A stretch of DNA of 48,213 nucleotides from an uncultured Acetobacteraceae bacterium (GTDB lineage: Bacteria > Pseudomonadota > Alphaproteobacteria > Acetobacterales > Acetobacteraceae): assembly GCA_937873175.1 (NCBI GenBank), contig CALMVT010000163.1:1-48213 (forward strand), read 5' to 3'. A model generated the notes under the pieces. The model was not told where the DNA came from. It made no database searches and saw nothing but the letters and a program-made list of their open reading frames with translations. The translations under genes were made by a program, and so were the position numbers. This document shows positions 1 through 48,213 of this stretch, one piece after another (the stretch's first letter is position 1; each line of letters opens with the position of its first letter).

Positions 1-198
1 GACCCCGCGGAGGCGCCGCATGCGCCGCATACGGTCACCGTATCCGACCCGGCGCCCGCCGCCATCGCCAGTGAAACGGCCCCGGCCCAGGCCGCTGAGC
101 CGCCAGGGGCCGCGCCCGCCTACACCGACCCGCGCAGCGCGCCGCCCGCATCGCCTGTCCAGCACGAGCCTGCGACCCACCCGACGCCGCACGCCTGA
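1..198 (+). CDS. tatB: C-terminal tail of TatB (partial, 5' end outside window)
   Basis: The window opens inside an open reading frame that runs in frame 1 to a TGA at 196-198 and gives 65 residues without a start. The peptide is very rich in Ala and Pro with scattered Glu and Asp, which is the usual low-complexity cytoplasmic tail of TatB. It lies 23 bp before tatC in the same direction, the position of tatB in alphaproteobacterial tat operons. TatB is the membrane-anchored partner of TatC that receives twin-arginine signal peptides. The diagnostic N-terminal helix is outside the window, so the name rests on position and composition; another operon protein with a Pro/Ala tail is possible. 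Confidence 0.65.
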   Translation, partial: DPAEAPHAPHTVTVSDPAPAAIASETAPAQAAEPPGAAPAYTDPRSAPPASPVQHEPATHPTPHA

Positions 199-221
199 GC
201 GCCACAGTCCAGGATAGCATT

Positions 222-1013
222 GTGGATACACAGCCGGCGCCCGCCGAAGACCCGATCAACGACAAGCCCATGCCGCTGCTCGACCACCTGATCGAGCTGC
301 GCACCCGGCTGCTGTGGTCGGTGGGCGCGTTCCTGATCTGCTTCGCCGTCTGCTACTACTTCAGCCGGGGCATCTACTCCTTCCTGGCGCAGCCGTTGGC
401 GGACATCCTGGTCAGCAAGACCGGGCAGAACCGCCGGCTGATCTTCACGGCGCTGTATGAGGCGTTCTTCACCTACCTGAAGGTGGCCTTCTTCGGCGCG
501 GCGTTCATCTCCTTTCCCGTGGTCGCGTCACAGGTTTGGCTGTTCGTGGCGCCGGGCCTGTATCGCAGCGAGAAGCGGGCGTTCCTGCCGTTCCTGGTCG
601 CAACGCCGGTGCTGTTCGTGGCCGGGGCGGCGCTTGCCTATTACTTCGTGTTTCCCGCCGCGTGGACGTTCTTTCTGAGCTTCGAGTCCCCCACGGGCGG
701 CGGCGGCCTGCCGGTGCAGTTGGAAGCCAAGGTGAGCGAGTACCTGGGCCTCGTCATGCGGCTGATCTTCGCGTTCGGCCTGGCGTTCCAGTTGCCGGTG
801 CTGCTGACGCTGCTCGCCAAGGTCGGTATCATCTCGTCACGCGGACTGAAAAAGTACCGGCGTTACGCCTATGTCGGCATGTTCGTGGTCGCGGCAATCA
901 TCACCCCGCCCGACGTGATCACCCAGACCGGCCTGGCCATCCCCCTGATTGCGCTTTACGAGATTTCCATCCTCACGGCCGGTTGGATCGAAACAAAGCC
1001 AGTTGATGCCTGA
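222..1013 (+). CDS. tatC: Sec-independent protein translocase TatC
   Basis: TatC is the polytopic inner-membrane core of the twin-arginine translocase and binds Tat signal peptides with TatB before TatA recruitment. The 263-residue product has the conserved N-terminal motif [14 protein letters not shown] (about residues 18-31), followed by about six hydrophobic helices. It also has the cytoplasmic-loop signature [21 protein letters not shown] (first part around residue 94) and the ending ALYEISI typical of the family. The start is GTG at 222. The stop overlaps the serS start as TGATG, so the two are probably translationally coupled. Several proteins in the window carry twin-arginine-like signals (MsrP, MlaC, the cyclophilin) and are plausible clients. 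Confidence 0.96.
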
Positions 1014-2287
1014 TGCATGACATCCGCGCGCTCCGCGCCGATCCCGACGCTTTCGACGCCAACATGGCCCGGCGCGGCCTGCCGGCGGTGTCGGCCAACC
1101 TGTTGTCCATCGATGCCGAGCGCCGCGCAGCGCTCGCGGCCGTGCAGGACAAGCAGGCCCGGCGCAACGCGCTTGCCAAGCAGATCGGCCAGGGCCGCCG
1201 CGCCGGCGATGCCACGGCGGCGATGGAAACCGAGGCCACGGCGCTGCGCGACGAGATGGCGGCGCTAGAAGGGCGGGCCGACGCGCTCGACAGGGCAATC
1301 CGGCGCGAGCTGGAATCGCTGCCCAACCTGCTCGACCCCGACGTGCCAGACGGCGCCGACGAGGCCGCCAACGTGGTGGTCAAGCAGGTGGGCCATTCCC
1401 CCGAGTTCGGTTTTCCCCCGCTGGAGCATTTCCAGCTCGGCGAGGCGCTGGGTTTGATGGAGTTCGAGCGCGCGGCGCGCATGTCCGGCAGCCGGTTCAC
1501 CATTCTTCGCGGCGGGCTGGCCCGGCTGGAGCGGGCACTTGGCCAATTCATGCTGGACATGCACACGACGCAGCACGGCTACACCGAAACGCAGGTGCCG
1601 CTGCTGGTGAACGACGCCGCCGCCTACGGCACCGACAAGCTGCCGAAGTTCGCCGATGACCTGTTCCGCACCACGGACGGCCGCTGGCTGATCCCCACCG
1701 CCGAGGTGCCGCTGAGCAGCCTGGTGATGGACGAGATCGTGCCGGCGGACCGTTTGCCGATGCGGGTCACGGCGTTGTCGGAATGCTTCCGCAGCGAGGC
1801 CGGCTCGGCCGGGCGCGACACCCGCGGCATGCTGCGGCAGCACCAATTCCGCAAGGTGGAACTGGTCAGCATCACGGCGCCTGACGGCAGCGACGCCGAG
1901 CACGAGCGGATGACCGCCTGCGCGGAGGCGGTGCTGGAGGCGTTGGACCTGCCGTATCGCCGGGTGCTGCTTTGTGCCGGAGATACCGGGTTTGGCGCGG
2001 CCAAGACCTATGACTTGGAGGTTTGGCTGCCGGGCCAGGGGGCGTGGCGGGAGATCAGCTCTTGCTCCAACACCCGCGCGTTCCAGGCCCGGCGCATGGG
2101 TGCCCGGGTGCGCGGCGCGGACGGCAAAGCGGCGGGGTTCCTGCACACCCTGAACGGATCGGGCGTCGCGGTCGGGCGGGCGCTGATCGCCGTCATGGAG
2201 AATGGCCAGCAGGCGGACGGTACGATCTGCGTGCCCCCGGCGCTCCTGCCCTACATGGCCGGGGTGGCGGTGCTGCACGCCGCTTAG
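1013..2287 (+). CDS. serS: Seryl-tRNA synthetase
   Basis: A class II aminoacyl-tRNA synthetase that charges tRNA-Ser, and Sec tRNA where present, with serine. The 424-residue protein has the usual size. Residues 1-110 form the antiparallel coiled-coil arm that grips the long variable arm of tRNA-Ser; this stretch is rich in Arg, Ala and Glu. The catalytic domain shows the TAEVPL serine-binding loop, motif 2 ([21 protein letters not shown]) and motif 3 near the C terminus ([10 protein letters not shown]). The [15 protein letters not shown] start matches the family N terminus. ATG overlaps the tatC stop by one base. In many alphaproteobacteria surE and pcm follow serS; here they do not. Confidence 0.97.
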
Positions 2288-2364
2288 CCAGGCGTCGAGG
2301 ATCAGGAGCCGGTCTTGCCTCACATCGAGCGCGCGGCGGGAGAAGTCGGACGCTTGCGGGTCAG

Positions 2365-3225
2365 TCATACCGCGTCCTCCTGCGGGCGGGCCACGCCGAG
2401 GCGACCGGCCAGGTCCTCGATGAACTGCCAGGCGACCCGGCCGGACCGGGCACCGCGCGTCACCGACCATTCGACGGCCTCCGCATGCAGCGCGTCGCGC
2501 CCGATGGGCAAGGCAAGCTGGTCAGCATACCCGTCCACCATGGCAAAAAAAGCGTCCTGGTCGCAGTTGTGGAAGCCGATCCACAGGCCGAAGCGGTCGG
2601 ACAGCGAGACCTTCTCCTCGATGGCCTCGCCCGGGTTGATCGCGGTGGAACGCTCGTTGTCGATCATGTCGCGCGGCATCAGGTGGCGGCGGTTGCTGGT
2701 GGCGTAGAACAGCACGTTGGCCGGGCGCCCCTCGATGCCGCCGTCCAGCACGGATTTCAGCGCCTTGTAGTCGGCGTCCTCCCGCTCGAACGACAGGTCG
2801 TCGCACAGGATCAAGCAGCGGCGGGGACGCCCGCGCAGCAGGTTCAGCAGGTCCGGCAGGGTGCGGATGTCCTCGCGGTGGATTTCAATGAGCGCCAGGG
2901 CGCCGGGCGCGTCCCGGTTGGCAGCGGCATGCGCGGCCTTGACCAGCGAGGACTTGCCCATGCCGCGGGCGCCCCACAGCATGGCGTTGTTGGCCGGCAA
3001 GCCGCAGGCGAAGCGCAGGGTATTATCCAGCACCTGCCGCTTCTGCCGTTCGATGCCCTGCAGAAGGCCGACATCCACCCGGGACACGCGCGGCACCGGG
3101 GCCAGGTGCGCCGGCGACGGGTGCCACACGTAGGCGTCGGCGTCCCGGAGGTCCGGCGCGGGCGGCGGCAGCGGCGCCAGCCGGTCCAGCGCGTCGGCGA
3201 TGCGGGTCAGCAGGGCTGTGTCCAA
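2365..3225 (-). CDS. DUF815 family AAA+-type ATPase
   Basis: This belongs to the DUF815 family of P-loop ATPases, commonly found near tat/serS/yajC in alphaproteobacteria; its cellular role is not established. Visible motifs are a Walker A GARGMGKSS, a Walker B LILCDDLSFE, and the downstream family stretch NVLFYATSNRRHLMPRDM, with the sensor-like Asn of an AAA+ fold. I chose the TTG at 3225 because AGGAG lies five bases before it (complement of 3231-3235) and because translation from the upstream ATG at 3258 would lack a ribosome site and add only a Pro-rich leader. It is divergent from yajC. Its stop overlaps an ATG of a frame that then runs antisense to serS. Confidence 0.85.
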   Translation of the reverse strand: MDTALLTRIADALDRLAPLPPPAPDLRDADAYVWHPSPAHLAPVPRVSRVDVGLLQGIERQKRQVLDNTLRFACGLPANNAMLWGARGMGKSSLVKAAHAAANRDAPGALALIEIHREDIRTLPDLLNLLRGRPRRCLILCDDLSFEREDADYKALKSVLDGGIEGRPANVLFYATSNRRHLMPRDMIDNERSTAINPGEAIEEKVSLSDRFGLWIGFHNCDQDAFFAMVDGYADQLALPIGRDALHAEAVEWSVTRGARSGRVAWQFIEDLAGRLGVARPQEDAV

Positions 3226-3320
3226 CGGAACTCCTGGGGGCGATGCCGGGCAGGTCATGGCTTGACGGGGCGGGGCCTCAAACTATGGTCCCGGCGCAAC
3301 CACGGCAACCCAGGACCACC

Positions 3321-3656
3321 ATGCTGATCTCCCCCGCCTATGCCCAAGACGCCGTCGGCGTGACGAGCGCCGTGCTGAACTACCTGCCGATCATCCTGAT
3401 CTTCGGCGTGTTCTACTTCCTGCTGATCCGGCCGCAACAGACGCGGGCCAAGGAGATGAAGGCGATGCTCGCCGCGCTCCGCCGGGGCGACCGCGTGGTG
3501 ACGGCGGGCGGCATCCTCGGCACGGTGCAGCGGGTCAAGGAGGGCAGCAACGAGATCGAGGTCGATATCGCCCCGAACGTCCGCGTGACCGTGGTGCGCG
3601 ACACCATCACCACGGTGCTGAAGCCAGTGGCAGCGAACGACGCGAAGCCCGGCTGA
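3321..3656 (+). CDS. yajC: Preprotein translocase subunit YajC
   Basis: YajC is a small single-span inner-membrane protein that associates with SecDF in the Sec holotranslocon. The 111-residue product starts MLISPAYAQDA, has one strong transmembrane helix (YLPIILIFGVFYFLLIRP, about residues 20-38), then the family motif RPQQTRAKEMKAML and the conserved RGDRVVTAGGI. The ATG at 3321 is preceded by AGGA at about 3312; in-frame earlier starts lack this and extend into non-conserved sequence. In related genomes secD and secF follow directly. Here a terminator-like hairpin and the convergent sodB follow, so yajC seems to be transcribed alone. Confidence 0.93.
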   Translation: MLISPAYAQDAVGVTSAVLNYLPIILIFGVFYFLLIRPQQTRAKEMKAMLAALRRGDRVVTAGGILGTVQRVKEGSNEIEVDIAPNVRVTVVRDTITTVLKPVAANDAKPG

Positions 3657-3660
3657 ACGC

Positions 3661-3691
3661 GCTCCCTCCCCCCGCGTGGGGTGGAGGGAGC
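3661..3691. terminator. Bidirectional terminator-like hairpin between yajC and sodB
   Basis: Arms 3661-3669 and 3683-3691 are perfectly complementary (GCTCCCTCC/GGAGGGAGC). Three more G-C pairs lie inside a C/T mismatch, with a five-base loop around 3674-3678. The element sits in the 41-bp gap between two convergent genes, which is the position of a shared terminator. There is no T-run on either side, so this is a stem-only candidate. Confidence 0.6.
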
Positions 3692-3697
3692 CCGGGG

Positions 3698-4300
3698 TCA
3701 GCCCATCTGGCTCGCGGCGAACTCGTAGTTAGCCAGCTTGTCCAGCCAGTTCGTCACGTAGTCCGGGCGGCGGTTGCGGAAGTCCAGGTAGTAGCTGTGC
3801 TCCCACACGTCGCAGCCGAGCAAAGCCTTGCCCTCGCCGGTCGCCAGCGGGTTGGAGCCGTTCGGCGTCTTGGTGACCTTGAGCTTGCCGTCCGTGCCCA
3901 GCACCAGCCAAGCCCAACCAGAGCCGAACTGGCCCACGGCGGCGGCCTTGAACGCATCCTTGAACGCTTGGACGCTGCCGAAGTCGCCGGTGATCTTGGA
4001 TTCCAGGGTGCCGGGGATGCCGCCGCCCTGCGGCGACATGTTCTGCCAAAACAGGATGTGGTTCCAATGCTGCCCGGCGTTGTTGAACACCGGCGCCATG
4101 TCGGCCTTGCCGTGGCTGGTCTGGATAATCTCTTCCAGCGACTTGCCGGCGAGCGACGGGTCCTTCTCGACGAAGCCGTTCAGTGCCGTGACGTAAGCCT
4201 GATGGTGCTTGTCGTGGTGCAGCTCCATCGTCTCCTGGCACATGCCGCGCTCGGTGAGCGCGCTGTGCGGGTAGGGGAGGGGGGGAAGTTCGAATGCCAT
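3698..4300 (-). CDS. sodB: Superoxide dismutase, Fe/Mn family
   Basis: Converts superoxide to oxygen and hydrogen peroxide. The 200-residue cytosolic protein has the four metal ligands of the family: His28 in ELHHDKHHQAYV, His81 in HWNHILFW, and the Asp and His of CDVWEHSYYLDFRNRR. It also has the conserved GSGWAWLV block. The AGQHWNHILFW context and GSGWAWLVL resemble the iron form, but metal use cannot be settled by eye. The ATG at 4300 has an excellent AGGAGG site (complement of 4309-4314). The gene is divergent from the NDUFAF6-like gene and convergent with yajC, and lies where secD-secF are normally found in this order of genes. Confidence 0.95.
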   Translation of the reverse strand: MAFELPPLPYPHSALTERGMCQETMELHHDKHHQAYVTALNGFVEKDPSLAGKSLEEIIQTSHGKADMAPVFNNAGQHWNHILFWQNMSPQGGGIPGTLESKITGDFGSVQAFKDAFKAAAVGQFGSGWAWLVLGTDGKLKVTKTPNGSNPLATGEGKALLGCDVWEHSYYLDFRNRRPDYVTNWLDKLANYEFAASQMG

Positions 4301-4410
4301 GGGTCGGTCCTCCTGGTGACGCGGCGCAGATTGGTCGCGCGGCGGCCAGGGCGTCAAGGTTGGGGGCGTCAAGGTTGCGCGGCGCGGCGGTTGGGGCCAC
4401 GTCCGCGGCC

Positions 4411-5202
4411 ATGCCGCCCGAACCCTTGTCCCCTTGCGCCGCCCTCGTCCGCCGCCACGATCCCGACCGCTTCCTCACCGCCCTGTTCGCCCCGCCCGCG
4501 GGGCGGGACACGCTGTTCGTGCTGTATGCAGCGAACCACGAATTGGCCCGGGCGCGGGAGGTCGTCTCCAACCCGATGGCGGCCCTGATCCGCCTGCAAT
4601 GGTGGCGGGAGGTGGCGGAGGGCGCTCGGCGGCGTCACGAAGTCGCCGGGCCGCTCGGCGACGCGCTGGACGCGGGTCGGCTGCAGGCGGCGGACCTGCT
4701 GGCGATGATCGACGGACGGGAAGCCGAGGTCGAGCCGATCGAGACCGAGGCCGCGTTCCGCGACTATCTGCGGGCAACCGCGGGCGGCGTGGCGGTGGCT
4801 GCGGGACGCGCGCTCGGCGCCGATGGCCCGGCGCTCGATGCGTTGCGCGACCTGGGCGCCGCCTACGGCGCGGCGGGGGTCCTGCGCAGCGCTCCGGTTC
4901 TGGCCCGGCAGTCTCGCTGCGTGCTGCCGGAGGATCTGCTGGCGCGGCACGGCCTCCGTCCCGAGGACGTCATCGCCGACCCGGACCGCGCCGGTTTGGC
5001 AGGGGTGCGGGCGCACATCGCCGAGATGGCATCCGAATGGCTGGACGCTGGGCGGGCGTGCCTCTTGCCAAAACAGGCCATCGCCGCGGCGCTGCCGGCC
5101 GTGCTCGCCGGGCGGGACTTGGCGCGCCCCCCCCGCCACGCGGCACGCGGCTTGGCCGACCGCCTGGCGGTAACGGTTGCCGCCGTGCGTGGCCGGGTTT
5201 GA
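4411..5202 (+). CDS. Squalene/phytoene synthase-fold protein, NDUFAF6-like
   Basis: The fold of trans-isoprenyl diphosphate synthases is visible: RDTLFVLYAANHELARAREVV followed by LIRLQWWREV, then a middle AAYGAAGVLRSAPVLARQSR and LPEDLLARHGL. The two Asp-rich DxxxD metal motifs needed to bind prenyl diphosphates are absent from the expected places. The protein therefore looks like the NDUFAF6 branch, whose mitochondrial member is a respiratory complex I assembly factor, rather than an HpnC/HpnD/CrtB enzyme. I start at ATG 4411 (263 residues, MPPEPLSPCAAL), where similarity to the fold begins; an earlier in-frame ATG at 4294 would overlap sodB. The gene normally follows secDF in alphaproteobacteria. 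Function in bacteria is inference. Confidence 0.8.
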   Translation: MPPEPLSPCAALVRRHDPDRFLTALFAPPAGRDTLFVLYAANHELARAREVVSNPMAALIRLQWWREVAEGARRRHEVAGPLGDALDAGRLQAADLLAMIDGREAEVEPIETEAAFRDYLRATAGGVAVAAGRALGADGPALDALRDLGAAYGAAGVLRSAPVLARQSRCVLPEDLLARHGLRPEDVIADPDRAGLAGVRAHIAEMASEWLDAGRACLLPKQAIAAALPAVLAGRDLARPPRHAARGLADRLAVTVAAVRGRV

Positions 5203-5217
5203 CGGCTCGCGCGGCGC

Positions 5218-5550
5218 TTATTCCTCCGGCTCGGTGGTGAACAGCAGCGGGTAGCCCTTGGCCCGTCCCGCGTCCGTCGCATTGGTCGCCTTGGCCTCGG
5301 CGATTTCCTTGGTGTAAACGGACACGACGCAGGCGCCGCGCCGGTGCGCGGTGATCATCACCCGCTTCGCCTGGTCATCGCTGACGCGGAACTCCGCCTT
5401 CAGCACCCTTACGACGAACTCGCGGGGGGTGAAGTCGTCGTTGACCAGAATGACCTTGTGCAGCTTGGGCCGCTCGACTTTGACTTCGATCTTGGTCTTC
5501 GGAGTGGTGACGGTTTCATTCATCGGAGAAGCTGTTCCAGATGGCGGCAT
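5218..5550 (-). CDS. clpS: ATP-dependent Clp protease adapter ClpS
   Basis: ClpS binds the N-domain of ClpA and delivers N-end-rule substrates to ClpAP. The 110-residue protein has a disordered polar N-terminus, then KLHKVILVNDDFTPREFVV, the family signature with the N-degron pocket Asn-Asp-Asp. This is followed by the AHRRGACVVSVYTKEIAEAKA helix that contacts ClpA. ATG 5550 has AAGG six bases upstream. ATG 5523 (MNETV) is an alternative without a clear ribosome site. No clpA lies next to it in the window; the neighbour on the right is uvrA in the same orientation. It is convergent with the NDUFAF6-like gene. Confidence 0.95.
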   Translation of the reverse strand: MPPSGTASPMNETVTTPKTKIEVKVERPKLHKVILVNDDFTPREFVVRVLKAEFRVSDDQAKRVMITAHRRGACVVSVYTKEIAEAKATNATDAGRAKGYPLLFTTEPEE

Positions 5551-5658
5551 GACCTTGCTGGCGCGTTTTACCGCATCGCCCGGCTTCCGTCACGTCCTGG
5601 CGCCGTCACGCCCGGACCAAGGCCAGGACGACCTCAACCGCGACCTAAACCGCCGCAC

Positions 5659-8514
<2,856 letters not shown>

Positions 8515-8529
8515 GCGCTGCATCCTAGC

Positions 8530-8544
8530 GTTCTAGTACTGTTC
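8530..8544. promoter_or_regulatory. LexA (SOS) box, alphaproteobacterial type
   Basis: GTTC at 8530-8533 and GTTC at 8541-8544 are separated by exactly seven bases, the direct-repeat operator GTTC-N7-GTTC recognised by alphaproteobacterial LexA. It lies in the uvrA-ssb divergent region, 16 bp before the uvrA start and 111 bp before ssb, and both genes are classic SOS members. Binding is inferred from the motif, not shown. Confidence 0.85.
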
Positions 8545-8655
8545 ACCCCATATGACAGCATGGGACGGCGTTGAAAACCCTGCCCTGGCTCGCCCCGGGA
8601 ACAGGGAGTATAACGCCGAACCGGTGCGAGTCCGGATGGTGGAAGGTGACGAGAT

Positions 8656-9147
8656 ATGGCGGGCAGCGTCAACAAGGTGATCCTGATCGGCAACCTGGGC
8701 AAGGACCCGGAGGTACGCAGCTTCCAGAATGGCGGCAAGGTGGTCAACTTCACCCTGGCCACCAGCGAAAGCTGGAGCGACCGCGGCTCGGGCGAGCGCA
8801 AGGAAAAGACCGAGTGGCACAACGTCGTCATCAAGAACGAGAAGCTGGGCGAGATCGCCGAAAAGTACCTGAAAAAGGGCAGCAAGGTTTATCTTGAAGG
8901 CCGGGTCGAGACGCGGAAATGGCAGGACCAGTCCGGCCAGGACAAGTACACGACCGAAATCGTCATCCCGGCGTTCCGCGGCGAGCTGACCATGCTGAGC
9001 GGCCGGGGCGAGGAGGGCGGCATGGGCGGCGGCGGCTACCAGCCGCGCGAGCGCGCGCCCGCGTCCGAGCGGTCCGGCGGAGGTGGCGGCAGCCCGTCCT
9101 GGGAACCCAGCAAGGGTGGCGACCTTGACGACGAGATCCCCTTCTAA
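8656..9147 (+). CDS. ssb: Single-stranded DNA-binding protein SSB
   Basis: SSB coats single-stranded DNA in replication, repair and recombination. The 163-residue protein has the OB-fold start ([20 protein letters not shown]), the conserved TEWHNVV strand and [17 protein letters not shown] Gly/Arg-rich linker (about residues 120-150) precedes the acidic tip DLDDEIPF, which binds partner enzymes. The ribosome site is GGAAGGTGA before ATG 8656. It is divergent from uvrA with a shared LexA box, so DNA-damage induction is likely. gyrA follows after a short gap. Confidence 0.97.
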
Positions 9148-9178
9148 CCCATCCCGGTAATCCCAGCGAAAGCGTTCC

Positions 9179-11918
<2,740 letters not shown>

Positions 11919-11926
<8 letters not shown>

Positions 11927-12458
11927 GCCGCGCCCCGATCCGGCGGTTAACGCCCTGGTGCAACACGTCGGCCTGTATCCCGGCACGTTTGACCCGGTGA
12001 CCAACGGCCACACCGACATCATCGCCCGCGCCGCCCGGGTGGTGCATCGCCTGGTGATCGGGGTCGCGGAGAACGCCGGCAAGTCTCCGCTGTTCCCGTT
12101 GGAGGAGCGCGTCGAACTGGTGCGCGCCGAAACCGACGCCATCGCCGCGCGCACCGGCACCGAGATCGAGGTGGTGAGCTTTGACTGCCTCTTGATCGAC
12201 CTGGCCCACCGCGTCAACGCGGGCGTGATCGTGCGGGGGCTGCGTGCCGTGTCGGATTTCGATTATGAGTTCCAGATGGCCGGGATGAACTACCGCCTGG
12301 ATCACCAGGTGGAAACGGTGTTCCTGATGGCGAGCGAGCGGCACCAGTTCATCTCGTCCCGCTTCGTCAAGGAAATCGCCCGGCTCGGCGGCGACGTGTC
12401 CAGTTTCGTGCCGAGCCTGACGCTGGAACGGACGCTGGCGCGGGTGCGCCCGGTTTGA
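11919..12458 (+). CDS. coaD: Phosphopantetheine adenylyltransferase (PPAT)
   Basis: CoaD transfers AMP from ATP to 4'-phosphopantetheine, the penultimate step of coenzyme A synthesis. The product is 179 residues with the nucleotidyltransferase motif [16 protein letters not shown] (the TNGH variant of HxGH), [20 protein letters not shown] and the [10 protein letters not shown] motif. ATG 11919 overlaps the gyrA stop by 8 bp and has a strong AGGAGGCGGA site upstream inside gyrA. The N terminus has a short Pro-rich extension before the enzyme fold. Co-transcription with gyrA is likely. Confidence 0.96.
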
Positions 12459-12505
12459 CCGGTCCAGGCTGACCTAGGTGAATTTGGTTATCAACGGAGA
12501 ATGCC

Positions 12506-13078
12506 ATGAGCCTCGGCCTGCGCCGCCGGCACTTGCTTGCAACAATCGCGATGGGAACATTGATGTCTGAACAAGCCTCGGCCCAGCAACCGGCCGCTGA
12601 TCCCCAGAACACGCTGTACATGGACCTGAAGGACGGCCGGGTGGTCATTCGCCTGCGCCGGGACCTGGCGCCCAAGCACGTCGAGCGGGTCAAGGCCCTG
12701 GCGCGCAAAGGGTTTTATGACGGCACGGTGTTCCATCGCGTGATCGAAGGCTTCATGGCCCAAGGCGGCGACCCGACCGGCACCGGCACCGGCGGCAGCG
12801 ACATGGGCAACGTGTCGGCCGAGTTCAGCCGCGACGCGCATTTCCTGCGCGGCACCGTCGGCGCGGCCCGGACCGGCGACCCTAACAGCGCGAACAGCCA
12901 ATTCTACATCATGTTTGCCCCGGCACCACATTTGGACGGCCAGTACACGATCTGGGGCCAGGTCGTGCAGGGTATGGAGTTCGTGGACAAGATCAAGCGC
13001 GGCAGCGGCGGGGGTGGTCAAGTGTCCAACCCGGACAAGATCATCCGCATGCAGGTGGCGGCCGACGCCAAGTCGTAA
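12506..13078 (+). CDS. Exported cyclophilin-type peptidyl-prolyl isomerase
   Basis: A cyclophilin that catalyses cis-trans isomerisation of prolyl bonds in folding proteins. The 190-residue protein begins with an Arg-rich signal (RRRHLLATIAMGTL), cleavable around ASA-QQ near residue 27, and so acts in the periplasm. The twin arginines suggest Tat, but the motif is imperfect. The catalytic domain shows GTVFHRVIEGFMAQGGDPTGTG, the active-site Arg in FHRV, SANSQFYIMFAPAPHLDGQYT and WGQVVQGMEFVDKI. The start is ATG 12506, with GGAGAA just upstream. It follows coaD by 47 bp and ends at tandem TAA/TAG codons before a strong hairpin. Confidence 0.93.
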   Translation: MSLGLRRRHLLATIAMGTLMSEQASAQQPAADPQNTLYMDLKDGRVVIRLRRDLAPKHVERVKALARKGFYDGTVFHRVIEGFMAQGGDPTGTGTGGSDMGNVSAEFSRDAHFLRGTVGAARTGDPNSANSQFYIMFAPAPHLDGQYTIWGQVVQGMEFVDKIKRGSGGGGQVSNPDKIIRMQVAADAKS

Positions 13079-13086
13079 TAGGAATG

Positions 13087-13114
13087 CGCCGCGGCCCGGT
13101 CGCGGGCCGCGGCG
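13087..13114. terminator. GC-rich hairpin between the cyclophilin gene and tRNA-Lys
   Basis: A perfect 12-bp stem (13087-13098 with 13103-13114) encloses the tetraloop GTCG. It starts nine bases after the cyclophilin stop and ends eight bases before the tRNA, so it fits a terminator or a processing barrier before the tRNA. No U-tract follows, so Rho-independent activity is uncertain. Confidence 0.5.
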
Positions 13115-13121
13115 GTGGCAT

Positions 13122-13197
13122 GGGCCTGTAGCTCAGTTGGTAGAGCACGGGACTTTTAATCTTGTGGTCGTGGGTTCGAGTCCCACCGGGCCCACCA
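13122..13197 (+). tRNA. tRNA-Lys (anticodon TTT)
   Basis: The cloverleaf folds fully: acceptor GGGCCTG pairs with CGGGCCC, the D arm holds GCTCAGTTGGTAGAGC, the anticodon loop is CTTTTAA with anticodon TTT, and the T arm is GTGGG-TTCGAGT-CCCAC. Discriminator A is followed by an encoded CCA at 13195-13197. TTT reads AAA and AAG lysine codons. Confidence 0.96.
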
Positions 13198-13203
13198 TCC
13201 CAT

Positions 13204-14211
13204 TCAGGCAGCGGCTTCGTTGAAGAACTCCGCATACCCGAACAGCCCCGCTGCTCCCCCGGTGTGCAGAAACACCACGTTCTCTCCCGGCGAAAAGGCG
13301 CCCCGGCGGATCAGGTCAATCAGCCCGGCCATGCCCTTCCCGGAGTACACCGGGTCAAGGAAAATCCCTTCAAGCCGCGCTACCATCCGCACCGCCTCCG
13401 CCATGCCGGGCGTCGGCACGCCGTAGCCCCCGCCCACATAGTCGCAGTTGGCCTCAACCGTGTTGTCCGGGATTGGGCGGCTTAGGCCCATGTGCGCCGC
13501 TGTCGCCCGCGCCAAGCGCAGCACGTTCGCTTCCTGCATCTGCTTCGGCGCGCGGACGCCGATGCCCAGCACGCGGATGGAGCCGCTGAGGGCGTGCAGC
13601 CCGGCCACCAACCCGGCCTGCGTCCCCGCGCTGCCGGTCGCATGCACCAGGCAGTCGATGCGCAGGCCCAGCTCGTCGGCCTGCGCCACCAGCTCCAACG
13701 CTACCGCCGCGTAGCCCAGGGCGCCGGTGGCGTTCGAGCCGCCGCCTGGGATCAAATAAGGCTTGGCGCCCTCCGCGGCCAGCCGCGCGCCGACCTCCTC
13801 GATGGCGGCCTGCATGTCGGTGCCTCCGAGGCGGTACTCGATAGCGCAGCCCAGGAGGCGGTCCAGCAGCACGTTGCCGCTACAGAGATAGGCGCCGTCG
13901 TTCGTCTCGATCCGGTGCTCCAGCACGGCGGTGCAGGCCAGGCCGAGCTTTGCAGCCACTGCGGCGGTCTGGCGCACGTGGTTGGACTGCACGGCGCCCT
14001 GAGTGACCAAGTGGTCGGCGCCGCGAGCCAGCGCGTCGCCGACCAGGAATTCCAGCTTGCGCACCTTGTTGCCGCCCAGCCCCATGCCGGTCAGGTCGTC
14101 CCGCTTCATCCAGATCTGCGGCCCGCCCAGCGCTGCGGTAAGGCGCGGCAGCGGCTCCAGCGGCGTGGGCGCCTGGCACAGCCGGGTGCGCGGGAAGGCG
14201 GCAAGGTTCAT
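13204..14211 (-). CDS. D-cysteine desulfhydrase / ACC deaminase family PLP enzyme
   Basis: A fold-type II pyridoxal-phosphate enzyme of 335 residues. Seen in the sequence: KRDDLTGMGLGGNKVRKLEFL with the Schiff-base lysine, QSNHVRQTAAVAAKLGL, the phosphate-binding TGSAGTQAGL, and a terminal LHTGGAAGLFGY. HTGG near the end, where true ACC deaminases usually carry another residue pattern, favours D-cysteine desulfhydrase, which makes pyruvate, ammonia and H2S from D-cysteine. Substrate assignment is inference. ATG 14211 has GGAGA seven bases upstream; ATG 14217 is too close to it. The gene ends six bases from tRNA-Lys (opposite strand) and is divergent from msrP. Confidence 0.8.
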   Translation of the reverse strand: MNLAAFPRTRLCQAPTPLEPLPRLTAALGGPQIWMKRDDLTGMGLGGNKVRKLEFLVGDALARGADHLVTQGAVQSNHVRQTAAVAAKLGLACTAVLEHRIETNDGAYLCSGNVLLDRLLGCAIEYRLGGTDMQAAIEEVGARLAAEGAKPYLIPGGGSNATGALGYAAVALELVAQADELGLRIDCLVHATGSAGTQAGLVAGLHALSGSIRVLGIGVRAPKQMQEANVLRLARATAAHMGLSRPIPDNTVEANCDYVGGGYGVPTPGMAEAVRMVARLEGIFLDPVYSGKGMAGLIDLIRRGAFSPGENVVFLHTGGAAGLFGYAEFFNEAAA

Positions 14212-14374
14212 CGGCATTCTCCATCTGGCCGGCGCGCGGGCGGGCGCGCTCGGACCCTTGCAGACCGACCCGGCGAAATCAACATAACGGTCAACCTGCC
14301 GCGGAGCGGCAGGCGTCGATGCCCGGCACGCGCGTTGCGCGCGCATCTTGGGCACTCTCACGGAGGGCGCCGCC

Positions 14375-15301
14375 TTGTTTATCAAGACAGTTCGCGGTTG
14401 GGAAATACCAGAGCGGGATGCCACGCCGGAGTCGCTGATGCTGGGGCGCCGCAGCCTGTTGGCCGGGGCGGCGGGCGCGGCTCTTCTCGCGACGCCGTTT
14501 GCCGCCCGGGCGCAGGGTGCGCCGCGCAACCCGAAATACGACGCTGGCCGGGAGCTGACGCCCGAGCGGGACGTGACGACCTACAACAACTACTATGAAT
14601 TCGGCACGGACAAATCGATATCGCGCGCCGCGCAGAAGCTGCCAGTTTCGCCGTGGTCCATCAAGTTCGAGGGCATGGTCGGCACGCCGCGGACGGTGGA
14701 CCTGGATGACATCTTGAAGAAGGTGCAGCTTGAGGAGCGGGTATACCGCCACCGCTGCGTGGAGGGCTGGGCGATGACCGTGCCCTGGACCGGCTTCCCG
14801 ATGCGGGATTTGGTCAGCCTGGCCGGCCCGACCTCCGGCGCGCGCTATGTCGTGATGGTGACTTTGGCCGATCCCAAGACGATGCCGGGCCTACGCTCCC
14901 CCACCTTTGAATGGCCCTATGTCGAGGCGGTCACGATGGCGGAAGCCAACAACGACCTTGCTTTCATCGCGACCGGTCTCTATGGCAAGACCTTGCCGAA
15001 GCAGAACGGCGCACCGATCCGCCTGGTGCTGCCCTGGAAGTATGGGTTCAAATCGGTGAAGTCGATTGTGAAGGTGACCTTTACCGACAAGCGGCCGACC
15101 ACCTTCTGGCAGGGCATCCAGCCCCAGGAGTACGGCTTTTGGGCCAACGTGAACCCCGAGGTGCCGCACCCGCGCTGGAGTCAGGCGACCGAGCGGCTGC
15201 TCGGCGCGGAGCAGCGTGTGCCGACCCGCATTTACAATGGTTATGGCGACTACGTGGCCGGGCTGTATGCTGGGATGACGAACGAAAAGCTGTTTGTATG
15301 A
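14375..15301 (+). CDS. msrP: Protein-methionine-sulfoxide reductase catalytic subunit MsrP
   Basis: MsrP (YedY) is a periplasmic molybdopterin enzyme that repairs oxidised methionines in envelope proteins. The 308-residue product has the family leader WEIPERDATPES, a twin-arginine signal (GRRSLLAGAAGAALL) cleavable near AARAQ, and the Mo ligand Cys128 in YRHRCVEGWAM. It also has VPWTGFPMRDLV and the LPWKYGFKSVKSIV block. I place the start at TTG 14375, which has GGAGG at 14362-14366 with ideal spacing; an upstream TTG at 14348 lacks one. Its stop is within ATGA, coupling it to a small membrane protein instead of the usual haem protein MsrQ. Confidence 0.92.
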   Translation: MFIKTVRGWEIPERDATPESLMLGRRSLLAGAAGAALLATPFAARAQGAPRNPKYDAGRELTPERDVTTYNNYYEFGTDKSISRAAQKLPVSPWSIKFEGMVGTPRTVDLDDILKKVQLEERVYRHRCVEGWAMTVPWTGFPMRDLVSLAGPTSGARYVVMVTLADPKTMPGLRSPTFEWPYVEAVTMAEANNDLAFIATGLYGKTLPKQNGAPIRLVLPWKYGFKSVKSIVKVTFTDKRPTTFWQGIQPQEYGFWANVNPEVPHPRWSQATERLLGAEQRVPTRIYNGYGDYVAGLYAGMTNEKLFV

Positions 15302-15594
15302 TCGCATCACGCATCTTCGCCGCCTTGGCGGCGCTGTTCTTGGTTTCCGCGGTCGCCATCGCCGCGCTGGCGCCGTTGGGCATGACGCTCGGCCAGGGCT
15401 TGATGCTGATGGACGGCACCTGGCTGTCATGGATACAGAAGCAAAGCCCGCCCTGGAGCTATACCTGGCTGGAGCTGCCGTTCCTGCTGCGGCCGCTTTG
15501 GCTCATTCCGGCGGGGATCGGTTTGATCTGCGCTGGCGCCGCGGCCTCGCTCAACTTCGGCCGGGCATCGCCGTCGCGCCGGAAGCGGAGCTGA
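15298..15594 (+). CDS. Small two-helix membrane protein coupled to msrP
   Basis: A 98-residue product whose ATG overlaps the msrP stop (ATGA). It has two hydrophobic segments: about residues 5-28 (IFAALAALFLVSAVAIAALA then PLGMTLGQGL) and about 62-85 (FLLRPLWLIPAGIGLICAGA). These are linked by a periplasm-type loop rich in Trp (DGTWLSWIQKQSPPWSYTW), and the tail is basic. I do not recognise the family. It is too short for MsrQ, which has about 200 residues, six helices and haem-ligand histidines; no histidine is visible in the helices here. Coupling suggests a link to MsrP anchoring or electron supply, but that is inference. Its end overlaps the Nudix gene by 44 bp. Confidence 0.7.
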   Translation: MIASRIFAALAALFLVSAVAIAALAPLGMTLGQGLMLMDGTWLSWIQKQSPPWSYTWLELPFLLRPLWLIPAGIGLICAGAAASLNFGRASPSRRKRS

Positions 15595-16036
15595 GCAGCC
15601 GCCGCGCCGTGCCGATGACGCGGTGCGCTTCGCTCCAAAGCTCGTAGCGGTCCAGGTCGTCGAGCGGGGCGAACAGCGCGTCGGTGACGTCGCCGCCGGC
15701 TATCGGCACGCCGCCTTGCCAACAGGCGGCAAAATCCAGAATCGTGTAGTGATATTCGACCCGCCCCGCGGCGTCGCGGTGGATGCTGTCGACGTTGGCC
15801 GCCAGGATCAGCGGGCCGCAGGCCAGTCCGGTTTCCTCCGCCAATTCGCGTCGGGCGGCGTGCTCCGCTGTTTCGCCGAGATCCTGTGCGCCGCCGGGTA
15901 GACTCCATCGGCCCATAGCCGGCGGCTTGCCGCGGCGCACCAGCAGCACCGCGCCGGCCGTGGCAGCGCCTGGCGGCTTCAGCAGCACCACGCCGATGCC
16001 GACGAGCGGGCGGGCGGGGTAGTTGCGTTTGATCAC
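15551..16036 (-). CDS. Nudix hydrolase
   Basis: A 161-residue pyrophosphohydrolase of the Nudix superfamily, which cleaves nucleoside diphosphates linked to another moiety. The Nudix box is complete: GG at the start, then GE, then RRELAEETGL, matching GX5EX7REUXEEXGU with all metal-binding glutamates. The N-terminal PLVGIGVVLLK strand and GRWSLPGG are typical of the ADP-ribose pyrophosphatase/MutT-like group. Substrate cannot be told. GTG 16036 has AAGGA seven bases upstream. It is divergent from the TRAP operon, with its 3' end running into the msrP partner gene. Confidence 0.85.
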   Translation of the reverse strand: MIKRNYPARPLVGIGVVLLKPPGAATAGAVLLVRRGKPPAMGRWSLPGGAQDLGETAEHAARRELAEETGLACGPLILAANVDSIHRDAAGRVEYHYTILDFAACWQGGVPIAGGDVTDALFAPLDDLDRYELWSEAHRVIGTARRLLSSASGATAMPGRS

Positions 16037-16181
16037 GTTCGCGTCCTTGGTGCGTGGCGTTTTCGGTGCGGGCAACTCGCACAGGTGCCGCGCCGCCCGG
16101 TGTCTCGGCTCGACCTTGCGTCGGGCATTGGGGCAGCGTATCCACCCCCAAAGATACAAACAAGAAACTGCGGAGCAAACG

Positions 16182-17201
16182 ATGTTGATCACTCGCCGGG
16201 TTGCGGTGGGCGCCGTGCTGGCCGCCCCGGCCCTGCTGCGCGCCACAGGCGCGCAGGCCGCGCCTCGCACCCTGAAGATCAGCCACCAGTTCCCCGGCGG
16301 CACGGCGGAGCAGGGCGATTTCCGCGACCGCCTGGTGCGCCGCTTCGCCGCCGAGGTGCAGAAGCGCACCGACAACGAGCTGGCATTCGAGATCTACCCG
16401 GGTTCGTCGCTGATGAAAACTGTGGCGCAGTTCTCCGCGCTGCGCCGCGGCGCGTTGGACCTGACCCTTTATCCGCTAGCCTACGCCGGGGGCGAGGTGC
16501 CCGAGGTCAACATCGGGCTGATGCCCTGCCTGGTGACGAGCTACGAGCAGGGCCTTGCCTGGAAAAGCCAGGCGGTCGGGCAGGAACTGGAGCGCGTGCT
16601 GGACAAGCGCGGCGTCAAGATCGTCACCTGGCTGTGGCAGGCGGGCGGCACCGCGTCCCGCACCGCGCCGGTGGTCCAGCCGGACGACGTGAAGGGCCTC
16701 AAGGTCCGCGGCGGGTCTCGGGAAATGGACCTGATGCTCAAGGCGGCCGGCGGGATCATCAGCTCCGTGCCGAGCAACGAAATCTACGCCGCGATGCAGA
16801 CGGGGTCGTTGGACGCTGCCGTGACATCCTCCACCAGCCTGATCTCCTTCCGCTTGGAGGAGATCAGCAAGTCCGTGACCACCGGGCGCAACGGCAGCTT
16901 CTGGTTCATGTTCGAGCCCCTGCTGATGTCGAAGCAGATCTTCGACAGCCTGCCGGGGGCGCAGCAGGCCGCGGTGATGCAGGTCGGCACGGAGCTGGAA
17001 GCCTTCGGCTTGCAGGCGGCAAAGGCGGACGACGAGGACTTGGCGCGCGTGTATCTGAAGGCGGGCATCACGGCGCGGGACATGGACCCGGACGCATTGG
17101 GCAAGTGGAAGGCGGTCGCGCAGGAAACGGCGTGGAAGGACTTCGCCGCCCGCAACGCCGCCTGCGCCGCCCTGCTGAAGCTCGCCGAGGCCGTCGCTTG
17201 A
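16182..17201 (+). CDS. TRAP transporter solute-binding protein, DctP family
   Basis: The periplasmic receptor of a tripartite ATP-independent transporter, which drives uptake of organic acids with the ion gradient. The 339-residue protein has an N-terminal signal (RRVAVGAVLAAPALLRATGAQA, cleavage near residue 26), then LKISHQFPGGTAEQGDF and the AQFSALRRGALDLTLYPLAY region. The family arginine that binds the ligand carboxylate is in VKGLKVRGGSREMD. NEIYAAMQTGSLDAAVTSS follows. A CGGAG site precedes ATG 16182. Its stop overlaps the TTG start of dctQ. The substrate cannot be deduced from the receptor alone; a carboxylate is expected, and the sugar-acid genes opposite suggest a hexonate. Confidence 0.92.
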   Translation: MLITRRVAVGAVLAAPALLRATGAQAAPRTLKISHQFPGGTAEQGDFRDRLVRRFAAEVQKRTDNELAFEIYPGSSLMKTVAQFSALRRGALDLTLYPLAYAGGEVPEVNIGLMPCLVTSYEQGLAWKSQAVGQELERVLDKRGVKIVTWLWQAGGTASRTAPVVQPDDVKGLKVRGGSREMDLMLKAAGGIISSVPSNEIYAAMQTGSLDAAVTSSTSLISFRLEEISKSVTTGRNGSFWFMFEPLLMSKQIFDSLPGAQQAAVMQVGTELEAFGLQAAKADDEDLARVYLKAGITARDMDPDALGKWKAVAQETAWKDFAARNAACAALLKLAEAVA

Positions 17202-17782
17202 GCAGCCACGGCATCGACGCAGCATCGGGCGCGATCCCGACGGTGGACGTGCCCCGGCGTGGCGTGCTGGGCAGGGCGCAGGGTGTGCTGGAAGTGGTGA
17301 ACGGGGTCATGGCGGTGCTGTCGTCGCTGGCCATCGCCGCCGCCGGCGCCGTGCTGACCTGGGAGGTCGCGGGCCGCTACTTCTTCAGTATCCCGAGCGA
17401 TTGGCAGGACGAGTTGAGCACCTTCCTGCTGATCGGCGCGACCTTTGCTTCCGCCTCCTGGATTCAGGCGCGGCGCGGCCACGTCGCCATCGACGCGCTG
17501 GCCCACGTCTTGCCGCCCGGCATCGACCACGTGCGCCGGGTGCTGGCGGATCTGCTAAGCTTCTTGTTCGTGGCGTTCTTCGCCTGGAAAAGCGTGGCGC
17601 TGTTGCTCGAAGCTTTGGCGGACGGGCAGACCACGCCCTCCGCCTGGGGGCCGCCGTTGTGGATACCCTATGGCTGCATGGCGGCCGGCATGGTGCTGCT
17701 GGCGCTGCAACTATTGCTGCAGGTGCTGGGCAGCCGCCACAGCGACAGCCAGCCCGCGCACCTCGCGCCCGCCCGGTCCTAA
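17198..17782 (+). CDS. TRAP transporter small permease, DctQ family
   Basis: A 194-residue membrane subunit with four predicted helices. The DctQ signature is visible: VNGVMAVLSSLAIAAAGAVLTWEVAGRYFF, then DWQDELSTFLLIGATFASASWIQARRGHVAIDAL, which holds the WxxEL and RxGxHVxID-like motifs. LWIPYGCMAAGMVLLALQLLL forms the last helix. The start is TTG 17198 overlapping the dctP TGA, with GAGG eight to ten bases before it; the N-terminal 25 residues before the first helix are not conserved. Nine bases separate it from dctM. The protein links DctP and DctM in the inner membrane. Confidence 0.9.
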   Translation: MSSHGIDAASGAIPTVDVPRRGVLGRAQGVLEVVNGVMAVLSSLAIAAAGAVLTWEVAGRYFFSIPSDWQDELSTFLLIGATFASASWIQARRGHVAIDALAHVLPPGIDHVRRVLADLLSFLFVAFFAWKSVALLLEALADGQTTPSAWGPPLWIPYGCMAAGMVLLALQLLLQVLGSRHSDSQPAHLAPARS

Positions 17783-17791
17783 GCTCGAAGC

Positions 17792-19138
17792 ATGACGACG
17801 CTGCAGATCGGCCTGCTGTATGGCGGCGCCACCCTCGCCGCCCTGTTTTCCGGTATGCCCATCGCCTTCGCGCTGGGCGGGGTCGCCACCCTGTTCATGG
17901 TCGCGTTCATGCCGGCGGCGTCGCTCGATACGGTGGCGCAGAACGTTTACGAGGAACTGGCCAGCATCACCCTGCTGACCATCCCGCTGTTTATCCTGAA
18001 GGGTGCCGCCATCGGCAAGTCGCGGGCGGGCAAGGACCTTTACGACGCGTTGCACACCTGGCTGCATCGGGTGCCCGGCGGCCTCGGCGTCGCCGTGGTG
18101 CTGGCCTGCGGCTTGTTCGCCGCCATGGCAGGCAGCAGCCCGGCGACGTGCAGCGCCATCGGCAGCTCCGGCATCCCCGAGATGCGGCGCCGCGGCTACT
18201 CGCCGGGCTTCGCGGCGGGGCTGGTGGCGGCGGGCGGCACGCTCGGCATCCTGCTGCCGCCGTCCATCGTGCTGATCCTTTACGCCGTCGCGGCGGAGCA
18301 GTCGCTGGGCCGGCTGTTCCTGGCGGGCATCGGCCCCGGCATCCTGTTGGTCGCCTTGTTCGCGGGCTACGCCGTCCTGCGCTGGAAGCAGGAGTTCGGC
18401 CGGGCCACCGCCGACGCGGCGGGCGGCGCGGTGCGCAGCGAGATCCTGCGCCGGGACAGCTACACCTGGAGCGACAGGCTCGCGGCCTTGCCCCGGGTGC
18501 TGCCGTTCTTGGTGCTGCTCACCGGGGTGATGGTGGCGCTCTACGGCGGCATCGCCACGCCGAGCGAGACGGCGGGGCTGGGCGCGGTGCTGGCGCTGCT
18601 GCTGATCGCCCTCATCTACGGCGCCTATCGGCTCGGTGACTTGAAGCCGATCTTCATGGGGACATTGGGCGAAAGCGGCATGCTGCTGATGATCATCGGC
18701 ATGAGCCTGCTTTACAGCTACGTCATGAGCTACCTGCACATCAGCCAGGCCGCGGCCAGTTGGATCGTCGGCCTGCAACTGTCCAAGTGGCTGTTGCTGC
18801 TGGCGATCCTGCTGCTGGTCGTGGCGCTCGGCTTCTTCCTGCCGCCGGTGTCAATCATCCTGATGACCGCGCCGATCATCCTGCCGCCGCTGCGCGAAAG
18901 CGGCTTCGACCTGATCTGGTTCGGCGTGGTGATGGCCATGGTCATGGAGATGGGGCTGATCCACCCGCCGGTCGGACTCAACATCTTCGTCATCAACCGG
19001 ATCGCGCCGGATATTGGGCTGGGACCGATCATCCGGGGCACGCTGCCGTTCGTCGCGATCATGGCTATCGCCGTGGTGATCCTTTCGGCGGTGCCGGGCA
19101 TCGCCATGTGGTTGCCGGACCTGGTTTACTCGAGGTAA
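17792..19138 (+). CDS. TRAP transporter large permease, DctM family
   Basis: The transport-catalysing membrane subunit. The 448-residue protein has about 12 hydrophobic stretches and the family landmarks MPIAFALGG at the start and TIPLFILKGAAIGKSRAG. GLGVAVVLACGLFAAMAGSSPATCSAIGSSGIPEM follows (the serine-rich turn common to DctM), then AAGGTLGILLPPSIVLILYAV and near the end EMGLIHPPVGLNIFVINRIAPD. Length is normal for a standalone DctM, so there is no DctQ fusion. It closes the dctPQM operon; the FAD dehydrogenase starts about 50 bp later and may be co-transcribed. Confidence 0.94.
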   Translation: MTTLQIGLLYGGATLAALFSGMPIAFALGGVATLFMVAFMPAASLDTVAQNVYEELASITLLTIPLFILKGAAIGKSRAGKDLYDALHTWLHRVPGGLGVAVVLACGLFAAMAGSSPATCSAIGSSGIPEMRRRGYSPGFAAGLVAAGGTLGILLPPSIVLILYAVAAEQSLGRLFLAGIGPGILLVALFAGYAVLRWKQEFGRATADAAGGAVRSEILRRDSYTWSDRLAALPRVLPFLVLLTGVMVALYGGIATPSETAGLGAVLALLLIALIYGAYRLGDLKPIFMGTLGESGMLLMIIGMSLLYSYVMSYLHISQAAASWIVGLQLSKWLLLLAILLLVVALGFFLPPVSIILMTAPIILPPLRESGFDLIWFGVVMAMVMEMGLIHPPVGLNIFVINRIAPDIGLGPIIRGTLPFVAIMAIAVVILSAVPGIAMWLPDLVYSR

Positions 19139-19190
19139 CGCCGCCGCGAGTCGCTTGTGCTGGCGGCGCGGCCCGGTGATGCTGCGGTTT

Positions 19191-20327
19191 ATGGATACGC
19201 ACGCCTTCGACGCCATCGTGATCGGCGCCGGCATCGCCGGGGCCACCGCCGCTGCCCACCTGTCGGCTGACCGCCGCGTCGCGCTGATCGAGGCGGAGGA
19301 GGCCGCCGGCTATCACAGCACCGGGCGCTCCGCCGCGATTTGGATTCAAAACTACGGGCCACCGGACGTGCGGATGCTGACCGGCCTGTCCCGCAGCTTC
19401 TTCGAGCATCCGCCCGAGGGGTTTACCGACGTGCCCATCCTGGCGCACCGCCCGGTCCTGTTCCTGGCGCCGCCGGAGCAGCGCGAGCATCTCGGCCGCC
19501 TGCTCGCCGAGGGCACCGGGCTGCGCGAAGCGTCGATCGATGAGGTGATGGCGCTGGTCCCTGCGCTGCGCCCGGGCTACGCGGTGCAGGCGGCCATCGA
19601 GGACGATGCGTTCGACATGGACGTGGCCGCGCTGCACCAGGGCTTCCTGCGGCTGCTGCGCACGCGGGATGGGGTGCTGGCGCTGCGCAGCCGCACCGGC
19701 CAGATCGAGCGACGCGCCGGGTTGTGGCACGTGCAGACCAGCGCGGGCGCCCTGTTCACCGCGCCGGTGGTGGTCAACGCCGCCGGCGCCTGGGGCGACA
19801 AGGTGGCTGAGCAGGCCGGGGTGGCGACGCTCGGCCTGGTGCCGAAGCGCCGCACCGGCGTCGTCATCGACCCGGCGCCGTGGCAGGCGACCTGTTGGCC
19901 CATGGTGAACGACGTGGGCCACACCTGGTATGTCCGGCCGGAAGCCCGCACCAAGCTGATGGTCAGCCCGGCCGACGAGACCGACATCCACCCGCACGAC
20001 GTGGCGCCGGACGAGCTGGATGTAGCCATCGCCATCGACCGCATGCAGCAGGCGCTCGACATCGAGGTGCGCCGGGTCGAGCATAGCTGGGCGGGCCTGC
20101 GCACCTTCACCCCGGACCGCAGCCTGGCCTTTGGGTGGGACGGCACGGACGACGGCTTTTTCTGGTGCGTGGGGCAGGGCGGCTACGGCATCCAGACTTC
20201 CCCGGCGGCTGGCAAGCTGGTGGCGGACCTGATCGCCGGGCGCGACCCGGGGCCGGCCGGCGCGATCCTGCCCGCCATCGACCCGCGCCGATTCGCGTCT
20301 ATCTCGGCGGCGGCAAGCCCAGTTTAG
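19191..20327 (+). CDS. FAD-dependent oxidoreductase, DAO/D-arginine dehydrogenase-like
   Basis: A D-amino-acid oxidase-fold flavoenzyme of 378 residues. The Rossmann motif DAIVIGAGIAGATAAAHL lies at the N terminus. It is followed by YHSTGRSAA, a stretch typical of the D-arginine dehydrogenase branch, NAAGAWGDKVAEQAGV in the middle, and GLRTFTPDRSLAFG with WCVGQGGYGIQTSPAAG at the C terminus. The enzyme oxidises an amine, D-amino acid or hydroxy-acid; the exact substrate is unknown. ATG 19191 places the Rossmann fold at residue 5; ATG 19179 is an alternative and neither has a strong ribosome site. Being downstream of the TRAP genes suggests it handles an imported substrate. It overlaps the Ldh2 gene end by 29 bp. 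Confidence 0.8.
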   Translation: MDTHAFDAIVIGAGIAGATAAAHLSADRRVALIEAEEAAGYHSTGRSAAIWIQNYGPPDVRMLTGLSRSFFEHPPEGFTDVPILAHRPVLFLAPPEQREHLGRLLAEGTGLREASIDEVMALVPALRPGYAVQAAIEDDAFDMDVAALHQGFLRLLRTRDGVLALRSRTGQIERRAGLWHVQTSAGALFTAPVVVNAAGAWGDKVAEQAGVATLGLVPKRRTGVVIDPAPWQATCWPMVNDVGHTWYVRPEARTKLMVSPADETDIHPHDVAPDELDVAIAIDRMQQALDIEVRRVEHSWAGLRTFTPDRSLAFGWDGTDDGFFWCVGQGGYGIQTSPAAGKLVADLIAGRDPGPAGAILPAIDPRRFASISAAASPV

Positions 20328-21393
20328 CCCCGGTCGTCTGGATCGCCGCCCAGGTTTCCGGCTGCAGCGGCACGCCGTCGCGGAGCCGGGCGGCACGGGT
20401 GCGGCTTTCCGCGTCGCCGGGCACCAGGACCTCGCCCCCGGGTGCGGCGGGGCGGGAGTTCCTCACGTGCTCGGCAAAGCTCCGGGCCGTCTCGGCGAAC
20501 CCGGCGGCGCCGAAATGCTGCGGGTGAAGGTAGATGGACAGCATGCCGTTGACGATGCCGCCCCGCTTGCCCCCGGGGACCGGCCCGGCAGTCGGGCTGC
20601 CGGCGAAGCAGCCGGCCAGGATTTCGCACATAAAGGCGATGCCGGAGCCTTTGTGGTCGCCGAACGCCCGCAGCGCGCCTTCGCCATTGCCGGGGTCGCG
20701 CACGATCGTGTTCTCGATGGGGCCGTACAGCGTGCGGGGATCGCTGGACAGCTCGCCGTCCGGGCCGATCAGCGCGCCGGGCGGGATGGGCTTGCCGCCG
20801 TTGCTGGCGACCAGAACCTTGCCCTCCGCCACCATGCTGGTCGCGAAGTCCAGCAGCAGCGGCGGCGCATCCGGCTGCGGCACGCCGATGCAGAACGGGT
20901 TGGTGCCAAACCGCCGGTCCACGCCGCCGAACGGTGCCACGATCTCGCCCATGCCTACGTTGACGAAGTGGATGGACACCAGCCCGGCCTCCGCCGCACG
21001 CTCCGCCCAATCGCCGATGCGGCCAACGTGGCCGGCGTTGCGCAACGTCACCACGGCCAGACCCGCCTCCCGGGCCTTGGCGATGCCGAGGTCCACGACC
21101 GCCGGGCCGATGGTCTGGCCGAAGCCGAGGTTGCCATCGACCACCGCATGGGTGGCGCTTTCCGCCACCACCGTCGGCGCCTGGCCGGCACGGACCTTGC
21201 CCTCCTGCAGCCATTGCACGTAGCGCGGCACGCGGATGACGCCGTGGCTGTCATGCCCCGCGAGGTTCGCGGACAGCAGGTGGTGGCCGATCCGCCTCGC
21301 CTCCTCCGCGCTGCATCCGGCGGCCACGAAGATGCGCGAAACGAAGTCCCGCAGCGTGTCGGCGGCTACCACCGTCGCCGGCAGCGCGTCCAT
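20299..21393 (-). CDS. Malate/L-lactate dehydrogenase family (Ldh2) oxidoreductase
   Basis: An NAD(P)-dependent dehydrogenase of the Ldh2 fold, which includes malate, ureidoglycolate, 2,3-diketo-L-gulonate and lactate dehydrogenases. The 364-residue product shows NLAGHDSHGVIRVPRYV (catalytic His-Ser-His region), NLGFGQTIG, RNAGHVGRIGDWAERAA, FGTNPFCIGVP and DHKGSGIAFMCEIL. The precise 2-hydroxy acid cannot be read off. ATG 21393 shares one base with the stop of the preceding SDR gene (TGATG), so the two are coupled. It is the last gene of the dgoK-dgoA-SDR-Ldh2 set. Confidence 0.88.
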   Translation of the reverse strand: MDALPATVVAADTLRDFVSRIFVAAGCSAEEARRIGHHLLSANLAGHDSHGVIRVPRYVQWLQEGKVRAGQAPTVVAESATHAVVDGNLGFGQTIGPAVVDLGIAKAREAGLAVVTLRNAGHVGRIGDWAERAAEAGLVSIHFVNVGMGEIVAPFGGVDRRFGTNPFCIGVPQPDAPPLLLDFATSMVAEGKVLVASNGGKPIPPGALIGPDGELSSDPRTLYGPIENTIVRDPGNGEGALRAFGDHKGSGIAFMCEILAGCFAGSPTAGPVPGGKRGGIVNGMLSIYLHPQHFGAAGFAETARSFAEHVRNSRPAAPGGEVLVPGDAESRTRAARLRDGVPLQPETWAAIQTTGAKLGLPPPR

Positions 21394-22169
21394 CAGCGCC
21401 CCGCCCCGGCAATCGCCTGCGCCGTCGCGCGGTAGAACTGGTTGTCCGTGGGCGTGATCGTCATCTCCGCCATGCAGGTGCGCGGCGGCATCCGTGCGGC
21501 GAACACGGCGGCGGCGGCGATGTCCTCCGGCTGGATCATGAGGGCGCGCTCCTCGGCGCTGGGCGGCCTGGGGCGAGTGTCGAGGATCGGGGTCGCGACC
21601 TCGCCCGGGTTGATGCATACGCTGCGGATGCCGTGGATGCCTTCTTCCGCGTTGATGGTGGCGGACATGGCGCGGGCGGCGTGCTTGGATGCGGTGTAGC
21701 TCGGCCCCGACACCGTGAAGATGCCGGTCCCGGCCACGGAGGCGACGTGGATCAGCAGCCCGCCGCCTTGCGCGCGCATCGCCGGCAGCACCGCGAGCGC
21801 GCATTGGAATGGCCCCTTCACGTTCACATCGACGACCGCGCCCATGTCGGCCGGAGACAACTCCGCCCAATGCCGCTTGCGGGCGTTTGTGCCGGCGTTG
21901 TTGACCAGGATCTGCACGTCGCCCAAGGCTTCCACGATCTCCAGGTGCACGCGGGTCACCTGATGCGGGTCGGCCACGTCCGCGAGCGCCAGCATCGCCT
22001 GGCCGCCCGCCGCCTCGACCGCCATGCGGGTGTCCGCCAGCGTTTCCCGAGAGCGCCCGGTGAGCGCGAGCCGGCACCCGGCCTCGGCAAAGGCCAGCGC
22101 CATCGCGCGGCCGATGCCGGTTCCGGCGCCGGTGATCCAAACGACGTGCCCGGTCAGACTCTGCATCAT
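21393..22169 (-). CDS. Short-chain dehydrogenase/reductase (SDR)
   Basis: A classical SDR of 258 residues. It has the cofactor motif TGAGTGIGRAMA, NNAG in ILVNNAGTNARKR, the catalytic serine in IHVASVAGTG, the YTASKHA tyrosine-lysine pair, and NPGEVATPI after it. Arg at the end of the second strand (ALTGRSRET) suggests preference for NADP(H), but this is only a guide. Substrate is unknown; position between dgoA and an Ldh2 enzyme suggests oxidation of a sugar or sugar acid. ATG 22169 and the adjacent ATG 22166 are both possible. The gap to dgoA (22170-22302) holds no gene that I can support. Confidence 0.88.
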   Translation of the reverse strand: MMQSLTGHVVWITGAGTGIGRAMALAFAEAGCRLALTGRSRETLADTRMAVEAAGGQAMLALADVADPHQVTRVHLEIVEALGDVQILVNNAGTNARKRHWAELSPADMGAVVDVNVKGPFQCALAVLPAMRAQGGGLLIHVASVAGTGIFTVSGPSYTASKHAARAMSATINAEEGIHGIRSVCINPGEVATPILDTRPRPPSAEERALMIQPEDIAAAAVFAARMPPRTCMAEMTITPTDNQFYRATAQAIAGAGR

Positions 22170-22302
22170 GGCCGCCTACTCCCCTACGTGTGTCCCGACG
22201 ATGGCTCGGTCGGGCGCATGCCGCCGGTGGCGCCGCGCGGCGGTCCGGCCGGTCATCCCCGGGAGTGTGGCCGCTGCGGGCGCGGTCAGCAAGCCGTGCG
22301 GG

Positions 22303-22926
22303 TCACGCCGTCTGGGGGAGCGCGTCCAGCAGGGCGGCGGCCTTGGCGGCGACGGCGGCAGCGCTGTCGCCGGGCTTGTAGATGGCGGAGCCGATGCCGA
22401 ACCCGGCCGCGCCCGCTTCCCGCCACGCGCCCATCGTGCCCGCATCCATGCCGCCCACTGGCAGCACCAGCGTGCCCGGCGGCAGCACGGCCCGCAGCGC
22501 CTTGAGCATGGCTGGGCTGCCGCCCTCCGCCGGAAACAGCTTCAGCGCGTCCGCGCCGGCGTCGAGCAGGCTGAATGCTTCCGCCGGGGTGAAGAAGCCG
22601 GGCATGGCGGCCAGGCCGCGCGCCTTGGCGGCGCGCACCAGGGCCGGGTCGGCGTGCGGCGTCACGATCAGCCGGCCTCCGGCTTCGGCCACGCGGTCCA
22701 CATCGGCCGGTCGCATCACCGTGCCGGCGCCGATCAGCGCCCGGGCGCCGAGGCGCTGCGCCAAGCGGGCGATGCTGGCGAACGGATCGGGCGAGTTCAG
22801 CGGCACCTCGATGATGCGCAGCCCGGCTTCCACCAGCTCGTCGCCGATGGCGTCCGCCTCCTCCGGCCGGATGCCGCGCAGGATGGCAACCAAGGGGCAG
22901 GCGGTCAGGAGTCGGGGGATGTCCAT
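22303..22926 (-). CDS. dgoA: 2-dehydro-3-deoxy-6-phosphogalactonate aldolase (KDPGal aldolase)
   Basis: A class I aldolase of the KDPG/KHG family that splits a 2-keto-3-deoxy-6-phosphosugar acid into pyruvate and glyceraldehyde 3-phosphate. The 207-residue protein has LVAILRGIRPEEADAIGDEL, the catalytic glutamate in RIIEVPLNSP, GAGTVMRPADVDRV, and the Schiff-base lysine in GADALKLFPAE. The IEVPLNSPDPFASI form is more like DgoA than Eda, and the neighbour is a DgoK kinase. The start ATG 22926 lies 22 bp inside dgoK, implying tight coupling. No galactonate dehydratase is in the window. Confidence 0.88.
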   Translation of the reverse strand: MDIPRLLTACPLVAILRGIRPEEADAIGDELVEAGLRIIEVPLNSPDPFASIARLAQRLGARALIGAGTVMRPADVDRVAEAGGRLIVTPHADPALVRAAKARGLAAMPGFFTPAEAFSLLDAGADALKLFPAEGGSPAMLKALRAVLPPGTLVLPVGGMDAGTMGAWREAGAAGFGIGSAIYKPGDSAAAVAAKAAALLDALPQTA

Positions 22927-23792
22927 TCGGCCTGTTCTCCAATCAGCGCGAGGCCCTGCGCCGCCGCGTCGGCCTCCGCGGGCGTCGCGCTGCCGCCGCA
23001 AAGAGTGATCGCCTGGCTATACGCTTCGCACAGCGCGGCGGCGCCGATCAGCAGGACAGGCGTTGCGGGTGCCGCCGCCCGGACCTCATGCCCGATCAGC
23101 AGGCCCGAAAGGTAAGAGGCCGCCGCGGCGTCCGGCAACCGGTCGAACAGGCCCAGGGTGCGGACGCCGAACAGGTGGTGCAGCAATCCGCCCGGGTCGG
23201 CCGAGCGCAGCACGCCATGGCGGAACGCTTCCGGGTCGGGCGGCGCGTCGGCTTGCATCAAGCGGCCCAGGATGGTGTGGCCGCGCAGCGCCGCGAAGGC
23301 TTCCCCGGTCAGGTGGGTGCTGAACCCCTCGACCCGGCCGCCGGCGACCCGCGCCCACTTCGAGTGGCTGCCCGGCAGGCAAACCGTTGTGTCCCCCGAA
23401 GCCGTGCCGAGCGTGCCGAGGATCTGCACCTCCTCCCCGCGCATGACCTCGGGCACGCCGGCCGGGTCGGCGGCGGACAGGCCGGGCACCAGCAGCGTTT
23501 CCGCCGGGCCGAACGGGACGCGGAGCAGCGCCCGGGCAAGGTCGGCGGTGGCGGCGGGGCAGGGCAGGTAGAGCGCTTCAACCCAGCCCTGGCGGCTGCC
23601 GACCATGCCGGACATGAGGATGCGCCGCTCTCCGCCGGCGAGCCAGGGCGCCACGGCGTTTTCCAGCGCCCGCGGGAACCCGCCCGCGGCGACGTTTAGG
23701 ATGCCGAGCGGCAGCGCCACCCGGTCCAGCACCGCCCGGCCGCGCAGGCGGTAGGCGCGGAAGCTGGTGGTGCCCCAGTCTATTCCAATCAT
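22905..23792 (-). CDS. dgoK: 2-dehydro-3-deoxygalactonokinase
   Basis: Phosphorylates 2-keto-3-deoxygalactonate at O6, feeding DgoA in the De Ley-Doudoroff pathway. The 295-residue protein shows the family N terminus MIGIDWGTTSFRAYRL, then SGMVGSRQGWVEALYLPCP, EEVQILGTL, CLPGSHSKWARV with the GSHSKW signature, and LSGLLIGHEVRAA. It is first in a minus-strand set followed by dgoA, an SDR and an Ldh2 enzyme. It is divergent from a gamma-glutamyltransferase gene; the 118-bp space between contains an 11-bp odd palindrome at 23821-23831. Confidence 0.92.
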   Translation of the reverse strand: MIGIDWGTTSFRAYRLRGRAVLDRVALPLGILNVAAGGFPRALENAVAPWLAGGERRILMSGMVGSRQGWVEALYLPCPAATADLARALLRVPFGPAETLLVPGLSAADPAGVPEVMRGEEVQILGTLGTASGDTTVCLPGSHSKWARVAGGRVEGFSTHLTGEAFAALRGHTILGRLMQADAPPDPEAFRHGVLRSADPGGLLHHLFGVRTLGLFDRLPDAAAASYLSGLLIGHEVRAAAPATPVLLIGAAALCEAYSQAITLCGGSATPAEADAAAQGLALIGEQAEWTSPDS

Positions 23793-23910
23793 GGCAGCAT
23801 GGATGGCACGGCAAGCCTTTGGTTGCCAACCGCTGTCCGATCTGTGTCAGCCGGGCTGCTGGCCGCGCCGGCCGGGTTGGGCGTAGGGTGGCGCGAGCAC
23901 GGAGAACCCG

Positions 23911-25482
23911 ATGGCCTATCAGCCCCCGCCGCATTTGACCCAGCATTGGACCGTGCAGAAGCCGGCCGCGACCGGGCGGCGCGGCATGGTGGTATCACAG
24001 TCGCGGGATGCGGCGCTGGCCGGGGTCGCGGTGCTGGATGCCGGCGGCAACGCGGTGGATGCCGCGGTGGCGACGGCGCTGGCGCTGGCGGCGGTTGAAC
24101 CGTGGAACAGCGGGCTGGGCGGCGTCGGCTTTGCGCTGGTGCACCGTGCCGGGCATGGGCGGGCGGAGACCGTGGACTTCGGCCCGCGCGCCCCGGCGCG
24201 GCTCGACCCGGCGTGCTTTAAGCTGACCGGACGCGACAAGGCGGACCTGTTCCCCTGGCCCGAGGTGGAGGGCGACGCCAACATCCACGGCCCGCTCTCC
24301 TTTGCCGTGCCGTCCGCCGTCGCGGGCTACGCCCACATGCACGGCCGGTTCGGGACCTTGCCGCTGCGGGAGCTGATGGCGCCGGCGGTTGCACTGGCGC
24401 GGCGCGGGCTGCCGCAGGATTGGTTCACCACGCTCAAGGTCGCCAACGCCGCCGCCGTGCTGCGGCTGTATCCCGAAAGCGCGCGCATCTACCTGCCCGG
24501 CGGCCTGCCGCCGGTGCCGCCTTATCAGGGCAACCCCGGCGCGTTCCGGCTGGGCCGCCTCCCGGACACGTTGGAACGGCTGGCGCATGCCGGGCTGCGC
24601 GACTTCTACGAGGGCGACGTGGCCGCGAGCATCGCTGCCGACGTCGCCGCGGCTGGCGGCGTGCTGGATGCCGACGACCTGCGCCGGTGCGAGGCGGAGG
24701 TGCTGCCCTGCCAGGAGGCGCCGTGGCGAGGCCGGACGTTGCAGCTTGCCGGCGGGCTGACCGCCGCGCCGACCTTGGCGCGGGTGCTGGAGGGCATGGC
24801 CCCGCCATCAGGCGCCGCGCCGGACGCTGCGTGGTTCGCGGCCCTGGCCCGCGCCACCAAAGCCGCCTATGCCGAGCGCCTGGCCGGCCTCGGCGACGCC
24901 GAGCCGAAGGCGGCCGAAAGCTGCACCACCCACCTGACGGTGTGCGACGAGGCGGGCACCACCGTGGCGATGACGACCACCCTGCTGTCGTCCATGGGCA
25001 GCCGTGTGGTGCTGCCCGGCTCCGGCGTGCTGATGAACAACGGGATCATGTGGTTCGACCCGCGGCCCGGCCAGGCGAACTCGGTCGGCTCCGGCAAGCG
25101 CCCGCTGACCAACATGTGCCCGGTCATCCTGCGCGACGGGGATCGCCCGGTGCTGGCGGCGGGCGCGTCCGGCGGGCGGCGCATCCTCGCGGCCGTGGTG
25201 CAGATGCTGGCCTTCGTGGACGGCTTCGGCATGGACCCGGAAACCGCGGCGCTGCACCCGCGCATCGACGTGTCGGACGCGCAAACCGTGCATGCCGACC
25301 GGCGGCTGCCGGAGGACATATTGGCGGCGCTGCGGGCGGACGGCCCGGTCGAGGTGATGGAGCATGCGGTCCTGCCGGTCAACTTCGCCTGCCCCAACCT
25401 GATCCGGCAGGACCGGGACGGCCTGCGCACCGGGATCAGCGACGCGCTGTCCCCTTGGTCCGCCGCGGTGGCCCAGGCATGA
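23911..25482 (+). CDS. Gamma-glutamyltransferase family protein (no signal peptide)
   Basis: An Ntn-hydrolase of the gamma-glutamyltranspeptidase family, which acts on gamma-glutamyl amides. The 523-residue protein has the large-subunit motif GMVVSQSRDAALAGVAVLDAGGNAVDAAVA, the ETVDFGPRAPARLD segment, and the likely autoprocessing Thr in SCTTHLTVCDEAG. MNNGIMWFDPRPG and the GASGGRRI motif near the end are also family features. It lacks a signal peptide, so it should stay in the cytoplasm, unlike classical periplasmic Ggt; it may act on other amide substrates. GGAGA precedes ATG 23911. The stop overlaps the amidase ATG (ATGA). Confidence 0.85.
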   Translation: MAYQPPPHLTQHWTVQKPAATGRRGMVVSQSRDAALAGVAVLDAGGNAVDAAVATALALAAVEPWNSGLGGVGFALVHRAGHGRAETVDFGPRAPARLDPACFKLTGRDKADLFPWPEVEGDANIHGPLSFAVPSAVAGYAHMHGRFGTLPLRELMAPAVALARRGLPQDWFTTLKVANAAAVLRLYPESARIYLPGGLPPVPPYQGNPGAFRLGRLPDTLERLAHAGLRDFYEGDVAASIAADVAAAGGVLDADDLRRCEAEVLPCQEAPWRGRTLQLAGGLTAAPTLARVLEGMAPPSGAAPDAAWFAALARATKAAYAERLAGLGDAEPKAAESCTTHLTVCDEAGTTVAMTTTLLSSMGSRVVLPGSGVLMNNGIMWFDPRPGQANSVGSGKRPLTNMCPVILRDGDRPVLAAGASGGRRILAAVVQMLAFVDGFGMDPETAALHPRIDVSDAQTVHADRRLPEDILAALRADGPVEVMEHAVLPVNFACPNLIRQDRDGLRTGISDALSPWSAAVAQA

Positions 25483-26882
25483 GCGACGACGCCGTGACCG
25501 ACCCCGCGCTGATGTCGGCGGAGGCGCTGCTCGCCCATTACGCCCGCGGCCAACTCAGCCCGGTGGAGGCGCTGCAGGCGGTGATCGAGCGGGTGGCCCG
25601 GCACAACCCGGCGGTGAACGCCTTTGCCGTCATGAACCCCGGTGCCCTGCAAGCTGCCGGCGAAAGCGCGGGGCGTTGGCGGGCCGGCCGGCCTTTGGGG
25701 CTGCTCGACGGCGTGCCCTGCACGGTGAAGGACATCATGGACCTCGCGGGCTTCCCGACGCGCCGGGGCAGCCGCACCACCTCGCCCGACCCGGTGCCGG
25801 ACGACGCGCCCGCCGTGCTGGGGCTGAAGGCGGCCGGCGCGGTGATCCTGGGCAAGACCACGACCACGGAGTTCGGCTGGAAAACGCCGGGCGACTGCCC
25901 GCTGCACGGCATCACCCGCAACCCGTTCGATTTGTCATGCACGCCGGGCGGGTCGTCCTCCGGTGCGGCGGCCGCGGCTGCGGCCGGGTTCGGGCCGCTG
26001 CACGTGGGCACGGATGCGGGCGGCAGCATCCGCATCCCGGCGGCGTGGTGCGGCGCGGTCGGGTTGAAGCCGACGTTCGGGCGGGTGCCGCAATGGCCGA
26101 TCGGCGCGTTCGGCGCGGTGGCGGTGGCCGGGCCGATCACCCGGACGGTGCGGGACGCGGCGCTGATGCTGTCCGCGTTGGCACGCTTCGATGCGCGCGA
26201 TCCCTACAGCCTGCCGGACGATCCCCGGGATTGGCGGGACGGCATCGAGGGGGGCGTGGCGGGGCTGCGCATCTCGGTGCTGCGGCGTCCGGGGTTCGAG
26301 GCGCCGGTGGACGCCGAGGGCATCGCCGCCGTGGAGCATGCCGCGGCGGTCCTGGCCGACGCGGGCGCCGCGATCGAGGACGAGGACCCGGGCCTGCCGG
26401 ACGCCGCCGCCGCATTCGGCCGGGTTTGGGGCGTGGCGTTGGCGGCGCTGGTCGAGGGCCTGCCGCCCGCGAAGCGCAGCCTGCTCGACGCCGGCATGGA
26501 GGAGGTCGCGGCGGAGCAGGCCGGGCTGTCCGCCCCGGCGATGCTGCAGATCGAGGCGCTGCGGCTGGAGGCCGCGCACCGGATGGCGCTGTTCCACCGG
26601 CGGTTCGACCTGGTGCTGTGCCCCACGGTGCCGGGTCTGCCCATGCTGGCCGACGCGCCCACGATGGAGCCGTCGCAGGCGCTCATGACGCATTGGGCGC
26701 CGTGGACCGCGCTGTTCAACCTGACGCGCCAGCCGGCGATCACCGTGCCGCTCGGGCTGGGCGCCGCTGGGCTGCCGCGCAGCGTGCAGTTGGCGGCGCC
26801 GCTGTATCGGGACGACCTGGCGCTGCGCGCCGCCCGGGTGCTGGAGCGGGCCGTGCCTTTCCCGGCGGCCCGGCTGGGCTAG
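25479..26882 (+). CDS. Amidase (amidase signature family)
   Basis: A serine amidase of 467 residues. The Ser-cisSer-Lys triad is visible: Lys in PCTVKDIMDLAG, the Gly/Ser-rich PGGSSSGAAAAAAAGF with the cis-Ser, and the nucleophile Ser in GTDAGGSIRIPAAWCG. VGLKPTFGRVP follows. It resembles GatA-like and indole-acetamide-type amidases, but no gatB or gatC is present, so it is not part of GatCAB. ATG 25479 overlaps the Ggt stop, so the two are coupled and probably work on the same kind of amide or gamma-glutamyl compound. The stop shares the four bases CTAG with the convergent MFS gene. Confidence 0.88.
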   Translation: MSDDAVTDPALMSAEALLAHYARGQLSPVEALQAVIERVARHNPAVNAFAVMNPGALQAAGESAGRWRAGRPLGLLDGVPCTVKDIMDLAGFPTRRGSRTTSPDPVPDDAPAVLGLKAAGAVILGKTTTTEFGWKTPGDCPLHGITRNPFDLSCTPGGSSSGAAAAAAAGFGPLHVGTDAGGSIRIPAAWCGAVGLKPTFGRVPQWPIGAFGAVAVAGPITRTVRDAALMLSALARFDARDPYSLPDDPRDWRDGIEGGVAGLRISVLRRPGFEAPVDAEGIAAVEHAAAVLADAGAAIEDEDPGLPDAAAAFGRVWGVALAALVEGLPPAKRSLLDAGMEEVAAEQAGLSAPAMLQIEALRLEAAHRMALFHRRFDLVLCPTVPGLPMLADAPTMEPSQALMTHWAPWTALFNLTRQPAITVPLGLGAAGLPRSVQLAAPLYRDDLALRAARVLERAVPFPAARLG

Positions 26883-28138
26883 GGCCGGGACGCGCGGGCG
26901 AGATAGGCGGCGCGCATCGGTTTCAGCAGCGCCAACGCCAGCACGGCCGTGAGCAGGTCGGCGCCGATGGCCAGGCCGAACACCGGGGACCAACTGCCGG
27001 TGGCGTCATGCAGCAGCGACGCCATGGGGCCGCCGAAGATCGCGCCGATGCCCTGGGCGATATACAGGCAGCCATAGTTCTTGGTGGCGTGCGTGGCCCC
27101 GAACGTGTCGGTCAGCGTCGCGGGGAACAGCGAGAAGATCTCGCCCCAACCGAAGAACACGAGGCCGGACAGCAGCACGAACAGCACTGGGTTGCTGGCC
27201 GTCGCGAGCCAGGCAGCCATCGCCAGGCCCTCCAGCCCGAAGGCGAGCGCCATGGTGTTCTCCCGCCCGATGCGGTCGGACACCCAGCCGAAAAACGGCC
27301 GGGTCAGGCCGTTGCAGAAGCGATCCACCGTGAGCGCCACCGGCAAGGCGGCGAAGCCCCACACGGTCAGTTTGGCGATGCCGAAGTCCCCGGCGAACGC
27401 GCCGATCTGCGATGTCACCATCAGGCCGGAGGTGGACATCATCGACATCATCGCGAACATCAGCCAGAAGACCGGGCTGCGCAGCATGGACGCGGTGTCC
27501 GCGTCCGCGGTTCCGCCCGCCAGTCGCATTGGAGCCGCAGCGGCCGGCGGCGCGCGGAGACCGAGGGCTGCCAGCACCCCGACCGCGCCGAAGATCAGGC
27601 CGAACTTGAACAGCGTAGCCCCGTAGCCGTCGGCAGCCAGGCTGTCGGCAATGGGGAAGGTGGTCACGATGGCACCCATGCCATACCCGGCCGCGACCAC
27701 GCCGGCCGCGAACCCGCGCCGGTCCGGGAACCAGCCCACCATCTGCCCGACCACGCCGATGTAAACGATCCCGGTGCCCAGGCCGCCCAGCAACCCGTAT
27801 GTCAGGTAAAGCCCGGCCAAGGACGTGGCGGAGGCCGCAAGGACCCAGCTCAGCCCGGTCAGCCCCGCACCGAACGCGATCAGCCAACGCGGGCCGAACC
27901 GTTCAACCAGCCAACCCTGGAACGGGCTGAAAAAGGTTTGCAGGACGATGAGGATGCTGAACGTGACCTGCACGCCGGCAGCCGTGGCGCCCAGCGCGGC
28001 GCCGAGCGGCTTGGCGAACAACGTCCAAACGTATTGCGGGCTGGAAATCGCCATCATGCACAGGAGGCCCAGGCCCAACTGTACCCACCGGGCGCTGGCG
28101 ACAGGCACGGCGGCGGGTGGTCGAAGCGTTGCGCTCAT
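26879..28138 (-). CDS. MFS transporter, OxlT (oxalate:formate antiporter)-like
   Basis: A 419-residue major facilitator with 12 hydrophobic segments. The layout is that of the OxlT group: QYVWTLFAKPLGAALG near helix 1, FQGWLVERFGPRWLIAFGA (MFS loop 2-3), GLGTGIVYIGVVGQMVGWFPDRRGFAAGVV, and after a long central loop, RPFFGWVSDRIGRENTMAL. Several such carriers exchange small dicarboxylates, but many OxlT-like proteins have other substrates, and there are no oxalate-decarboxylating genes here. ATG 28138 was chosen as the first Met before the helix-1 region. Convergent with the amidase and possibly part of the same uptake function. Confidence 0.85.
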   Translation of the reverse strand: MSATLRPPAAVPVASARWVQLGLGLLCMMAISSPQYVWTLFAKPLGAALGATAAGVQVTFSILIVLQTFFSPFQGWLVERFGPRWLIAFGAGLTGLSWVLAASATSLAGLYLTYGLLGGLGTGIVYIGVVGQMVGWFPDRRGFAAGVVAAGYGMGAIVTTFPIADSLAADGYGATLFKFGLIFGAVGVLAALGLRAPPAAAAPMRLAGGTADADTASMLRSPVFWLMFAMMSMMSTSGLMVTSQIGAFAGDFGIAKLTVWGFAALPVALTVDRFCNGLTRPFFGWVSDRIGRENTMALAFGLEGLAMAAWLATASNPVLFVLLSGLVFFGWGEIFSLFPATLTDTFGATHATKNYGCLYIAQGIGAIFGGPMASLLHDATGSWSPVFGLAIGADLLTAVLALALLKPMRAAYLARASRP

Positions 28139-28262
28139 GGTGGTTCCCGAGACGGTTCGCCCCAGGACACGCAAAACCGGTGCCAGGATGTGGATTGGGT
28201 AAAAGAAGTGGGGCTGCGCCCGCCGCAATTCCCGTGTGCTATTCCGCAGGCGCGGCTGCCGG

Positions 28263-28652
28263 CTACTCCGCAGCCGTGGCCGTGGCGGTCAGGCGCTTCG
28301 CCGTGCTGCAGATGTTGGCCAGCGTGTAGGGCTTGCTGATGAACACGTCCCGCCCGGAGCCGTCCGTTTCCTCGTCCGGCCCGCCCGTCATGAAGATGAT
28401 AGGCAGGTTGGGCAGATTCTCCCGGGCCTTCAACGCCAGGGCATGGCCGTTGATCGTCCCCGGCAGTTGGATGTCGGTCAGCAACAGGCTGATTTCCTGA
28501 AAGTCCTGCAGGATCGGCAACGCGGCGTCACCCGTTTCGGCTTCAAGCACCTGAAAACCCTCGTCGCTGAGCGCCTCAACCAGGGTCAGGCGAACAAGGA
28601 ATTCGTCCTCGACGACAAGGACCTTCGATAGCTTGCCACCTGCATCCGACAT
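28263..28652 (-). CDS. Single-domain response regulator (receiver only)
   Basis: A 129-residue CheY-like receiver with no output domain. It has the acidic pair in VLVVEDEFLVR, the phospho-accepting Asp in LLLTDIQLPG, the Thr in IIFMTGG and the Lys in FISKPYTLANI. Such proteins act by binding a partner or as phosphate intermediates. No histidine kinase is adjacent, so its partner is elsewhere. ATG 28652 has AAGG eight bases upstream; ATG 28673 would extend it by seven residues. The region to the right (28653-28902, 250 bp) holds its promoter side and that of the propeller gene, but no gene or clear motif. Confidence 0.88.
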   Translation of the reverse strand: MSDAGGKLSKVLVVEDEFLVRLTLVEALSDEGFQVLEAETGDAALPILQDFQEISLLLTDIQLPGTINGHALALKARENLPNLPIIFMTGGPDEETDGSGRDVFISKPYTLANICSTAKRLTATATAAE

Positions 28653-28902
28653 TCCAGCAACCTTGCGAATCAACGGCCTGTTAACAAGTTGATGGCACCT
28701 TTCTCACGATCAAGCGGCCGTGACCAAAAATCAACGTGAAGCGTAGATCGAAACAAGTTTGATGACGTTTCAATTGCTGCTATGGCCACTTACTCCAGCG
28801 CGATCGGCAGCACAGCCCGGCGCGGAAGTTGCACCCGAACGGTGCTGGCCATGGTAGCCTGCGCCCACGCCGGCACCAGGTGACGTCGGCATGGAGTTTT
28901 CA

Positions 28903-29844
28903 ATGCGGCTGCTTTTGGCATTCATTCTGCCCCTGGCGCTCTCGGCGCCGATGGCCGGCTCGGCGTGCGCCGGTGGTGTCGCCATCGTGCTGAATTCCGG
29001 CGATGCGACCCTGAGCGTCCTCGACATGGCCCACGAAACCGAGTTGCGCCGGGTGCCCGTGCTGCGGGAGCCGCACCATGTCGCGCTCAGCCCGGACGGG
29101 TCCGAACTGCTGGTGGGCGACGCGGGCGCGAACGAGATGCTGTTCCTTGATCCGCACACCGGAGACATCCGCCGCCGCGTGCCGATGGCCGACCCCTACC
29201 ACCTGGCATTCAGCCCGAACGGCAAGTGGCTGACCGTGACGGGCTTGGCGCGCAACCAGGTCGATGTTTACGACGCCGCCACCATGGCACTGGCCAAGCG
29301 GTTCCCGCTCAGCTCGATGCCGAGCCATGTGACCTACGCGCCGGACAGCAGCATGGCCTACGTGACCTTGCAGGGCACCAACCGGCTGGCCGCCATCGAC
29401 ATCCGGCACCAGGCGGTGAGCTGGACCGCCGAGGTCGGGGCGACGCCGGCCGGGGTGATCTGGCTGAACGGCAAGCTGCTGGTGGCCAACATGGGATCGG
29501 ACCACTTTGCCGTGGTGGACCCCGTCGATGGCCGGGTCGAGCAACGCATCCACACGGGCCGCGGCGCGCACCAGTTGTTCCTGTCGCCCGATCACAGGAC
29601 GCTGTGGGTCAACAACCGGGTGGACGGCACGACGGTGGCGCTGGACGCGGCGACGCTTGCCATCATCCACAGCTACCGGGTGCCGGGCGGGCCGGACTGC
29701 ATCGACTTCGCGGCCGACGGCAAGCTGTGGATCACCCAGCGGTTCATCCAGAAGGTCGGCGTGCTTGACCCGGCGACCGGCGCCTTGCAAACCATCCCCG
29801 TCGGGCGCTCACCGCACGGCATTTTCCTCACGGCGGCGCAATGA
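28903..29844 (+). CDS. Exported YVTN/NHL-type beta-propeller protein
   Basis: A 313-residue secreted protein. A signal peptide (MRLLLAFILPLALSAPMAGSACA) precedes about seven repeats of the form PHHVALSPDGSELLVGD, PYHLAFSPNGKWLTVTG, PSHVTYAPDSSMAYVTL and APAGVI-like strands, the mark of a YVTN beta-propeller. Such proteins sit in the periplasm as scaffolds or binding platforms; no catalytic residues can be recognised. I prefer ATG 28903, which has GGAG seven bases upstream, over ATG 28891. The stop overlaps the ATG of the hydroxylase gene (ATGA), so the two are probably expressed together. Confidence 0.82.
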   Translation: MRLLLAFILPLALSAPMAGSACAGGVAIVLNSGDATLSVLDMAHETELRRVPVLREPHHVALSPDGSELLVGDAGANEMLFLDPHTGDIRRRVPMADPYHLAFSPNGKWLTVTGLARNQVDVYDAATMALAKRFPLSSMPSHVTYAPDSSMAYVTLQGTNRLAAIDIRHQAVSWTAEVGATPAGVIWLNGKLLVANMGSDHFAVVDPVDGRVEQRIHTGRGAHQLFLSPDHRTLWVNNRVDGTTVALDAATLAIIHSYRVPGGPDCIDFAADGKLWITQRFIQKVGVLDPATGALQTIPVGRSPHGIFLTAAQ

Positions 29845-30806
29845 CGGACCCGTTCAGCCTGGCGGCAGGCTGGCTGCATGAGACTATGCTGTTGCCGGCG
29901 CTCTATGCCGTGGGCGGGATGGAGTGGGAGGAGGTCGCCTTCGGCTGGGCGCTGTTCGCCTGCTACGGCGCGGCGCAGGTCGCGGTGACGTTCGCCGTCT
30001 GCCTGCCGCTGGAGCGTTGGCGCCCGGTGGAACGGTGGCCGGACCAGAAGGCCGTCTGGGTGGACGTGCTCTATACCCTGCTGTCCCGCGTGGGCGTGCT
30101 GCCGCTGGTGACGTTCGTGCTGTTCTACCAGCTCCAGGTGACGCTAAACGGATGGCTGTCCGATCACGGCTGGGTGCCGCCGACGCTGGAGCGGCTGTTC
30201 CCGGGGCTGCTGGGCCACCACCTGCTGACCTTCTTCCTGTATGCCGCCATCCTGGATTTTTCCGAGTATTGGCGGCACCGGCTGTCCCACCGGTTCGGCT
30301 GGTGGTGGGCGCTGCACTCGCTGCACCATGCGCAGCGGCAGATGACGTTCTGGTCCGATGACCGGAACCACCTGCTGGACGACCTGATCGGCTTTGCCTG
30401 GTTCACTGCCGTAGCGCTGCTGATCGGCATTCCGCCCATGCAGTTCCCGCTCCTGGTGCTGCTGCTGCGGTTCCTGGAAAGCCTGTCGCACGCCAATGCC
30501 CGGCTGTCCTTCGGCTGGCTCGGGGAACGGCTGCTGGTGTCGCCCCGGTTCCACCGGTCGCACCACGGCGTGCTGGCGGCGGGGCAGCGCAGCGCCAACT
30601 ACGGCGCGATCCTGCCGTGGTGGGACATGCTGTTCGGCACGGCCGATTTCGACCGCGCCTATGTCCGCACCGGGGACCCCTCGGCTGAGGAAGCGTTGGC
30701 GACCGGGAGCTACGTCCAGCAGCAATGGGCGGGGCTGCGCCGCATGGCGCGGATCGCCGGCTGGACCGGTCCCCGCCGGGCCGAGGGCTTCAAGCGGGGA
30801 CATTGA
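29841..30806 (+). CDS. Fatty acid hydroxylase / sterol desaturase family membrane protein
   Basis: A membrane di-iron enzyme of 321 residues with several hydrophobic segments. The histidine clusters of the family are all visible: HRLSH in SEYWRHRLSHRFGWWWALHS, HSLHHAQ directly after it, and HRSHHGV in the C-terminal part. These fit HX3H and HX2HH iron-binding motifs. Members hydroxylate or desaturate lipids, sterols or carotenoids. The substrate is unknown; no terpenoid genes are close by. It is coupled to the preceding beta-propeller gene by ATGA and convergent with ppa. Confidence 0.88.
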   Translation: MTDPFSLAAGWLHETMLLPALYAVGGMEWEEVAFGWALFACYGAAQVAVTFAVCLPLERWRPVERWPDQKAVWVDVLYTLLSRVGVLPLVTFVLFYQLQVTLNGWLSDHGWVPPTLERLFPGLLGHHLLTFFLYAAILDFSEYWRHRLSHRFGWWWALHSLHHAQRQMTFWSDDRNHLLDDLIGFAWFTAVALLIGIPPMQFPLLVLLLRFLESLSHANARLSFGWLGERLLVSPRFHRSHHGVLAAGQRSANYGAILPWWDMLFGTADFDRAYVRTGDPSAEEALATGSYVQQQWAGLRRMARIAGWTGPRRAEGFKRGH

Positions 30807-30816
30807 GCAGCTGCGG

Positions 30817-31341
30817 CTAAGTCTTGACGGCCGCGACCGATTTGCGGATTACCTCTTCCGCCGCGTCCTTCCCGGCCCAGCCCCTCACCTTGACCCACTT
30901 GCCCGGCTCCAGGTCCTTGTAGCGCGTGAAGAAGTGCTCGATGGCCGCGCGGGTGATGGCCGGCAGGTCCTCGACTGCGTGGACATCCTTGAACTGCGTG
31001 TGGATCTTGTCGTGCGGGACGCAGATGATCTTCTCGTCCTGTCCGCTCTCGTCCTCCATCTGCAGCATGCCGATGGGGCGGCAGCGGATCACGGCGCCGG
31101 GCACCACGGGGGCGGGGGCGAGCACGAGGGCATCGGCCGGATCGCCGTCGTCGGCGAGGGTGCCGGGGATGAAGCCGTAAGCCGCCGGGTAGGCCATGGG
31201 CGTGAACAGGAAACGGTCCACGAACACGGCGCCGCTGTCCTTATCGACCTCGTACTTGACCTGGCTGCCTTGCGGGATCTCGATCACTACGTTGATGTCG
31301 TGCGGCGCGTCCTTGCCGGTCGGGATTTTGGAGACGTCCAT
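30817..31341 (-). CDS. ppa: Inorganic pyrophosphatase
   Basis: Soluble family I pyrophosphatase, which hydrolyses PPi to phosphate and drives biosynthetic reactions. The 174-residue protein has [44 protein letters not shown] with the Asp residues that bind magnesium, and the [10 protein letters not shown] segment, then [16 protein letters not shown]. Length is normal. ATG 31341 is the family-like start ([23 protein letters not shown]). It is monocistronic, facing the hydroxylase gene and divergent from a tRNA and ettA. Confidence 0.96.
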
Positions 31342-31459
31342 GGCGCGGTTCCATTGTTGGTTCGGGGCGGCGGGACCATAGCCGCGCGGGTGGGGCTTGC
31401 CAACGCGATGCTGGGGCCGCCTTGAGGGCCGAAGCAATGACGTGGTAAACAACGCAGGG

Positions 31460-31533
31460 GCGCCTGTAGCTCAGTTGGTTAGAGCGGGCCGCTCATAACG
31501 GCTTGGTCGCAGGTTCGAGTCCTGCCGGGCGCA
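31460..31533 (+). tRNA. tRNA with anticodon CAT (Met elongator or lysidine Ile2)
   Basis: Acceptor GCGCCTG pairs with CGGGCGC, the D arm is GCTCAGTTGGTTAGAGC, the anticodon loop CTCATAA holds CAT, and the T arm is GCAGG-TTCGAGT-CCTGC. Discriminator A (31533) is followed by CCC, so CCA must be added after transcription. It lacks the mismatched first pair of initiators, so it is not tRNA-fMet. Pairs C4-G69 and C5-G68, reported as TilS determinants in tRNA-Ile2, and the TTGGTCGC variable region favour Ile2, but Met elongator remains possible. Confidence 0.85.
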
Positions 31534-31599
31534 CCCGCTTGTCCCCTGATCCCAGCCCCCCTAAACACGCCGAGACACACGCCTGCAGGAGCCTGCGCC

Positions 31600-33279
31600 A
31601 TGGCCAGCTATCAATACGTTTATGTCATGAAGGACGTGACCAAGAACTTCCCTGGCGGGCGAGAGGTGTTCAAGGGCATCACCCTGTCGTTCCTGCCCGG
31701 CGTGAAGATCGGCATCCTCGGCGTGAACGGCGCCGGCAAATCGACGCTGCTGAGGATCATGGCGGGCATCGAGACCGAGTACGGCGGCGAGGCCTGGGCG
31801 GCGGAAGGCGTGCGCGTCGGCTATCTGGAACAGGAGCCGAAGCTCGACGAAAGCAAGACGGTGGCAGAGAACGTGCTCCTGGCGTTCGGCCCGCTGACCG
31901 CGGCGCTGGCGCGGTTCAACGCGATCTCCGAAGAGTTCGCGGAGCCGATGGACGACGACAAGATGACCGCGCTCCTGGCCGAGCAGGCGGAGCTGCAGGA
32001 GAAGATCGACGCGGAAGAAGGCTGGGACCTCGACCGCCGGGTGGAGATCGCGCTCGATGCGCTGCGCTGCCCGCCGCCGGACGCCAACGTGACGCGGCTT
32101 TCCGGGGGCGAGCGGCGCCGGGTGGCGCTGTGCCGGCTGTTGCTGGAAAAGCCGGACCTCTTGCTGCTGGACGAGCCGACCAACCATCTGGACGCGGAAA
32201 GCGTCGCCTGGCTGGAGCGCACCCTGCGCGAGTTCGCCGGCACGGTGATGATCGTTACCCACGACCGCTACTTCCTGGACAACGTGACGAACTGGATTCT
32301 GGAAATCGAGCGCGGGCGCGGCTACCCGTTCGAGGGTAACTACTCCTCCTGGCTGGCGCAGAAGCTGAAGCGGCTGCAGCAGGAGGAGAAGGAGGAAAGC
32401 GCCCGGCAGCGCGCGCTCGCCGCCGAGGAGGAGTGGATTCAGAGCAGCCCGCGCGCCCGGCAAACCAAGAGCCGTGCCCGCATCGCTAAATACGAGGAGA
32501 TGCAGCAGAAGTCGCTGGAAATGCAGACCGGGGTGGCGGACATCGTGATCCCGCCGGGTCCCCGGCTGGGCGGCCTGGTGATCGAGGCCGACAAGGTGCG
32601 CAAGGCCTATGGCAACCGGCTGCTGATCGAAGACCTGGACTTCAAGCTGCCGCCCGGCGGCATCGTCGGCGTGATCGGCCCAAACGGCGCCGGCAAGACG
32701 ACGCTGTTCCGCATGATCACCGGGGAGGAGCACCCGGATTCCGGGGCGCTCAAGGTGGGCGACACCGTGAAGCTCGGCTACGTCGATCAGTCGCGCGACA
32801 GCCTGGACGCCTCGAAATCGGTGTGGGAAGAGATCAGCGGCGGCACCGACGTGATCTATCTGGGCAAGCGCGCCGTGCCGTCCCGCGCCTACGTGGGCGC
32901 GTTCAACTTCAAAGGGTCGGACCAGCAGAAAAAGGTCGGCATCCTGTCAGGCGGCGAGCGCAACCGGGTGCACCTGGCGAAGATGCTGAAGTCCGAGAGC
33001 AACGTCATCCTGTTGGACGAGCCGACCAACGACCTGGACGTGGACACGCTGCGCGCGCTGGAGGAGGCGCTGGCCGAGTACGCCGGCTGCGCCGTGATCA
33101 TCAGCCACGACCGTTGGTTCCTGGACCGGCTGGCGACGCACATCCTGGCCTTCGAAGGCGACAGCCACGTGGAATGGTTCGAGGGCAACTTCCAGGCCTA
33201 CGAGGCGGACAAGCGACGACGGCTCGGCGCCGAGGCGACCGAGCCGCACCGGATCAAGTACCGGCCGCTCGCCCGCTAA
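31600..33279 (+). CDS. ettA: Energy-dependent translational throttle EttA (ABC-F)
   Basis: An ABC-F ATPase that binds the ribosomal E site and gates the first elongation step according to ATP level. The 559-residue protein has two ATP-binding cassettes: Walker A GVNGAGKSTL and GPNGAGKTTL, signatures LSGGERRRVALCR and LSGGERNRVHLAK, and Walker B LLLDEPTNHLD and ILLDEPTNDLD. The P-site tRNA interaction linker between them contains many Arg and Gln. It begins with MASYQYVYVMKDVTKNFPGGREV, the EttA-type N terminus. ATG 31600 is preceded by AGGAG at about 31585. It lies after the CAT tRNA and before a GNAT gene. Confidence 0.96.
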   Translation: MASYQYVYVMKDVTKNFPGGREVFKGITLSFLPGVKIGILGVNGAGKSTLLRIMAGIETEYGGEAWAAEGVRVGYLEQEPKLDESKTVAENVLLAFGPLTAALARFNAISEEFAEPMDDDKMTALLAEQAELQEKIDAEEGWDLDRRVEIALDALRCPPPDANVTRLSGGERRRVALCRLLLEKPDLLLLDEPTNHLDAESVAWLERTLREFAGTVMIVTHDRYFLDNVTNWILEIERGRGYPFEGNYSSWLAQKLKRLQQEEKEESARQRALAAEEEWIQSSPRARQTKSRARIAKYEEMQQKSLEMQTGVADIVIPPGPRLGGLVIEADKVRKAYGNRLLIEDLDFKLPPGGIVGVIGPNGAGKTTLFRMITGEEHPDSGALKVGDTVKLGYVDQSRDSLDASKSVWEEISGGTDVIYLGKRAVPSRAYVGAFNFKGSDQQKKVGILSGGERNRVHLAKMLKSESNVILLDEPTNDLDVDTLRALEEALAEYAGCAVIISHDRWFLDRLATHILAFEGDSHVEWFEGNFQAYEADKRRRLGAEATEPHRIKYRPLAR

Positions 33280-33300
33280 CTCGCGCCCGGCGGCGGCGCT

Positions 33301-33834
33301 GTGAACCCGGCCTGGGTGATCCGGACCGGGCGGATGGTGCTATCGCCCGTGGGCTGGCAGGACCTGCCGGACCTGCAGGCGTTGAAGGGCAACCCCCTGG
33401 TGTTCGCGCACATGCTCGGCGGCGTGCGGTCGCCGGGCCAGGTCGCGGAAGACTTGGCGCAAGACATCGCGTTTTGGCCGGCGCACGGGGTTGGCATGTG
33501 GCTGGCGCGGGAGGCATCGGGGCAGGCCGCCCTGGGCTTGACCGGCGTGCATGAGCGCCCGGACGGCCGCGGCATGGGGCTGCGCTTCGCTTTCCGGCCA
33601 GAGATGCGGGGGCGCGGTCTGGCGCGGGAAGCCGCCGGGGCGGCGCTGCGCTTCGCCCATGACCAGGCCGGGCTGCGCCGGGTGGTGGCGGTGGCGCGGG
33701 ACAACAACTTCTCGTCCCGCGTGCTGCTCGGCGCCATTGGGATGCGACCGTGCGACGCCTTTGAGCGCGACGGCCAACCCATGCTGGTGTTTGAAAGCGT
33801 GGCTACGCAGCCGCCTGCTGGCGCATGGCGTTGA
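33301..33834 (+). CDS. GNAT family N-acetyltransferase (RimJ/RimL type)
   Basis: A 177-residue acetyltransferase that should transfer an acetyl group from acetyl-CoA to an amine. The RimJ/RimL pattern is seen in RTGRMVLSPVGWQDLPDLQAL at the N terminus, and the acetyl-CoA loop in RPEMRGRGLAREAAGAALRF. VVAVARDNNFSSRVLLGAIGM near the end is the usual motif where Asn-Ser caps the last helix. The target (protein N terminus, antibiotic or metabolite) cannot be named. The start is GTG 33301 with a weak ribosome site, 21 bp after ettA. The end overlaps mlaC by 32 bp on the other strand. Confidence 0.85.
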   Translation: MNPAWVIRTGRMVLSPVGWQDLPDLQALKGNPLVFAHMLGGVRSPGQVAEDLAQDIAFWPAHGVGMWLAREASGQAALGLTGVHERPDGRGMGLRFAFRPEMRGRGLAREAAGAALRFAHDQAGLRRVVAVARDNNFSSRVLLGAIGMRPCDAFERDGQPMLVFESVATQPPAGAWR

Positions 33835-34411
33835 TCAGGGCGCCCACATCGTTGTTGTTGCGGGAGATGAAGGCTGCGTAGTCGCTGCGCTGGGTCACGC
33901 GCAGGCTGATGCCTTCCGCGATCACGTCGATGATCTTGGGCCGGCCCGTCGCGTTGCTGACCACCCATTGCACGTTGTTCGGCTGCTGGTTCGGACGGCG
34001 GATCACCGTGCCGACCAGGCTGTTGCCTTCCTGCTGGGTCGTGGTGGTCGGGTTGAAGGTGACGCCTTGGAACTGGCCGAGCCTGCTGCCGATGTTGTTC
34101 AGCAGCACGGCATGGAAAAGCTGGGAGAACTGCTGCTGCTGCTGCGTCGTCGCGGTGCGCCAGTAGCGGCCGAGGCAGAAGCGGGCGATGCCCTCCACAT
34201 CCACGGCTTCCTCGATAAGCGGGCCGAGCCGGCGCTTCTTCTCCTCGTAGGAGCCGGGTCCATTCACGATGTTGACCAGGGCGTTGCCGAGCTGCACCAC
34301 GAAGCCGGTGGCGTCGCCCGCCGGCTGCGCCCAGGCGCTCGCCCAGGGCCGGGTGGCGAAAGCCGCCGTGGCGGCGACGGAATAGGTCAGGAGGTCGCGG
34401 CGTGTCAGCAT
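33803..34411 (-). CDS. mlaC: MlaC/Ttg2D family ABC-transporter auxiliary protein
   Basis: A periplasmic phospholipid carrier that shuttles lipid between the MlaA outer-membrane complex and the MlaFEDB inner-membrane transporter. The 202-residue protein has a Tat-like signal (LTRRDLLTYSVAATAAFATRPWASAWA) and then VEGIARFCLGRYWRTAT, the central DVEGIARFxLGRYWR signature of the family, with KIIDVIAEGISLRVTQRSDY further on. A run of Gln (QQQQQF) is encoded by CAG repeats at about 34121-34145. No mlaFED lies beside it in the window. It is divergent from metF, sharing a 160-bp region with an 18-bp palindrome. Confidence 0.85.
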   Translation of the reverse strand: MLTRRDLLTYSVAATAAFATRPWASAWAQPAGDATGFVVQLGNALVNIVNGPGSYEEKKRRLGPLIEEAVDVEGIARFCLGRYWRTATTQQQQQFSQLFHAVLLNNIGSRLGQFQGVTFNPTTTTQQEGNSLVGTVIRRPNQQPNNVQWVVSNATGRPKIIDVIAEGISLRVTQRSDYAAFISRNNNDVGALINAMRQQAAA

Positions 34412-34453
34412 GGCTCTGCTTTCAATGATCGTGTGGCGGTTCTACGGCATACG

Positions 34454-34471
34454 GTCTATGGTCCCATAGAC
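34454..34471. promoter_or_regulatory. 18-bp perfect palindrome between mlaC and metF
   Basis: GTCTATGG (34454-34461) and CCATAGAC (34464-34471) are perfect inverted repeats separated by TC. The dyad lies in the region between divergent mlaC and metF, 43 bp from the mlaC start. It is too symmetric to be random and fits a dimeric repressor site, possibly for a methionine-responsive regulator. No regulator gene is adjacent. Confidence 0.5.
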
Positions 34472-34572
34472 AGTTTTGCGGAACGTGCGGTGCCGCATGG
34501 CGTTGCGTGACACCCGCTTTTTACTAAGTTGGCATGGACAGTGCGCCGCACCAGCATAGCCGGGATTGCAAC

Positions 34573-35541
34573 ATGAACCAGATCACCGCCCATCCCCCCG
34601 AGGCCGAGGCGCCCGCGACGCTGGAGCGTTGGCTGACCGGTCCCCGTTTCGCCGGGTTGCCGGCCCGCTCCGCGTCCTTGCCGGCGCCGGCGCTGTCCTT
34701 CGAATTTTTTCCGCCGAAGAACGACGCGTTGGAAGCGCAGCTTTGGACCTGCATCCGCCGGCTGGAGCGGCTGGCGCCGCGCTTCGTGTCCGTCACCTAC
34801 GGCGCGGGCGGCTCGACCCAGGCCCGCACCCACGCGACGGTCAGCCGGATCGTGAAGGAAACCGAGCTGACGCCCGCCGCGCACCTCACCTGCGTTGGCG
34901 CGTCGTGCGGGGAGGTCGATGAGGTGGCCCGGCAATACTGGGACGCCGGCGTGCGCCATATTGTGGCGTTGCGCGGCGACGCGCCGCCGGGCCAGGACTA
35001 CGCGCCGCATTCGGAAGGCTATGCCTATGCCGCCGATCTGGTGGCCGGGCTGCGCCGGGTGGCGGATTTCGAGGTGTCCGTCGCGGCCTATCCTGAAACG
35101 CACCCAACGGCGCTCAACGCCGACCACGACCTGGACAATCTGAAGCGCAAGCTCGACGCCGGGGCGACTCGGGCGATCACGCAGTACTTCTTCGACGGCA
35201 CGATCTTCCTGCGCTTCCTGGACCGGGCGCTGGCGGCCGGGATCACCGCGCCGATCGTTCCCGGCATCATGCCGGTGTCCAACTATGCCCAGGCGGCGAA
35301 GTTCAGCGCCATGTGCGGCACCAGCGTGCCGGACTGGCTTGGCACCATGTTCGAGGGCACGGAGGACGACCCGGAAACCCGGCGCATGATCGCCGCCATC
35401 GTCGCGGCGGAGCAGGTGCGCCTGCTGCAGGCGAACGGGGTGGACGAGTTCCATTTCTACACGCTGAACCGTGCGGACCTCACGTACGCCATCGCCCACC
35501 TGCTGGGCGTCCGGGCCAAGCCGGCCGACGCAGCGGCTTGA
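34573..35541 (+). CDS. metF: 5,10-methylenetetrahydrofolate reductase
   Basis: A flavoprotein that reduces methylenetetrahydrofolate to methyltetrahydrofolate for methionine synthesis. The 322-residue protein shows SFEFFPPKND, SVTYGAGGSTQARTH, LTCVGAS, ALRGDAPPGQDY, AYPETHPTA and KLDAGATRAITQYFFD, the string of family motifs that build the TIM barrel and FAD site. I start at ATG 34573 (MNQITAHPPEAE), 43 residues before SFEFFPP; ATG 34534 would give 13 more residues and neither has a convincing ribosome site. The palindrome lies upstream. uvrD follows after 124 bp, likely with its own promoter. Confidence 0.94.
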   Translation: MNQITAHPPEAEAPATLERWLTGPRFAGLPARSASLPAPALSFEFFPPKNDALEAQLWTCIRRLERLAPRFVSVTYGAGGSTQARTHATVSRIVKETELTPAAHLTCVGASCGEVDEVARQYWDAGVRHIVALRGDAPPGQDYAPHSEGYAYAADLVAGLRRVADFEVSVAAYPETHPTALNADHDLDNLKRKLDAGATRAITQYFFDGTIFLRFLDRALAAGITAPIVPGIMPVSNYAQAAKFSAMCGTSVPDWLGTMFEGTEDDPETRRMIAAIVAAEQVRLLQANGVDEFHFYTLNRADLTYAIAHLLGVRAKPADAAA

Positions 35542-35665
35542 AAGGCGGGTGCTGCCGCGCGTCCTGAGCGGGGCGGCGGCGGGCTGGCCGGGTTGGCGTC
35601 GTTTGCCATCCGTTCTATAGCCGAGTGATGCCCGCTAGGACGCCCGCCCGCAGAACTCCCGCACC

Positions 35666-38600
35666 ATGACCGAGTACCTAGCCCGGCTGAACCCCGAGCA
35701 GCGCCAAGCGGTCGAGGCGGTGGATGGTCCCGTCCTGGTGCTGGCCGGCGCCGGCACGGGCAAGACCCGCGTGCTGACCACCCGGTTCGCCCACATCCTA
35801 CTGACCGGCCGGGCGGCGCCGGGCCAGGTGCTGGCGGTGACGTTCACCAACAAGGCCGCCAGGGAAATGCGGGAGCGCGTCGGCGCGATCCTGGGCCGCC
35901 CGGCAGAAGGGTTGTGGCTCGGCACCTTCCACGCGTTGTGCGCCCGGATGCTGCGGCGTCATGCGGAGTTGGTGGGGCTGACCTCCGGCTTCACCATCTT
36001 GGATTCCGACGACCAGTTGCGCCTGCTGAAGCAGGTGATGGAGGCGGCGCGAATCGACTCCAAGCGTTGGGCACCCCCGGCGCTGATGGGCATGATCCAG
36101 CGCTGGAAGGACCGTGGCCTGACGCCCGACCGCGTGACGGCGGCGGAGGAAGGGGATTTCGCGGGCGGCCAGTCCCGCAGCCTGTATGCGGCGTACCAGG
36201 CGCGGCTCAAGCAACTCAACACCGCCGATTTCGGCGACCTGTTGCTGCACATGACGGAAATCCTGCGCAGCCATCCGGAGATCCTAGCGCAGTATCACCA
36301 AAGGTTCCGCTACATCCTGGTAGACGAGTATCAGGACACCAACCTGGTGCAATACTTGTGGCTGCGTTTGCTGGCGCAATCGCACAAGAACATTTGTTGC
36401 GTGGGCGATGACGATCAGTGCCTGGCAAGCGGAACGCCCATCATGCTGCCCGACCACAGCCAGCAGGCCATCGAAACCATCAAGCAAGGCGACCACGTCC
36501 TCGCCTGCTACGGAAGCGGTGAGTTTCGCCCGGCGCGCGTCACGAACACGCTTACCCGGCGCAGCAATCAGGCGCTCGTCCGTATCCGGCTTGCGGACGG
36601 GCGCGAGTTGGTCAGCACGCCAGGCCATGTCCACTTCGCCGACGTGATCCGGGGAGAAAGCCCGCAACGGTTCTATACCTACCTCATGCGGCGCGGGGAC
36701 CGATATCGCATTGGCACATCCCAAATCTACACGCAGGGGCACGCCAAGCCGATGATCGGCTACAAGCAGCGTTGCCTGCAAGAGCACGCCGATGCCGTGT
36801 GGCTCATCGACGCCTTTGCCTCAGAGGTTGAGGCGCGGGAGTGCGAACACGTTCTCAGCCTTCGCTACGGCGTGACGACGCTGCCCTTCATGGCACGCCC
36901 GACCGGCCGCATGACGGGCCTGGTTGGCGACCAATCGCGGCTTGACCGCATACACGCCAGCTTGACAGGCGGTGACGGCGCGGCCCGGCTCATGCACGAT
37001 CATGGCCTCGACGCGGATCAGCCCCATCATGTGCCGCAAACTGCCCGGGGACGGCGGCGCAACCTGACCCTCACTTTGTTCGCGGATCGGCGAGGCCGCA
37101 CGCCGATGCACCGCATCGCTGTCAGCGGCAACGACGCGGACGGGTTGGAGGCCGTGCGGGCCGCCGGGCTGAACGCGCGGCCTTACGCACGCAATCCACA
37201 GAACTGGCGGTTTGAGTCGATCTTCAAGGATGTGGCCCAGGTTGATGCCGTCCGGGTGCGGCTCGAACCGTTCATGCCGCACACGATCCTGCGCAAAGCG
37301 AATTTGCTCGGCAAACCGCTTACGCTCCGCCCGGCGTCGCAGGTCCGACCCGGCATGATGCTGGCCGGCGTGGACGGGCGGCATCACGCGGTCGTCTCCG
37401 TCGAGACCATACCCGACGCGATCACCGTCCATGACCTCGACGTCGAGGGCGTCCACAACTTCGTCGCCAACGGCATCGTCACGCATAACTCGATCTACTC
37501 GTGGCGTGGTGCCGAGGTTGAAAACATCCTGCGCTTCGAGAAGGACTTCCCCGGCGCGCAGATCGTCAAGCTGGAGCGCAACTACCGCTCCACCGCGCCG
37601 ATCCTCGCCGCCGCCGCCGGGCTGATCGCCAACAACGAGGGACGGTTGGGCAAGACGTTGCGGTCCGGCCGCAACGACGCCCACGGCGAGAAGGTCAGCG
37701 TCGTCAGTCTGTGGGATTCGGACGAGGAAGCCCGCATGGTCGGCGACCGGATTGAGGCGCTGCGCCGCGAGGGCCACGCGCTGGCGGAGGTGGCGATCCT
37801 AGTCCGCACCGGCGCGCAGACCCGCGCCTTTGAGGAGCGGATGATCACGCTCGGCCTGCCATACCGCGTGGTGGGCGGCCTACGGTTCTACGAGCGTGCT
37901 GAAATCCGCGACGCCATTGCCTACATGCGCGTGTTGCACCAGCCGTCCGACGACCTGGCGTTCGAGCGCATCGTCAACGTGCCTCGGCGCGGCGTGGGGG
38001 ACGTTGCGTTGCGCGCCATGTACGGGGAAGCCCGCGCGCAGCAGATCCCGCTCGCTCTGGCCGGCGAGCGCCTGATGCAGTCGGGCGGGCTGAAAGGCCG
38101 GGTTGGGGCGGCACTGAAAGAGTTGTTCCAGGCCTTTGCCCGCTGGCGCGAGGAATTGCCGCGCGACGGCCATGTGCTGACGCTTGCAAAAATGCTGGAC
38201 GAGAGTGGCTACACCGAGATGTGGAAGCAGGACAAGTCGCCGGATGCGCCGGGGCGGCTGGAGAACCTGAAGGAGCTGGTGCGGGCGCTCGCCGACTTTG
38301 AAACGCTGGCCGGGTTCCTGGATCATGTTTCTCTGGTGATGGAAAACGAGCAGAACGCCGAAGGCGACCGCGCCAGCATGATGACGCTGCACGGCGCAAA
38401 GGGATTGGAGTTCGACACCGTGTTCCTGCCGGGCTGGGAGGAGGGCCTGTTCCCGAGCCAGCGCACCCTGGACGAGGGCGGGCTGAAGGGGCTGGAAGAG
38501 GAACGGCGCCTGGCCTATGTCGGCCTGACCCGCGCCCGCAAGCTCGCCGTGGTAAGCTACGCCGCGAACCGGCGCTTGTACGCCAACTGGCAGAGCAGCA

Positions 38601-38932
38601 TCCCGAGCCGCTTCGTGGACGAGTTGCCGGACGCGCATGTGGAGCGCGCAGGCTCGGCGGCGATGCAGCGAGAAACCCGGCTGATGTCCGCCCCCAGCGT
38701 GTTCGCCGGCGGCCCGCTTACCGCCCGGCGGCCTGCGGCGTCGCGCGTCGTCGAGGCTTGGGAGCAGCCGGCGCGGCCGGCCCGGCAGGACGCCATCGCG
38801 GTGGGCAGCCGGGTGTTTCATCAGAAGTTCGGATACGGCCAGGTGCTGGCCGTGGATGACGACCGGCTCGACATCGCGTTCGAGAAGGCCGGGCAGAAAC
38901 GCCTCCTGGACCGCTTCGTGGAAAAGGCATGA
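35666..38932 (+). CDS. uvrD: UvrD/PcrA-type DNA helicase with an in-frame intein
   Basis: An SF1 helicase that unwinds DNA in excision and mismatch repair. The 1088-residue precursor has Walker A AGAGTGKTRVL (about residues 27-37), motif Ia TFTNKAAREM, motif II LVDEYQDTN, and the split motif III GDDDQ/SIYSWRGAE, then RNYRST, VGGLRFYERAEIRD, TLHGAKGLEFD, FLPGWEEGLFP and LTRARK. Residues 252-608 are an intein; removing them leaves 731 residues, the normal size. A C-terminal QKFGYGQVLAVDDD Tudor-like tail is also present. The start ATG 35666 fits MTEYLARLNPEQRQAV. Splicing must occur for activity because the intein interrupts motif III. prmA overlaps the end by ATGA. Confidence 0.95.
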   Translation: MTEYLARLNPEQRQAVEAVDGPVLVLAGAGTGKTRVLTTRFAHILLTGRAAPGQVLAVTFTNKAAREMRERVGAILGRPAEGLWLGTFHALCARMLRRHAELVGLTSGFTILDSDDQLRLLKQVMEAARIDSKRWAPPALMGMIQRWKDRGLTPDRVTAAEEGDFAGGQSRSLYAAYQARLKQLNTADFGDLLLHMTEILRSHPEILAQYHQRFRYILVDEYQDTNLVQYLWLRLLAQSHKNICCVGDDDQCLASGTPIMLPDHSQQAIETIKQGDHVLACYGSGEFRPARVTNTLTRRSNQALVRIRLADGRELVSTPGHVHFADVIRGESPQRFYTYLMRRGDRYRIGTSQIYTQGHAKPMIGYKQRCLQEHADAVWLIDAFASEVEARECEHVLSLRYGVTTLPFMARPTGRMTGLVGDQSRLDRIHASLTGGDGAARLMHDHGLDADQPHHVPQTARGRRRNLTLTLFADRRGRTPMHRIAVSGNDADGLEAVRAAGLNARPYARNPQNWRFESIFKDVAQVDAVRVRLEPFMPHTILRKANLLGKPLTLRPASQVRPGMMLAGVDGRHHAVVSVETIPDAITVHDLDVEGVHNFVANGIVTHNSIYSWRGAEVENILRFEKDFPGAQIVKLERNYRSTAPILAAAAGLIANNEGRLGKTLRSGRNDAHGEKVSVVSLWDSDEEARMVGDRIEALRREGHALAEVAILVRTGAQTRAFEERMITLGLPYRVVGGLRFYERAEIRDAIAYMRVLHQPSDDLAFERIVNVPRRGVGDVALRAMYGEARAQQIPLALAGERLMQSGGLKGRVGAALKELFQAFARWREELPRDGHVLTLAKMLDESGYTEMWKQDKSPDAPGRLENLKELVRALADFETLAGFLDHVSLVMENEQNAEGDRASMMTLHGAKGLEFDTVFLPGWEEGLFPSQRTLDEGGLKGLEEERRLAYVGLTRARKLAVVSYAANRRLYANWQSSIPSRFVDELPDAHVERAGSAAMQRETRLMSAPSVFAGGPLTARRPAASRVVEAWEQPARPARQDAIAVGSRVFHQKFGYGQVLAVDDDRLDIAFEKAGQKRLLDRFVEKA
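36419..37489 (+). other. Intein in UvrD, with GIY-YIG-like insert
   Basis: A 357-residue intein (precursor residues 252-608) begins with Cys252 after GDDDQ and ends with VTHN before Ser609. The splicing blocks are visible: block A CLASGTPIMLPDHSQQAIETI; block B ELVSTPGHVHF (the TxxH motif); block F VHDLDVEGVHNFVANG; block G IVTHN plus Ser at +1. So the intein looks active: the N-terminal Cys, penultimate His and terminal Asn are all in place. A middle insert of about 235 residues holds YTYLM (338), YRIGTS (347), an Arg (369) and Glu residues in the 387-394 helix, an order like GIY-YIG nucleases. No LAGLIDADG motif is seen. Confidence 0.9.
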
Positions 38933-39825
38933 GGCGGCACGCCGCGCCTTTGGAAACCCTGGCCGTCGAGGTGCCGGACGCGGCGGTGGAAGCATACGAG
39001 GCCGCGCTCGGCACGGTCTGTGCGACGGTGGGCTTTTTCTTTGCCGACGAGGCGCACGGCATTTGGCGGGTGGAGGGCGTGCACGACGCCGGCGCGGACG
39101 AGGCCCGGCTGCAGGACGCGCTGGCCCTCGCGGCTTTGGTCAGCGGCGTCCCCGCCACGCTGCGCCGGGACGCGACGGAGGCGGAGGGCTGGCTGGCCCG
39201 CACCCGGGAGGCTTTCCCGGAACAACGCGTGGGCCGGCGGTTCGCGGTGCGCGGCACGCATGAGGGCAGCCGGGCGACACCGGGCCGGCTGACGCTGACG
39301 CTGGACGCTGGGCTGGCGTTCGGGTCGGGGGAGCATGGTTCAACGCGCGGTTGCCTGCGCGCGCTGGAAATCGTCGCCCGGCGCCGGCCGCGGCGGGTGC
39401 TCGACCTGGGAACCGGGTCCGGCATCCTGGCCATGGCGGCGGCAAAGCTGCTGCGGCGGCCCGTGCTGGCAACAGATATTGAGCCGTGGTCGGTCAGGGT
39501 GGCGGGGCAGAACGCGGCGGCGAACGGCGTGGCGCGGCTGGTGCGGCCCGTGCTGGGCAACGGCTGGCATTCGCGGGCCGTCCAAGCGAGCGCGCCTTAT
39601 GATCTAGTGTTCGCAAACATCCTGGCCCGGCCACTTTGCCGAATGGCGCGGGACCTGGCGCTCGGCTTGGCGCCCGACGGCACGGCGATCCTGGCGGGGC
39701 TGCTGGCGAGCCAGGCGCGCATAGTGCTGGCGGCGCACCGCCGTCAGGGCCTCCGGCTGGAGACGACCTGGCAGGAAGGCAACTGGGCAACGCTGGTTGT
39801 GCGAAAGGCAAGGCGGGCGGGCTGA
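38929..39825 (+). CDS. prmA: Ribosomal protein L11 methyltransferase
   Basis: PrmA trimethylates ribosomal protein L11 using S-adenosylmethionine. The 298-residue protein has a divergent N-terminal L11-binding domain (about residues 1-115) and a Rossmann methyltransferase domain. Visible in the latter are LDAGLAFGSGEHGSTRGCLRAL, the SAM site RRVLDLGTGSGILAMAAAKL, and the motif YDLVFANILARPLCRMA, where NILA is a PrmA signature. It ends with EGNWATLVVRK. ATG 38929 overlaps the uvrD stop (ATGA). A hairpin overlaps its stop codon and leads toward the convergent DUF1127 gene. Confidence 0.93.
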   Translation: MRRHAAPLETLAVEVPDAAVEAYEAALGTVCATVGFFFADEAHGIWRVEGVHDAGADEARLQDALALAALVSGVPATLRRDATEAEGWLARTREAFPEQRVGRRFAVRGTHEGSRATPGRLTLTLDAGLAFGSGEHGSTRGCLRALEIVARRRPRRVLDLGTGSGILAMAAAKLLRRPVLATDIEPWSVRVAGQNAAANGVARLVRPVLGNGWHSRAVQASAPYDLVFANILARPLCRMARDLALGLAPDGTAILAGLLASQARIVLAAHRRQGLRLETTWQEGNWATLVVRKARRAG

Positions 39826-39838
39826 GCCAGCCCGCCCG
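39814..39838. terminator. Bidirectional terminator-like hairpin between prmA and DUF1127
   Basis: A perfect 10-bp GC stem (39814-39823 with 39829-39838) encloses the five-base loop GAGCC. It overlaps the prmA stop codon and ends seven bases before the DUF1127 stop, so it can serve both convergent genes. No U-tract follows. Confidence 0.6.
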
Positions 39839-39844
39839 ATCGCG

Positions 39845-40177
39845 TCACGCGGCGGCGCGGCCGAAGCCGCCCGTCGCCGGCTTGCGCTTGCGCGCTTCGG
39901 CGAACTGCGGATCGAACACGCGGCTCAGTTCGCTGCGGTTCAGGCCGATATCGGCCAACTCGCGGTCACTCAGCGAGGACAACTCGTCCAGCACCGCGCG
40001 GCGGCGCGGGATGGCGAGCAGGCCGGAGGCAAAGCTGCCGATACGCTGGGCCAGGCTGCGGGGCGCCGGACGGGCATCGGTGATCGTGCCGTCCGTGCCC
40101 TCGACGACCGGACTCCGGTACGTCAGACTGTCGGACATCAGGAGCGCAATCTGCTCCTTGGCAAGCGGGGCGTTCAT
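39845..40177 (-). CDS. DUF1127 domain protein
   Basis: A 110-residue protein whose C-terminal half holds the DUF1127 (YjiS-like) domain: RRRAVLDELSSLSDRELADIGLNRSELSRVF. The N-terminal half is polar and unlike anything I recognise. DUF1127 proteins in alphaproteobacteria are small regulators; some influence RNA turnover and phosphate or stress responses, but no function is assigned here. ATG 40177 has GAGGA eight bases upstream. It is convergent with prmA and divergent from pepP. The divergent region (40178-40362) contains several short inverted repeats but no gene. Confidence 0.85.
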   Translation of the reverse strand: MNAPLAKEQIALLMSDSLTYRSPVVEGTDGTITDARPAPRSLAQRIGSFASGLLAIPRRRAVLDELSSLSDRELADIGLNRSELSRVFDPQFAEARKRKPATGGFGRAAA

Positions 40178-40362
40178 TTCACTATCCTCAATACTCACGT
40201 GCGCCACGATCCGAGCCGGCACGTTTAGTGCGTTGCTCCCGTGGCACACACTGAATATGCGCTCGCCATGCTGCGATGCAGCGTGCATTGTTACGCTGCC
40301 TGTTATGCGCAAAGCGCAGTCGAAACGCCCGAGCTATGACAAAACATAAAGGTAGCGTGATC

Positions 40363-45879
<5,517 letters not shown>

Positions 45880-45886
45880 TTGGGTG

Positions 45887-46771
45887 CTAGAAAACGCTGC
45901 CCAGGGTGCGGGCCAGGAAGCCGTTGGCCCGCTCGGTCGCAGGCGTCGGCGGCGCGATGCCGTTCTCGGCAAGCTGGGCGTAGCTGTCCTCGTACCATGG
46001 GCTGCCCGGGTAGTTGTGGCCCAGCACGGCGGCGGTCCGCTTCGCCTGGTCGGTCAAGCCCAGCAGCAGGTAGATCTCGGTTAGCCGGTGCAGCGCCTCG
46101 GGCGTGTGATTGGTGGTCTGGTAATCGTCGATGACGCGCTGGAAGCGGCCGATGGCCGCCGCATACAGCCTTTGCTGCTCGTAATAGCGGCCGATCTCCA
46201 TTTCCTTGCCGGCCAGGTGGTCGCGGCAAAGGTCGATTTTGAGCCGGGCGTCGCGGGCATAGGCGCTTTCTGGGAACCGGTTCACGACATCCTGCAAGGC
46301 GACCATGGCCTGCTCGGTGCCTTTCTGGTCGCGCTGGATATCGGCGATCTGCTCGTAGAAGCTCAGGGCGCGCAAATAGTAGGCGTAGGACGCATTGGTG
46401 CTTGTCGGATGGAGCTGGATGTAGCGGTCGAGCGCACCGATCGCCTCCGTATAATGGTTCTGCAGGTACTCCGCGTAGCCATGCATCAACTGGGCGTTCA
46501 CCGCCCAGGACGAGTAAGGATAGTTCTGCTCAACCGCGTCGAACTGCGTCACCGCGGCGGCGTAGCGCTTTTGGTTCAGCGCATCCACCCCGTTGTTGTA
46601 GAGTTCCTCGACGGTCTTGGTCGCCGGGTCGGCCTTGACCTTCAAGTCCTCGGACTTGCCGGTCCAGGGCGCGATCGAACTCAGCGTTCCGCAGCTTTGC
46701 AGCACGGCAAGGGCGACCAGCCCCGGCAAAAGGCGCGCGAACAAGGGGCGGACTCGGATGCGTTGCTTCAT
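45887..46771 (-). CDS. bamD: Outer-membrane assembly lipoprotein BamD
   Basis: BamD is the essential lipoprotein of the Bam complex that inserts beta-barrel proteins in the outer membrane. The 294-residue protein starts with a lipoprotein signal ending LQSCG, with Cys27 as the acylation site. It then has five TPR repeats, including LYNNGVDALNQKRYAAAVTQF, YTEAIGALDRYIQLHP and QAMVALQDVVNRFPES. Its position between lpxC and recN is the usual one in alphaproteobacteria. The recN start follows seven bases after the stop. It is preceded by lpxC at 43 bp. Confidence 0.95.
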   Translation of the reverse strand: MKQRIRVRPLFARLLPGLVALAVLQSCGTLSSIAPWTGKSEDLKVKADPATKTVEELYNNGVDALNQKRYAAAVTQFDAVEQNYPYSSWAVNAQLMHGYAEYLQNHYTEAIGALDRYIQLHPTSTNASYAYYLRALSFYEQIADIQRDQKGTEQAMVALQDVVNRFPESAYARDARLKIDLCRDHLAGKEMEIGRYYEQQRLYAAAIGRFQRVIDDYQTTNHTPEALHRLTEIYLLLGLTDQAKRTAAVLGHNYPGSPWYEDSYAQLAENGIAPPTPATERANGFLARTLGSVF

Positions 46772-46814
46772 GACAGCGGCCCTATAGCACGCCGATGCCG
46801 TGGCACGGAATGCG

Positions 46815-47774
46815 TTATGCGGCCTGCAAAACCGGCGCCGCCGCCTGCTCCTGCGGCGTCGCGTCCCGCCAATTCGACCGATCCGCGAATAAGGCGCGGA
46901 GCACGCGGTTGTTGAGCGTGTGGCCGGAGCGATGCCCGATGAACCGCCCTTGCAGGAGGGCGCCCGCCATCGCCAGGTCGCCCACGGCGTCGAGCATCTT
47001 GTGCCGCACGAACTCGTCCGACATGCGCAGGCCGCCGGGGTTCAGCACCCGCGCGCCATCGACCACGACGGCGTTGTCGAGGCTGCCGCCCCGCGCCAGC
47101 CCCGCCGCCTGCAGCCCGGCAACCTCGTGCGCCAGCGTGAAGGTGCGGGCATCCGCCAACTCGTGCCGGACCGCCGGGCCGCTTGCCGAAAGAAACAAAG
47201 CCTGCCGCCCGATCGCCGGGGCGTCGAAGGCGATGGACATGGACATCTCAAGGGCGCCGGACACGCCGGGCCGCAACTCGGCGAAGGCTTGCCCGTCCTG
47301 CACCCGCACCGTCCGCAACACCTCGATGATCCGGGCCGGCGCTTCCTGATCCACCGATCCTGCGCAGTCCAGCAGGAAGACCCATGGTGCGGCGGACCCG
47401 TCCAGCGCCGGCAGCTCCGGCCCGTCCAGTTCAACCCGGATGTTGCTGATGCCACAGGCCGACAAGGCCGCCATCAGGTGCTCAACCGTACCGATCCGGG
47501 CATCCGGGCGGTCCGGCGAGGCCAGCACGGTGCAGAGCCGCGCGTCCGACACCAGGTCGAACCGGGCAGGGATGTCAATGCCGAGGTCCGCGCGGCGAAA
47601 CACGATCCCCGAATGCACGGGGGCGGGCTTCAGCGCAACATTGACCCGCCGGCCGGAATGCAGCCCGGTGCCGACGCAGCAGATGGCCGACTTCAACGTG
47701 CGCTGCGCCGCGCCGGCCACAGGGGACAGCCTCAGCTCGCGTGCCAGCGGTGACGAATCGGGTAGTCCGTCCAT
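46815..47774 (-). CDS. lpxC: UDP-3-O-acyl-N-acetylglucosamine deacetylase
   Basis: Zinc enzyme of the committed step of lipid A synthesis. The 319-residue protein has the zinc ligands His99 in IGTVEHLMAALSACG, and the His and Asp of DEFVRHKMLDAVGDL, plus the catalytic His in FIGHRSGHTLNNRVL. TLKSAICCVGTGLHSGRRV is the conserved N-terminal motif, and FTLAHEVAGLQAAGLARGGSLDNAVVV is the later substrate loop. ATG 47774 has GAGGA seven bases upstream. It is transcribed from the ftsZ side after a 160-nt leader with alternative hairpins. Confidence 0.96.
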   Translation of the reverse strand: MDGLPDSSPLARELRLSPVAGAAQRTLKSAICCVGTGLHSGRRVNVALKPAPVHSGIVFRRADLGIDIPARFDLVSDARLCTVLASPDRPDARIGTVEHLMAALSACGISNIRVELDGPELPALDGSAAPWVFLLDCAGSVDQEAPARIIEVLRTVRVQDGQAFAELRPGVSGALEMSMSIAFDAPAIGRQALFLSASGPAVRHELADARTFTLAHEVAGLQAAGLARGGSLDNAVVVDGARVLNPGGLRMSDEFVRHKMLDAVGDLAMAGALLQGRFIGHRSGHTLNNRVLRALFADRSNWRDATPQEQAAAPVLQAA

Positions 47775-47934
47775 GTGAATCCTCAACCAGCCAGGATGCT
47801 GGAGTGATCGTCTGGACGCCAAGGCGGCGTCCCCTGATGCAACCTAAGTGGTCGCTAGGGGAACGCCAAATCAATGAATGTTTCTGAACATTACGCCCTA
47901 AAGCATTGATTAATCTATGCTATGATTTTTTGGG
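47775..47934 (-). promoter_or_regulatory. lpxC leader with alternative and nested hairpins
   Basis: This 160-bp stretch between ftsZ and lpxC is dense in inverted repeats. On the lpxC-sense strand, the segment complementary to 47826-47835 can pair with 47857-47867 (10 bp with one bulged A) or with 47814-47820 (7 bp, perfect). The two pairings exclude each other. A 5-bp hairpin (47787-47791 with 47798-47802) lies just before the GAGGA ribosome site. Nearer ftsZ are a 16-bp palindrome (47877-47892) and 8-bp arms (47869-47876 with 47904-47911). The ftsZ-proximal end is AT-rich. This looks like an RNA-level regulator, but function is inferred. Confidence 0.5.
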
Positions 47935-48213
47935 CTATGACTTTTGGCGACGCAGGAATGTCGGGATGTCGAGACCTTCGTCCGCCGGCTCCTGCCGCGG
48001 CGCCGCGGCGGCCGTGTGCCCGGGAAAGGACGGCTCCGCCCGCTGCGGCTCCGGATCGGACACCGCAACCCGGCGGTTCCGCCCCATGCCGCCGGTCATG
48101 ATGTCGAACAGACTGCGCGCCGTGCTGGGCGGCGCAGGCGGCGCCTGTTCGGCGCGGGACGGCTCCACCAGCGCGGGGCTGGCCCGCGGCGGCGCGGGCC
48201 GAAGGGTCGGCGC
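47935..48213 (-). CDS. ftsZ: C-terminal part of FtsZ (partial, 5' end outside window)
   Basis: The open frame enters from the right edge and gives 92 residues to a TAG. A Pro/Ala/Arg-rich stretch (the variable linker) ends in GLDIPTFLRRQKS. The DIPTFLRR core is the conserved C-terminal peptide by which FtsZ binds FtsA, ZipA and MinC. The tail lies directly before lpxC, its usual place in alphaproteobacteria. The GTP-binding domain is outside the window, so the identification rests on the peptide and synteny. Confidence 0.9.
   Translation of the reverse strand, partial: APTLRPAPPRASPALVEPSRAEQAPPAPPSTARSLFDIMTGGMGRNRRVAVSDPEPQRAEPSFPGHTAAAAPRQEPADEGLDIPTFLRRQKS

Follow-up and report, generated by a model that had tools for sequence, protein, structure and literature searches.

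Families of homing endonucleases are mostly confined to certain types of carrier. The familiar homing inteins, of which PI-SceI is an example, carry a LAGLIDADG (DOD) nuclease between the two parts of the Hint splicing domain, lie in conserved genes of DNA metabolism and show a sporadic distribution that is discordant with that of their hosts. The intein described here likewise holds a nuclease-like domain inside Hint, is inserted at a specific site in a conserved DNA-metabolism gene and shows host-discordant spread; unlike those inteins, it has a predicted ββαβα core with Tyr, Arg and Glu at the key positions and gives no LAGLIDADG signal.

In the available portions of the papers concerned, phage R2 inteins carry LAGLIDADG enzymes and introns mainly HNH and GIY-YIG enzymes (PMC8772380), eukaryotic inteins carry LAGLIDADG enzymes (PMC5784728), and GIY-YIG is listed as a homing endonuclease family in a passage that gives no intein example (PMC7765530). 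A survey published in 2006 describes GIY-YIG enzymes as absent from inteins, and the literature searched, largely without subscription papers, yielded neither a report after that survey of a GIY-YIG nuclease within an intein nor the phrase "GIY-YIG intein". As far as could be found, this is thus a nuclease type known from introns and phages and apparently new inside inteins. In AceL NrdHF the gene is fractured and its intein split, and a GIY-YIG gene standing on its own separates the intein halves (PMC7891396); as here, a GIY-YIG nuclease is tied to an intein, but there it is a separate gene, whereas here it is a domain within a continuous intein. The annotated inteins of SPO1 gp34.33 and CampHawk UvrD occupy the same helicase motif III site as the present one. 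That of SPO1 has the same core, but it is only 275 residues long and is without the extra strand-helix region found here; the part of its annotation note available gives no nuclease type. The CampHawk UvrD intein is named in a passage that likewise mentions no nuclease type (PMC3868849).

The window, the whole stretch of 48,213 nucleotides that was analysed, contains on its forward strand a uvrD/pcrA-type helicase gene (35666–38932) encoding a precursor of 1088 residues, with matches to PF00580, PF13361 and TIGR01073 (pcrA), the last at 760.6 bits and below its cut-off of 911.2. By comparison with the empty alleles of related genomes, the N-extein (35666–36418) ends in CCVGDDDQ; it is followed by an intein of 357 residues (36419–37489; precursor residues 252–608) and by the C-extein (37490–38932, including the stop codon), which starts with SIYSWRGAE, so that helicase motif III is split as VGDDDQ/SIYSWRGA. 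All of the splicing motifs are present: Cys1 and T67..H70 in the N-terminal Hint part (residues 1–77; 36419–36649), His356-Asn357 at the end of the C-terminal Hint part (residues 306–357; 37334–37489) and a Ser at position +1. Both PF14890 (2e-12) and TIGR01443, the latter in the C-terminal part, score above their own cut-offs. The AlphaFold2 model of the whole intein, made with 86 sequences picked from 113, has a pLDDT of 94.0 and a pTM of 0.91 and matches solved Hint domains at Z of about 20. Single-sequence searches of Pfam, NCBIfam and the PDB with the intein lead to the splicing domain. Fold searches with the full intein also return Hint domains, so that families missing from them may still be present, and the nuclease core was therefore modelled by itself.

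This core (intein residues 85–150; 36671–36868, forward strand) follows the N-terminal Hint part. DSSP applied to the AlphaFold2 model of the intein assigned strands at residues 85–92 and 95–102, a helix at 114–121, a strand at 126–133 and a helix at 136–150, and the same order of elements was obtained when the core was modelled alone (pLDDT 89.4, pTM 0.77). An earlier note, made from the sequence, had proposed that the intein carries a GIY-YIG-like core instead of LAGLIDADG. That proposal held: a ββαβα model and an in-register match to a GIY-YIG profile were both found, and LAGLIDADG was not detected. The motifs behind it were placed correctly for YRIGTS (precursor residue 347), YKQR (366–369, with Arg369) and SEVEAREC (386–393), but YTYLM begins at residue 337 rather than 338; the codons for FYTYLM start at nucleotide 36671, and YGVTT lies at residue 401. 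The Glu-rich helix is real, and its conserved Glu is Glu394 (intein E143), directly after SEVEAREC and not within it. In the second motif the conserved residue is not a Tyr but Arg348 (intein R97), an Arg in all 113 cores aligned.

Those 113 cores were obtained after setting aside 11 loci whose script-set intein bounds fell outside 190–420 residues, 12 truncated, mini or unrelated inteins and the loci numbered below L016, and after dropping rows more than 90% identical to a retained one. Conservation is high throughout: Tyr339 (intein Y88) is kept in 111, Arg348 in 113, Gly350 (G99) in 112, Arg369 (R118) in 111, Trp379 (W128) in 113 and Glu394 in 112. In Eco29kI and Hpy188I the first-motif Tyr is the presumed general base, according to the part of that paper available (PMC4081073). 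Because the second Tyr is replaced by an invariant Arg, the core was kept out of canonical GIY-YIG membership. A Lys occupies the same position in six sequences of the T5orf172/MUG113 families, which we take to be kin of GIY-YIG.

Profile–profile comparison with hhalign was carried out against a profile of 31 GIY-YIG sequences taken from genomes. The core profile scored 28.4 (P 5.6e-5, probability 66), as compared with a maximum of 17.3 and a mean of 10.1 in 150 column shuffles and with 8.5 for the reversed profile. In the resulting alignment VYLM falls on the family VY, RVG falls on YVG and the two Glu residues coincide, which puts the Tyr, Gly and Glu in register; Arg369 does not line up with the family Arg, and its equation with that residue depends solely on its position within the first helix. 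A profile of viral cores only (51 sequences) reached 26.8 against a maximum of 15.8 in 100 shuffles, a profile of bacterial cores only (62 sequences, the window included) reached 16.6 and barely exceeded its shuffle maximum of 15.8, and the full core profile scored just 18.7 when the target was reduced to its UvrC-only subset and 19.6 with the non-UvrC subset. The profile signal is thus carried mainly by the viral cores and by the complete target set, and depends on how broad both sets are. For comparison, the core scored 14.5 with the intein's own 164–301 region and 12.2 with LAGLIDADG_3, which was not supported as a family for the core. The T5orf172/MUG113 families, whose KIG motif suggested a closer kinship, gave no match (10.1, six sequences).

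Residues 164–301 (36908–37321, forward strand) have a confident predicted fold of two helices followed by a strand-strand-helix-strand-helix arrangement, and are conserved in 63 sequences with the consensus RRNxxVTLCGDRRGxxPMHRIS...WRFET. A Pfam search with the 63 copies gave no convincing family, the weak matches being HTH_33 in four members (best 0.0037) and Arm-DNA-bind_3 in four (best 0.092). From its position, this region is presumed to be the DNA-recognition part of the intein. Six shorter relatives of 274–286 residues (L006, L007, L008, L010, L011 and L012) keep the core and are missing most of this region.

The core is carried by helicase inteins of bacteria and phages and by methylase inteins. 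At an E value of 0.001, relatives of the intein were found in 66 phage and three plasmid records. IMG/VR gave at least 92 related stretches and a set of one-per-species genomes gave 159, of which 80 were kept in each case; in the viral and in the genomic set alike, the core profile detects 73 of the 80 loci, which had been fetched by intein similarity and had also served to build the profile, and it matches none of the control loci (30 for PF01541, 13 for T5orf172/MUG113 and 15 for LAGLIDADG_3). By record title the hosts include Pseudomonadota, Acidobacteriota, Actinomycetota and Chloroflexota, and many of the records are metagenome-assembled genomes, with Roseomonas, Azospirillum and Geothrix among the isolates. 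Three titles look at odds with the gene, possibly through binning errors: L172 (Proteobacteria) and L121 (Trueperaceae) have exteins that group with Chloroflexota and Actinomycetota, respectively, and L163, titled as a Bifidobacterium breve metagenome-assembled genome, holds the end of a uvrD intein. Within the family, a scan of 150 genomes finds the intein in the genome of the window and in a single further one, and a third match is confined to the N-terminal splicing part. Within the phylum, 398 genomes yield the core twice: in the genome of the window and in another, where it lies in a methylase intein at WQHEP/C.

ParB/DNA methylase inteins with the core at this same site include L010, which is among the Streptococcus suis phage records, and L255; other viral loci, such as L017, have a core-bearing intein at FMGNHEW/C, and both sites are unlike that in the helicase. 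In the annotated phage records the core falls in genes labelled as helicase, as methyltransferase or methylase, as ParB-like or as hypothetical, and other phage records carry no annotation. No free-standing copy of the core was recognised among the 60 of 66 phage records listed and four plasmid records, although such copies may exist. On a Providencia rettgeri plasmid (L007, NZ_CP077319.1), the intein type lies in a ParB/methylase reading frame at 3001–3627, with no gene annotated under the match in an incomplete table. Two inteins apparently interrupt a helicase of Klebsiella phage KP13-16 (L015, 725–4333): one, close to the P-loop, has LAGLIDADG-like motifs, as read by eye, and the other, at motif III, has the GIY-YIG-like core.

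The earlier suggestion that the intein might still be mobile gains indirect support from empty alleles, host-discordant inteins, in-frame loss of the core and purifying selection. Two genomes of the same genus (G017 and G108) have a uvrD gene that encodes 741 residues and is without the insert, the junctions reading CAG/TCG and CAG/TCC, so that the insertion is precise, and a third (G298) has an intein of 357 residues at the site. Across the 20 genomes searched for uvrD, the core was present at the fetched locus in two, the window's own and G298. In the set of 64 intein-bearing uvrD genes, near relatives are less alike in the intein than in the exteins (0.92 versus 0.98 and 0.65 versus 0.76), and this is reversed in some distant pairs, such as L107 (Burkholderiales) and L123 (Holophagaceae), with 0.55 for the intein versus 0.37 for the extein. 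Two Azospirillum species have exteins that group as sisters with a support of 100, and their inteins fall in different supported groups; constraining the two inteins to group together lowers the log-likelihood by 195 units (p-AU 1.3e-5), in quick trees built from 45 of the 64 rows and for a pair picked after the trees had been seen. These trees indicate that the two inteins were inherited discordantly with their hosts, as would result from horizontal movement at the uvrD site. L172 was not counted as an instance of inter-phylum transfer because its extein groups with Chloroflexota, and pairs with L125 were not stressed because its extein is a long branch.

In the one pair for which dN/dS was calculated, the window and its sister L096, the values were 0.078 for the core (residues 78–163), 0.138 and 0.150 for the splicing parts, 0.113 for residues 164–305 and 0.018 and 0.052 for the exteins. 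The dS values of intein and extein are alike at about 0.3 (0.29–0.38 throughout), so that these two inteins probably descended with their hosts, and a recent transfer between them was dropped from consideration. Loss of the core can also be traced: L165 is identical to L152 at 246 of 252 residues and lacks an in-frame stretch of 107 residues containing the core, which is also missing in L164, L170, L173 and L175 and mostly missing in L156. Judged from these genes, the pattern of presence and loss is that expected of a homing domain that spread and was later lost.

Collectively, these data point to a homing intein that carries a divergent GIY-YIG-like endonuclease as its nuclease domain, a reading to which we assign a probability of roughly 0.8. 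The precursor would splice out the intein to leave an active UvrD; the excised intein, guided by residues 164–301, would bind and cut intein-less uvrD alleles near GATGACGATCAG^TCGATCTACTCG, and repair would copy the intein into the cut allele. For catalysis, Tyr339 would be the general base and Glu394 the metal-binding residue, together with Arg369, and Arg348 would stand in the place of the second Tyr. It is unlikely, although worth weighing, that the fold no longer cuts DNA and is retained for DNA binding or for tuning the splicing of the helicase. The exchange of the second Tyr for Arg in every one of the 113 cores fits such a loss of function, as do the cores that deviate at key positions (L174, L172, L160 and L041, together with L167, a row outside the 113 with Gly at the Glu position) and the open frames still found in some same-site inteins without the core. 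However, all five of the Tyr, Arg, Gly, Arg and Glu positions are retained in 109 of the 113 cores, only four deviating at one or more; the single pair tested is under purifying selection; and the discordance with hosts requires a driver. Moreover, frames that stay intact after loss of the core suggest that splicing may not need it.

Structural comparisons bear on whether a homing endonuclease with a GIY-YIG-like core is to be preferred over a distinct small fold, of a nuclease or of a DNA-binding domain, that has come to resemble GIY-YIG convergently. When VIA re-aligned PDB entries to the core, the top six were UvrC GIY-YIG domains of two proteins; these matches are weak (Z 4.6–4.7 over 64–71 residues, r.m.s. 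deviation 3.3–4.0, with 65 residues and a deviation of 3.4 at Z 4.7), no entry reached Z 5 and lower entries included a ribosomal protein (3.8), Slx1 (3.7) and 1zg2 (3.6). Foldseek with the core in the PDB placed arabinose isomerases first at an E value of 0.14, with nothing at 0.001 and none of the UvrC entries among the 50 rows it showed by itself. The Pfam GIY-YIG models are absent from the 24 families matched by any of the 113 cores at E up to 1, and the PF01541 match in the window's own genome is on another contig; a PDB sequence search with the core alignment profile gave no matches up to E 10, and PHROGs gave scattered matches with a best E of 0.019. Convergence would account for the missing family match, the low Z values and the arabinose isomerases, but it is rendered quite improbable by the order of elements and the places of Tyr, Gly and Glu, which are the same as in GIY-YIG, by a profile score beyond that of every shuffle, and by the viral structure library BFVD. 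There, a phage methyltransferase, a phage helicase and one unnamed row were found below an E value of 0.001, and after these, the core's own kin, ranks 4–50 (E 0.03–0.33) contain 21 rows with an informative name, of which 18 by manual count are endonucleases, named as GIY-YIG, homing, intron-type or nuclease-associated modular, with one called just "putative endonuclease".

The core thus resembles GIY-YIG nucleases in its β-β-α-β-α order, its first-motif Tyr, second-motif Gly and last-helix Glu and its weak structural match to UvrC, and differs from them in its location inside an intein, its invariant Arg for the second Tyr, a long loop before the first helix and the absence of a Pfam match. 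It is best classed as a divergent GIY-YIG-like nuclease outside PF01541. That the intein is instead an ordinary LAGLIDADG homing intein decayed past recognition, with residues 184–282 as one half, is scarcely credible: the order of elements there (helix, two strands, helix, strand or strands, helix) is loosely like a LAGLIDADG half, but no LAGLIDADG or HNH family was matched by the intein at E up to 5 and no LAGLIDADG family by the 63 copies of residues 164–301 at E up to 1, the hhalign score of that region with LAGLIDADG_3 (16.3) is below the maximum of 18.8 in 60 shuffles, that of the core is 12.2, and phage relatives such as L010 and L011 keep the core without most of the region.

Taken together, the inteins with a divergent GIY-YIG-like nuclease probably form an unrecognised class of homing intein, spread over several bacterial phyla and tailed phages at helicase and methylase sites, with an active site in which Arg replaces Tyr. 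Pfam does not detect the core here, so it goes without a name in the UvrD and methylase genes that carry it. If the reading is correct, the splicing cassette would have captured a GIY-YIG-type nuclease too, with an altered active site, and the class would contrast with the GIY-YIG enzymes described, in the sources as available, in introns, in free-standing genes or between split-intein halves. Filled and empty alleles within one genus, and inteins with and without the core, would provide natural test pairs, and the class may be a source of new site-specific cutters.
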